Positions 1 to 46,861 of a stretch of DNA of 46,861 nt are shown piece after piece (the first letter of the stretch is position 1; the number at the start of each line of letters is the position of its first letter). The stretch comes from Halorubrum lipolyticum DSM 21995 (lineage in GTDB: Archaea; Halobacteriota; Halobacteria; Halobacteriales; Haloferacaceae), in the NCBI RefSeq assembly GCF_000337375.1, contig NZ_AOJG01000013.1, positions 22,724-69,584 on the forward strand, in the 5' to 3' direction. The position numbers and the translations under genes were made by a program. The notes below the pieces were generated by a model that saw only the letters and a program-made list of their open reading frames with translations, was not told where the DNA came from and searched no databases.

Positions 1-402
1 GCCGAGTCGATGGGCGAGCGCGCCATCATCGAGCGCGGCATGGAGACCTTAGAGGAGATCGGGAAAGGCGAGTCCACCACGTTCGTCCTCCCGCAGGAGC
101 TCACCAGCCTCGTCGGCCGCTACGGCAAGGCGCTCTCCGGCTCCGACGTGCAGGACATGGAGGGACTGGAGGGACAGGAGTTCGACGACGACACTCGGAA
201 GATGCTCGGGCTCGACGACATCGACGAGATCCTCGGTCAGATCGAGGAGTCCGCGGAGATGAACGTCGAGGAACTGGAGAAGGAGGCGGAGGCGGTCAAG
301 GCGGGCGGCGCCGGCGCGGACATCAAGTCGGCCGACGAAGTCATCCAGGAGATGGACGAGGAGGCCGTCGACGGCGACGTGGAGACCGAACGCGAGAGCT
401 GA
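1..402 (+). CDS. SPFH/band 7 (stomatin-prohibitin) family protein, C-terminal part
   Basis: Only the last 133 residues are present; the reading frame is open from base 1, so the start lies outside the window. The motif GERAIIERGMETLEEIGKGE followed by TTFVLPQELTSLVGRYGK is typical of the end of the SPFH domain in haloarchaeal stomatin-like proteins. It is followed by a long acidic helical tail rich in Glu and Asp. Family members are membrane-anchored through an N-terminal segment not seen here, form oligomeric scaffolds, and organise membrane microdomains or control membrane proteases. The next gene is in the same direction 112 bp downstream, with its own TATA-like sequence, so it is probably a separate unit. 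Identification rests on motif recognition. Confidence 0.8.
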   Translation, partial: AESMGERAIIERGMETLEEIGKGESTTFVLPQELTSLVGRYGKALSGSDVQDMEGLEGQEFDDDTRKMLGLDDIDEILGQIEESAEMNVEELEKEAEAVKAGGAGADIKSADEVIQEMDEEAVDGDVETERES

Positions 403-514
403 CCAGGCCTCGTCGACGCCGTCGGTGACGATGGCGTAATCGCCGCCGGGCGCGCGAGACCGTCCAGTACCGCCGAACGAAGTGCTTTTGTCGGGGCGAC
501 GACTAACACGCGCC

Positions 515-1132
515 GTGACAGACGGAATCGACGGACGGAAACGCGAGACGCTCCGGCGGTTCGCCGCCATCGGAGCCGCCGCGCCGTTCGTCGGGACCGC
601 GAGCGCCGAGTCCGGAGACGACGAGGCCGACGCGAACGAGACCCGCGAGGCCATCCGCGGGTACGTGCCGACGACCCCCGGCGCTCACTTCTCGAAGCTC
701 CGCGACGACCTCCGGCTCGGGACCGGCGAGGCGCAGTACCACCTCCGGAAGCTGGAGGAGGCGGGCGAGGTCGAGTCGGCGAAGGACGCCGACTACCGCC
801 GCTACTTCCCCGCCGGCAGGTTCGACGACCTTGACAAGCGCGCGCTCGGGTACCTCCGGCGCGACACGCCCCGCGGGATGATCCTCGCGCTGTTGCGCGA
901 CCCGACGGCGACCGGGGCGGAGCTGGCCGCGGAGCTCGGCGTCTCTCGACCGACGGTAAGCACCGCCGCGGCCGACCTCGAAGCGGCGGGGCTCCTCGAC
1001 CGGACCGACGGCTACGCGCTGACCGAGCCCGAGCGGCTGCTCACGCTCGCCGTCCGATACGCCGACTCCTTCGACGCCGACGCCGTCGCCTTCGCGGACG
1101 ACGCGGCGTCGCTGGTCGCGTACGACCCGTGA
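515..1132 (+). CDS. Winged-helix transcriptional regulator with signal-like N-terminus
   Basis: A 205-aa protein starting at a GTG 30-odd bases after the TATA-like cttttg at 485; the longer upstream ATG at 482 would sit inside the promoter. Residues about 10-28 read KRETLRRFAAIGAAAPFVG and then TASA, which looks like a twin-Arg-type signal or a short membrane anchor. Two winged-helix units follow: one near residues 45-95 (AHFSKLRDDLRLGTGEAQYH, LRKLEEAGEV) and one near 115-165 (ATGAELAAELGVSRPTVSTA, DLEAAGLL). This layout is seen in haloarchaeal ArsR-like regulators. A DNA-binding protein should remain in the cytoplasm, so the N-terminal segment is more likely an anchor or a remnant than a cleaved export signal. 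The target is unknown. Confidence 0.75.
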   Translation: MTDGIDGRKRETLRRFAAIGAAAPFVGTASAESGDDEADANETREAIRGYVPTTPGAHFSKLRDDLRLGTGEAQYHLRKLEEAGEVESAKDADYRRYFPAGRFDDLDKRALGYLRRDTPRGMILALLRDPTATGAELAAELGVSRPTVSTAAADLEAAGLLDRTDGYALTEPERLLTLAVRYADSFDADAVAFADDAASLVAYDP

Positions 1133-1169
1133 ACGGCCCGCTCGTGTTCGGGTCGTACGCCGCGCGCCT

Positions 1170-1424
1170 TCAGGCCACGACCATCCACGTCGTCCCCGAC
1201 GAGTAGCCCCACTTTTCGACGTCGAGGTCGGCGGCCGCGTCGGCGACGGCGCCCATGTTCGCGCCGACCTCCTTCGCCGAGAGGTCGAGATCGTCGGCGA
1301 TCAGCCGCGACTTGAAGTAGGTCTGCTCGCCGGCGTTCTCGCGGAGGTACCGCAGGATGCGCGCCTGTTTCGACGAGAGGCCGGCGGACTCGACGGCGAC
1401 CGCGTCGGATTGGACCGTGCTCAT
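1170..1424 (-). CDS. Small winged-helix-like haloarchaeal protein (DUF7123-type)
   Basis: An 84-aa protein. The ATG at 1424 is preferred over an in-frame GTG at 1433 because a TATA-like ccttatggg lies about 28 bp upstream on this strand. The body SSKQARILRYLRENAG and YFKSRLIADDLDLSAKEVGA reads as a helix-turn-helix, with a C-terminal wing-like KWGYSSGTTWMVVA. I recognise it from memory as the conserved short haloarchaeal family labelled DUF7123. A DNA-binding regulatory role is inferred from the predicted fold only. It converges with the upstream regulator, leaving 37 bp between stops. Confidence 0.75.
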   Translation of the reverse strand: MSTVQSDAVAVESAGLSSKQARILRYLRENAGEQTYFKSRLIADDLDLSAKEVGANMGAVADAAADLDVEKWGYSSGTTWMVVA

Positions 1425-1578
1425 ACCCGACACAGGTCGTCTCCCCCCATAAGGCGGTTGGTAAACCGGATTAACACGTCGCAGTCATGCGATTTCTCTC
1501 GATAGAGGGACCACAGCGGGGGAACGAGCGCCGCGTTTCGGTACGATCCTCGAACGACGGAGGCGACCGCGGTTGGGG

Positions 1579-2151
1579 TCAGTACAGATCGGAGACGAAC
1601 GGACCGAACGCGCCGGCGACCGCGGTCGCGAGGGCGTCGGCGCGGTCGACGCGGCCGTTCGTGAGCGCGCCCGCGGCGCCGCCGCGTCTCGCGACCCCGT
1701 TCGTGTCGAGGACGTCGTCCATCACGGGACCGAGCTCCTCGCCGTCCTCGATCCGAGCGGCGACGGGGCCGGGGAGTTCGAGGCTCGGGCCCGCGCCGCG
1801 GCCGACCCGCGACCCGTCGGCGACGGCGGCCCACATGACGAGAAAGAGCCCGTTCGCGCCGTCGAATCCGGCGACGCCCCCTTCGATGCCGACCGCGAGG
1901 TCGCACGCGTCAGGCTCCGCGTCGAGGACGGCCGCGGCCCGGTTCTCGGCGCCCGCGATCGTCTCGGCGTGGCCGGTCGGCTGTTCGCTCACGCCGGAGG
2001 GGACGGGGACGGCCTCGACCGCGACTGCCTCCGGGCTTTCGGAGAGCCCGTCGAGGAGGCCCGGTTCGGAGTCCGACTCCCCCGCGATACCGAGCGCCCG
2101 TTCGACCGCGCGTCGCTTCACCGGGTTGCCGCTGCCGACGCCGACTCGCAT
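1579..2151 (-). CDS. Inosine/xanthosine triphosphatase (DUF84/YjjX family)
   Basis: A 190-aa protein beginning MRVGVGSGNPVKRRAVERAL, the usual N-terminal phosphate-binding start of the DUF84/YjjX NTPases. Further motifs are HAETIAGAENRA, the central DLAVGIEGGV and the late ELGPVMDDVLDT. Such enzymes hydrolyse the non-canonical nucleotides ITP and XTP to monophosphates, keeping deaminated purines out of DNA and RNA. The ATG lies 20 bp after the stop of the BtuF-like gene on the same strand, so the two are probably one transcript, though no functional link is evident. Confidence 0.85.
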   Translation of the reverse strand: MRVGVGSGNPVKRRAVERALGIAGESDSEPGLLDGLSESPEAVAVEAVPVPSGVSEQPTGHAETIAGAENRAAAVLDAEPDACDLAVGIEGGVAGFDGANGLFLVMWAAVADGSRVGRGAGPSLELPGPVAARIEDGEELGPVMDDVLDTNGVARRGGAAGALTNGRVDRADALATAVAGAFGPFVSDLY

Positions 2152-2171
2152 GGTCGTGATCGGGCGACCGC

Positions 2172-2948
2172 TTACGAATATCTCTCGATGTCGGGATGGA
2201 GCAGGCCTGCCAGCCGCTCGACGCCGTCGATCAGGGCGGGGCTCGGCTGGTTCAAGAGGGAGTCGTCGATCACGTGGACGGGCGCGTCGACGGCCCAGTC
2301 GCGTCCCTCCACGGTCGCGGGATCGATCCGGTCGCCGTGCCCGCAGACGTGGACGACGACGTGGTCGGGGTCGGCCGCCTCGACGCTCGCGAGGTCGACC
2401 TCGCGGGAGCGCTCGCCCGGGTCGACGAAGGGGTACCGACCGCCGGCGGCGCGCACGGCGTCGGGGACCCAGTTGCCGGCGGCCATCGGCGGGTCCGACC
2501 ACTCCTCGCAGTAGACGGTCGGTCGGGATCGGTCCGCGACCGCGTCGGCAACTCGGTCGAGGCGCTCTCGGGCGGCGGCGGCGAGACGCTCGCCGGCCTC
2601 GGGTCGCCCCACGTCGGCGCCGCGGGCGGCGAAGGTCGCGATCGCCTCGTCGAGGGTCGCGGGCTCGCGGTGCCGGACCGGGAGTCCGCGCGCGCGGCAG
2701 TCGTCCGCGAGGTCGCTCTGGAGCCCGTCGCTGGTGAGGACGGCGTCGGGGTCGAGGTCGGCGACGCGACCGAGGTTGGGGTTCAGCCACCCGCCGACGG
2801 GAGCGGGCGACCCCGCGTCGTGCGCGGCGCCCGCGTCCGCGGGGGGATCGCAGTGGTGCGTGACGCCGACGAGGGCCTCGGCGGCGCCGAGGGCGGCCAC
2901 GGTCGCCGTCGCGCTCGGCGCCAGCGAGACGAGGCGCTGTTCAGACAT
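2172..2948 (-). CDS. Cobalamin-binding periplasmic-type protein (BtuF-like)
   Basis: A 258-aa protein starting MSEQRLVSLAPSATATVAAL, the standard opening of BtuF/FecB-like substrate-binding folds. Other marks are VGVTHHCDPP, DLDPDAVLTSDGLQ, YCEEWSDPPMAAGNWVPD and the closing NQPSPALIDGVERLA. These match the cobalamin-binding subgroup that works with a BtuCD transporter. No signal peptide or lipobox is visible from this start. It may therefore be a cytoplasmic or unexported member of the family, or the true start may differ, since the open frame extends to 3014. No transporter genes are adjacent. A 12-bp inverted repeat overlaps the promoter and suggests specific control. Confidence 0.75.
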   Translation of the reverse strand: MSEQRLVSLAPSATATVAALGAAEALVGVTHHCDPPADAGAAHDAGSPAPVGGWLNPNLGRVADLDPDAVLTSDGLQSDLADDCRARGLPVRHREPATLDEAIATFAARGADVGRPEAGERLAAAARERLDRVADAVADRSRPTVYCEEWSDPPMAAGNWVPDAVRAAGGRYPFVDPGERSREVDLASVEAADPDHVVVHVCGHGDRIDPATVEGRDWAVDAPVHVIDDSLLNQPSPALIDGVERLAGLLHPDIERYS

Positions 2949-2949
2949 G

Positions 2950-2985
2950 CGAAACCCTTGGGAAGCGACTATGCCAAGGGTTTCG
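2950..2985. promoter_or_regulatory. Perfect inverted repeat overlapping the btuF-like promoter
   Basis: CGAAACCCTTGG at 2950-2961 and its exact reverse complement CCAAGGGTTTCG at 2974-2985 flank a 12-nt spacer. The repeat begins one base upstream of the ATG at 2948. The spacer contains the only TATA-like sequence (catagt on the minus strand), about 24 bp before the start. A dyad centred on the TATA region of a presumably leaderless gene is the expected layout of a repressor operator. The cognate regulator is not identifiable here. Confidence 0.6.
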
Positions 2986-3079
2986 ATCGGTGACACCGGC
3001 ACCCAAACAAACACGGTAATCTCCCGAGATGTGAATGATAACAGACACGAATAAGTAGATCACCGAGTAACGTGGCGAT

Positions 3080-3415
3080 ATGGCCGCCAAATCATGTGTT
3101 GTCTGCGGATCAGCTTCAACCTCTGATGGGATGCCATATCGATGCGCCTACTGTGGAGAACCGGTCTGCCCGGAGCATCGTCTCCCGGAAAATCACAGTT
3201 GTACTGGTGAACGGCTCCCCGAAGACGAGACCCCAAGGGATCGGTCCCCACAGCCGATGCACCCAGACGACGTAACGACGATGGGAACGACGCCAGACAA
3301 TATCGGCCAGTCATCACCGGATGTCGCTCTTGACGGCTCAATTGCCGGCGATCAACCGAGCGATTCGGACGAATCGACGACGAAGTCGTGGTGGCGCCGA
3401 TTGCTCCCTTGGTAG
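3080..3415 (+). CDS. AN1-type zinc finger protein
   Basis: A 111-aa protein whose first 45 residues form an AN1-like zinc finger: CVVCGS, then [20 protein letters not shown] and SC. Cys and His spacing fits two zinc sites. The rest is polar, Pro/Asp/Ser-rich and probably disordered, ending in [10 protein letters not shown], a short basic-aromatic tail that could touch membrane. The start fits a TATA-like aataagta at about 3051. The same zinc finger appears in the AN1-rhomboid protein 2.6 kb away. Function in archaea is unknown; protein-protein or ubiquitin-like-system roles are inferred only from eukaryotic relatives. Confidence 0.8.
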
Positions 3416-3606
3416 TTTCGTGTTGATCGCGGAGACGTAGATCTACCCACTGTGTTTCGTCGCTGCGATCCGCGAAAACACGTGATAGATCGTGTCCTTT
3501 CGTCGGGATTCCGGCGACACGTTCCGGTCGTTTTAAGTTCAGTTCCGCCGTCTATCGGGTAAGATCGCTCTCGGGCCGTGTTCAGTTACCGAGAGGGGGT
3601 TTAGCC

Positions 3607-4581
3607 ATGAGTGAACGACTACACACGCGGGGGAGTCGCTCCCGAACAGAGACCGACGAGACGGAATCGGAACAGACCGACGAGACGCTGAGCTGTCCGG
3701 AGTGCGGCGGGAACGTCATCAACGACGAGGAGCACGGCGAGAGCGTCTGCGCCGACTGCGGCCTCGTCGTGGAGGCGGACTCGGTCGACCGCGGGCCGGA
3801 GTGGCGCGCGTTCGACTCCCGCGAGAAGGACGAGAAGAGCCGCGTCGGCGCCCCGACGACGAACACGATGCACGACAAGGGGCTCTCGACGAACATCGAC
3901 TGGCGCGACAAGGACGCGTACGGGCGCTCGCTCGGCGCGCGCCAGCGCCAGAAGATGCAGCGGCTCCGCAAGTGGAACGAGCGGTTCCGCACCCGCGACT
4001 CGAAGGAGCGCAACCTGAAGCAGGCGCTCGGCGAGATCGACCGGATGGCCAGCGCGCAGGGACTCCCGGACAACGTCCGCGAGACCGCCTCCGTCATCTA
4101 CCGCCGCGCGCTCGACGAGGACCTGCTGCCCGGCCGCTCCATCGAGGGCGTCTCCACCTCCTGCGTGTACGCCGCCGCCCGAATGGCGGGCGTCCCGCGC
4201 AGCCTCGACGAGATCGCCGACGTGTCGCGCGTCGAGAAGGCCGAGATCGCGCGGACGTACCGCTACGTCGTCCGCGAGCTCAAGCTCGAAGTGAAGCCGG
4301 CCGACCCCGAGCAGTACGTCCCCCGGTTCGCCTCCGACCTCGAGCTCTCCGAGGAGTCGGAGATGCGCGCGAAGAGCCTCCTGCGCAACGCCAAGGAGAA
4401 GGGCGTCCACTCGGGCAAGTCGCCGGTCGGCCTCGCCGCGGCCGCCGTCTACGCCGCCGCCCTCCTCACGAACGAGAAGACGACGCAGGCCGCCGTCAGC
4501 GAGGTCGCCGACATCAGCGAGGTCACCATCCGGAACCGGTACCACGAGCTGTTAGAGGCCGAAGACGGTCTCGTCGCCTGA
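3607..4581 (+). CDS. tfb: Transcription initiation factor IIB (TFB)
   Basis: A 324-aa archaeal TFB. Residues about 29-52 hold the N-terminal zinc ribbon (CPECGG, CADCGLVVE), followed by the B-reader region (DRGPEWRAFDSREKDEKSRV, GAPTTN) and two cyclin-like repeats (about 120-215 and 220-315) with RSIEGVSTSCVYAAAR and KSPVGLAAAAVYAAALL. The end EVTIRNRYHELLEA contains the BRE-contacting recognition helix. It recruits RNA polymerase to TBP-bound promoters. Haloarchaea usually encode several TFBs; which paralogue this is cannot be told. The gene is monocistronic, with a TATA-like gttttaag at about 3531 and a leader of about 50 nt containing gagaggggg, a possible Shine-Dalgarno sequence. Confidence 0.96.
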   Translation: MSERLHTRGSRSRTETDETESEQTDETLSCPECGGNVINDEEHGESVCADCGLVVEADSVDRGPEWRAFDSREKDEKSRVGAPTTNTMHDKGLSTNIDWRDKDAYGRSLGARQRQKMQRLRKWNERFRTRDSKERNLKQALGEIDRMASAQGLPDNVRETASVIYRRALDEDLLPGRSIEGVSTSCVYAAARMAGVPRSLDEIADVSRVEKAEIARTYRYVVRELKLEVKPADPEQYVPRFASDLELSEESEMRAKSLLRNAKEKGVHSGKSPVGLAAAAVYAAALLTNEKTTQAAVSEVADISEVTIRNRYHELLEAEDGLVA

Positions 4582-4668
4582 GCCGACCGACGACGCTTTT
4601 CCGCACCTGTCGATCCCGTTTCGCCCCGGACGCACACACATAAGTCCCCGCCCCCGGAAGCTCCGCGC

Positions 4669-5373
4669 ATGTTCGAGGAGTTCGTCCTGACCGCGAGCAC
4701 GGCCGACCTCTCGGAGGAGCCGCGCGCCCGCGAGGACGCCGACGCCGTGGAGTTTCGGATGGATCTGGCAGACTCCCCGCTCGCCCAGCTCGACGCGTAC
4801 GACGGGGAGCTCCCGCTGCTCGTCACGAACCGAGCGTCGTGGGAGGGCGGCGAGGCCGACGACCTGGGCCGGTTCGACGCGCTCTCGACCGCGCTCGGCC
4901 ACGAGGCGGTCGCCGCCGTCGACGTCGAGCTCGCCGCCCTCCGCGGCAACGCGCCCGAGGGCGAGGAGTCGCACGCGACCGCGCTCCGCGACACGGCGCG
5001 CGAGGAGGGCGTCGCAGTCGTCGTCTCGGTCCACGACTTCGAGTCGACGCCCGAGCCCGCCGCCCTCGTCGACCTGCTCGCCGACGCCGCCGACGAGGGC
5101 GACGTGGGGAAGCTGGCGACGACCGCGACCGCCCCCGCCGACGCGCTCGCGATGATCGAGGCGACCCACGAGACGACCGCGGCGGGCCACCGCGTCGCGA
5201 CGATGTGCATGGGCGAGCCCGGTCGCCACACCCGCGCAGTTACCCCGATCTACGGCTCGAAGATCGGCTACGCGCCCGTCGATCCCGCGAACGCGACCGC
5301 GCCCGGCCAGTACCCGCTCGCGACGCTCAGGGAGCTCGTCGACGGGTTGCGGGGAGGAGGGACGAGCGAGTGA
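4669..5373 (+). CDS. aroD: 3-dehydroquinate dehydratase, type I
   Basis: A 234-aa protein, normal for archaeal type I enzymes. It converts 3-dehydroquinate to 3-dehydroshikimate in the shikimate pathway. The sheet-end Glu is in VEFRMDLAD, the catalytic His in VVVSVHDFEST, and the Schiff-base Lys in GDVGKLATTA. The C-terminal substrate loop GSKIGYAPV is also present. The ATG lies about 28 bp after a TATA-like acataagt, consistent with a leaderless message. No other shikimate gene is adjacent. Directly after its stop come two GTTTATAAAC palindromes and the structured intergenic element. Confidence 0.93.
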   Translation: MFEEFVLTASTADLSEEPRAREDADAVEFRMDLADSPLAQLDAYDGELPLLVTNRASWEGGEADDLGRFDALSTALGHEAVAAVDVELAALRGNAPEGEESHATALRDTAREEGVAVVVSVHDFESTPEPAALVDLLADAADEGDVGKLATTATAPADALAMIEATHETTAAGHRVATMCMGEPGRHTRAVTPIYGSKIGYAPVDPANATAPGQYPLATLRELVDGLRGGGTSE

Positions 5374-5375
5374 GT

Positions 5376-5419
5376 GTTTATAAACCGTCGATCTAAGCGT
5401 GGCGATTGTTTATAAACAA
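5376..5419 (+). promoter_or_regulatory. Twin palindromic TATA-like boxes after aroD
   Basis: GTTTATAAAC occurs at 5376-5385, two bases after the aroD stop. A longer perfect palindrome, TTGTTTATAAACAA, lies at 5406-5419. Both fit the haloarchaeal TATA consensus and read the same on both strands. With a usual 25-27 nt spacing, the second would start transcription near 5438, at the beginning of the structured element. No protein gene starts within reach on either strand, so a non-coding transcript is the natural inference. Confidence 0.5.
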
Positions 5420-5431
5420 ATGCGGTGCGGT

Positions 5432-5551
5432 GGTGGCGCGTGCCCGTGAGCGGCCGTCAGGCCGCGAACCGGCGCGCGAGGGAGTCGGTTGCCCGGAGCA
5501 ACGCGGAGGGCAACCGACGAGGCTGGGGAGGTGTTCACCGCTGTGACAGCG
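5432..5551 (+). ncRNA. Candidate structured RNA or 3'-end element, copy 1
   Basis: This intergenic stretch shares two blocks with another intergenic site at 36295-36401 (-). The first is GGTGGCGCGTGCC, three bases, GAGCGGCC (5432-5455). The second is GCTGGGGAGG, eight bases, GCTGTG (5522-5545). Between them lie hairpins: GCGGCC/GGCCGC (5450-5465) and an 11-bp perfect stem GTCGGTTGCCC/GGGCAACCGAC (5484-5494 with 5508-5518). A small CGCTG/CAGCG stem (5539-5551) closes it. No open frame explains it. It could be a small RNA, a processed 3'-UTR module of aroD, a terminator, or a dispersed repeat; the sequence alone does not decide. Confidence 0.55.
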
Positions 5552-5649
5552 AAGATCACTTATAAAGAATCACCGAGACCGCCAACCGTCTCCCCGTACG
5601 CCACCTAAAGAGCCAAACCGCTTTACGAACGCCCCCGTAAGTGGTCCTA

Positions 5650-6636
5650 ATGGCGACGTGCGACGTGTGTGGGGAGTACGAGAACCTCCCGTATCAGTGT
5701 AACCGGTGCGGCAGGACGTTCTGTGCCGACCACCGCCTGCCCGAGAACCACAACTGTCCGGGCCTCGCCGAGTGGGACGATCCGGGCGGCGTCTTCGACA
5801 GCGGGTTCGACGGGAGCGTCGAGGCCGGCGGGGCCGGGAGCGCGGGCGGGTCGGGCTCCGGCTCGTTCGCCGGCGTCACGGGCCGCGTCAAGCGACGGAT
5901 CGACCGGGAGACGAACACCGGCGGGCTCGTGAGCTACTTCCGCGGGAACGCGACGTACACGATCCTGTTGGCGATATGGGTCACGTTCCTCGCGCAGTTG
6001 GTCGTGTTCTGGGGCGTGAGCCCCGCGCTCCACGACCAGCTGTTCGTCCTCCGGGCGGACGCCCTCGGGAACGTCTGGACCTGGGTGACCGCCGTGCTCT
6101 CCCACTCGCCGGTCGGCCTCTACCACATCATCGGCAACAGCGTCGTCCTGTTCTTCTTCGGGCCGCTCGTCGAGCGCGCCGTGGGGTCGAAGCGCTTCAC
6201 GGCGTTCTTCTTCCTGTCGGGGATAATCGCGGGGCTCGGCCACATCCTGTTCGCGATCGGGATGGGCGCCACGTCGACCGGCGTGCTGGGCGCCAGCGGC
6301 GCCGGCTTCGCGATCCTCGGCGTCCTCACCGTCTGGCGGCCGAACATGCAGGTGCTCCTCTTCTTCGTCGTCCCGATGAAGATCAAGTACCTCACGTGGG
6401 GGATCGCGCTCGTCTCGGCGGTCCTCGTCGTCCAGAGCGTTCAGGCCGGCGGGGCCGGCAGCGCCGGCAACATCGCGCACCTCGCGCACCTGATCGGCTT
6501 CGCCATCGGGCTCGCGTTCGGTAAGCGCAACGAGGGGCTCGCGCGCTCTGCGGGCGGCATGGGCGGCATCTCGATGGGCGGCGCGCGCGGTCCCCGTGGA
6601 CCGGGCGGGCCAGGCGGCCCGGGCGGACGCTTTTAA
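5650..6636 (+). CDS. Rhomboid intramembrane serine protease with N-terminal AN1 zinc finger
   Basis: A 328-aa membrane protein. Residues 1-40 are an AN1 zinc finger (CDVCGEYE, YQCNRCGRTFCADHRLPENH, NC). A Gly/Ser linker follows, then six or so membrane helices from about residue 95. The rhomboid signature is complete: HIIGNSVVLFFFGPLVE, catalytic Ser216 in LGASGAG, and catalytic His280 in AHLIGFAIG. The tail is Gly/Arg/Pro-rich. Such proteases cut substrates within the membrane; the zinc finger on the cytoplasmic side may choose substrates or partners. The ATG at 5650 is chosen over a GTG at 5641 by the finger boundary. Its stop abuts the start of endonuclease V, so the two are co-transcribed. 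Confidence 0.92.
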   Translation: MATCDVCGEYENLPYQCNRCGRTFCADHRLPENHNCPGLAEWDDPGGVFDSGFDGSVEAGGAGSAGGSGSGSFAGVTGRVKRRIDRETNTGGLVSYFRGNATYTILLAIWVTFLAQLVVFWGVSPALHDQLFVLRADALGNVWTWVTAVLSHSPVGLYHIIGNSVVLFFFGPLVERAVGSKRFTAFFFLSGIIAGLGHILFAIGMGATSTGVLGASGAGFAILGVLTVWRPNMQVLLFFVVPMKIKYLTWGIALVSAVLVVQSVQAGGAGSAGNIAHLAHLIGFAIGLAFGKRNEGLARSAGGMGGISMGGARGPRGPGGPGGPGGRF

Positions 6637-7482
6637 ATGGCGCCATCGATCGATCCGGCCGGCGTCGCCCGTTCGGAGTTCCTCCCCGACCCCGCGCTCT
6701 CCCGGACCGAGATGGAGTCGCTCCAGCGCGAGTTGGCCGCGGCGGCGACGTTCGCGGACGACCACGGGATCGACCCGGCCGCGGTGGCGATCGGCGAGCC
6801 GGCGGACCTGACCGACGGGCTGCCGGACGCGCGATCCGAGGCAGGGAACTCGGCGTCCCCGGTCGTTGTGGGAGTCGATCAGGCGTTCCTGACGCCCGAC
6901 GACGGCGAGGACCGGGCCGTCTCCGCCGCGGTCGCGATCCGCGACGGCGCCGTGATCGAGTACGCGAGCGCGACCACGCCGCTCTCGATCCCCTACGTCC
7001 CGGGGCTGCTCGCGTTCCGGGAGGGAGAGCCGATGCTGGCGGCGCTCGATGGCCTCGAAACCGAGCCCGACCTGTTGGTGTGTGACGGCTCCGGCCGGAT
7101 CCACTTCCGGGAGGCCGGCGTCGCGACTCACGTCGGCGTGCTACTGGACGTGCCGAGCGTCGGCGTCGCGAAGAGCCTGCTGTGCGGCGCGCCCGACGAG
7201 TCCACCGACGAGCGGCCGGTCGGGTGGCGAACGCCGGTCCGCGCGGACGACTCGGTGGAGACGGCCGATCCGGATACGGCGAGTACGATCGGCCACGCCT
7301 ACCAGTCGCGACAGTACCCGAACAGCCGGCGCGTGAACCCCCTGTACGTGAGCCCCGGTCACCGCGTGTCGCCCGCGACGACCGTCGAACTCGTCGAGGC
7401 GCTGTGCGCGGGCTACAAGCTCCCGGAGCCGACCCGGATCGCCGACGCGTACGCGGACGCCGCGAAGCGAGACGCCGCGTGA
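6637..7482 (+). CDS. nfi: Endonuclease V (deoxyinosine 3'-endonuclease)
   Basis: A 281-aa protein with all family landmarks: GVDQAF (first Asp), the wedge motif SIPYVPGLLAFRE (Tyr and Glu), VCDGSGRIHFREAGVATHVG (second Asp), the Lys in SVGVAKSLLCG and a late His in PGHRVSP. It cleaves the second phosphodiester bond 3' to deoxyinosine and related lesions. It is longer than bacterial Nfi (about 225 aa), with an N-terminal extension and an acidic loop near residues 190-205. The start codon directly follows the rhomboid stop, indicating one operon. The neighbouring NTPase at 1579-2151 would remove the precursor dITP, but they are separate units. Confidence 0.92.
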   Translation: MAPSIDPAGVARSEFLPDPALSRTEMESLQRELAAAATFADDHGIDPAAVAIGEPADLTDGLPDARSEAGNSASPVVVGVDQAFLTPDDGEDRAVSAAVAIRDGAVIEYASATTPLSIPYVPGLLAFREGEPMLAALDGLETEPDLLVCDGSGRIHFREAGVATHVGVLLDVPSVGVAKSLLCGAPDESTDERPVGWRTPVRADDSVETADPDTASTIGHAYQSRQYPNSRRVNPLYVSPGHRVSPATTVELVEALCAGYKLPEPTRIADAYADAAKRDAA

Positions 7483-7539
7483 GCGAGAGGCGCGGATCGG
7501 ACGCCGGTCTGCGTGTTACCTGTTGCCACAGACAGGCGA

Positions 7540-7549
7540 TTTATATACC
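7540..7549 (+). promoter_or_regulatory. TATA box for the 7571 gene
   Basis: The sequence tttatatacc is centred about 26 bp before the ATG at 7571, so the transcript is expected to be leaderless. This supports the ATG at 7571 over an in-frame upstream ATG at 7523, which lies before the box. Confidence 0.6.
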
Positions 7550-7570
7550 GTGGGCCGCGAACGCGAAGAC

Positions 7571-7843
7571 ATGGGAGACGAGGAGACCGAGGACCCGATG
7601 ACTGCAGAGGAGTTCCGCTCGCTGCGCGACGGACTGGTCCGTCAGAGCTCCGGCGGCGGGACGACCGTTTATAAGAACGCCGCGGGGGTCGGCTGTCCGA
7701 ACCCCGACTGCGACCGCGGCGTCTTTCAGACGCTGTTCGTCAGCGACCACGGCTGGCAGCAGATCGGCGCGACCCGCGACGGGATCGACCTGTGCCTCTG
7801 TAACACCGAGTCGAAGCGGCTCGTCTTCATCCACGACGAGTGA
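7571..7843 (+). CDS. Small haloarchaeal protein with Cys pair motif (DUF7385-like)
   Basis: A 90-aa protein. After a polar N-terminus it reads TTVYKNAAGVGCPNPDCDRG, then VFQTLFVSDHG, DLCLCNT and RLVFIHDE. The two Cys pairs could hold one zinc ion. The pattern of an ENxxGVxCPxC-like segment followed by an F-D/Q-LF strand and a final LVFxH resembles short haloarchaeal proteins I remember as DUF7385 or 'flagella cluster protein'; that assignment is tentative. Its stop TGA overlaps the GTG of the next gene, so the two are translationally coupled. Confidence 0.7.
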   Translation: MGDEETEDPMTAEEFRSLRDGLVRQSSGGGTTVYKNAAGVGCPNPDCDRGVFQTLFVSDHGWQQIGATRDGIDLCLCNTESKRLVFIHDE

Positions 7844-8148
7844 CCACCGACGATGACGGGACAGTGAGCGACGAGCTCGATCCGGTCACCGCGTTACACG
7901 AACACCTCGCGGCCACAGCGGAACGTCCCGTAGAGCGCGAGTCGGGCTGGCGACTCGGCGAGGCGGAGGCGCTGGCCGCAGAGATCGCCGGCGGCGGCGT
8001 CGACCAAACGACCGTCGTTCGACGGGCCGACGAGATCCGAACGCTGCTCGCCGAAATCGACGGGACCGGCGACCGCGACGCCGACGAGCACGTCGCTGCC
8101 GCGCGCGAGCTCGCGAACCGGATCGCGGAGCGGGCGGACGGCGAGTGA
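7840..8148 (+). CDS. Small helical haloarchaeal protein of unknown function
   Basis: A 102-aa acidic, mainly helical protein with the motif RESGWRLGEAEALAAEIAGG and a C-terminal helix AAARELANRIAER. The GTG start at 7840 overlaps the stop of the preceding gene; an in-frame GTG at 7864 is an alternative. No catalytic motif, membrane segment or metal site is visible. Codon use matches neighbours, so I take it as real. I do not recognise a function. Confidence 0.65.
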   Translation: MTTDDDGTVSDELDPVTALHEHLAATAERPVERESGWRLGEAEALAAEIAGGGVDQTTVVRRADEIRTLLAEIDGTGDRDADEHVAAARELANRIAERADGE

Positions 8149-8199
8149 CTACCGACGCCCGAACCGGATCGAGCCTTCGCCGCAAAGTCGCCTCACGTG

Positions 8200-9483
8200 T
8201 CAGTCGTCCGCCGCGGGCTCCGCCCCGGTGTCGGCGGCACAGCGATTGGGTCCGAGTTCCAACTCGATCGCCGCGGTCTCGTCCGGCGGCGACTCGACGC
8301 CCCGGTTCGCCGCGATGACCGCCTCGTAGTTCGGCGGCTTCTCCGGGAGCGTCGCCGTAATCTTCTCCACGAACGCCTCGCGGCCGAGCCCGAGCACGTC
8401 GAGCCCTCGGCGCGCCGCGCCCACCGTCGTCGTCACCGGCTCGCCGGGCACGACCCCGCCGGTCGTCCCGTCGTTCGCGACCGCGAAGTGGCCGGGACAG
8501 ACGACGACGGCGTCGGGCTCCGCGAGCAGCGTCCCGTGGAGCGAGTCGTAGAGGCGCTCGGCGCCGGTCGCCGCGCCGGCGGATTCGTCCGCTCCGTCGC
8601 CCGCGTCGTCGTCCGCACCGTCGTCGCCGCCCGCCGCGAACTGCAGTTCGGTCCGACCGACGCTGTCGGTGAAGAGCGTGTCGCCCGTGAGCACCGCCGA
8701 CCGCCCGACGAGGTAGCTCGCGCCGTCGTCGGTGTGGCCGGGCGTCGCGAGCGCCTTCACGTCGACGCCGCCGACGTCGAGCGTCTCGTTGCGCGCGAGC
8801 GGCTCGAAGTCGTACGCCACGTCGCGCTCGGCGGCCGCCGCCGGAAGGTAGTAGGGCACGCCGAGCTCGTCGGCGAGCTCGCGACCGCCGGAGAGGTGGT
8901 CGGCGTGGACGTGGGTGTCGAGGACCGCCGCGATCGACGCGTCGCGCTCGGCGGCCGCCGCCAGCCACTCGTCGCCGTGACGGGAGACGTCGACGGCGAT
9001 GGCGACGCGGTCGGAGCCGTCGGAATCGGCTTGCTTGTCAGCCGCCCATCCGCCCACCGCGAGGTACCCGAGACATCCCTTCGCACGCCGCTGGATCTGG
9101 ACGATGTCGAGCGGCTCGTCGCCCGCGTCGGGAAGGGGGACCGCGGTCCGGTCGTACACGCCGGACCAGCCGCGCATCCCGTCGTCGACGACGGTGACGT
9201 CGTCGTAGCCCGCCGCCTCGAGCTCCTCGGCGAAGTCGAGCGAGGCCTTCCCCTTCGCGCAGACCGTGACGATCGCGTCCCCGGGTCCGAGTCCGGTCGC
9301 GGCCTCGAAGCCGTCGGCGTCGAACTCGTGGAACGGCTTGTAGAAGTAGTGGACCGAGTCGGCGATCCGCCAGCTCTCGTAGCTCTCCCGGGGCCGCGTG
9401 TCGACGAGGGCGAACGACCGCTCGCCGCGCCGGCGCTCGTCGATCCGGTCCCGGAACGCGTCCGCGTCGATGACGGTCGGCAT
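8200..9483 (-). CDS. Rhodanese-metallo-beta-lactamase fusion (persulfide dioxygenase-like)
   Basis: A 427-aa protein. Residues 1-115 are a rhodanese domain with active Cys75 in VCAKGKAS. From about residue 155 comes a metallo-beta-lactamase fold with THVHADHLSGG (His191 onward), ATPGHTDDG, VLTGDTLFTD and CPGH, the metal-binding set of the ETHE1/PDO group. These domains handle sulfane sulfur: the MBL part oxidises glutathione- or thiol-bound persulfide to sulfite, while rhodanese transfers sulfur. The rhodanese-first order is the reverse of some bacterial fusions. An acidic Gly/Asp insertion (GGDDGADDDAGDGADES) near residue 290 looks like a halophilic surface loop. Divergent from the MinD-like gene, with 134 bp between starts. 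Confidence 0.88.
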   Translation of the reverse strand: MPTVIDADAFRDRIDERRRGERSFALVDTRPRESYESWRIADSVHYFYKPFHEFDADGFEAATGLGPGDAIVTVCAKGKASLDFAEELEAAGYDDVTVVDDGMRGWSGVYDRTAVPLPDAGDEPLDIVQIQRRAKGCLGYLAVGGWAADKQADSDGSDRVAIAVDVSRHGDEWLAAAAERDASIAAVLDTHVHADHLSGGRELADELGVPYYLPAAAAERDVAYDFEPLARNETLDVGGVDVKALATPGHTDDGASYLVGRSAVLTGDTLFTDSVGRTELQFAAGGDDGADDDAGDGADESAGAATGAERLYDSLHGTLLAEPDAVVVCPGHFAVANDGTTGGVVPGEPVTTTVGAARRGLDVLGLGREAFVEKITATLPEKPPNYEAVIAANRGVESPPDETAAIELELGPNRCAADTGAEPAADD

Positions 9484-9617
9484 GGTCGACGTTCGGCGCC
9501 GAGCGGCAAAACGCTGTCCGGTGGGATCGGTGGGGCGGACCGCGTTCGGGTGCCCCCTCGCGCTCGCGGTGAACGGCGATGAACAGGTTTTAGCCCGGCG
9601 GCCCGACACGTCGGCGC

Positions 9618-10385
9618 ATGGTCGAGGCGTTCGCGGTCGCCAGCGGGAAGGGCGGCACGGGGAAGACGACGAGCACGCTCGCGCTGGGGATGGCGCTCGC
9701 CGAGGAGCACGACGTCACCGTCGTCGACGCCGACACGGGGATGGCGAACCTGCTGTTCCACGCCGGGCTCGACGACGCGGCGGTCACCCTCCACGACCTC
9801 CTCGTCGAGGGGACCGCGACGGCCGTCTCGGAGGCGACGTACGACCGGTTCGGGCTCTCCGTCGTCCCCTGTGGAACCTCGCTCGCGGGCTTCGAGGCGG
9901 CCGAGCCGGGCCGCCTCCGCGAGGTCGTCGCCGAGCTCGCGAGCGACACCGACGTGCTGCTGCTCGACTCGCCGGCCGCGCTCGGCTCGAAGTCGGCGGT
10001 GCTGCCGGTCGTCCTCGCCGACCGCGTCGTGGTCGTCGTCGAACCGACGATCCCGGCGCTCTCCGACGGGCTGAAAGTCCAGGAGTACGCGCGCTCGTAC
10101 GGGACGGAGACCGCAGGCGTGCTGTTCAACAAGGTCCGCGAGGACGCCGCCGACGTGGCCGAGCAGGCCGAGCGGCGCTTCGGCGGTCCCGTTCTCGCGA
10201 ACGTCCCCGACAGCGACGTGGTCCGGGACGCCCGCCGCGCCGGGAAACCGCTGCTCGCGCACGCCCCGGAGAGCGATCCGGCCGCCAGCTACCGGCGGGC
10301 CGCGGCCCGGCTCGACGTACGCGACGGCGACGAGGGGGCCGTCGCCGACCGCTTCCGGAGCGCGGTCGTCCCCGACACGCCATGA
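9618..10385 (+). CDS. MinD/ParA-like P-loop ATPase
   Basis: A 255-aa protein with the deviant Walker A motif ASGKGGTGKTTSTLALG at residues 8-24, switch I DADTGMANLLFH, and Walker B VLLLDSPAALG. The signature first Lys of the ParA/MinD family is present. No clear amphipathic membrane-targeting helix closes the protein. Haloarchaea have several MinD homologues that place motility or chemotaxis assemblies or other cargo. The overlapping downstream gene (ATGA overlap) is the likely partner. A TATA-like gttttagc at about 9587 lies about 28 bp before the ATG, consistent with leaderless expression. Confidence 0.88.
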   Translation: MVEAFAVASGKGGTGKTTSTLALGMALAEEHDVTVVDADTGMANLLFHAGLDDAAVTLHDLLVEGTATAVSEATYDRFGLSVVPCGTSLAGFEAAEPGRLREVVAELASDTDVLLLDSPAALGSKSAVLPVVLADRVVVVVEPTIPALSDGLKVQEYARSYGTETAGVLFNKVREDAADVAEQAERRFGGPVLANVPDSDVVRDARRAGKPLLAHAPESDPAASYRRAAARLDVRDGDEGAVADRFRSAVVPDTP

Positions 10386-10996
10386 ACGGAACCGCGGGCT
10401 CGCCGGAGCTTCGGATCCCCCGTGGGGACCTGCTGCGCTCGCGCGTCGTCTCCGACGTGGGCACGCCGCTCGCCCGGGCGCTCGACAGGGAACTCACCGG
10501 CTACGCGACGCTCGTCCCCCAAGAGACGCTCCTTCTGGAGGGCGACGCCCGCGGCGTGGTCACCTTCGAAGAGGGCGTCCCCGTGCTCGCGTACAACACG
10601 GTGAGCGACAGCGGCGGCCCGGACGCGCTCGCCGAGCTCGCGGTCCCCGGCCCCTACCGCGTCGAGCTGTACGCCGTCGACGACGGCGCGCTCGAGACGG
10701 CCCACGAGGAGGACGCGCTCCGCGTCGCCCCCGGCGCCGCGGCGACCGAACTCGCCGACGACCAGGCGCTCGCCGACCGCACCCGCGACGCGGCCCCCGA
10801 CGAGCGGCTGGACGCCGGCAGCGACGACGACGGCGACGCCGTCGCCGCGTTCCTCGAAGACGACGAACGGATCGAGGCGATCCGCGAACAGGCGCGCTCG
10901 GAGGCAGCTGAGCGCGCGTCGGAGTGGGGGCTCGACGACGCGCTGGCGGAGGGGAACGACGCTGATTCCGTATCGAACGACGCTGATTCCGTATAA
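10382..10996 (+). CDS. Unknown acidic protein, partner of the MinD-like ATPase
   Basis: A 204-aa protein whose ATG overlaps the MinD-like stop by four bases. Residues 1-120 look like a compact alpha/beta domain (IPRGDLLRSRVVSD, GYATLVPQETLLLEGDARGV, VTFEEGVPVLAYNT, GPYRVELYAV). After that comes an acidic linker and a helical segment (AVAAFLEDDERIEAIREQAR). I do not recognise a family with confidence. The opening recalls roadblock- or FlhB-like small regulators only vaguely. Coupled translation with a MinD-like ATPase suggests it is the positioned cargo, an adaptor or an activator. The C-terminus contains a 21-bp tandem duplication. Confidence 0.75.
   Translation: MNGTAGSPELRIPRGDLLRSRVVSDVGTPLARALDRELTGYATLVPQETLLLEGDARGVVTFEEGVPVLAYNTVSDSGGPDALAELAVPGPYRVELYAVDDGALETAHEEDALRVAPGAAATELADDQALADRTRDAAPDERLDAGSDDDGDAVAAFLEDDERIEAIREQARSEAAERASEWGLDDALAEGNDADSVSNDADSV
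10954..10994 (+). repeat. 21-bp tandem duplication at the 3' end of the MinD partner gene
   Basis: The unit gaacgacgctgattccgtat plus c (10954-10974) is repeated at 10975-10994, differing only at the final base where the stop codon begins. It encodes NDADSV twice. It lengthens the C-terminus without changing frame. Confidence 0.85.
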
Positions 10997-11029
10997 AAAG
11001 CCGCGAACCGCGGCGGCGCTAGCCGCCGG

Positions 11030-12565
11030 TCACCGCCGCCGGAGCGCCAGCGCGCCGCCGACGACGAGCGCCAGCGCGAGCACGCCGCCGATCGCGAGCG
11101 GGTCGATGCCGAACGCCTCGGCGGCGACGCCGTCACCGGATCCGCCCGCGTCGGCGGTCTCGGCTCCGCTCTCGTCGCTCTCTTCGCTCTCGTCGCCCTC
11201 GGCGGACGACGACTCGGTGCTCTCGACGGTGAGGTCGCCCGCGGTCTCGTCGCCGACCGCGATCGAGTAGTCGCCGGTCTCGTCGAACCGCGGTGTGAAC
11301 GTCACCTCGCGGCTCTCGTCGGGACCGACGGTCACCTCCCGCTCGTCGACGGTCTCGCCGTCGACGCGGAGCGTCACCGCGGCGGTCCCCTCGGCGTCGC
11401 CGGTGTTCTCGACGGTCGCCGAGACCGCCGCCAGCTCGCCGGGCGCGATCGTGTCGCTCTCCAGCGAGGCCGCGGCGACGCCGACTCCGGACTCGGCCGC
11501 GCCGACCGCGAACACCGAGAAGCCCTCGGCGGTCGCGACGTACTCGCCGTCGCCGTTGTAAGCGGTCGGCACCGGGTTCCAGCCGTCGTCGAACCGGTAC
11601 AGCGAGACGTGTTCCGGCGACGCGCCGTCGGGGAGCGCCGACTCGTCCACGGTGAACGAGAACTCGCTCTCCGCGACGGACGCGCTCTCGAACCCGTCCG
11701 GCTCGAACTCGAGGTACGAGACCGGCGTCGCGCCGCCAAGCTCGCCGACCCGGTCGGCCGCCTCGCCGCTCCCGAGCTGCCGGACCGAGAGCCCGAACTC
11801 GGCGACGTCCTCGTCGACGGTCACGTCGACGCCCTCGACGGACGCCGCGTCGGTCGCGAGCGCGTCGCCGAGATCGGCCTCGACCGTCGCGTCGGCGTCG
11901 ACCGAGTCGGCCGACACGGACACGGCCCACTCGCCCGAGTCGACCGATTCGACCGTACCGTCGACGGTCTGTGCGGTCGATCCGCTCGGCGACGGACCGG
12001 AGCCGGCGGCCTGCGTGCCACCGGTCGATCCGCCGTCGGAGCCGTCGGAGCCGTCGGAGCCGCCGGGTGCGGCGCCGTCGGAGCCGTCGGACCCATCGGA
12101 CCCGTCACTACCGTCGGACCCGTCACTACCGTCGGACCCGTCGCCGCCGTCGCCGGGCGGGTCACCCGACGCCGACGCCGCCAGATCGACGTTCTCGACG
12201 GCGCCCGACTCCCACTCGACCGTCGCGTCGACGGGCTGGCCGTTGACCGTGAACTCGACCGTGGCCCCCTCCTCGCCGGGCTCGCCCCGGACGGTGAGGC
12301 TCTCCTCGAGGGCGGAAGAGCTCCCGTAGGAGCCCTCCTCGGCGGTGAGGTAGCTCCCGCGCTCCTCTCCGTCGATGTAGGCCGTGACCTCGACGCCCGC
12401 GGGCGCGGGGTCGCCGTCCAGGGTCAGGTCGCCGTAGTACGCCGCGGGCGGCGCCGGGGGACCCCCGTCGTCCTGCGCCGCGACGCCGGCCGTCCCGGCG
12501 ACCGCCGCGCTGGCGACGAGGAGTGCGAGCACGAGCGCGCGAACGCGTGTCCGTGTCGTTGTCAT
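11030..12565 (-). CDS. Secreted membrane-anchored surface protein with PGF-pre-PGF and CARDB-like domains
   Basis: A 511-aa protein. It has an N-terminal Sec signal (residues about 1-30, ALVLALLVASAAVAGTAG) and a beta domain. A low-complexity linker of repeated GSD/DGS triplets spans about residues 130-185. Next comes a PGF-pre-PGF-like domain whose landmark is YRFDDGWNPVPTAYNG followed by GFSVFAVGA. A CARDB-like beta domain (TIAPGELAAVSATVENTGDA) and an acidic linker lead to the C-terminal helix ALALVVGGALALRRR. The PGF motif itself is missing before the helix, so classical archaeosortase processing is doubtful and simple membrane anchoring is likelier. The gene follows the giant subtilase by 15 bp and is almost certainly co-transcribed with it. 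Confidence 0.82.
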   Translation of the reverse strand: MTTTRTRVRALVLALLVASAAVAGTAGVAAQDDGGPPAPPAAYYGDLTLDGDPAPAGVEVTAYIDGEERGSYLTAEEGSYGSSSALEESLTVRGEPGEEGATVEFTVNGQPVDATVEWESGAVENVDLAASASGDPPGDGGDGSDGSDGSDGSDGSDGSDGSDGAAPGGSDGSDGSDGGSTGGTQAAGSGPSPSGSTAQTVDGTVESVDSGEWAVSVSADSVDADATVEADLGDALATDAASVEGVDVTVDEDVAEFGLSVRQLGSGEAADRVGELGGATPVSYLEFEPDGFESASVAESEFSFTVDESALPDGASPEHVSLYRFDDGWNPVPTAYNGDGEYVATAEGFSVFAVGAAESGVGVAAASLESDTIAPGELAAVSATVENTGDAEGTAAVTLRVDGETVDEREVTVGPDESREVTFTPRFDETGDYSIAVGDETAGDLTVESTESSSAEGDESEESDESGAETADAGGSGDGVAAEAFGIDPLAIGGVLALALVVGGALALRRR

Positions 12566-12580
12566 CGGTGATTGGTGTGG

Positions 12581-15500
12581 TTAGGCGCCGACCCCGGCGA
12601 CCGCGGTGGTCCCGGACTCGACCTCGATCGACTGTTCGGCCTCTTCCTCCTCGGTCGCCTCGTCGCCCGCCGCAGCGTCCGCGGCGGCCATGCTGGCGGC
12701 CTCCTCGACGGAGTTCGCGAAGAGGGTCAGCCCCTCCTCGGTGTAGTCGTCGGGGTTGTCGTGGAAGTAGTCCATGGCGATCGCGGTGTTGAGGACCTCG
12801 TTGCGGTCCTCATCGACCGCGACGCCCGGCCCCTCGAACTCGCCCTCGTCGCTCGGGCTGAAGTCCGAGTGGCCGACGACCTGCCCGCCGTAGCCGTCGA
12901 ACCAGGCGCCCCACGTCGTGCCGGAGTCGACGACCGCGACCGACTCGCCCTCGCTGCCGACGCCGTCGAAGATCGGGTGGCTCGTCTGGATGTCGACCTC
13001 GACGGGCTCGCCGTCGGCGTCGAGCGAGACGGAGTCGCGCTCGGACGGGTCCTCGCGGACGTTGTTGAGCCGGAGCACGCCGTCGGCGTACCCCTCGGAG
13101 CTCGCGCCCTGGTAGGAGTCGAGGTAGACGACCCCCTGGTCGTCGGCGAGCGCGTCCTCGAAGTCGGACTGCAGCGAGTCGCTGCCGATCCGCTGGACGA
13201 CGAAGACGTCGTACTGGTCCATCTCGTCGAGCAGCTCGTCGGCCGTGAGCGTGTCGACGGTGGTGTAGGTGTCGTCGTCGAGCTCGTCCGAGAGGGTGTC
13301 CGCGATGGCGCCCTCGTGGAAGTCGGTCTCGTCGACGACCGCGACGGACACGTCCTCAGGCTCGCCCGGGTCGTCGCCGGGGTCCTCCCCGCCGACGAGA
13401 CCGAGGTCCCGGTAGTAGTCGTCCATCGTCGGGTTGATGTGGAGGTTCGCCGAGAGCGTGTACTCCGCGTCCTCCGCGGGCACGAACGCCCAGTAGCCGC
13501 CGAACGGGTTGACGTACTCGTCGCCGACCATGTGCTCGCCGAGGTGACCGTCGGCGTGCTCGTTGGCCTGCATCCAGTTGTCGACCTGGTACGTCTCGCC
13601 GCTGATCTCCTCGGTGAACGCGTCGTCCGCGTGATCGTAGGCGGACGGACTCACGAGGTTCCACCCGTGGTGGAGGTCCTCGGAGCCGGGTGTGACCGCT
13701 TCGTCGTCGTGCTGGAAGTTGAGGGTGACGTGGGTGTCCTCCTCGGCGACGACCAGCATGGCGGAGAGCGCGCTGACGCTGTCGTTCCCGCTCAGCATGG
13801 TCCACTCGCCGCCTTCCGCGTCGTAGCCGTAGATGGCGCCCTCGAAGTCGTCCTGGAACACCTCGTCGACGGTCTGGCTCGTCGTCGCCGGGACCCCGAC
13901 CGTGTAGGTGTTGTTGGCTTCCATCGCCATGTCGACCGCCAGCTCGGTCGTGTTCGTGTCGACCTCGTCGGCGGGCGACGTGAGGAACGGCGAGTAGCGG
14001 ACATCGCCGTCGATACCGTTGTTGGCCCGCGGACCGTCCTCGCCGAACCAGTTGAGCGGCGCGTCGAACGGCGACCCCTCCTGGGCGATGGCCGTGTCGG
14101 TCATCTCCAGGTCGTTGAAGTGGAACGTGAGGTCGTCGCCCACGCCCGAGGCCACGACGCCGGTCTCGGCGCTCACGTCGTTCATCGCGAACTCGCCGGA
14201 CGTGCCGGCGCCGGCGAACATGAAGCCGGTCGTGGCGTTCGCGATCTCGTTTTCGGCCGCGTGACCGACGTCCGCACCGCCCTCGGCCACGACGCCGTAC
14301 TCGGACTCCTCGACGGCGTTGTCGGTGAGGTTTCCGACCGCGCCGCCGTCGACGTGGACGCCGTACGTGGCGTCCGTCACGGTGGCGTCCGTCACGTCGA
14401 CGCCGGCCGAGTCGACGGCTGCGATGCCGGCCTCGCCCGCGCCGTCGACGTGCGCGTCGGTGACGTGCAGTGTCTCCGTCCCCTCGGCCATCACGCCGTC
14501 GGAGACGTTCACGACGGTCGGCGAGTCGACCGTCACGTCCGTGCTGTCCGCCGCGTGGACGCCGTACGCGGAGTCGCTGACCTCGAGGTCATGAACCTCC
14601 ACGTGCGCGCTGGCGACCGCGTGGACGCCGGCACCGGCGGCACCGGACGCCGAGACGTTCGAGATCTCGACGTTCCCGCCGTCATCGACGTGGACCGCGT
14701 CGGACGCGCCCGTCACCGAGACGTCGTCGACGGTGACGTCGGACGCGGAGACGCCGACGCCGGCGAGCCCTTCTGGGGTCTCGAAGTCGAAGCCCTCGAA
14801 GTGCGTACCGTTAGCGGCGATCGAGGCGTGCGCGTGCGAGCCGTCGGAGCTCGGCGGCGCGATCGTCGCGTTGTCGCCGGTGATCGTGAGGTTGCGGGTG
14901 TCCTCGACGGAGACGGTCTCCTCGTAGGTCCCCTCGGTGACGTGGATCTCGGCGCCGTCCGGCGCGAGGTCCACGGCCTCTTGGATGGTCTCGACGTCCT
15001 CACCGTCGCCGACCGTCAGCGGCTTGTCGTAGACGGCGGTCGGCCCGGTGGAGATGGTGATCTCCATCATGTTCTCCTCGGGGACCTCGGACGGGTCCTG
15101 CGGCGCGGACTCGCCGTCCTCGAGGAACGCGAACGTCGTTTCGAGCGTCACCGATCCGACGGTGTCCTCCTGCGACTCGACCAAGACCGGGTACTCCTCG
15201 TCGTTCATGAGATCTGGGTACACGCGCCACTCACCCCAGGCGTTGTTCCCGTCCTCACTGCCGTGGTAGAGGCTGAGTTCGGACTGGTCGGCCGTGCTGT
15301 CGTCGGCGAGTTCGGTCTTGACCATGTAGAGGTCATCCACCGCGAACTCGGTTTCGACCATGTCGCCGGAGCCGGCCCACTCGGGCTGTCCCTCGTTCAT
15401 GATCACGGGCGGCGTCTGGGCCGCCCACTGCGCGGAGTTCGCGAGCACCATGTCGGCCTCGGTGCTGTAGTCGCCGGAGTCGACGAATCCGCTCGACCCG

Positions 15501-18412
15501 AACGTCGAGAGGAGCACCTCGCGCTGGCCCTCGTCGACCGCGGCGGCGTCGCCGTCGGTCACGCCGCCGGCCTGCACGTGGCCGACGGTCTGGAAGTCGG
15601 AGTCGGAGAACCACGCGTGGTCGGCGAACGTCGCCGAGTGGATGCCGAAGCTGTCGCCCACGTCACCCACGCCCTCGAACAGCGGGCTGTCCTCGACGAT
15701 CTCCATCTCGGGGTTCGGCGAGGTGAAGCTGTCGCTGGTCGAGGCGGGGTCGCCGAGTGCGCTCGACCGCGCGGGGACGGCGTTACTGGAGCTGCCCCAC
15801 TGGTCGAGCCAGACGACGCCGGTCGAAGCGCCCTCGGTGTGCGTCTTGAGGTCCTCGACGTGCGTCTCGTCGATGTTCTGCACGACGTACGCCTGGTGCT
15901 CTCCGCTCTCCGCGGCGTCGACGGCCTCGCTGCCGGTGAGCAGCGAGATCTCGTACGAGGCCGGGAGCTGCGCGTCGAGCCGGTCGACGACATCGTCACC
16001 GTCGGAGCCGTCGTCGACGACGGCGATCGGCGTGTACTCCGCGAACACCTCGGTCGGGCCGGTGGTCACCGAGACCGTGTCGCCCGCGCCCGAGAACGTG
16101 TGGTCGAGGCCGAGTTCGCCCTCGGTGTTCGACTGCGTCGTGACGGTGAGCGTCGCGGTGCCGGTGAGGTCACCGACGTCGACGTCCTCGCCCTCCTCAA
16201 TCTCGTCGCCGTTGAGCTCCAGCGTGAGGTCGCCCTCGTAGCTGCCGTCGCGCTCGACGGCGTACGTCTCCAGGTTGGCGACGTTCACCGCGATCTCGAA
16301 GGACTCGCCGCCCTCGACCGCGGAGGGCTGGCCGTCGACGAGTTCGACGCCGAGCGCGTCCGAGAGCGTGAAGTTCTGCTCGACGAACGTCTCGTTGTCC
16401 GGGACCGAGACGCTCTCGCTGGTCTCCTCGTAGCCGAATCCGCCGGCGGTCACCGTGTAGTTGCCGGGCGGCGAGAGCGTCGTGTACTCGCCGTCGGCGT
16501 CGGTCTCGGCGGAGAAGCCGTTCTCCTCGACTTCGACCAGCGCGCCCTCGACGGGCTCGCCGTCGCTGTCGGTCACCGTGCCGGTGACGCCGCTGTCGAG
16601 CGCGACCTGATCGGTCGCGGCCGCGACGTCGATGATGCCGTGGCCGTACCGGTCGTCCGGAGTGCCCGGAGGCTCGGGAGCGTCGTCCGGCTTCCAGGCG
16701 GTCTCCTCCATCGTCTCCATGGCGGTCTCGCGGTCGAGGTCGCCCGCGGCCGACAGCATCAGCGCGAAGGCGCCGGCCTTGTGGGGCGCCGACATCGACG
16801 TGCCGGAGTAGGTGCCGTCGTAGCCGCCGTCGGGCACCGAACTCAGCACGTCCACGCCGGGCGCGGCCGCGTTCGGCACGACGTACTCGTCTGGCCAGTA
16901 GTCGGGCGCATCGCTTCCCCAGTCGGCGTCCGTGTCGACGGTCTCCCCGCTGGAGAAGGAGGCCACGTCGGCGTTCTCGTCGACCGCACCGCTCGCGAAG
17001 TTCGGGTAGACGTTACCCGGCGAGCCGGTCGTGCCCTGCCCGGAGTTGCCGGCCGACGCGACGAGGATGACGCCCGCGTCGCGGGCGTTCTCGGACGGCT
17101 CGACCATGTCGGTGGTGTAGCCGGACGCGCCGAGGCTCATCGAGATGATGTCGACGCCCGCGGTGTCGACGGCCCACTCCATTCCGGCCGCGACCTGCAC
17201 GAAGGAGCCGGAGCCGCCGGGGATGACCATTCCGTGGTACAGCTCGACGTCGGGCGCGACGCCGAAGGTCGGGACGTCACCGGCGGGGTCCTCGGCACCG
17301 GCGATGGTCCCGCTCGTGTGGGTCCCGTGGCCGCTGGCGTCCTGGGGCTCGGAGTCGATCGGGTTGCCGTCGGAGTCCCACTCCTGCCAGTGCTCGTCGT
17401 CGAGCTCCGGTAGGTCAGGGTGCGAGTCGTCCATTCCCGTATCGAGCACCGCGACCTCGACGCCCTCGCCCTGGGTGTTGTGCTGGTCCCAGACCTCGGT
17501 GGCGTTGATCATGTCGAGCCCGTACGTGGTGTCCCAGTCCTCCGCCTGCATCGAGGACGGGGCCACGGGCTCGGAGTCGGACTCGTCGGTCGTCGACTCA
17601 GTAGACGAGGCGGACTCGTTCGTCGGCGCCGACTCGTTGTTGGCGGAGTCGTCCGTCGAGTTGGAGTCGTCCGTCGAGTTGGAGTCGTCCGTCGAGTTGG
17701 AGTCGTCCGTCGAGTTGGAGTCGTCCGTCGAGTTGGAGTCGTCCGTCGAGTTGGAGTCGTCCGTCGAGTCGGAGTCGTCCGTCGAGTTGGAGTCGTCCGT
17801 CGAGTCGGAGTCGTCCGTCGAGTTGGAGTCGCCGTCGCTCGAGTTCGCGTCCTCCCCGTCGGTCTGTGAGATCTCCACTTCGAAGTTGTGGTGGAGGCGT
17901 TCGACCCCCTGCGTGGCCGCGATCTCGTCCATCGAGATCCGGTCGGGGTCAACTTCGAGCAGTACGGCGTTGCTGATCCAGAGCTGCTTTTTCAGCTCCA
18001 CGTGCTCGGTCGACTCCGCGAACCGAACGACGTCCTGCTGGGTCTGCGCGGCGTGGGACTTCAGGGCGTTGACCGTCGCCTCCTGTCCCTGAACGTCGCT
18101 CGTGTCAGCGGGGTCGAGCCTGACGACGACGTCGACCGTCTCGTCGCCGTTCGCCGTCTCGAAGAGCCGTTCCAGCTCGGGGTCTATCTCGACGTCGTCC
18201 GGGCTCTGCTGTTCGTAAAGCCCGTCGTCAGTCGTCGGCTGTACCTCTTGATCGAACTGTTCGACGTTCTCGACGGCTTCCCCGTCGAGATCCATCTGCG
18301 CCTCGCCGCCGTCGGCGGCCACGGACGCGCCCGCGACGGGCGCAAACATGGATACTACCATGAAGACCGTGAAGAGCACGGCGAGAGGCTTCTTCAATGA
18401 GTGTTCTGTCAT
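12581..18412 (-). CDS. Giant secreted subtilisin-like (S8) protease with beta-helix and duplicated C-terminal domains
   Basis: A 1943-aa exported protein. Domains: Sec signal (about 1-30); propeptide-like region (about 85-185); a linker of eleven [N/D]STDDS hexapeptides (about 190-256); S8 peptidase (about 300-610) with Asp324 (VLDTGMDDSHPDL), His362 (GHGTHTSGT) and Ser539 (GTSMSAPHKAG); a carboxypeptidase-regulatory-like beta sandwich (about 615-690); a Rossmann-like domain A (about 795-996); a right-handed beta-helix (about 1135-1455, opening VETIQEAVDLAPDGAEIHVT); a W-rich domain with HHGWNLVSP and NPFGGYWAF; and domain B (about 1687-1905), homologous to A. The end has no membrane helix or sorting signal. 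It probably acts at or outside the S-layer; substrates are unknown. It leads an operon with the anchored protein downstream. Confidence 0.9.
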   Translation of the reverse strand: MTEHSLKKPLAVLFTVFMVVSMFAPVAGASVAADGGEAQMDLDGEAVENVEQFDQEVQPTTDDGLYEQQSPDDVEIDPELERLFETANGDETVDVVVRLDPADTSDVQGQEATVNALKSHAAQTQQDVVRFAESTEHVELKKQLWISNAVLLEVDPDRISMDEIAATQGVERLHHNFEVEISQTDGEDANSSDGDSNSTDDSDSTDDSNSTDDSDSTDDSNSTDDSNSTDDSNSTDDSNSTDDSNSTDDSNSTDDSANNESAPTNESASSTESTTDESDSEPVAPSSMQAEDWDTTYGLDMINATEVWDQHNTQGEGVEVAVLDTGMDDSHPDLPELDDEHWQEWDSDGNPIDSEPQDASGHGTHTSGTIAGAEDPAGDVPTFGVAPDVELYHGMVIPGGSGSFVQVAAGMEWAVDTAGVDIISMSLGASGYTTDMVEPSENARDAGVILVASAGNSGQGTTGSPGNVYPNFASGAVDENADVASFSSGETVDTDADWGSDAPDYWPDEYVVPNAAAPGVDVLSSVPDGGYDGTYSGTSMSAPHKAGAFALMLSAAGDLDRETAMETMEETAWKPDDAPEPPGTPDDRYGHGIIDVAAATDQVALDSGVTGTVTDSDGEPVEGALVEVEENGFSAETDADGEYTTLSPPGNYTVTAGGFGYEETSESVSVPDNETFVEQNFTLSDALGVELVDGQPSAVEGGESFEIAVNVANLETYAVERDGSYEGDLTLELNGDEIEEGEDVDVGDLTGTATLTVTTQSNTEGELGLDHTFSGAGDTVSVTTGPTEVFAEYTPIAVVDDGSDGDDVVDRLDAQLPASYEISLLTGSEAVDAAESGEHQAYVVQNIDETHVEDLKTHTEGASTGVVWLDQWGSSSNAVPARSSALGDPASTSDSFTSPNPEMEIVEDSPLFEGVGDVGDSFGIHSATFADHAWFSDSDFQTVGHVQAGGVTDGDAAAVDEGQREVLLSTFGSSGFVDSGDYSTEADMVLANSAQWAAQTPPVIMNEGQPEWAGSGDMVETEFAVDDLYMVKTELADDSTADQSELSLYHGSEDGNNAWGEWRVYPDLMNDEEYPVLVESQEDTVGSVTLETTFAFLEDGESAPQDPSEVPEENMMEITISTGPTAVYDKPLTVGDGEDVETIQEAVDLAPDGAEIHVTEGTYEETVSVEDTRNLTITGDNATIAPPSSDGSHAHASIAANGTHFEGFDFETPEGLAGVGVSASDVTVDDVSVTGASDAVHVDDGGNVEISNVSASGAAGAGVHAVASAHVEVHDLEVSDSAYGVHAADSTDVTVDSPTVVNVSDGVMAEGTETLHVTDAHVDGAGEAGIAAVDSAGVDVTDATVTDATYGVHVDGGAVGNLTDNAVEESEYGVVAEGGADVGHAAENEIANATTGFMFAGAGTSGEFAMNDVSAETGVVASGVGDDLTFHFNDLEMTDTAIAQEGSPFDAPLNWFGEDGPRANNGIDGDVRYSPFLTSPADEVDTNTTELAVDMAMEANNTYTVGVPATTSQTVDEVFQDDFEGAIYGYDAEGGEWTMLSGNDSVSALSAMLVVAEEDTHVTLNFQHDDEAVTPGSEDLHHGWNLVSPSAYDHADDAFTEEISGETYQVDNWMQANEHADGHLGEHMVGDEYVNPFGGYWAFVPAEDAEYTLSANLHINPTMDDYYRDLGLVGGEDPGDDPGEPEDVSVAVVDETDFHEGAIADTLSDELDDDTYTTVDTLTADELLDEMDQYDVFVVQRIGSDSLQSDFEDALADDQGVVYLDSYQGASSEGYADGVLRLNNVREDPSERDSVSLDADGEPVEVDIQTSHPIFDGVGSEGESVAVVDSGTTWGAWFDGYGGQVVGHSDFSPSDEGEFEGPGVAVDEDRNEVLNTAIAMDYFHDNPDDYTEEGLTLFANSVEEAASMAAADAAAGDEATEEEEAEQSIEVESGTTAVAGVGA
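17646..17843 (-). repeat. 18-bp minisatellite encoding (N/D)STDDS repeats
   Basis: About eleven tandem 18-bp units, on the plus strand gagtcgtccgtcgagttg with gttg/gtcg variants. They encode NSTDDS (nine) or DSTDDS (two) within the subtilase linker. Each N-S-T is an N-glycosylation sequon, so the array offers about nine closely spaced sites. Near-identical units at DNA level imply recent expansion or ongoing homogenisation. It is coding, has no spacers and is not a CRISPR. Confidence 0.9.
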
Positions 18413-18895
18413 GAATTCTCGCTACTGCAGGGTTTGACCTCCACGCACGGAGGTGAGCGACACATGCGCCGAACCACCCGTAGTTATTGGCTGAATGACG
18501 TGTGGAAACGAGTCACAACCATCACCGCAACGGCGGATTTCCGGCTGCGAACGGCGCGTAACGCGATGTTACTGTTCGTACGGGTGGTATTCCCACGAAA
18601 TAGAATACCGTGAGAGACGGGCTGACCCATCTGATCGAGGCGGGTGAAACCCGAACGGCAGCCAATATATAAGAATCAATATATTTCTGACGCAGCCATA
18701 ATAAACAGATATCCACTCTATCTGCCAGATTCGAACAATAATGGCCAGATCAGTCAAAATCCGGTGTGTCCGCGATATACGTCTGATTGAGAGGAATCGA
18801 GCGGTCGCAATCAATTTATACCTTCTCGAAAAATCCCGTTAATAAGAAGTTCAGATTGAGAAACATATTTATGATCTCAAACGAATTAGGCTCTC
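18413..18895. promoter_or_regulatory. AT-rich divergent promoter region between subtilase and DUF7344 gene
   Basis: A 483-bp stretch without a convincing gene. The right half (about 18660-18895) is strikingly AT-rich against its surroundings. It contains an inverted repeat AATATAT (18664-18670) / ATATATT (18679-18685) around an 8-nt spacer, and several TATA-like runs (atttatac near 18815, catatttatg near 18866). The box near 18866 is about 28 bp before the DUF7344 ATG. On the other strand a possible TATA (aataact near 18485) would give the subtilase a leader of about 45 nt. A small ACCTCC/GGAGGT hairpin lies near 18437-18455. Confidence 0.55.
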
Positions 18896-19624
18896 ATGGT
18901 TTCCAGTTCCTCCCCCTCGTCCAACGCTGAAAAGAACGGACACGGGTCGGCTGACGACGGAGCGGTCTCGGTGTCGTCGACGGGTAACGCGTCACCGGAG
19001 ACCGGGAACGGATCGCCGGACGGCGCCGGGAGATCGCCAGCGAGCGAGCAGCGGCTCGCGGACGGCGACGGCGAGCGAGAGGAACTAAACGCGACGGAGG
19101 TCATCGACATCCTCAGCAACGAGCGGCGGCGGCTCCTGTGGCACTACCTGAGCGAGGAATCGCCGGAAGCGTCGCTCGGAGACGCCTCTCAGCAGATCGC
19201 CGCGTGGGAGAACGGGACGACCGTCGGGGAGGTCGAGTACGGCGAACGGAAGAGCGTCTACACGTCGCTCCACCAGTTCCACTGCCCGAAGATGGACGAG
19301 GCGGGACTCGTCGAGTTCGACAAGCGCGACTCGGTCGTCCGGCGGGTCTCGGAGCAGCCCGACGAGTTCGTCGTCGAGGTGGAGACGAACGGCGAGGGCG
19401 CCCTCGTGACGAGCCTCGTCGCGCTCGCGCTCTCCGCCGGGATCATCGTGGGCGCGTGGGCGCTCGATCTCCCGGTGTTCGGCGATCTCACGCTCCCCGC
19501 CGCCCTGCTCGCGATGGGGATCGGTGCGGCGCCGGCGGTGTTCGTGTACGGCCACCTCACGCGGACGAACCGCGATATCACCCTCCCGGACGCGCTGAGC
19601 CGCCTCGACAACTTCGACACGTGA
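18896..19624 (+). CDS. DUF7344-type wHTH protein with C-terminal membrane helices
   Basis: A 242-aa protein. The first 60 residues are polar and Ser/Gly/Asp-rich. A winged-helix domain follows (about 64-155) with EVIDILSNERRRLLWHYLS, VGEVEYGERKSVYTSLHQFH and LVEFDKRDSVVRRV, typical of the haloarchaeal DUF7344 family. Two membrane helices come next (about 178-218: ALALSAGIIVGAWAL and PAALLAMGIGAAPAVFVYG). The layout suggests a membrane-tethered DNA-binding regulator. It is divergent from the giant subtilase over an AT-rich spacer, so control of that surface operon is a reasonable guess but is not shown. Confidence 0.82.
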   Translation: MVSSSSPSSNAEKNGHGSADDGAVSVSSTGNASPETGNGSPDGAGRSPASEQRLADGDGEREELNATEVIDILSNERRRLLWHYLSEESPEASLGDASQQIAAWENGTTVGEVEYGERKSVYTSLHQFHCPKMDEAGLVEFDKRDSVVRRVSEQPDEFVVEVETNGEGALVTSLVALALSAGIIVGAWALDLPVFGDLTLPAALLAMGIGAAPAVFVYGHLTRTNRDITLPDALSRLDNFDT

Positions 19625-19761
19625 ACCGCCACAGCAGTTAGGTCGTTTCGCCGCGTAGCACGGTTATCACCGTACTCCGCCTCCTCCGCCTGACGGCGCC
19701 GACCGACTTCGCCGACTGGTACGCCGCCAGCCGCGCATACACACGCCACGTCGCCGAGGGA

Positions 19762-20391
19762 ATGGGGTTCGAGGGGGTCGACGCGCTCGACGGGGCGCGG
19801 ATCGCGGCCGATCTCCGCGAGGACCCCTCGACGCTGTCGCCGTCGGCGGCCCGCTCCGTCGCGGCGACGCTGCTCGCCGACGGGCGGTTCTCCGAGCCGT
19901 ACTGCGAGTGGCTCCCGACGTGGTACGAGCTCGGCCTGATCGCGCCGGTCCGATACGGGGAGTGGCGGCTCCGACGCGTCGCGGCCGAGGTCGCGGACGC
20001 CGCAAACGTGACCGTGACCGCGCCACGGTTCTCCCGGCCGCGAGACGTGACCGTCGACGGGAGACCGGCGCTCGCCCGCGTTTCCGGCTTCCGCGAACGG
20101 TTCCTGCTCGCCGACGCGCTGTTGCATCTGGAGTGGTTCGAACACGCCGCGGCCGCCGACGGCGTCGAGGTCCCGGCGGCGCTCGTCGACCGAACCCGCG
20201 AGGAGTCGCTGTCGTACTACGGCGGCGACCGCGATCGGCTCTCCGAGCCCGTGCGGCGCTTCCAGCGGCTGCTGTTCGCCGACGACGCGTGGGTCCGCCG
20301 AGTGGACGAGAGCTACCGGCTCGACAGCCGCCTGTTCGGTCTCTGGGAGCGGCTCCTGCGTGCGGAGCGGGAGCGGCTCGCATCGGCGTGA
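19762..20391 (+). CDS. Haloarchaeal protein of unknown function
   Basis: A 209-aa protein counted from the first usable ATG. It is alpha-rich, with AADLREDPSTLSPSAARSVA, CEWLPTWYELGL, RRFQRLLFADDAWVRRVDES and LFGLWERLL; no catalytic motif or membrane span is obvious. The same frame continues upstream without a stop to 19642 and reads as coding back to about 19663 (VITVLRLLRLTAPTDFADWY). It has no ATG, GTG or TTG there, and a TATA-like agttaggt sits about 27 bp before an ATC codon at 19666. The true start may therefore be non-canonical, or a start codon has been lost. I do not recognise the family. Confidence 0.7.
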   Translation: MGFEGVDALDGARIAADLREDPSTLSPSAARSVAATLLADGRFSEPYCEWLPTWYELGLIAPVRYGEWRLRRVAAEVADAANVTVTAPRFSRPRDVTVDGRPALARVSGFRERFLLADALLHLEWFEHAAAADGVEVPAALVDRTREESLSYYGGDRDRLSEPVRRFQRLLFADDAWVRRVDESYRLDSRLFGLWERLLRAERERLASA

Positions 20392-20760
20392 CCGACGGGG
20401 CCGACGACGGGTCGCACCGACTGACTGTTACAACACCTGTAACACGTGATCAGTCGTGTGTGTGGATCGGGAGATAAGTATTCCAATGGACGGACCGTAC
20501 GGCCGTGTACGAGCCGTCGACCGGTTCGTCGTTCCCCGGAGCGCTTCGGCCCTCAACCACGTTTCTCGTCCCAGTGTCCGCGGCGGATGTCGGAACGACG
20601 CGGTTCCCCTCGATCGCGCGGAGTGTCGTCGGTCCAGAGACGACTTCGCCGGGTCAACGCCTCGAGTCGACGCGATCACTCGACCGCGAGTAATCTTTTA
20701 TTCACAGTTGCGCGTGCCGGAAGCTTCATACGTCGGCTCTCGGATCCATCGAGCATACGA
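20392..20760. promoter_or_regulatory. ppsA upstream region with dyad operator candidate
   Basis: A 369-bp gap. At 20426-20444 a perfect dyad TGTTAC-N7-GTAACA is followed by a TATA-like gataagtatt near 20471. A second TATA-like cttttattca at about 20693 would start ppsA transcription near 20722, giving a leader of about 38 nt. The sequence between is GC-rich, with only a frame running into ppsA in another phase, which I treat as chance. The dyad may serve ppsA at long range or an unrecognised short transcript. Confidence 0.45.
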
Positions 20761-23112
20761 ATGGCAGTACTCTGGCTCGAGGATGTCGACGCCGACGACG
20801 TCGGGACCGTCGGCGGGAAAGCGGCTTCGCTCGGTGAACTCATCGGTGCGGGACTCCCTGTTCCGCCGGGATTCACCGTCACCGCGGGGACGTACCGCGC
20901 GTTCATCGAAGAGGCGGGAATCGACGAGGAGCTGTTCGCCGCGGTCGACGTCGACCCAGAGGATTCCGCCGCGCTGCGAGCGGCCGAAGAGACCGCGGCT
21001 GAGCTGATCTTAGAGACGCCGCTTCCCGACGACGTTCGCGAGGAAATCGTCGACCGGTACCGGACGATGGGCGACGACGGCGACGAGGCGTTCGTCGCGG
21101 TGCGCTCGTCCGCGACCGCCGAGGACCTCCCTGACTCCTCGTTCGCCGGTCAGCAGGAGACGTTCCTCAACGTCCGCGAGCAGGACCTGATTCGGCGGGT
21201 GAAGGAGTGCTGGGCGTCGCTTTTCACCCAACGAGCGATCTACTACCGGCAGCAGCGGGGGTTCCCGCACGCCGACGTCGACATCGCGGTCGTCGTCCAG
21301 CGGATGGTCGACGCCGAGAAGTCGGGCGTGATGTTCACCAGCCACCCCTCGACCGGCGACCCGCAGATCACGATCGAGGCTGCGTGGGGCCTCGGTGAGG
21401 CGGTCGTCTCGGGCACCGTCTCGCCCGACAACTACGTGTACGACCGCGAGCGGGCCACCGTCGACGAGGTGACGGTCGCGGACAAGAAGGTGGAGATGGT
21501 CAAAGACTCCGAGACCGGCGAGACGGTCACGCTGGAGGTCGACGACGAACGACGGAACGCCAGAGTCCTCTCCGACGAGGAAATCGGGGAGCTCGTCGAG
21601 CTCGGCAAGCGCGTCGAGGACCACTACGGGACGCCACAGGACGTGGAGTGGGCGATATACGACGGCGAGATCTACATGCTGCAGTCCCGTCCGATCACGA
21701 CGATCCAAGAGGAGGCCGAGAGCGGGGGAGCGGCCGACGCGAGCGACGGCGCGGAGAGCACCGCCGGCAACGGCGGCACGGACGACGGCGCCACCGCGAA
21801 CAGCGGGAGCGATCGCGGCCTCGCGGACGACGCCGACGTGCTCGTCGACGGGCTCGGCGCCAGTCCGGGCGTCGTCTCCGGCACCGTCCGGATCGTGCAC
21901 AAGCTCGACCACCTCGACCAGGTACAGGAGGGCGACGTGATGGTCACCGAGATGACGATGCCCGACATGGTCCCCGCGATGAAACGCGCCGCCGGGATCG
22001 TCACGGACGAGGGGGGAATGACGAGCCACGCGGCGATCATCTCCCGGGAGCTCGGCGTTCCGGCGGTCGTCGGCACCGGAAACGGGACGCGGATCCTGAA
22101 CGACGGACAGAGCGTCACGCTCGACGGCGACAAGGGGACCATCCGCGCCGGCGCCGACGACGAGGCCGAGCCCGGCGAGGAGTTCGAACCCGTCGAGGCG
22201 GCGCGGCCGGAGACCCCCGTCAAGCCGATGACGGCGACGGAGGTGAAAGTGAACGTCTCGATCCCGGAGGCCGCCGAGCGCGCCGCGGCGACTGGCGCCG
22301 ACGGCGTCGGCCTGCTCCGGATCGAACACATGGTGCTGTCGCTCGGGAAGACCCCCGAGAAGTACATCGCGGAGCACGGCGCCCGCGCGTATCAGGACGA
22401 GCTCATCGAGGGCGTCCGGCAGGTCGCCGACGAGTTCTACCCCCGACCGGTCAGGGTCCGGACCATCGACGCGCCGACCGACGAGTTCCGAGAGCTGGAG
22501 GGCGGCGACGGCGAGCCGACCGAACACAACCCGATGCTCGGCTGGCGCGGGATCCGCCGGAGTCTCGACAAGCCCGAGCCGTTCCGGCAGGAGCTGGCGG
22601 CGTTCGCTCGGCTCTACGAGATGGGGTACGACAACCTCGAGGTGATGTTCCCCCTCGTCAACGACGCGAGCGACATCGAGGGGATCAAGCGACACATGCG
22701 CGAGTCCGGGATCGACCCCGAGACGCACCGGTGGGGCGTGATGATCGAGACGCCCGCGAGCGCGCTGCAGATCGAGGAGCTGGCGGCCGCCGGCATCGAC
22801 TTCGCCTCCTTCGGGACGAACGACCTCACGCAGTACACGCTGGCCGTCGACCGCAACAACGAGCACGTCGCCGACCGGTTCGACGAGCTCCACCCCGCGG
22901 TGTTACGGCTCATCGGTGACACGATCGAGACGTGCCGAGAGCTCGGCGTCGACACGAGCATCTGCGGGCAGGCCGGCTCGAAGCCCGAGATGGTCGAGTT
23001 CCTCGTCGAGGCGGGCGTCTCTTCCATCTCCGCGAACATCGACGCGGTCCGCGACGTGCAACACGAGGTGAAACGGACCGAACAGCGGCTCCTCCTCGAC
23101 TCGGTTCGCTGA
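20761..23112 (+). CDS. ppsA: Phosphoenolpyruvate synthase
   Basis: A 783-aa protein, the usual length. It converts pyruvate, ATP and water to PEP, AMP and phosphate in gluconeogenesis. Domains in order: ATP-grasp nucleotide-binding domain (about 1-320; GTVGGKAASLGELIGAG, RSSATAEDLPDSSFAGQQE); a Gly/Asp/Ser-rich linker (about 320-362); phosphohistidine swivelling domain (about 365-460) with His423 in GGMTSHAAIISRELGVPAVV; PEP/pyruvate TIM barrel (about 485-783) with LLRIEHM, RTIDAPTDEFR, GWRGIRRSL, and CGQAGSKPEMVEFL. The linker is longer and more acidic than in bacterial enzymes. The ATG at 20761 is chosen because the nucleotide-binding domain begins there; the frame extends upstream but is not protein-like. 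Confidence 0.96.
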   Translation: MAVLWLEDVDADDVGTVGGKAASLGELIGAGLPVPPGFTVTAGTYRAFIEEAGIDEELFAAVDVDPEDSAALRAAEETAAELILETPLPDDVREEIVDRYRTMGDDGDEAFVAVRSSATAEDLPDSSFAGQQETFLNVREQDLIRRVKECWASLFTQRAIYYRQQRGFPHADVDIAVVVQRMVDAEKSGVMFTSHPSTGDPQITIEAAWGLGEAVVSGTVSPDNYVYDRERATVDEVTVADKKVEMVKDSETGETVTLEVDDERRNARVLSDEEIGELVELGKRVEDHYGTPQDVEWAIYDGEIYMLQSRPITTIQEEAESGGAADASDGAESTAGNGGTDDGATANSGSDRGLADDADVLVDGLGASPGVVSGTVRIVHKLDHLDQVQEGDVMVTEMTMPDMVPAMKRAAGIVTDEGGMTSHAAIISRELGVPAVVGTGNGTRILNDGQSVTLDGDKGTIRAGADDEAEPGEEFEPVEAARPETPVKPMTATEVKVNVSIPEAAERAAATGADGVGLLRIEHMVLSLGKTPEKYIAEHGARAYQDELIEGVRQVADEFYPRPVRVRTIDAPTDEFRELEGGDGEPTEHNPMLGWRGIRRSLDKPEPFRQELAAFARLYEMGYDNLEVMFPLVNDASDIEGIKRHMRESGIDPETHRWGVMIETPASALQIEELAAAGIDFASFGTNDLTQYTLAVDRNNEHVADRFDELHPAVLRLIGDTIETCRELGVDTSICGQAGSKPEMVEFLVEAGVSSISANIDAVRDVQHEVKRTEQRLLLDSVR

Positions 23113-23190
23113 CGCGGTCGCAAGCGACTCGCTCGAGGGAGAGGCCCCGGAGCGGAACGGGTAAGACGCTCCGCGGTAACGTTCGGTCGA

Positions 23191-24258
23191 ATGCAGCAGC
23201 CCGAGCCGCAGTCGTTCGAACGGGTGCTCTCGTCGATGTGTACCGAACCGCACCCCGCGGCCCGGGAGGCGGCAGAGCGGTTCCTCGCGACGAACCCGGG
23301 CGACCCGGCCACGTACGAGGCGGTCGCGTCGCTCGAAGAGCGCGCGGTCGAACTGCTCGCGACGCTCGCGGATCACCCGACCCCGACCGACGCCGCGGGG
23401 TACGTCACGTCCGGCGGCACCGAGGCGAACGTACAGGCGGTCCGGTCCGCGCGGAACCGCCACGACGCGGCCGACGTGAACGTCGTCGTTCCCGAGAGCG
23501 GCCACTTCTCGTTTCACAAGGCCGCGGAGCTGCTCGACGTGGAGCTCCGGACAGTACCCGTCGACGACGACTTCCGGACCCGGACCGACGCCGTCGCGGC
23601 CGCGGTCGACGGGGCGACGGCGCTGGTCGTCGGCGTCGCCGGGAGCACGGAGTACGGGCGAGTGGACCCGATCCCGGCGCTGACCGAAATCGCTCACGAC
23701 GCCGGCGCGCTCATGCACGTCGACGCGGCGTGGGGCGGGTTCGTACTCCCCTTCGCCGACGGGGAGTGGTCGTTCGGCGACGCCGCCGTCGACACGCTGA
23801 CGATCGACCCGCACAAGTTCGGACAGGCGGCGGTGCCGGCCGGCGGGCTCCTCGCCCTCGAGGACGCGGCGCTGGACGCGCTCGCGGTCGACACGCCCTA
23901 CCTCGAGACGCGGTCGCAGGCGACGCTGACGGGGACCCGGAGCGGCGCGGGCGTCGCCGGCGCGGTCGCCGCGATGGAGGCGCTGTGGCCGGACGGCTAC
24001 CGCGACGCGGTCGAGCGCGCGACCGCCAACGCCGAGTGGCTCGCCGGGGCGCTCGGCGATCGCGGGTACGACGTGGTCGAACCGGAGCTCCCGCTCGTCG
24101 CCGCGGCGCTCCCGGAGCCCGAGTTCGACGCGCTGCGGGAGGCGGGCTGGAAGGTTTCGCGGACGGGTCGCGGCGAGTTGCGCGTCGTCTGCATGCCCCA
24201 CGTGACGCGGGAGACGCTCCGAGCGTTCGTGGCGGACCTCGATCGGATACGAGGGTGA
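23191..24258 (+). CDS. mfnA: PLP-dependent aspartate/tyrosine decarboxylase (MfnA family)
   Basis: A 355-aa group II decarboxylase. Landmarks are [46 protein letters not shown] and the PLP Lys209 in [16 protein letters not shown]. In methanogens MfnA makes tyramine for methanofuran. Haloarchaea lack that cofactor, and relatives in other archaea decarboxylate aspartate to beta-alanine for coenzyme A, so aspartate 1-decarboxylase is the likelier activity here. It is 78 bp after ppsA in the same direction with no strong promoter visible between, so it may share its transcript. Confidence 0.88.
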
Positions 24259-24310
24259 CCGGCCGAGGGGGCGCCGACTCCTTTTCAACGGAACCGCGGC
24301 CACCCCAGCC

Positions 24311-24973
24311 GTGATCGCCTTCAGCGACCTCGCCCGCGCCGCCTACTGTCCGCGACAGCTCTACTACGCGCGCCGTGACGACGACCGGAGCGTGCCCGAC
24401 GAGGTGCGGGCTCGGATCGACCTCGCTTTTCGGTATCCCTCGCTCGCCGACGCGCCGGACGCGACGCTCCGACGACTGCCGATCCGCCGGTCGCCTGCCG
24501 CGTACCGCCGGAACCTCTCGCGGCTCCGCGAGCGCGGCGACTACGACCGGCTCGTCGACCCCGAGCGCGAGCGCGCCTTCCGATCCGGAAAGGACTGCCA
24601 CGGGACGGTCCACAAGGTGCTCGCGGGTGAGGCGGGTTCAGACCCGCCGGTCCCGACCGTTGTCTCGCCCGGCGAGCCGCCGACGAACGGCGTCTGGGAG
24701 CCGCAGGCGGTCAGGGCCGTCGCCGTCGCCAAGGCGGTCGCGTGGGAGCGCGAGCGCGAGGTGCCGCGCGCGCTCGTCGAGTACCCGAGCGTCGGGACCG
24801 TCCGCGAGGTCCGACTCACGACCCGGAAGAAGGCCGCCTACCGGCGGGCGCTGCGAGCCGCTCGCGCGATCGAGGGTCCGCCGGCGCGCGTCGACGACGA
24901 CCGGTGTTCCGCCTGCGACTACCGAGACCGGTGCGGAACGGGACGGCGGTCGTTCCGGTCGCTGCTGAGGTGA
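24311..24973 (+). CDS. Stand-alone Cas4-like protein, nuclease motif degenerate
   Basis: A 220-aa protein with a GTG start at 24311. The ends match the Cas4/Dna2-type fold: N-terminal IAFSDLARAAYCPRQLYYAR with one Cys, and C-terminal CSACDYRDRC with three, the four ligands of the usual iron-sulfur cluster. Between them is a segment like RGVxHKVL, then a VVSPGEPP turn and WEPQAVRAVAVAKAVAWERE, which corresponds to the core helix carrying the Q motif. The positions where Cas4 has D and E-x-K appear as TVHKVL and VVSPGE, so nuclease activity is doubtful. No cas gene or CRISPR array is in the window. Its role is unknown; DNA repair is a guess. Confidence 0.72.
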   Translation: MIAFSDLARAAYCPRQLYYARRDDDRSVPDEVRARIDLAFRYPSLADAPDATLRRLPIRRSPAAYRRNLSRLRERGDYDRLVDPERERAFRSGKDCHGTVHKVLAGEAGSDPPVPTVVSPGEPPTNGVWEPQAVRAVAVAKAVAWEREREVPRALVEYPSVGTVREVRLTTRKKAAYRRALRAARAIEGPPARVDDDRCSACDYRDRCGTGRRSFRSLLR

Positions 24974-25020
24974 GACGGCGGGCGGGACAGCCGAGCGCTC
25001 GGCACCTCTGAGCCCGTCGA

Positions 25021-25509
25021 CTACGGCGAGAAGGAGGTCCCGCACTCGGGACACGTGAACCGGAACCGCCCCTCGTCGGTCAGCTCGGTCGCGTGCGGGA
25101 GCTCCTCGCCGCACTCGCGGCACTCGATCAGCGACTCGATCCGGTCCCAGTCGTGGCGCGCGCCGGGCGCGCCGAACGCCCACGCGACGACCTCCTCGCT
25201 GGCGTCCTCGCGCACGAAGCCCGACTGGAACTCCCCCGGCGCGAACCGTATCAGCTCGCCGGCGCCGACGTCGACCCGCTCGCGCTCGCGACCCACCTCG
25301 AAGGTGGCGGTCCCCGAGAGCACGTAGAACACCTCCTCCTGGTCGCCGTGCGTGTGGAGCCCGCCGGAGAACGCGTCTCCCGGGGCGAGCTCGAAGTAAT
25401 TCATCGCGACGTGTTCGGTGCCGAGCACCCGCGAGACCGGCTTTCGCAGGTCGTGGACGCCCATCGGGTTCGTGACGACGTCGACGTCGTCGATCGCGGC
25501 TTTTCGCAT
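25021..25509 (-). CDS. Cupin-domain protein with C-terminal zinc ribbon
   Basis: A 162-aa protein. Residues about 35-115 are a single cupin barrel (HVAMNYFELAPGDAFSGGLH, HGDQEEVFYVLSGTATFEVG) with His and Glu ligands for a metal. The tail carries a zinc ribbon CRECGEEL and CPECGTSF. The start at 25509 gives the family-like opening MRKAAIDDVDVVTNPMGVHD. Cupin-zinc ribbon proteins are frequent in haloarchaea and uncharacterised; metal-dependent small-molecule binding is inferred. Divergent from the isopropylmalate-synthase-like gene. Confidence 0.8.
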   Translation of the reverse strand: MRKAAIDDVDVVTNPMGVHDLRKPVSRVLGTEHVAMNYFELAPGDAFSGGLHTHGDQEEVFYVLSGTATFEVGRERERVDVGAGELIRFAPGEFQSGFVREDASEEVVAWAFGAPGARHDWDRIESLIECRECGEELPHATELTDEGRFRFTCPECGTSFSP

Positions 25510-25682
25510 ACCGATCCGTCCGACGGCGGCCGTATAACCGTATCCCCGGTGTCGCATCTGCGGCCTCTCCTCGGAGGGAGCGCCCGACCGCGCTGCGGTA
25601 GCCGTCCGGTCAAACCTGTCGCGATCCGACGGTTTATCCGTGTGTGACTCGTCGGCACGGACACGAATGACACGAGACGATC

Positions 25683-27368
25683 GTGGTCGTTCGGGGGATA
25701 GAGGAAGTCGCCTCACGGCGGCTGGCCGCGAAATTCTCCGACGATAACGACACCGGGGCGCGACCGCCCCGCGGCGGTACCGCCCCCGAACCCACCGACG
25801 AGCCGACGGACTCCCTTTTGACCCCAACACCACTCACCACACTCGACGAGGTACAGCTGTTAGACACCACCCTGCGCGACGGCGAGCAGATGCCGGGCGT
25901 CTCGCTCAAGCCGGCCGAGAAGGTCGAGGTCGCCCGCGAACTCGACGCGGCGGGGATGCACCTGATCGAGGCCGGCTCGGCGTGCACCTCCGAGGGCGAG
26001 CGCGAGGCGATCCGCCGGGTCGCGAGCGAGGGCCTCGACGCGACCGTGACGAGCTTCGCCCGCGGCGTGAAAGCCGACATCGACCACGCGCTCGACTGCG
26101 GCGTCGACGGCGTGAATCTCGTCGTCCCCGCCTCGGACAAACACGTCGAGACGAAGGTCGGCTCGACCCGCGACGGCGTGGTGGAGACGACGGTCGAACT
26201 CGTCGAGTACGCCAACGACCACGGGCTGTGGGTCGAGGTGCTCGGCGAGGACGGCTCCCGCGCCGATCTCGACTACCTCGAGCGCCTGCTCGGTGCCGGT
26301 CTCGACGCCGGCGCCGACCGGATCTGCTACTGCGACACCGTCGGCGCGGCCGATCCGGAGCGCACCGCGCAGGTCGTCTCGCGGCTCGCCGACCGCGGCC
26401 CGACGAGCCTCCACACCCACGACGACCTCGGCTTCGGCGTGGCGAACGTCCACGCGGGGCTGAAGGCGGGCGCTGACACCGTTCACGGCACCGTAATGGG
26501 CGTCGGCGAGCGCGCCGGCAACGTCGCCTTGGAGGAGGTCGCCATCGCGCTCGATCGGTCGTACGATATCGACACCGTCGAGTTAGAGCGACTCTATCGG
26601 CTCTGCCGGACCGTGTCGGAGGCGACCGGCGTCGCGCTCCCGCCGAACAAGGCGGTTTGCGGCGCCAACGCCTTCGCCCACGAGTCCGGGATCCACACGG
26701 ACGGGACCCTGAAGGACGGAACGATGTACGAGCCGTACCCGCCGGAGACGGTCGGCCGCGAGCGGCGGCTCGTCCTCGGCAAACACGCCGGGCGCGCAGG
26801 GGTCAAGGCCGCGCTCGCGGAACACGACGTGGCGGTCGACGACGACGAACTGAGCGAGGTCGTGAACCGCGTGAAGGAGCTCGGCGACCGCGGGAAGCGC
26901 GTCACCGACGCCGACCTCCTCGCGATCACCGAGGACGTGCAGGGTCGCGAGCGCGACCGCCACGTCGAGCTCGTCGACCTGTCGGCCACCTCCGGCGGGA
27001 ACCTCCCGACGGCGTCGGTCCGGCTCCGCGTCGGCGACGACGAGCGCGTCGCCTCCGGCACGGGCGCCGGCCCCGTCGACGCCGGTCTCGAGGCCGTTCG
27101 GGCCGCGCTGGCCGGCGATTCCGCCGGCGAGGAGGTCTCCTTCGACCTCGACTCCTATCACGTCGACGCGATCACGGGCGGCACCGACGCGGTCGTCACC
27201 GTCGAGGTCGACCTCTCGCGCGGCGACCGGTCGGTCTCAGTTTCCTCGACCGACGCCGACATCACGCGCGCCAGCGTCGTCGCGATGGTCGACGGGCTCG
27301 ACCGCCTGCTCTCGGCCGCCGCCGAGGACGGGGCGACGCCGGACGCGGCCTCGCTGGCGGACGACTGA
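25683..27368 (+). CDS. 2-isopropylmalate / (R)-citramalate synthase family protein
   Basis: A 561-aa enzyme of the HMGL-like acyl transferase family. The TIM barrel (about 57-320) has LLDTTLRDGEQMPGVSLKP, LIEAGSACTSEGER, DRICYCDTVGAADPE, LHTHDDLGFGVANV and ANAFAHESGIHTDG. The C-terminal LeuA allosteric domain (about 430-545) is present, so feedback by a branched-chain amino acid is expected. It condenses acetyl-CoA with 2-oxoisovalerate (leucine) or pyruvate (isoleucine by citramalate); motifs do not separate these safely. The start is uncertain: GTG at 25683 gives a 50-residue unconserved extension, and TTG at 25818 is an alternative. A 26-codon frame starting at ATG 25667 overlaps its 5' end. 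Confidence 0.87.
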   Translation: MVVRGIEEVASRRLAAKFSDDNDTGARPPRGGTAPEPTDEPTDSLLTPTPLTTLDEVQLLDTTLRDGEQMPGVSLKPAEKVEVARELDAAGMHLIEAGSACTSEGEREAIRRVASEGLDATVTSFARGVKADIDHALDCGVDGVNLVVPASDKHVETKVGSTRDGVVETTVELVEYANDHGLWVEVLGEDGSRADLDYLERLLGAGLDAGADRICYCDTVGAADPERTAQVVSRLADRGPTSLHTHDDLGFGVANVHAGLKAGADTVHGTVMGVGERAGNVALEEVAIALDRSYDIDTVELERLYRLCRTVSEATGVALPPNKAVCGANAFAHESGIHTDGTLKDGTMYEPYPPETVGRERRLVLGKHAGRAGVKAALAEHDVAVDDDELSEVVNRVKELGDRGKRVTDADLLAITEDVQGRERDRHVELVDLSATSGGNLPTASVRLRVGDDERVASGTGAGPVDAGLEAVRAALAGDSAGEEVSFDLDSYHVDAITGGTDAVVTVEVDLSRGDRSVSVSSTDADITRASVVAMVDGLDRLLSAAAEDGATPDAASLADD

Positions 27369-27407
27369 GGGCGACGGAACCCGCGTCCGTCCGACGCGCC
27401 GTCGCTT

Positions 27408-29078
27408 CTACCGCTTCTCGCCGCGCAGCCACGCGTAATCGCAGGCGTCGAGCTCGAACGTGACGCCCCCCTTCGCGACGTAGTGCCCGCCGTCGCCGAC
27501 GACGTGCTCGACCGTCTCGGGGTCGACGTCGAAGCCGACGACCTCCTTGCGGTGCCCGTCCGCGAGGTTGTGCGCGCAGAGCAGGACGGTCCCGTCCTCG
27601 TCCGTCCCGTCCCCCGCGCCGTGGTCGAACCGGTGGACGCGCGTCTCCTTGTGGTCGGTGTCGAGCGCGCGGTAGTCACCGCGGGCGATCTCCGGGCAGG
27701 CGTCGCGGGCGGCCACGAGCGCCTCGACGCGCGAGAGCAGCGAGTCGGGGTCGTCTCGCTGGGCGGCGACGTTGACCCGGTCGTAGGCGTACGCCCCCTC
27801 GTCGACCACAGGGTTGTAACAGTCCTCGGGGGCGGCCGCCGAGAAGCCGCCGTTCGCCGAGTCGTCCCACTGCATCGGGGTGCGGACGGCCTCGCGCTCG
27901 GGGAGCGAGAGGTCCGCGCCCATCCCGATCTCGTCGCCCGACTGGAGCGCGACGGAGCCCGGGAGGGAGAAGAGGAGGCTGTGGGCGACGGCGATCCGAT
28001 CGCGGTCGCCGCCGTACAGGTCGGCGAGCCGCAGGCGGTGGCCGCGCTCGAAGATCCACGAGTCGCCGGCGTCGTCGCCGAAGTACTCGCGGGCGTGCTC
28101 GAACGCCTCCTCGGGGAGCTTCAGCAGGTTCCACTCGTCGTGGTTCCGGAGGAAGTTCACCCAGCCGCCCACCTCGGAGACGTCCGGGAGGATCTCCTCG
28201 GCGCGCTGGAGCGGCCACGTGTCCTTCACGCCGACCGCGTACGTGAGGTGCGCGTTCATCACGAAGTTGAACTGGAGGTGGAACGCCTCGCCGTCGCCGA
28301 AGTAGTAGTCGAGGTGCTCCGGCTCGTCGTCGGCCTCGGCGAGCAGCACCGCGTCGGACTGCTCCGCCTCGACGACCCGCCGCATCTCCTTGAACAGCTC
28401 GATGGACTCGCCGAGGTCGGTCTCGTCGAGGGTGGTCGCCTCGTGCCCCTTCGGCATCAGCATCGGGTGAGCGGCGTCGATCCGGAAGCCGTCGGCGCCC
28501 TGGTCGAGCCAGAACCGGAGCACGTCGTACAGCTCCTCGCGGACCGCGGGGTTCGCGACGTTGAGGTCGGGCTGGTGGCCGTAGAACTGGTGGAAGTAGT
28601 GTTTGCCGGCGATCTCGTCGTACGTCCAGACGCCGTCCTCGTACTCCGGGAAGATGTTGCCGCGCTGGTGGGCGTCGTCGACGTGGCTCGTCCACAGGTA
28701 GTAGTCGTGGTACTCCGACTCGGGGTCCTCGCGGGCGCGGCGGAACCACTCGTGGTCGTTCGAGGTGTGGTTGAAGACGAGGTCGGTGATCACCCGGATC
28801 CCGCGCTCGTGCGCCCGGTCGGCGAACTCGCGGAAGTCGTCGAGGGTCCCGAGCCGGTCGTCGACGCCGTAGTAGTCGGCCACGTCGTAGCCGTTGTCGC
28901 GGAGCGGGCTCGGGTAGAACGGGCGGATCCACACGGCGTCGACGCCGAGGTCGTCGAGGTGGTCGAGCCGGTCTATCGCGCCGCGGAAGTCGCCCCAGCC
29001 GTCGCCGTCGCTGTCGTTGAAGGTCTTGACGTCGAAGGAGTAGATCGTCGCGTCCTCGTACCAGTCCGGATCGCTCAT
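27408..29078 (-). CDS. GH13 alpha-amylase-family enzyme, trehalose synthase-like
   Basis: A 556-aa GH13 protein. It opens DPDWYEDATIYSFDVKTFND and has the four conserved regions: DLVFNHTS, GFRIDAAHPM (nucleophile Asp), LLAEADDE (acid/base Glu) and FLRNHDEW. These, and the TreS-like GDEIGMGADLSLPEREAVRT and MQWDDSANGGFS, point to the maltose-trehalose isomerase (trehalose synthase) subgroup or a close alpha-glucosidase. A C-terminal beta domain of about 100 residues completes it. It is cytoplasmic, with no signal. Trehalose is a compatible solute in some haloarchaea. No other sugar gene is adjacent. Divergent from the small gene at 29172. Confidence 0.87.
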   Translation of the reverse strand: MSDPDWYEDATIYSFDVKTFNDSDGDGWGDFRGAIDRLDHLDDLGVDAVWIRPFYPSPLRDNGYDVADYYGVDDRLGTLDDFREFADRAHERGIRVITDLVFNHTSNDHEWFRRAREDPESEYHDYYLWTSHVDDAHQRGNIFPEYEDGVWTYDEIAGKHYFHQFYGHQPDLNVANPAVREELYDVLRFWLDQGADGFRIDAAHPMLMPKGHEATTLDETDLGESIELFKEMRRVVEAEQSDAVLLAEADDEPEHLDYYFGDGEAFHLQFNFVMNAHLTYAVGVKDTWPLQRAEEILPDVSEVGGWVNFLRNHDEWNLLKLPEEAFEHAREYFGDDAGDSWIFERGHRLRLADLYGGDRDRIAVAHSLLFSLPGSVALQSGDEIGMGADLSLPEREAVRTPMQWDDSANGGFSAAAPEDCYNPVVDEGAYAYDRVNVAAQRDDPDSLLSRVEALVAARDACPEIARGDYRALDTDHKETRVHRFDHGAGDGTDEDGTVLLCAHNLADGHRKEVVGFDVDPETVEHVVGDGGHYVAKGGVTFELDACDYAWLRGEKR

Positions 29079-29171
29079 GGGACGTGGTACGGAACACGGG
29101 GTTGGGTTTCTTGCGATCCCCGCTGCCGCCGTCTGACGGGGTTTTTAAGCGATGCCGCCCGAACGTCGCCC

Positions 29172-29483
29172 GTGAGCGTCGTCGTCGCGGTGAAACCCTC
29201 CGCCCGCAAGCGCAACGCGAAGGTGGGTCGACTCGTCTTCGAGGACGGCTCCCGCCACGCGTTCGAGAGCCGCGCGGCCGCCGAGCGCTGGGCCGACGAC
29301 CTCTCGACGGGCGACGGCCACGTCTGGGTCGCGAGCGCGCATCCCCGCGACGGCGACGACGCCGACTGCTACCTCGTCTCGCGGGCGACCAACGCGAAGC
29401 TCGAGGCCGCTTACGACAAGCGCCGACGGCGGCTCCGCGGCGACGCCGCCCCGGAACAGGAGTCGCTGGGCGGAGAGCCGTAG
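29172..29483 (+). CDS. Small basic haloarchaeal protein of unknown function
   Basis: A 103-aa protein beginning with GTG, placed 27 bp after a TATA box (gtttttaag, 29141-29149), so probably leaderless. It reads VVVAVKPSARKRNAKVGRLV, FEDGSRHAFESRAAAERWAD and KLEAAYDKRRRRLRG: a small alpha/beta start and a very basic tail, unusual among the acidic neighbours. The basic tail suggests nucleic-acid or ribosome binding, but no family is recognised. Confidence 0.7.
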   Translation: MSVVVAVKPSARKRNAKVGRLVFEDGSRHAFESRAAAERWADDLSTGDGHVWVASAHPRDGDDADCYLVSRATNAKLEAAYDKRRRRLRGDAAPEQESLGGEP

Positions 29484-29500
29484 CGGTCGGCCGCGACCGA

Positions 29501-29866
29501 CTACTCCGCTTCGACGATGTCGTCGCGGAACTCCTCGACGGCCGCCAGCACCGCCTCTCGGTCCGCGTCGTCGACGTCGAACTCCGCGAGGGCGTCGTCG
29601 AGGTGCGTCGCGATCGCGCCGAACTCCGTGCCGGTGATTCCCATCCCGTCGTGAGCCTCGTCCATGGTGTCCCCGTCGTACTCGGCGGGGCCGCCGGCGA
29701 CCGCGCTCAGGAACCGCGTCTGGTGCGCCCGCTGCGCCGTCATGTCGACGTCCTCGAAGTGGTGTGCGACCCGGTCGTCGTCGAGGACCCGGTCGTAGAA
29801 CTCGTCGACGACCGCACCGATCGCCTCGCGTCCACCCAGCCGCTCGTACAGCGTGTGATCGTTCAC
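29501..29866 (-). CDS. Truncated haemoglobin, group I
   Basis: A 121-aa protein with GTG start at 29866, supported by a TATA-like tctttatcac about 26 bp upstream. It shows the truncated-globin pattern: TLYERLGGREAIGAVVDEFY with the B10-like Tyr, VAHHFEDVDM, the E-helix QRAHQTRFL, and the proximal His in DEAHDGMGIT. It binds haem and oxygen or nitric oxide; NO detoxification or oxygen chemistry are known roles in the family. The small gene at 29172 converges with it, stops 17 bp apart. Confidence 0.9.
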   Translation of the reverse strand: MNDHTLYERLGGREAIGAVVDEFYDRVLDDDRVAHHFEDVDMTAQRAHQTRFLSAVAGGPAEYDGDTMDEAHDGMGITGTEFGAIATHLDDALAEFDVDDADREAVLAAVEEFRDDIVEAE

Positions 29867-30047
29867 GGTCGGGATCTGCCGACGGGTGATAAAGACCCTT
29901 CCCCCCACTCCCGCTGGCTCGGGTTCCGGACCGAACACGTTCGCGCTCCTCCGGGCTCCCGGCCTCACGCCGACGGTGATCGACGGCGGACGGAAATACG
30001 GACAGACGACAAAACGCGTCGCTGACCGGTCGGAAACGCGAGAGAAG

Positions 30048-30132
30048 CGCCGAGGCGGAGATTTGAACTCCGGTGTCCGAATGGACAGTAGATTTCGAAT
30101 CTACCGCCTTGGCCAGGCTAGGCTACCTCGGC
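30048..30132 (-). tRNA. tRNA-Ser (anticodon CGA)
   Basis: Read on the minus strand, the acceptor stem GCCGAGG pairs with CCTCGGC and is followed by a G discriminator. The anticodon arm is GTAGA-TTCGAAA-TCTAC with anticodon CGA (Ser, UCG codons). A long variable arm (GTCC/GGAC) marks a class II tRNA, and the T arm is CGGAG-TTCAAAT-CTCCG. CCA is not encoded. No intron is seen. The 85-nt length is normal for Ser. Confidence 0.95.
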
Positions 30133-30280
30133 TCGTTCTTCGGTTGGCCGGTTCCGCTGTTATGCGTTTCGATCGCCGACGCCGACGGTGGGGTCGGCCG
30201 GTACGGTCACCGGTGGGGTCGGCCAATTGCTTCGGCCGCCCCGCGACAACGCTTTTCGGCGCGGATCGCGTGGTAGCGGT

Positions 30281-31243
30281 ATGGACGTCCCCGAAGCCGC
30301 GGCGGCCTGCTCCCGCGTCGTCGACGAGGTCGGCGGCGCGGTCGTGGCCGACCGCGAGTTCCTCGACCGCGTCACGCTCGGCATCCTCGCCCGCGGCCAC
30401 GTCCTCTTGGAGGACGTGCCCGGCACCGGCAAGACCCTCTCGGCGCGCTCGTTCGCGGCCGCGCTCGGCTTAGAGTTCTCGCGGGTCCAGTTCACGCCCG
30501 ACCTCCTCCCGAGCGACGTGACCGGGACCAACGTGTTCGACGAGCGCGACGGCTCCTTCGCCTTCTCGCCCGGACCGATCTTCGCGAACGTCGTGCTCGC
30601 CGACGAGATCAACCGCGCGCCGCCGAAGACGCAGGCCGCCCTGCTGGAGGCGATGGAGGAGGGCCAGGTGACCGTCGACGGGGAGACCCACGAGCTCCCG
30701 AAGCCCTTCTACGTCATCGCGACGCAGAACCCGGTCGAGAGCGAGGGCGCGTTCCCGCTCCCCGAGGCCCAGCTCGACCGGTTCACGATCAAGACCGCGA
30801 TCGGCTACCCCGACGACGAGGGCGAGGTCGATCTGCTCCGGCGGCGCGCCGGCCGCGTCGCGCAGGCGCCGACGGTCGAGCGCGTGCTCGATCCCGACGC
30901 CGTCGCGGACCTCCGGGAAGTGCCCGAGACGGTCCGGGTCGACGACGACCTGCTGGAGTACATGGCGTCGGTCGCCCGCGCCACCCGAAACGACCGCCGC
31001 GTCGACGTGGGGGTCTCCCCGCGCGGCACGCAGCGGCTCTTCGAGACGGCGCGGGCCGCCGCGGTCATTTCCGACCGCGAGTTCGTCACGCCGGACGACG
31101 TGAAACGCGTCGCGGAGCCGGCGCTCGCCCACCGGCTCGTGTTGACCCCGGACGCCGCCGTCAACGACGCCGACAAGCGCGACGTGATCGCCGACGTGCT
31201 CGACCGGGTCGCGGTGCCGACGGTCGAGGCGCCGGAGGCCTGA
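30281..31243 (+). CDS. MoxR-family AAA+ ATPase
   Basis: A 320-aa MoxR ATPase: Walker A LLEDVPGTGKTLSAR (about residues 40-55), Walker B VLADEINRAPPKTQAALLEA, sensor FYVIATQNPVESEGAFPLPE, then a helical lid domain. MoxR proteins act as chaperones that load metal cofactors or assemble complexes with von Willebrand A partners. Usually a DUF58 and VWA genes follow directly; here pyrE on the other strand follows, so this copy is an orphan. The ATG at 30281 begins the family-like MDVPEAAAACSRVVDEV. Confidence 0.9.
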   Translation: MDVPEAAAACSRVVDEVGGAVVADREFLDRVTLGILARGHVLLEDVPGTGKTLSARSFAAALGLEFSRVQFTPDLLPSDVTGTNVFDERDGSFAFSPGPIFANVVLADEINRAPPKTQAALLEAMEEGQVTVDGETHELPKPFYVIATQNPVESEGAFPLPEAQLDRFTIKTAIGYPDDEGEVDLLRRRAGRVAQAPTVERVLDPDAVADLREVPETVRVDDDLLEYMASVARATRNDRRVDVGVSPRGTQRLFETARAAAVISDREFVTPDDVKRVAEPALAHRLVLTPDAAVNDADKRDVIADVLDRVAVPTVEAPEA

Positions 31244-31278
31244 CGCCGATTTAAAAGGGTCGAACCGCTCGAGCCGGG

Positions 31279-31827
31279 CTACTCCGCGTCCCGCTCCGCC
31301 AGCAGCTCCGTCGCCGTCAGCAGCGACTCCAGCTCGATGTCGTGGTCGGCGAGCAGCTCCTCGGCGCCCTCCTCGCGGTCGACGACCACGAGCACGCGGT
31401 TCACCGTCGCGCCCGCCTCGCGGAGCGCCTCGACGGCGTCGACGGCCGACTGCCCGGTCGTCGCGATGTCCTCCAACACGACGACCTCCTCGCCCTCGTC
31501 GAGCCGGCCCTCGATGCGGTTGCCCGTGCCGTACTCCTTCGCCTGCTTGCGCGCGATGACGTACGGGCGGCCCATCTCGGCGGCCGTGACGGCCACGAGC
31601 GGGACCGCGCCCAGCGCGACGCCCGCGAGCTTCGCGTCGGTGTCGGCGAGCCGGTCCGCGAACGCCTCGCTCACGAGCCGGAGCGCGTCGGGGTCGGTCT
31701 CGAAGAGGTACTTGTCGACGTAGTAGTCGCTCGTCCCGCCGTGCGAGAGCTCGAACTCGCCGAACCGGACGGCGTCGGCCGCCCGCAGCGCGGCGACCAG
31801 CTCGCTCCGTCGCTCGTCGTCGGTCAT
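31279..31827 (-). CDS. pyrE: Orotate phosphoribosyltransferase
   Basis: A 182-aa protein. It transfers ribose-5-phosphate from PRPP to orotate to make OMP in pyrimidine synthesis. It shows [20 protein letters not shown], the catalytic loop [15 protein letters not shown], and the PRPP motif [14 protein letters not shown]. The ATG at 31827 lies about 26 bp after a TATA-like gtttatgg, supporting it over an upstream frame to 31890. It is monocistronic here and converges with moxR. Confidence 0.93.
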
Positions 31828-32012
31828 ACCGAGACAGCGCGCGGCGGCGACCATAAACGGGTCGGAACGCGAGCGATACCGCTCGTTCACTTATAAATAA
31901 TCGATCCGCTACAGCAATTCACGTCCTCCCGTCGTCAATCGGGGCGTCGATCACGACAGGAGAGCACGCTCGGATCAACATATTCACTACAGGCCGTCAC
32001 GAACCGGGGTGT

Positions 32013-32645
32013 ATGAGCACGGACGACGTCTCTCGGCGCACGTTCATCCGGACCGCCGGCGGCGCGGCGGGCGTCGCGGGGGCGACGGCGGCGACGGCGG
32101 GAACCGCGGCGGCACAGGAGGAACAGCCGGTCTGGCCGAGCGGAGCCGAGGGGAACGGCGGGGAGTACCAGGACGCCCGCGGCGAGAGCGAGGTCACGGT
32201 CGAGGTCGGCGCGGGCGACCAGGGGCTCGCGTTCAACCCGACCCTGCTGTGGGTCGACACCGGCACGACGGTCACGTTCGAGTGGACCGGCAACGGCGGC
32301 GCCCACAACGTCCAAACCGTCGAGGACGGCGGCCCGGCGGCCCTCGACAGCGGCGACCCGATCGGCGAAGAAGGTGAGACCTACGAGTACGAGACGAGCG
32401 AGGATGACGTGGGCATCACCCACTACCACTGCGTGCCGCACACCACGACCGGCATGCACGGCGGCCTCGCCGTCGGCGAGGACATCGAGACCGAATCGAC
32501 CGGCGGCGGCGGCTCCGACGCCGTGTTCGTCCCGCAGGGCGCCCGCGCGCTCAGCGTCGCGACGTTCGTCGCGATGGCGAGCACGCTCGGGCTCGCGTTC
32601 GTCTTCATGAAGTACGGCGGCACGATCACGCGAGACGAGGAGTAG
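32013..32645 (+). CDS. Halocyanin-like blue copper protein, Tat-exported and membrane-anchored
   Basis: A 210-aa protein. A Tat signal (SRRTFIRTAGGAAGVAGATA, about residues 7-26) is followed by a cupredoxin domain (about 60-155) with type-1 copper ligands: His in GGAHNVQ, and Cys, His, Met in HYHCVPHTTTGMHGG. After a Gly/Ser linker comes a C-terminal membrane helix (about 178-198, SVATFVAMASTLGLAFVFMK). Halocyanins carry electrons on the outer face of the membrane between respiratory complexes. The C-terminal anchor, instead of a lipobox, resembles halocyanins that accompany cytochrome complexes, but no such gene is adjacent. Confidence 0.9.
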   Translation: MSTDDVSRRTFIRTAGGAAGVAGATAATAGTAAAQEEQPVWPSGAEGNGGEYQDARGESEVTVEVGAGDQGLAFNPTLLWVDTGTTVTFEWTGNGGAHNVQTVEDGGPAALDSGDPIGEEGETYEYETSEDDVGITHYHCVPHTTTGMHGGLAVGEDIETESTGGGGSDAVFVPQGARALSVATFVAMASTLGLAFVFMKYGGTITRDEE

Positions 32646-32674
32646 CCGCTCGTCGCGCCCGCTCGTTTTCGGCG

Positions 32675-33724
32675 CTATTCCCCGTTCGAGAGCCCGCGGT
32701 ACTCCTCGATCACCCGGTCGAGCACCGCGTCGTGGTCGTAGGACGCGAAGTCGCGCTCGACGGACTTCCTGTCGAGGTCGCCGACGGCGACGAACTCGTC
32801 CGCGAGTTCGGCCGGGCTGGTGACGAGTCGCCCGCGCCGGCGGCCCTCGACGAGCTCGTGGGCGCTCGAGTCCGCCTGGTACTCGACGAGGGCGACGCAG
32901 CCGCACGCCAGCGCCCACAGCAGATCGGTCGCGAACGTCTCCCACGTCGCCGTCGCCACCGCGACGTGCGTCCCTTTGAACAGCTCGATCCGCTCGCGGA
33001 GCGGGAGGTCGCCGAGGAACGACACCCGGTCGTCGATCCGGAGGTCGCTCGCCGTCGACTCGATCCGGGCGCGCTCGGGGCCGTCGCCGACGACCGCGGC
33101 GGTCCAGTCTCGACCGCGGAGCTCCGCGAGCCCGAGCAGGAACGTCTCGACGTTGGCGTGGCGGTCCAGCCGCCGGGCGTACACCGCGTCGAACCGGTCG
33201 TCGACGCCCGCCGACTCGACGAGGCCGAAGTCGATGCTCTCGGGGATCACTCGCACGTTCTCGCCGGCGGCGCCGTGCTCGCGGACCCGCGTCTTGGTCG
33301 TCCGGGAAGGGGTCGTGACCGCGTCGGCCCGCCGAGCGAGGAGCCGGTACCGCCGCCGGGAGTCGGCGGGGTGGTCGCGCCACCAGTCGACGACGACGGG
33401 GGTCCGCGAGAGGGTCCCCGCGACCGTCGCGGCGATCCCGGGCGTCGGCGGGGTGTTGACCGCGTGGACGACGTCGGGGTCGACCCGGCGGAGCGCGAGC
33501 GGGAGCCGCGCCGCGAACGCCGACGGCGACGGCTCGGCGGTCACCGACCGGTAGGCGATCCCGTCGTCCTCGAAGGCGTCGTGGTCGCCGCCCCACCAGC
33601 GGGCGCAGAGCCAGACCACGTCGTGGCCGCGCTCGGCGAGCCCCCGAGCGATCCGTCGCGTCCGCGACCGCGCCGGCGTGTCGCCGTGGCCGGGTGCGAA
33701 AAGCGAGACGAACGCGACGCGCAT
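32675..33724 (-). CDS. GT4-family glycosyltransferase
   Basis: A 349-aa protein. The N-terminal half opens MRVAFVSLFAPGHGDTPARS, with GHDVVWLCARWW and VVHAVNTPPTPG. The C-terminal GT-B half has NVRVIPESIDFGL, AAVVGDGPERARIE, VSFLGDLPLRERIELFKG and a degenerate active-site region ETFATDLLWALACGCVALVE. Group 1 transferases use nucleotide sugars to build polysaccharides or glycoprotein glycans. The donor is unknown and no other glycosylation genes are adjacent. The start is supported by a TATA-like ctttttatcc at about 33748-33757. Confidence 0.85.
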   Translation of the reverse strand: MRVAFVSLFAPGHGDTPARSRTRRIARGLAERGHDVVWLCARWWGGDHDAFEDDGIAYRSVTAEPSPSAFAARLPLALRRVDPDVVHAVNTPPTPGIAATVAGTLSRTPVVVDWWRDHPADSRRRYRLLARRADAVTTPSRTTKTRVREHGAAGENVRVIPESIDFGLVESAGVDDRFDAVYARRLDRHANVETFLLGLAELRGRDWTAAVVGDGPERARIESTASDLRIDDRVSFLGDLPLRERIELFKGTHVAVATATWETFATDLLWALACGCVALVEYQADSSAHELVEGRRRGRLVTSPAELADEFVAVGDLDRKSVERDFASYDHDAVLDRVIEEYRGLSNGE

Positions 33725-33864
33725 ACGCCGACCGGACGGCTGGGGCGGATAAAAAGACACGGCATCCGCCGGGAGAGGGCGACGCGGCCGAACGCGCGGG
33801 TCGCGGCCGTGCGACCGGTTCCCCCACCCGAAACGGTTTCACACAGCGCGCGGAACCGGACCCC

Positions 33865-35769
33865 ATGCACCGGTACGACATCGAGCGCTACCTCAACGTA
33901 CGAAACGCCGGCGGGGCGGACCTCGGACCCAACGGACGGCTCTCCTTCCTGTTGAACACGACCGGCACCGGACAGGTGTGGTCGCTCGACGAGCCGCTCG
34001 GGTGGCCCGAACAGCACACGTTCTTCGAGGAGTCGGTGTCGTTCGTCGACTCCTCGCCCGAGCGCGCGGAGGCCGTCTTCGGCATGGACGAGGGCGGCAA
34101 CGAGCGCGCCCAGCTCTACCTGCTCAGCTACGAGTCGGGCGAGATCACCGACCTCACGGAGCGCCCGGAGGCGAAACACCGCTGGGGCGGCTGGGACTCC
34201 GAGGGCGACCGCTTCGCGTTCGCCTCGAACCGGCGCGACGAGGCCGTCTTCGACGTGTACGTGCAGGAGCGCGACGCGACCGGCGGCGACGCCGAGCTGG
34301 TGTACGAGGGCGACGGCTGGCTCTCGGTCGCCGGCTGGTCGCCGAGCGACGACCGACTGATCGTCCACGAGGCGCACTCGTCGTTCGACCACGACGTGTA
34401 CACGCTCGACCTCGCAAACGGCGAGCTGGCCCACCACACGCCCCACGAGGGCGACGTGCGGTACGGCAGCCCGGAGTGGGGCCCCGACGGCGAGGCGCTC
34501 TACCTCGTCACCGACCGCGACAGCGACACGCTGCGCCTGGAGCGGCTCGACCTCGCGAGCGGCGAGTTCTCGGTCGTCGCGTCCGGGGAAGGTTCGGAAC
34601 GCGGGACCGGCGCGGGCGACGCGGACGATACGGGCGACGAGGCGGGCGACGCGGCGGGCGCGACCCCCGCGAAGCCCGGCGGCGACGACGGTTGGAACGT
34701 CGACGGGGTCGCGGTTCACGAGGAGTCCCGCCGCGTCGTCTACTCGCGCAACGTCGACGGCTACACCGAGATCACGGTCGGCGAGCTGGTCGAACCGGAC
34801 CGGATCGACCCGTTCCCGACTCCCGACCTCCCCGAAGGGGTCGCCGGCGGGGTAAGCTTCGGTCCCGACGGGGACCGCTTCGCGATCACCGCGACCGGGA
34901 GCACCCACAACGCGAACGTCCACGTCGTCGACGCGACGACCGGCGAGACGGAGCGCTGGACCGCGGCCTCGACGGCCGGCATCCCGCCGGACACGTTCGT
35001 CGAGCCCGAGCTCGTCCACTACCCGACCTTCGACGGCCGGGAGATCCCCGCGTTCTTCTCCGTCCCTGAGACGGAGCCGCCCGAATCCGGCTACCCCGTC
35101 GTCGTCGACATCCACGGCGGCCCGGAGTCGCAGCGCCGGCCCTCCTTCGCCTCGGTCAAGCAGTACCTGCTGAACAACGGCTACGCCGTCTTCGAGCCGA
35201 ACGTCCGCGGGTCGTCGGGGTACGGCAAGGCGTACGCCGCGCTCGACGACGTGGAGAAGCGGATGGACTCGGTGGCGGACGTCCGGGCGGGCGTGGAGTG
35301 GCTCCACGACCACCCCGAGGTCGACCCCGACAGCGTCGTCGCCATGGGCGGCTCCTACGGCGGGTTCATGGTGCTCGCGGCGCTCACCGAGTTCCCCGAG
35401 CTGTGGGCCGCCGGTATCGACATCGTCGGCATCGCGAACTTCGTCAGCTTCCTGGAGAACACCGGCGACTGGCGCCGTTCCCTGCGAGAGGCCGAGTACG
35501 GGTCGCTGGCGGACGACCGGGAGTTCTTGGAGTCGATCTCGCCGATCAACAACATCGAGGCGATCGAGTCGCCGCTGTTCGTCCTCCACGGCGCGAACGA
35601 CCCGCGGGTGCCCGTCGGCGAGGCCGAGCAGATCGTCGAGCGGGCGCGCGAGCAGGGCGTTCCGGTGCGCAAGCTGATCTTCGACGATGAGGGGCACGGC
35701 TTCGCGAAGCTGGAGAACCGGATCGAGGCCTACCGCGCGGTCGTCGACTTCCTCGCGGAGCACGTCTGA
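33865..35769 (+). CDS. S9-family serine peptidase (prolyl oligopeptidase-like / acylaminoacyl-peptidase)
   Basis: A 634-aa protein. It has an N-terminal beta-propeller (about 20-380, with TolB-like repeats such as RWGGWDSEGDRFAFASNRRD and YGSPEWGPDGEALYLVTDRD) and a C-terminal alpha/beta hydrolase with Ser497 (GGSYGGFM), Asp579 (HGANDPRVPVG) and His611 (DEGHGFAKLENR). It degrades short peptides in the cytoplasm; no signal is seen. An acidic Gly/Ala/Asp insertion (about 245-275) interrupts the propeller. It is divergent from the glycosyltransferase with 140 bp between starts. Confidence 0.9.
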   Translation: MHRYDIERYLNVRNAGGADLGPNGRLSFLLNTTGTGQVWSLDEPLGWPEQHTFFEESVSFVDSSPERAEAVFGMDEGGNERAQLYLLSYESGEITDLTERPEAKHRWGGWDSEGDRFAFASNRRDEAVFDVYVQERDATGGDAELVYEGDGWLSVAGWSPSDDRLIVHEAHSSFDHDVYTLDLANGELAHHTPHEGDVRYGSPEWGPDGEALYLVTDRDSDTLRLERLDLASGEFSVVASGEGSERGTGAGDADDTGDEAGDAAGATPAKPGGDDGWNVDGVAVHEESRRVVYSRNVDGYTEITVGELVEPDRIDPFPTPDLPEGVAGGVSFGPDGDRFAITATGSTHNANVHVVDATTGETERWTAASTAGIPPDTFVEPELVHYPTFDGREIPAFFSVPETEPPESGYPVVVDIHGGPESQRRPSFASVKQYLLNNGYAVFEPNVRGSSGYGKAYAALDDVEKRMDSVADVRAGVEWLHDHPEVDPDSVVAMGGSYGGFMVLAALTEFPELWAAGIDIVGIANFVSFLENTGDWRRSLREAEYGSLADDREFLESISPINNIEAIESPLFVLHGANDPRVPVGEAEQIVERAREQGVPVRKLIFDDEGHGFAKLENRIEAYRAVVDFLAEHV

Positions 35770-35887
35770 GGCCGGTGTTCGAGGGAGAGTTCGGATCGCG
35801 ACTTCACACCGGCGTGGCGTCGCATTTGAAACAGCCGTTCGCCGTGAGACGATCAACTCCCTGACTCGATCGCTCAAAGACAGCCAC

Positions 35888-35900
35888 CTATTTAAATAAG
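35888..35900 (+). promoter_or_regulatory. TATA box of the small membrane protein gene
   Basis: The sequence ctatttaaataag is centred about 27 bp before the ATG at 35921, as expected for a leaderless haloarchaeal transcript. Confidence 0.65.
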
Positions 35901-35920
35901 GCAGCGAATTACCGCCCGTT

Positions 35921-36154
35921 ATGGGGATTCTCGATGCGTTCGGATCGCTGGCTAGTGCACTGCTCGCTGGGTTCGTCATGCTCGCGTTCGCCGTCCTGAG
36001 CCTGTTCGTCACGGTGTTCGTCGTGGACCTCGCAGCGGCGATCGCCGGGCTGAATCCGGAGGACGGGTTCGTCGTGCTCGGTGCGACCATCCTCGCCGGA
36101 ACGGCGATCCTCGCCGGCGGCGTCGGGTTCGCAAAGCCCGAAACCGACGCGTAA
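35921..36154 (+). CDS. Small two-helix membrane protein
   Basis: A 77-aa protein with two predicted membrane helices, about residues 8-38 (LASALLAGFVMLAFAVLSLF, VTVFVV) and 50-70 (VVLGATILAGTAILAGGVGF), and a short loop LNPEDG. No catalytic residue or known domain. The TATA box at correct spacing and the clean hydrophobic pattern support a real gene. Unknown function. Confidence 0.65.
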   Translation: MGILDAFGSLASALLAGFVMLAFAVLSLFVTVFVVDLAAAIAGLNPEDGFVVLGATILAGTAILAGGVGFAKPETDA

Positions 36155-36294
36155 GGTTCGTTAGACGAGGAATTGTCGTTCGCACGGTTATAAATCGCCG
36201 ACGGCGATCGTCAGCGAGTTTTTCAGAATAAGTAGCTGATCGCTTATAAACGGCTTCCAACGATGGATCGGCGGCGAACATCTACAAAGCCCCG

Positions 36295-36401
36295 CACAGC
36301 ACCTCACGCCTCCCCAGCGTCATCGCCGGACGTAGTCCGACGACCTGGCGCGAGCTCTCTCCCTACTCGCGCCCGGTGGCCGCTCGGAGGCACGCGCCAC
36401 C
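36295..36401 (-). ncRNA. Candidate structured RNA or 3'-end element, copy 2
   Basis: On the minus strand it carries GGTGGCGCGTGCC, three bases, GAGCGGCC (36401 down to 36378). Further on come GCTGGGGAGG, eight bases, GCTGTG (36318 down to 36295). These are the same two blocks with the same internal spacings as at 5432-5545. Between them are a perfect stem GGCGCGAG/CTCGCGCC (36366-36373 with 36347-36354) and a 9-bp stem with one G-T pair around a TAC loop (36335-36343 with 36323-36331). A TATA-like ctttaaataa (36406-36415) precedes it, 16 bases after the aldo/keto reductase stop. Non-coding by appearance. Confidence 0.55.
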
Positions 36402-36430
36402 GCAGTTATTTAAAGAGACTCGTCGCTCGC

Positions 36431-37261
36431 TTACCAGTTCGGGCCGAAGTCGGGATTGATCTGGCGATCGGTTCGGTCGATATCGTCGATTCGCCGGATG
36501 TCCTCGTCGTCCAGTTCGAGCCCGAGGCTCGCGAGGTTGTCGCGGAGGTGGTCCTCGCCGGTCGCCTTCGGGATCGCGGTGACGCCCTTCTCGCGGAGCC
36601 ACGCGAGGCTCACCTGCGCCGCGCTGACGCCGTGTTTCGCGGCGATCTCGGCGACGGTCGGGTCGTCGAAGACTTTCCCGCGGGCCAGCGGCGAGTAGGC
36701 GACGAGTTCGATGTCGGCGGCGTCGGCGTACTCGCGCAGCTCCTCCTGGCGGAGCAGCGGGTGCATCTCCACCTGGTTCGCGAACGGCGTCTCGCCGAGG
36801 GCGTCCGTCGCGGCGTCGAGGTGGTGGGGGTCGAAGTTCGAGACCCCGATCCGGTCGATCAGGCCGTCGTCGCGGAGCTCCGCGAACGCGGGCAGCGTCT
36901 CCTCGGGGTCGTACGCGCCGGACGGCCAGTGGACGTACAGCAGGTCGGCGTACTCGGTGTCGAGCTTCTGGAGGCTCTCGCGGGTCGAGGCGGCCGCGTC
37001 CTCGGGCGCGAGCTTGTCGATCCACACCTTCGTCGCGAGGAACACGTCGTCGCGGTCGACGTCGGCGGCCGCGATCCCCTTCCCGACGGCGGCCTCGTTG
37101 CCGTATATCTGGGCGGTGTCGACGTGGCGGTAGCCCGCCTCGAGGGCGGTCTTGACGGAGTCGGTACACTGCGCGGGGTCGTCGTTCTTCCACGTCCCGA
37201 GCCCGAGCACGGGCATCCCGTCGGTCGTCGGTACGTCGACGGACTGCGGTTCCTGTGACAT
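36431..37261 (-). CDS. Aldo/keto reductase
   Basis: A 276-aa AKR with the catalytic tetrad in context: Asp and Tyr in HVDTAQIYGNE, Lys in VFLATKVWIDK, His in DLLYVHWPSG. Further signatures are DRIGVSNFDPHHL, the NADPH loop YSPLARGK and the IPKATGEDHLRDN segment. It reduces aldehydes or ketones with NAD(P)H, of the 2,5-diketogluconate reductase type by motif; the substrate is not predictable. It is 84 bp downstream of the Cu-ATPase on the same strand, so it could share that transcript, but no functional link is apparent. The structured element follows its stop. Confidence 0.9.
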   Translation of the reverse strand: MSQEPQSVDVPTTDGMPVLGLGTWKNDDPAQCTDSVKTALEAGYRHVDTAQIYGNEAAVGKGIAAADVDRDDVFLATKVWIDKLAPEDAAASTRESLQKLDTEYADLLYVHWPSGAYDPEETLPAFAELRDDGLIDRIGVSNFDPHHLDAATDALGETPFANQVEMHPLLRQEELREYADAADIELVAYSPLARGKVFDDPTVAEIAAKHGVSAAQVSLAWLREKGVTAIPKATGEDHLRDNLASLGLELDDEDIRRIDDIDRTDRQINPDFGPNW

Positions 37262-37345
37262 ACGCGGGGGTAGTCGCGTGAGCCGAAAGTCGCTTGCGGT
37301 CCCGGTGGTCGGTGTCGCGGAGGAGCGACCCCCGAGCGCGACCGG

Positions 37346-39886
37346 TCAGTCGTCGAGCAGCGCCCGCGAGGAGTTCGTCACGACGAGCAGGCTGGAGGCG
37401 CCCATCGCGACCGCGGCGAAGAGCGGATTTAAAAGGCCGGTCACCGCGAGCGGGATGGCGACCGCGTTGTAGCAGAACGCCCAGCCGATGTTCCCCTTCA
37501 CGCGCCGGCCCGCGGCCCGCGAGAGCTCGAAGACGGTCGCCACGGAGCCGAGGTCGTCGTCGACGATCGCCACGTCGGCCGCGTCGGCCGCCATCGCGGT
37601 CCCGCCGCCGAGCGCGACGCCGAGGTCGGCCGCGGCGAGCGCGGGCGCGTCGTTGGTACCGTCGCCGACCATCACCGTCCGCCCGCGCGCCTTCAGCCGC
37701 TCGACCGTCTCGGCTTTCCCCTCCGGCGGCACGCCCGCGAACACCGACGAGATAGCGTCGTGCTCGCTGAAGACGGTCGCCGCGCGCTCGTCGTCGCCCG
37801 TCAGCACGACCACCTCGACGCCCGAGTCGGCGAGTTCGGTCACGGTCTCCTCCCACCCCTCGCGCAGCTCGTCGCCGACCACGACGACCCCCTCCGCGGC
37901 GCCGTCGCGGCCGACCGCGACCGGGACCCGGCCCACGTCTCGGGCCGCCGAGACCGCCTCGCGGACCTCGTCGGGGACCGCCCACCCGCGCTCGTCGAAC
38001 AGGCCGGGGTGCCCGACGACGACTTCGACGCCGTCGACGACCCCGGAGACCCCCCGAGCGTGGCTCTCGAAGTCGGTGACTGCGAGGGCGCCGTCGGCGG
38101 CGGTCTCCGCCGGCTCCACCTCTCCGCCGTCGGCGACCGCGGGCGACGCGGCGCCCGAGTCCGACGCGGTGCCGGCGCCCCCGAGCGCGCCGTCGCCTTC
38201 GCGCGCCGCGGCGATGGCCCGACCGACCGGGTGCGCCGAGCGCTCCTCGACGGCGGCGGCGAGCCGGAGCAGGTCGTCGTCGATGTCGGCCGCGATCACC
38301 CGCATCTCGCCGGTGGTGAGCGTCCCCGTCTTGTCGAAGACGACGGTGTCTGCGCCGCGGAGCCGCTCGAAGACGGTGTCGTCGAAGATCACGATGGAGC
38401 GCTCGAGCGCGTCGCGGATCCCGGCGGCGACCGCGAGCGGGGTCGCGAGCCCGAGCGCGCAGGGACACGAGACGATGAGCACCGTGAGGCCGACGAGCAT
38501 CGCCTCCGTCACCCCGTTGCCGAGCGCGAGGTTGGCCGCGGCGGCGACGACGGCCACCGCGAGGACGACCGGGACGAAGACGGTCGCCAGCCGGTCGGCG
38601 AGCTTCTGGACCCCGTGGTTCCCGCTCTGGAGGTCCCAGACGAGCTCGGCGACGCGGTCGAGGCTTGAGGTCGCGTCCGGCCCGACCGCGACCGTCAGCG
38701 ACCCGTCCGCGACCACCGAGCCGCCGACCACGGCGTCGCCGGGCGTCTTCCGGACCGGCATCGACTCGCCCGTGACGACCGACTCGTCGACGGCCGCGTC
38801 GCCCGCGACCGCCTCGCCGTCGACCGGGACCCGCTCGCCGGCGCGCACGAGCAGTCGATCGTCGGGGGAGAGGTCGTCGATGGCGACTTCCTCGGTTTCG
38901 CTTCTATCCCCCTCACCGACCAGCCGCCGGGCGCTGTCGACCTGCACCGCGGTGAGGTCGGAGAGGAGCTCGGTCGCGCGCGTTTTGATCGAGTCCTCGT
39001 AGTGGTTGCCGACGGTGACGATCACGATGATCGCGACGGTCACGTCGTAGTAGACCGACGGCGACTCGACGAAGATCACGGCGAGCGTACTGTAGGCGTA
39101 GGCGCTCACCGCCGCGATCGCGACGAGGAGGTCCATGTTCGGCGACCGCGTCCTCGCGCTGACGTACGCGCCCCTGAGTATCGGTTTCCCGGTGACGAAC
39201 AGGACCACCGTCGTCAGCACGGCGATCACGATGAAGAAGTACGTCCCCGAGGAGGAGGCCATCGCCTGGTTGAGGTACTCCAGGGTGCGCTCGTTGTAGA
39301 AGGGGAACGCGAAGTACGTCGGGTAGATGATGACGATGTACTGGAGCATGACGGCCATCCCGACGAGCACGCCGGCCGCGAGCCGCGCCGTCGCCATGTT
39401 GTCCGCCTGCCGGCGCGAGAAGGCGTCGTCGCGGTCGTACGCGCTGTAGCCGAGCCCGCTCACCGCCTCCGAGAGGTCGTCGGTGGTGACCGCGTCGGGA
39501 TCGTGGTCGATCCGCACCGTGTCCGTGACGTAGCTCGCGCTGGCGGCGCTGACCCCGTCGGTCCGCGTGGCGACCGTCTCGATGAACGCCTCGCAGGTGG
39601 CGCAGTGCATCCCGTCGACCTCGAGGAACGTCGCCTCGTGGTCGGCGGGGACCGCGGCCTCGTCGGCCCCGGTCTCTCCCCCGGCCTCGCCATCCCGGCG
39701 CCGCTCGCGCACCGCCTCGGCGTCGACGTCGACGTCGCCGAGCGTCTCGTACACGTCCCGACAGCCGGTACAGCAGAACTCGTTGCCGTCGTCGTCGGCC
39801 ACGTCGACGCCCTCGGTCGGCAGCTCACAGAGGGTGCAGTCGGGCGCCTCGTCGTCGGGCCGGTCGGCGGGCGACGACGCGCTCAT
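37346..39886 (-). CDS. Copper-transporting P1B-type ATPase (CopA/FixI-like)
   Basis: An 846-aa protein. An N-terminal Cys-rich domain (CTLCELPTEG, FCCTGCRDVY, residues about 17-48) is followed by an HMA domain with MHCATCEAFIE. Eight membrane helices include C474-P-C476 in IVSCPCALGLATP. The actuator TGES (VVTGESMPV), the phosphorylation Asp518 (FDKTGTLTTGE), the HP motif (SAHPVGRA) and MVGDGTNDAPAL are all present. The extra N-terminal metal domain is typical of FixI/CtpA-type pumps that supply copper for cytochrome oxidase assembly, rather than simple detoxifiers. An acidic insertion lies in the nucleotide domain. The SafE-like gene ends one base before its ATG; the two are coupled. Confidence 0.93.
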   Translation of the reverse strand: MSASSPADRPDDEAPDCTLCELPTEGVDVADDDGNEFCCTGCRDVYETLGDVDVDAEAVRERRRDGEAGGETGADEAAVPADHEATFLEVDGMHCATCEAFIETVATRTDGVSAASASYVTDTVRIDHDPDAVTTDDLSEAVSGLGYSAYDRDDAFSRRQADNMATARLAAGVLVGMAVMLQYIVIIYPTYFAFPFYNERTLEYLNQAMASSSGTYFFIVIAVLTTVVLFVTGKPILRGAYVSARTRSPNMDLLVAIAAVSAYAYSTLAVIFVESPSVYYDVTVAIIVIVTVGNHYEDSIKTRATELLSDLTAVQVDSARRLVGEGDRSETEEVAIDDLSPDDRLLVRAGERVPVDGEAVAGDAAVDESVVTGESMPVRKTPGDAVVGGSVVADGSLTVAVGPDATSSLDRVAELVWDLQSGNHGVQKLADRLATVFVPVVLAVAVVAAAANLALGNGVTEAMLVGLTVLIVSCPCALGLATPLAVAAGIRDALERSIVIFDDTVFERLRGADTVVFDKTGTLTTGEMRVIAADIDDDLLRLAAAVEERSAHPVGRAIAAAREGDGALGGAGTASDSGAASPAVADGGEVEPAETAADGALAVTDFESHARGVSGVVDGVEVVVGHPGLFDERGWAVPDEVREAVSAARDVGRVPVAVGRDGAAEGVVVVGDELREGWEETVTELADSGVEVVVLTGDDERAATVFSEHDAISSVFAGVPPEGKAETVERLKARGRTVMVGDGTNDAPALAAADLGVALGGGTAMAADAADVAIVDDDLGSVATVFELSRAAGRRVKGNIGWAFCYNAVAIPLAVTGLLNPLFAAVAMGASSLLVVTNSSRALLDD

Positions 39887-39887
39887 C

Positions 39888-40727
39888 TCACATACCCCCC
39901 ATCATCCCGGCGTCGAGCGGGTTCCAGAATGGCAGACTCGGGTGCGGCACGTGGATCCCGACCGACATCAGCCCGTGCGCGAACAGGACGTAGCCGAGCG
40001 CGACGAAGGCGACGCCGAGCAGGCGGTGGACCCGGCGGCGGTGAACCGCGTCGACGCTCTCGATCACGGTGCCGTAGAGGAAGACGGCCGGCATCGTGCC
40101 GACGCCGAGCGCGCCGAGCGCGAGCGCCCCGCTGACGGCGGAGCCGCTGGCGAACGCGTAGAGGTACGCCGGGTAGAGGATCGGACAGGGGAGCAGCCCG
40201 TGGACCGCGCCGAGCCCGACGATCCCGGGACCGTTCGCGAGCCGGTCGACGTGACCGGTGAGCCAGTCGGTGACGCGGCCGAGCCCGGGGAGGTGGATCC
40301 CGCCGGTCGCGCCGCCGAGGGCGTATCGGACCCCGACGAGTATCACGGCTGCGCCGACGCCGAGCCCGACGACGCCGCGGACCGCCTCCGCTGCGCCCGT
40401 CAGCGTCGCGGTCGTGACGAGGACGACCCCGCCGAGCGCGCCGAGCGCCGCGCCGATGAGCGCGTAGCTCGTCGCGCGTCCGAGGTTGAACAGCGCGTGC
40501 TGGCGGACCTCATACGTGGTCAGGTGGCTCCCGCGTCGGTTGTCGGTCGCGCCGGCGGTGGGCGACCCGCCGTCGGCGCGCTCGCTCCCCTCGCGCATCC
40601 GGCCGGCGTACACCGTGACGAGCGGGCCGCACATCCCGATACAGTGGGCGCCGCCGAGCAGTCCGATGGCGAGGAACAGCAGGACGTCGGTCCCGAGAAG
40701 CGTCGAGAGGTCCATGAGTCGAGTCAT
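39888..40727 (-). CDS. SafE/TauE-like (DsbD_2-type) copper-associated membrane protein
   Basis: A 279-aa protein with six or seven membrane helices. It has the duplicated Cys-containing motif of the DsbD_2/SafE group: AIGLLGGAHCIGMCGPLV in the first half and VHGLLPCPILYPAYLYA in the second. The C-terminus is Met-rich (DAGMMGGM), suited to Cu(I). In bacteria such proteins sit beside FixI-type Cu-ATPases and aid cytochrome oxidase maturation; the same pairing is seen here, with one base between genes. The annotation 'sulfite exporter' is common but not supported by this context. An in-frame ATG at 40715 is an alternative start. Confidence 0.85.
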   Translation of the reverse strand: MTRLMDLSTLLGTDVLLFLAIGLLGGAHCIGMCGPLVTVYAGRMREGSERADGGSPTAGATDNRRGSHLTTYEVRQHALFNLGRATSYALIGAALGALGGVVLVTTATLTGAAEAVRGVVGLGVGAAVILVGVRYALGGATGGIHLPGLGRVTDWLTGHVDRLANGPGIVGLGAVHGLLPCPILYPAYLYAFASGSAVSGALALGALGVGTMPAVFLYGTVIESVDAVHRRRVHRLLGVAFVALGYVLFAHGLMSVGIHVPHPSLPFWNPLDAGMMGGM

Positions 40728-40802
40728 CCGGAGTTCGGGTCGCGCGCGCTAATGGGTTTCGTCGGGCGCGGGCTCGACGGTTCGCGGCGGGGACGGCGCA
40801 CG

Positions 40803-41228
40803 TCACTCCTCCACGAAGACGGTCGCGTACATCCCGCCCGTCTCGTGCGGGATACAGACGTAGTCGTAGCGGCCGGCGACCTCGAAGGTGTGCGAAAATC
40901 GGTCGCCGCTCTCCAACGCGCCGCCGAAGTCGTCGCTCCACGCGTCGCGGGCGGGCTGCTCGCCGTCGAAGCCGCCGGAGGCGAAGTAGTCGGCCGCCTC
41001 CGGAATCCCGCCCTCGTAGGCGGTGACGGTGTGGGTCCGCGCGCTCGTGTTCTCCCAGACGACGGTGTCGCCGACGGAGACGGTCAGCTCCGCCGGGCGG
41101 TACCCGTCGGCCACCATCCCCACGTCGTAATCGGGCTCGCCGCCGACGCCCGAACAGCCGGCGAGGGCGGTCGTCGCCGCGACGCCCCCGGCCGCCGCGA
41201 CCCGTCGGAGGAACCGTCTGCGGTGCAT
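40803..41228 (-). CDS. Cupredoxin lipoprotein (plastocyanin/halocyanin family)
   Basis: A 141-aa protein. A Tat-type signal with lipobox (RRRFLRRVAAAGGVAATTAL then AGC) would leave lipid-modified Cys25. The cupredoxin domain has the first copper His in ARTHTVTAYEGG and the Cys/His/Met set in YVCIPHETGGMYATV. An insertion around DAWSDDFGGALESG is typical of haloarchaeal members. It is 75 bp upstream of the SafE-like gene on the same strand and probably leads the copper operon, either as an electron carrier or as a copper donor at the outer membrane face. Confidence 0.88.
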   Translation of the reverse strand: MHRRRFLRRVAAAGGVAATTALAGCSGVGGEPDYDVGMVADGYRPAELTVSVGDTVVWENTSARTHTVTAYEGGIPEAADYFASGGFDGEQPARDAWSDDFGGALESGDRFSHTFEVAGRYDYVCIPHETGGMYATVFVEE

Positions 41229-41382
41229 ACTCCAACTCCGGGCCTCACGCGTTTGAATACCGCGGTTCGCCTCACTGCGCGGGAACGGGTCGGCGACGGT
41301 TCACCGAGGCGGCGAGCGGCGCCGACCCATACGTGTCAGGTCATGTCGTTTACTCGAAATAGAACCAACAGTGCACCGTAGT

Positions 41383-42237
41383 ATGTTAGAGATAGCCGCG
41401 GTCGACCTGCTCACCCAGGGTATCGTCCCGCTCGAAATGACCCAGACCGAGGTGTTCCAAGCGATCCAAGACAACGGGCTCTTGGCCTCGTCGCTGTGGA
41501 TAAACATCGCCCTCGCGGGCCTTTCGATCCTCCTGTTCCTCTACATGGGACGGAACTTGGAGGACCCGCGAGCGCAACTCATCTTCGTTGCCGCCATGAT
41601 GGTTCCGCTGGTGTCGATCTCGAGTTACACCGGACTCGTGTCCGGGCTCACCGTGAGCTTCCTCGAGATGCCGGCCGGACACGCGCTGGCCGGCCAAGAG
41701 GTCCTCACCCCATGGGGCCGGTATCTCACGTGGGCGCTGTCGACGCCGATGATCCTCATCGCGCTCGGCCTGCTCGCCGGGTCGAACATGACGAAGCTGT
41801 TCACGGCCGTCACGGCCGACATCGGGATGTGCGTCACGGGCCTCGCGGCCGCGCTGACCACGTCCTCCTACCTGCTGCGGTGGGTCTGGTACGTCATCAG
41901 CTGCGCGTTCTTCGTCGTGGTCCTCTACATCCTGCTCGCCGAGTGGGCCGAGGACGCCGAGATCGCCGGCACCGCGGAGATCTTCAACACGCTGAAGGTC
42001 CTCACCGTGGTCCTGTGGCTCGGCTACCCGATCTTCTGGGCGCTCGGCGCCGAGGGCCTCGCGGTGCTCGACGTCGCCATCACTTCGTGGGCCTACAGCG
42101 GGATGGACATCATCGCGAAGTACCTCTTCGCGTTCCTCCTGCTCCGGTGGGTCGCTGACAACGAGCGCACCGTCGCCGACATGGCGTCCGGCCTCGGCTC
42201 GGTCTCGCGCAGCGGCGCGGCGCCGGCCGACGACTGA
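41383..42237 (+). CDS. hop: Halorhodopsin (light-driven chloride pump)
   Basis: A 284-aa seven-helix retinal protein. Helix C reads RYLTWALSTPMILIALGLLA: Thr replaces the proton-acceptor Asp of bacteriorhodopsin and a Ser follows four residues on, the chloride-pump signature. Helix D-E DIGMCVTGLAAALTTSSYLL and helix F TLKVLTVVLWLGYPIFWALG match halorhodopsins. The retinal Lys246 is in DIIAKYLFAF, and the end GAAPADD resembles known halorhodopsins. The B-C loop is short (EMPAGHALAGQEVLTPWG). The ATG at 41383 is preferred to the GTG at 41371 on codon grounds; either is possible. Divergent from the cupredoxin gene, 154 bp apart. Confidence 0.95.
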   Translation: MLEIAAVDLLTQGIVPLEMTQTEVFQAIQDNGLLASSLWINIALAGLSILLFLYMGRNLEDPRAQLIFVAAMMVPLVSISSYTGLVSGLTVSFLEMPAGHALAGQEVLTPWGRYLTWALSTPMILIALGLLAGSNMTKLFTAVTADIGMCVTGLAAALTTSSYLLRWVWYVISCAFFVVVLYILLAEWAEDAEIAGTAEIFNTLKVLTVVLWLGYPIFWALGAEGLAVLDVAITSWAYSGMDIIAKYLFAFLLLRWVADNERTVADMASGLGSVSRSGAAPADD

Positions 42238-42371
42238 CGGCGACTGACGACGCGGTCGCCTCCTCGCCTCGCGGGCTTTTTAAGTAGTCCCGACGCCCGC
42301 CAGCCGACGCCCGCCGACGGCGTGGCGAGCGAGAGCAAAGCGCTAAACCCGCGGCGGCGGTGGTACGGGAC

Positions 42372-42710
42372 ATGAAACAGGCCATCGTCGCCCGCACCGA
42401 CATCGGGATGGGCGAGGGGAAACTCGCCGCGCAGGTCGCGCACGCGTCGCTGTCGGCGTACCAGGACGCGGGGCGGCGCGCCCGCAAGAAGTGGCAGGGG
42501 GAGGGACAGAAGAAGATCGTGCTCAAAGGCGACTCCGAGAGCCAGCTGTTCGAGCTGGCCGACAAGGCCGACAAGGAGGGGATCCCGTACGCGATCGTCC
42601 GCGACGCCGGTCACACCCAACTGGAGCCGGGGACCGTCACCGCGCTCGCCGTGGGCCCCGCCCGCGACGACACCGTCGACCGCGTGACCGGCGACCTCTC
42701 GCTGTACTAG
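42372..42710 (+). CDS. pth2: Peptidyl-tRNA hydrolase, Pth2 type
   Basis: A 112-aa protein of normal size. [20 protein letters not shown] then [26 protein letters not shown] and [20 protein letters not shown] are the Pth2 motifs. It releases stalled peptides from tRNA. Its stop codon directly abuts the truD ATG, so the two form one operon. A strong TATA-like ctttttaag near 42276 and a weaker one near 42341 precede it. Confidence 0.95.
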
Positions 42711-44174
42711 ATGGCATCCCCCGACACCCTCCGCGAGGCGCATCCGGCCGAGCGCGCCGCGGGCATCGACTACTACGTCAGCGACGCCGACGGGATCGGC
42801 GGCCGGCTCCGCCAGTCCCCCGAGGACTTCCGCGTCCGCGAGCTGGAGGCGTTCGAGCCGGAGCCGCTCGGCGCGGACACGGGGAGCTACCCCGAGCTCG
42901 TCGTCCGCGTCACCCTCCGCGACTGGGACACGAACGACTTCGCGCGACGGATCTCCGACGCGCTTCAGATCAGCCGCGAGCGCGTCTCGTGGGCGGGGAC
43001 GAAGGACAAACGGGCCGTCACCACCCAGCTGTTCACGCTCCGCGGGGTCGACCCCGGCGACCTCCCGGAGATCCGCGGCGCCGAGATCGAGCCCCTCGGC
43101 CGCGCCGGGCGCGGGCTCTCGTTCGGCGACCTCGCGGGCAACGCCTTCGAGATCCGCGTCGCTGACGCGGTCCCCGAAGCCCGCGAGCGCGTCGCCGACG
43201 TGGTGAGCGACCTGCGGGCGTTCGGCGGCGACGCGGGGGAATCGGCGGCGATCGAACCGATCGACGGCGACGCCACCGTCGGCGTCCCCAACTACTTCGG
43301 CCAGCAGCGCTTCGGGAGCCGGCGGCCCGTCACCCACCGCGTCGGGCTCGCGGTCGTCCGCGACGACTTCCGCGAGGCGGTGCGGCTGTACGCCGGCAAC
43401 CCCTCGGAGACGGAGCCGGACGACACCCGCGCCGCGCGCGGCCGGGTCGACGCCGCGTTCGGGGTCGGCGGGGACGGCCCGGGTGACGGTCCCGCCGCCG
43501 ACGGCACCGGCGACGGCGACTGGGAGGCCTGCCTCGACGCGATCCCGGGCAAGCTCCGGTTCGAGCGCTCGATGGTCCACCGGCTCGCCGAGCGCGACGT
43601 GGCTCCCGACGCGCCCCCGGCGCACGACGACTGGCGGCACGCGCTGGAGGCGGTCCCCTCGAACCTCCAGCGGCTCTTCGTCAACGCGGCCCAGTCGTTC
43701 CTCTTCAATCGGATGCTGAGCGAACGCCTGCGCCGCGGGATCCCGTTCGACCGGCCCGTCGCCGGCGACGTGGTCTGTTTCGCCGACGCCGACGCGCCCG
43801 AGGAGCTGTACGCGCCCGACACGGACCGGCTCCAGCGGGTCGACGAGGACCGAGTCTCCGTCGTCACCCGCCACTGCGAGCGCGGGCGGGCGTTCGTCAC
43901 CGCGCCCCTCGTCGGCACGGAGACCGACCTCGGCGCCGGCGAGCCCGGCGAGATCGAGCGCGAGGTCCTCGCCGACGCCGGGATCGAGCCCGGCGACTTC
44001 GCGCTCCCCGGCGAGTTCGACTCGTCTGGCACCCGGCGGGCGGTCCTCCTCCGGAGCGACCTCGACGTGACGTTCGACGACGGCGACCCGCGGTTCGCGT
44101 TCGCGCTCCCGAGCGGGTCGTACGCGACGGTGCTGCTCCGGGAGTTCACGAAGAGCGGGCCGCTCGACCTCTGA
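42711..44174 (+). CDS. truD: tRNA pseudouridine(13) synthase TruD
   Basis: A 487-aa protein, typical for archaeal TruD. The catalytic Asp99 lies in [20 protein letters not shown]. Other landmarks are [39 protein letters not shown] and the late [17 protein letters not shown] Gly/Asp-rich insertion near residues 250-265 is a halophilic surface loop. It isomerises U13 in tRNA. It starts immediately after the pth2 stop and ends before an independent promoter for the next gene. Confidence 0.95.
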
Positions 44175-44295
44175 GCGGCGCGCGCCGTATATCGATCCGT
44201 ATTCGTGCATTATCAGTCGATTTGATCGGCAGAAACCACCACGATACTGCGCTCCGTTCCGAGCCGTTTTTGTGCGGGAGCCGCCAATCGGCGCC

Positions 44296-44850
44296 ATGAC
44301 CCGGATCGTCGTCATCGACCTCCACGGCCAGTTCACCCACCTCGAACGGCGGGCGCTCCGCGACGTGGGCGTCGACACCGAGATCGTCTCGGCGGACACG
44401 CCTCCCGCGGAGCTCGACGCCGACGGGATCGTCCTCTCCGGCGGTCCCGACATGGACCGCGTCGGCAACGCGCCCGACTACCTCGCACTCGACGTTCCCG
44501 TCCTCGGCATCTGCCTGGGGATGCAGCTGATCGCGGTCGAGCGCGGCGGCGCGGTCGGCGGCGGCGACTACGGCGGTTACGCCGACGTCGACGTGGAGAT
44601 CGTCGACGATGAGGACCCGCTCGTCGGCTCGCTGGCTCCCGAGACGCGCGTCTGGGCCTCCCACGCGGACGAGGTGACCGAGGTCCCCGAGGGGTTCGTC
44701 CGGACCGCGACCTCCGACGTCTGCGACGTGGAGGCGATGTCGAACCCCGAGGCGGGGCTGTACGGGGTCCAGTGGCACCCCGAGGTCGCCCACACCGAGC
44801 GCGGCGAGGAAGTGTTCGAGAACTTCGTCGCGATCTGCGAGTCGGCGTAG
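44296..44850 (+). CDS. guaA: GMP synthase, glutamine amidotransferase subunit A
   Basis: A 184-aa class I glutamine amidotransferase. Cys73 is in LGICLGMQL, and the His-Glu dyad in YGVQWHPEVAHT. It opens MTRIVVIDLHGQFTHLERRA, and the Asp-His VWASHADEV loop is typical of archaeal GuaA N-subunits. In archaea this subunit is separate from the synthetase GuaB/GuaAb, which is not in the window. It supplies ammonia to convert XMP to GMP. A TATA-like cgtttttgtg about 27 bp before the ATG supports a leaderless start; an upstream in-frame GTG at 44272 would lie within the promoter. Confidence 0.92.
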   Translation: MTRIVVIDLHGQFTHLERRALRDVGVDTEIVSADTPPAELDADGIVLSGGPDMDRVGNAPDYLALDVPVLGICLGMQLIAVERGGAVGGGDYGGYADVDVEIVDDEDPLVGSLAPETRVWASHADEVTEVPEGFVRTATSDVCDVEAMSNPEAGLYGVQWHPEVAHTERGEEVFENFVAICESA

Positions 44851-44878
44851 GCGACCGCCTTCGGCCAGTTCTCCCCTT

Positions 44879-45076
44879 TTAAAGCCGGTACCGTCGAACG
44901 CGCTCGGTGCCGCAACTCGGACACTCCCGACGGTACTCGACGGTCGCGCCCGTCGTCGCCGCCTCCCACGCCCCCTCCTCGTCGACGAACCCGCACTCCT
45001 CGCAGGCGTGGGGGCGCCCGTCGAGCCGCGCGCGGAGCCGATCGAAGGCCGACGTACCGCCGTAGCTGGATGACAT
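44879..45076 (-). CDS. Small zinc-ribbon protein (HVO_0649-like)
   Basis: A 65-aa protein with CEECGFVDEEG and CPSCGTERVRR, a four-Cys zinc ribbon, an N-terminal SAFDRLRARLDG helix and an aromatic basic end RRYRL. From memory it resembles the haloarchaeal family called HVO_0649-type zinc finger proteins. Promoter tacttattac about 30 bp upstream fits. It converges with guaA, with stops 28 bp apart. Such mini zinc proteins are often regulatory in haloarchaea; this one is uncharacterised. Confidence 0.82.
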   Translation of the reverse strand: MSSSYGGTSAFDRLRARLDGRPHACEECGFVDEEGAWEAATTGATVEYRRECPSCGTERVRRYRL

Positions 45077-45207
45077 GCGGTACCACTACACAAGGAAATG
45101 AGTAATAAGTATCGATCAGCGACGGTGCGGTCACGGACGGCGCTACCGGTGTGCGCGTCGCTCGCCGTCGGTAGCCATCGAAACGACCCGAAAATACGGG
45201 ACGCCGC

Positions 45208-45507
45208 CTACGCCTCGAACAGCTCGTCGACCGCCTCGCCGGCGGTCTCGGCCGCCTCGCGCGCGACGGCGTCAGGGTCGGGGTCGTCGGGGGCGTTCAG
45301 GTAGACGTCGACGTCGAGGACGCCCTCCTCGAACGTGACCGTCACGTCCAGATCGGTCACCGCCGACTGGTCGTAGTGGGCGAACACGACGCCCTCGGCC
45401 GCCTCCGCGGCGGTGCGGACGACTTCCTCGTCCGCGGGCTCGTCGGCGTCCCCGTCGCCGGCGTCACGTGAGTCGTCGGTCGGTCCGTCGGTCGATTCGT
45501 TCGACAT
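45208..45507 (-). CDS. DUF3194 family protein
   Basis: A 99-aa acidic protein. After a disordered Asp/Glu-rich start of about 28 residues, the body EVVRTAAEAAEGVVFAHYDQ then VTDLDVTVTFEEGVLDVDVY matches archaeal DUF3194. The gene lies 6 bp after prefoldin beta, a pairing kept in many archaea, so it is likely co-expressed. Function is unknown; a link to prefoldin or protein folding is inferred from context. Confidence 0.85.
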   Translation of the reverse strand: MSNESTDGPTDDSRDAGDGDADEPADEEVVRTAAEAAEGVVFAHYDQSAVTDLDVTVTFEEGVLDVDVYLNAPDDPDPDAVAREAAETAGEAVDELFEA

Positions 45508-45513
45508 CGGCGC

Positions 45514-45909
45514 TTACGCGCCGCCCGCGCCCGGACCGCCCGGGCCCATCGGGCCGCCGCCGGCGCCGCCCTGAAGCATCTGCTGGAGCTCGCTCTGCAG
45601 GTCGTCGAACTGCTCTTGCACGCGCTCCTCCTGCTTCTCGAGCTGCTCGGTCCGGACTTCGAGGGAGTCGACCTTGTTCTCGAGGTCGTCGTAGGCGGAC
45701 TCGTAGTCCGTCTCGACGAGGACCTCGCCGATCTCGCGGTACATTCCGGCGTCCTCGTCGACGTCCTCGAGGGCGTCGAGGGCCGTCTTGGACTCGTTGA
45801 GCGCGGACTGCGCCTGCTCCTTCTGCTCGGCGACCTGCTGTGCGGTCTCCTGCAGCTCCTGAAGCTCCTCGATCTTCTCCTGTGCCTCGGGCGGCATGTT
45901 CCCTTGCAT
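45514..45909 (-). CDS. pfdB: Prefoldin subunit beta
   Basis: A 131-aa protein with two long coiled-coil helices ([20 protein letters not shown] and [20 protein letters not shown]) joined by a beta hairpin region ([18 protein letters not shown]), the prefoldin beta layout. The Gly/Pro-rich tail ([14 protein letters not shown]) is common in haloarchaea. It captures unfolded proteins for the thermosome. The TATA-like gtttttctgt about 27 bp upstream supports the ATG at 45909; MPPEAQ at 45897 is an alternative. It heads a two-gene unit with DUF3194. Confidence 0.94.
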
Positions 45910-46011
45910 GGGCGAAACGAGACGGTCCGGACAGAAAAACCCCCGACTTCTCCGACGACGACCGATTCCCCGGGTACAGCCCCGGAACGTCGGTATCTCA
46001 GGTGGTCGGAG

Positions 46012-46296
46012 CTACTCCCGATCGCGGTCTCCCACGACGCGCTCGGCGACCTCGACGAGCCGCGACCAGCTGTTGATCCCGGCTCGGAGGGCGACGAGGT
46101 CGTCGGCGACGACGCGGACCCGGACCGCGTCGCCGTCCCGGGAGACGGTCGCGGCGGAGCGGGCGTCGTCGATCTCGCCGACCTCGGGTTCGAGCGCGTC
46201 GCCGACGAGGCGTGCGCGCCGCTCGGAGGGGTAGCGAAACGAGAGGACCGTCCCGTGCGCGCGGTCGGCGGTCGCGGTGACGGGGTCGGAAGTCAC
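46012..46296 (-). CDS. pcc1: KEOPS complex subunit Pcc1
   Basis: A 94-aa protein with the Pcc1 pattern: ATVLSF-like first strand (HGTVLSFRYPSERRARLVGD), ALEPE, and the final helix LVALRAGINSWSRLVEVAER. Pcc1 is the dimerising subunit of KEOPS, which makes the t6A base of tRNA. The start is GTG, inside a 20-bp tandem duplication that supplies a second GTG upstream. It follows rpo12 by 42 bp on the same strand, and the rpl37ae-rpo12-pcc1 order suggests one operon. Confidence 0.9.
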   Translation of the reverse strand: MTSDPVTATADRAHGTVLSFRYPSERRARLVGDALEPEVGEIDDARSAATVSRDGDAVRVRVVADDLVALRAGINSWSRLVEVAERVVGDRDRE

Positions 46297-46325
46297 GGTG
46301 CGAGATCGGAAGCCACGGTGCGAGA
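46286..46325. repeat. 20-bp tandem duplication at the pcc1 start
   Basis: Two 20-bp units beginning tcggaag (46286-46305 and 46306-46325) differ at one base (agtcacgg versus agccacgg), with a third partial tcggaa at 46326. On the minus strand each unit has a GTG. The second gives a 7-codon frame ending in a TGA that overlaps the pcc1 GTG. Confidence 0.85.
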
Positions 46326-46338
46326 TCGGAACGGGGAG

Positions 46339-46473
46339 TTACTCGACGTTGACTTCCTTCACGTCGCCGCCGCGCTCCTTCAGGAGGACGCGGTGGCCGC
46401 AGTACGGGCAGCGCACGCCGCCGTACTCGTCGAGGGTGACGTCGCGCTTACAGCGGGAGCACTTGTAGCTCAT
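46339..46473 (-). CDS. rpo12: RNA polymerase subunit Rpo12 (RpoP)
   Basis: A 44-aa zinc protein reading [20 protein letters not shown] then [20 protein letters not shown] and VNVE. The two CxxC pairs bind zinc, as in Rpb12/RpoP. It joins the Rpo3-Rpo11-Rpo10 assembly platform of archaeal RNA polymerase. Its ATG is 4 bp after the rpl37ae stop, so the genes are co-transcribed. It is very short but the motif match is exact. Confidence 0.94.
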
Positions 46474-46477
46474 CGCC

Positions 46478-46744
46478 TTATTCCTCGTCGGCGAGCGCGG
46501 CGCGGATGGAGCGGCGGACGGTGCGACCGCCGGGCGTCTCGGGGCGGTACGCGCCGCCGGTGAACGTCTCGCCGGTCTCCTCGTTGACCCAGATGCCTGT
46601 ACCCTTGCGCGTGACGTCGTCGCCGTCGACGGTGGCGTTCTGCATCTCCTCTTCGATGTCCTGGACCCGCTTGCGGGAGACCCGGCCGTAACGGGCGCCG
46701 AATCGGCCCGCGCTACCGGTGCTTCGTGCCTTGTCCTCAGCCAT
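46478..46744 (-). CDS. rpl37ae: Ribosomal protein eL43 (L37Ae), cysteine-less form
   Basis: An 88-aa protein: basic start [20 protein letters not shown], central [20 protein letters not shown], end [17 protein letters not shown]. The family normally carries a four-Cys zinc ribbon (CPxC and CxxC) in the middle. Here all four are replaced ([20 protein letters not shown]), while the flanking fold residues stay. Cys-less forms are known among several ribosomal proteins. The TATA-like tttttac (46771-46777) about 27 bp before the ATG gives a leaderless start and drives rpl37ae-rpo12 and perhaps pcc1. Confidence 0.93.
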
Positions 46745-46779
46745 AGTGAGTCCGTCTACCGCCAGCGCGGGTAAAAAGG

Positions 46780-46861
46780 CTACGAGTCGGGGGCGTCAGC
46801 GGCGACGACGAGCCGATCGGGTCCGAGGCCCGGGATCCGCGACGGATCGACTGCGACGCGG
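46780..46861 (-). CDS. C-terminal fragment of an unidentified protein
   Basis: The last 26 codons of a frame that runs off the window edge, reading [20 protein letters not shown] and ending in TAG at 46780. Codon bias is coding-like, with G/C at third positions. Its stop overlaps the promoter of rpl37ae. Too little is present to name it. Confidence 0.5.

Follow-up and report, generated by a model that had tools for sequence, protein, structure and literature searches.

The window, by which we mean the whole 46,861-nt stretch of the Halorubrum lipolyticum DSM 21995 genome analysed here, contains two copies of an intergenic repeat (Table 1). Copy 1 is situated between aroD, which encodes a type I dehydroquinase, and a zf-AN1/rhomboid gene (5641-6636), whose product combines an AN1-type zinc finger with a rhomboid protease domain; copy 2 is placed after a gene for an aldo/keto reductase. 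An earlier note had described a two-copy element of 107-114 nt, and the shared blocks are where it placed them: GGTGGCGCGTGCC-N3-GAGCGGCC at 5432 (+) and 36401 (-), and GCTGGGGAGG at 5522 (+) and 36318 (-), with an intervening stem whose sequence differs between the copies yet pairs in both. Neither the number nor the span held up. By BLAST, copy 1 matched the host genome at 49 places, the 3' block of module A (defined below), GGYTGGGGAGGYGTGNGG, occurs there 93 times exactly, and the full element is more than twice as long, both window copies being internally deleted. The equal spacing N8-GCTGTG, judged by comparison with full copies, is probably fortuitous, as the positions are not homologous between the two copies.

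Table 1. Anatomy of the two copies and of their immediate flanks (positions in the window)
Feature	Positions	Strand	Basis
Copy 1, 5' block GCGGTGGTGGCGCGTGCC, left end of module A (P1a 5' strand)	5427..5444	+	sequence
Copy 1, N3 helix strand, GAG-hairpin 1-CGA, P1 3' strand, GAGGGA	5445..5483	+	fold and covariation
Copy 1, hairpin 2 GTCGGTTGCCC...GGGCAACCGAC, 11 bp outer stem, variable cassette	5484..5518	+	fold and alignment
Copy 1, fused block GAGGCTGGGG/AGGTGTTCACCGC, internal deletion, module B lost	5519..5541	+	comparison with full copies
TTTATAA box ahead of copy 1, most likely context of the insertion site	5409..5415	.
ACTTATAAAG box downstream of copy 1, remnant of right-hand flanking unit	5558..5567	.
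Copy 2, 5' block GCGGTGGCGCGTGCC-TCC-GAGCGGCC	36378..36403	-
Copy 2, aberrant hairpin GGGCGCGAG...CTCGCGCC, in place of the 3' half of hairpin 1 and P1	36347..36374	-	fold
Copy 2, hairpin 2 GTCGTCGGAC-TAC-GTCCGGCGATGAC, 10 bp with G.U	36319..36344	-	fold
Copy 2, GCTGGGGAGGCGTGAGGTGCTGTGC/GGGGCTTTGTAGATGTTCGCCGCC, module B deleted between GGGG tracts, 3' end kept	36270..36318	-
CTTTAAATAA box just upstream of copy 2	36406..36415	.	equivalent AT box at the empty site of other species
CGTTTATAAGCGATC, right-hand flanking unit of copy 2	36238..36252	.

The full Halorubrum element is ~250 bp long and consists of module A followed by module B. Module A comprises an N3 helix, hairpin 1, GAGGGA, hairpin 2 and GAGGCTGGGGAGG, and module B is a long hairpin bounded by CTCAAAGGGG...GGGGCTTTGGAG. 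Written out, the core is GCGGTGGCGCG(T/C)GCC-N3-GAG-hairpin 1-CGA-N3'-GCACGCGC-GAGGGA-hairpin 2-CGAGGCTGGGGAGG, followed by YGTGAGG-linker-GGGTGGGACTCAAAGGGG-hairpin 3-GGGGCTTTGGAGGTGTTCACCGC. In the Halorubrum genome G015 the core, with its GC-rich hairpins, is mostly ~240-257 bp long, which is too short for a transposase gene. The only complementarity at its ends is GCGGTG/CACCGC, and the diverged intergenic DNA in the genome pairs compared (G020/G015 and G000/G015) kept the ends unfixed. In copy 1 the 3' block of module A is joined to the 3' end of the full element, GCTGGGG being directly fused to AGGTGTTCACCGC, and in copy 2 GTGC is joined to GGGGCTTTG. Thus, as judged from their alignment with full copies, both window copies are degenerate internal-deletion derivatives of the ~250-bp repeat that have lost the long 3' hairpin. 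The simplest account of this loss would be a deletion between the GGGG tracts flanking the long palindrome, and a similar loss is present at the aroD site of another species (L103). Copy 1 still folds into a closed multi-branch structure (MFE -71.1, z -4.73, 0/200 dinucleotide shuffles as good); the fold of copy 2 is partly broken and does not clearly surpass its shuffles (z -1.41, 18/200), because its hairpin 1 is rearranged.

Exact matches to GGYTGGGGAGGYGTGNGG number 10-176 per genome in 35 Halorubrum genomes, with 0-1 for the reversed-pattern control, and the repeat appears to be the dominant intergenic repeat of this genus. The suspicion in the earlier note that similar blocks recur in Halorubrum is borne out by the exact 5' pattern, found in 32 of 59 related genomes, all of them from this genus and none from the other 22 genera sampled. 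At several host-genome loci (L151, L158, L161, L061, L013 and others) single N's flanked by duplications of 40-100 bp lie inside elements. These are assembly joins broken by the hairpins, which mimic tandem copies; tandem 90-nt duplicates, considered as a feature of the repeat, were accordingly dismissed as an artefact, the inspected ones holding an N at a scaffold join.

Alignment of the copies reveals extensive covariation. Among 82 distinct copies of module A, 93.3% of the cells are paired, compared with 77.5% (maximum 79.1%) in shuffled alignments, and changes on both sides of a pair occur in 274 cells against 95 (maximum 120) in the shuffles. The N3 of the earlier note is itself a helix strand that covaries with a trinucleotide 3' of hairpin 1 (TCC/GGA, TGC/GCA, GGT/ACC, GAC/GTC, ACC/GGT and TTC/GAA are all seen). 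Hairpin 2 is variable: 113 copies carry 87 distinct sequences. For module B we aligned 40 sequences from Halorubrum, Halonotius, Halobaculum, Haloarcula, Halorussus, Halobacterium and other genera; here 95.3% of the cells are paired against 79.1% after shuffling (0/500), a percentage biased in favour of the structure, which was read from the same alignment. Weightier evidence is provided by the shuffle and slide controls, the latter lowering pairing to 29-44% when partners are shifted, and by changes between genera, such as CTCAAAG/CTTTGG, CTCGAAG/CTTCGG and CTGAAAG/CTTTCG; double changes were found at 19 of the 23 pairs. The compensated stems between fixed blocks that the note had claimed for two copies are supported.

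The tip of module B contains four tandem G.A/A.G steps between paired dinucleotides (33-40 of the 40 sequences per column pair), a ladder that is near-invariant across genera, and a GGG/GGG internal loop is present in 36-40 of the 40. By analogy to known RNA and DNA motifs, the G.A steps are probably sheared pairs. The non-Watson-Crick pairs in distinct helices are more often G.U than A.C (83 vs 38, p=5e-5; 50 vs 28 when counted by distinct context, p=0.017), and the sense strand folds better than the antisense relative to shuffles in 31 of 43 comparisons (p=0.009). Hence the sense strand is under constraint in its single-stranded form, in agreement with the selection on structure proposed before. 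This constraint fits RNA and top-strand DNA alike, and the asymmetry does not separate them.

A covariance model of module B (R1) matched 216 of 292 Halobacteria genomes, representing 60 of 77 genera, at E<=1e-4, with up to 12 places scored per genome and a rough calibration. In 50 kb of E. coli and in the window it matched nothing, and its matches in transposon loci were only weak and partial. The module-A block is present in 91 of the 292 genomes (23 of the 77 genera); since some genomes have one module without the other, the two are separable. A 25-base string from module B, searched in genomes of 84,980 prokaryote species, matched in Halobacteria only, the named records being Halorubrum, Halonotius and Halobacteriales MAGs. 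Among 50,697 phage records no link to the repeat was found; four contigs of the IMG/VR viral catalogue (L406-L409) contain the exact module-A block, possibly in host flanks. The family had been presented as undescribed, and it is absent from Rfam: searches at the gathering threshold and at E<=1 yielded no family for the element, only leuA-Halobacteria and a tRNA in the window, and chance matches elsewhere. The former (RF03001, 25687-25739) is an ordinary known leader, and the latter an 85 nt gene at 30048-30132 (-). Searches of the literature by words and by sequence strings found no description of this repeat.

We studied the genomic context of 69 delimited copies in 2.16 Mb of G015, with genes assigned by a simple codon-usage script. 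Copies are scattered in intergenic DNA, and their orientation to the neighbouring genes is random, with 18, 17, 17 and 17 copies in the four classes. Many intergenic copies with covarying stems, named in the earlier note as support, were found; a consistent gene context was not. A role at the 3' end of the upstream gene, as a regulatory or terminator module, is suggested by both window copies, each of which follows a gene on the same strand (aroD and the aldo/keto reductase gene). We regard this as very unlikely: a 3'-UTR or terminator reading was rejected on the random orientation of the 69 copies, and 26 of 30 species have no element at the aldo/keto site.

Many copies are preceded, at a distance of 12-25 bp, by an AT-rich stretch resembling a TATA box; a TTTATAA-like sequence is upstream of 34 of 43 host copies and 19 of the 69 G015 copies, compared with 13 of 1015 random intergenic windows. 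This box is best read as insertion context rather than as a promoter of the element, because at the site of copy 2, the one locus on which this rests, element-free species already have a TTTTAAA-like stretch (e.g. L129; L130 has a relic). A promoter of its own driving a small RNA was consequently rejected as a general feature, the box being present in so few of the G015 copies and predating the insertion at this site. The same observations, together with the random orientation and the hairpin motif that caps IS605/tnpB transposons (see below), speak against the reading of the earlier note as a small RNA or 3'-end module.

Sites are gained and lost at the level of species, each represented by one genome. 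Of 30 species, 17 carry an element at the aroD site and 4 at the aldo/keto site, which gives the clearest empty sites. Between the host and G015 the testable sites comprise 24 without a recognisable element and 6 with one, these entries being partly redundant and some of the 'empty' sites holding remnants. Copies in G020 are mostly at the same sites as in G015, with coding flanks ~94% identical, and at some of these common sites the two genomes have the same fixed blocks with entirely unlike hairpins 1 and 2. Such differences at orthologous sites would reflect replacement of hairpins as cassettes, most simply by gene conversion.

The host genome also contains a separate layer of repeats (e.g. 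L151-L180), in which inverted pairs of a GATAGCGGGAGTGGGTAT module surround about a dozen cores. These modules could be taken as the ends of a two-TIR MITE mobilised by a DDE transposase: GATAGCGGGAGTGGGTAT has 40 matches in the host genome against 0 in the control, and the inverted pairs lie 290-540 bp apart around cores. As many copies have no GATAGCGGGAGTGGGTAT modules, G015 has the core alone, and further repeats continue outside the modules, we give this explanation hardly any credence. The sequence conserved outside the modules is CGGTCAGTACGGACACAGCGGTGAGC or CGGTCGCTGAAGACNGCTTCTTGATC; at L102, at L120 and in G015 copies, the sequence that follows the core, GGCTGGGGCTTTGGAGGTGTTCACCGCCGATC...TTTATAAGCGAGC, forms 2-5 head-to-tail units with a period of ~50-75 bp.

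A link to known transposons is provided by the GA ladder. In 30 tnpB loci (L357-L386) we found 14 tandem-GA ladders where 2.4 are expected, of which 11 share the tnpB sense strand and lie either near the expected left end, about 1.4-1.6 kb ahead of the stop, or no more than 35 bases from the stop; one example, GAGCGAACGGCGTCAGCCGTGAGCGA, matches the module-B ladder GAGCGAACG..GTGAGCGA. The ends of IS200/IS605 (IS1341-type) elements thus resemble the repeat in that the ladder GAGCGAAC..GTGAGCGA occurs on the same strand at both the left and right ends of Halorubrum tnpB elements, and tandem-GA ladders are possibly a general recognition feature of haloarchaeal IS605 ends. In contrast to these elements, the repeat has neither tnpA nor tnpB inside, the remainder of modules A and B is not common to both, and its 3' end is GGGGCTTTGGAG rather than GGTGGGGTAGTTCAC. 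No similarity to IS605/tnpB ends longer than the ladder was found, and matches to GGGGCTTT near tnpB ends are antisense and do not extend to the element. The ladder is short and could be convergent. An origin as a TnpB 3'-end or omega RNA was rejected, as the motifs of the element are absent from tnpB ends and Rfam gave no match. The repeat does resemble the haloarchaeal omega/sotRNAs (RF02656, RF02657; PMC12558985) in being a structured haloarchaeal sequence with an end hairpin and an IS605-type link, but 11 element loci matched no Rfam family, those two included, and it has no adjacent tnpB.

REP/BIME and pneumococcal BOX elements are high-copy intergenic repeats built of modular hairpins with compensatory changes, and the repeat shares all of these features; it differs from them in sequence, domain of life and architecture, and no RAYT-type partner was identified. 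Closer at hand are the PATEs of Haloquadratum walsbyi, which are short, transposase-free and present in nearly two hundred copies per genome; like the haloarchaeal IS605-type elements from which they derive, they are described as having near-terminal palindromes, no TIR, and deletions mediated by repeats, and PATEs also leave no target duplication and show insertions specific to strains (PMC3119063). Our repeat is likewise short, transposase-free, haloarchaeal, palindromic and high-copy, with internal deletions. Compared with PATEs, by description only, it is found across most of Halobacteria, is built of two modules whose covarying structure is defined, and shows the tandem-GA ladder and exchange of hairpin cassettes.

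Could the repeat instead be a structured RNA? A putative functional non-coding RNA class, either a multi-copy sRNA or a component of an RNP, would act in trans after read-through transcription or transcription from nearby promoters, with the tandem-GA ladder bound by an RNA-binding protein. The strong cross-genus covariation, the sense-strand excess of G.U and better sense folding, and the intact structure at the site common to 17 of 30 species are all as expected of such a class, whereas the lack of a consistent promoter, orientation or gene context, the very high and variable copy number, the turnover of sites, the same hairpin at transposon ends and the absence of an Rfam family are not; on balance we find it possible yet doubtful. 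Improbable, in our view, is a DNA element of architecture or genome maintenance of the BIME/REP kind, in which extruded hairpins would bind chromosomal proteins or set boundaries of supercoiling or recombination, mobility being ancient. Random orientation, intergenic placement, high copy number and deep retention at one site agree with it, but strand asymmetry is unexpected of a symmetric double-stranded cruciform function, and the distribution between genera is patchy.

With a probability of roughly 0.55, we therefore favour the interpretation of the repeat as a class-wide PATE/REP-like variant, a candidate palindrome-rich mobile DNA of Halobacteria. It is suggested by copy number, class-wide spread, covariation, sense-strand asymmetry and random orientation, and also by the ladders at IS605/tnpB ends, the box at empty sites, the turnover of sites and the replacement of hairpins. 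According to this PATE/REP-like model, the element would be recognised, as a single-stranded sense strand, by the enzyme that mobilises it. This enzyme would probably be a transposase of the IS200/IS605 (HUH) type that acts, or once acted, in trans. Hairpin cassettes would be swapped by ectopic gene conversion between the ~100 copies, and slippage between GGGG tracts would delete module B, independently in each window copy. Against the model stands the failure to detect a Y1/HUH transposase in seven genomes that carry the repeat (0 Y1_Tnp in G000, G015, G018, G027, G002, G004 and G017, despite 14-118 copies), as does the lack of correlation between copy number and the transposase (Spearman -0.21, p=0.27). 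No exact ends and no target duplication emerged from the copies compared, and the possible convergence of the ladder weighs in the same direction. The intact structure of old orthologous copies, such as those at the aroD site, suggests host selection or ongoing conversion. Rather more speculative, though in our opinion still worth entertaining, is a class-wide structured RNA or ssDNA system under selection, characterised by the tandem sheared G.A ladder and the G-rich internal loop, with up to ~176 copies per genome and hairpins exchanged as cassettes, which perhaps represents domesticated IS605-type end hairpins.

The repeat reaches most haloarchaeal genera and yet is absent from Rfam and from the literature searched; the covariance model that now exists can be used for its annotation. 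Its hairpins break haloarchaeal assemblies, leaving scaffold gaps inside elements. Its tandem-GA ladder provides a well-defined structural motif for study at very high salt, and the repeat itself can serve to examine the spread and upkeep of palindromic elements where the usual HUH transposase is missing.
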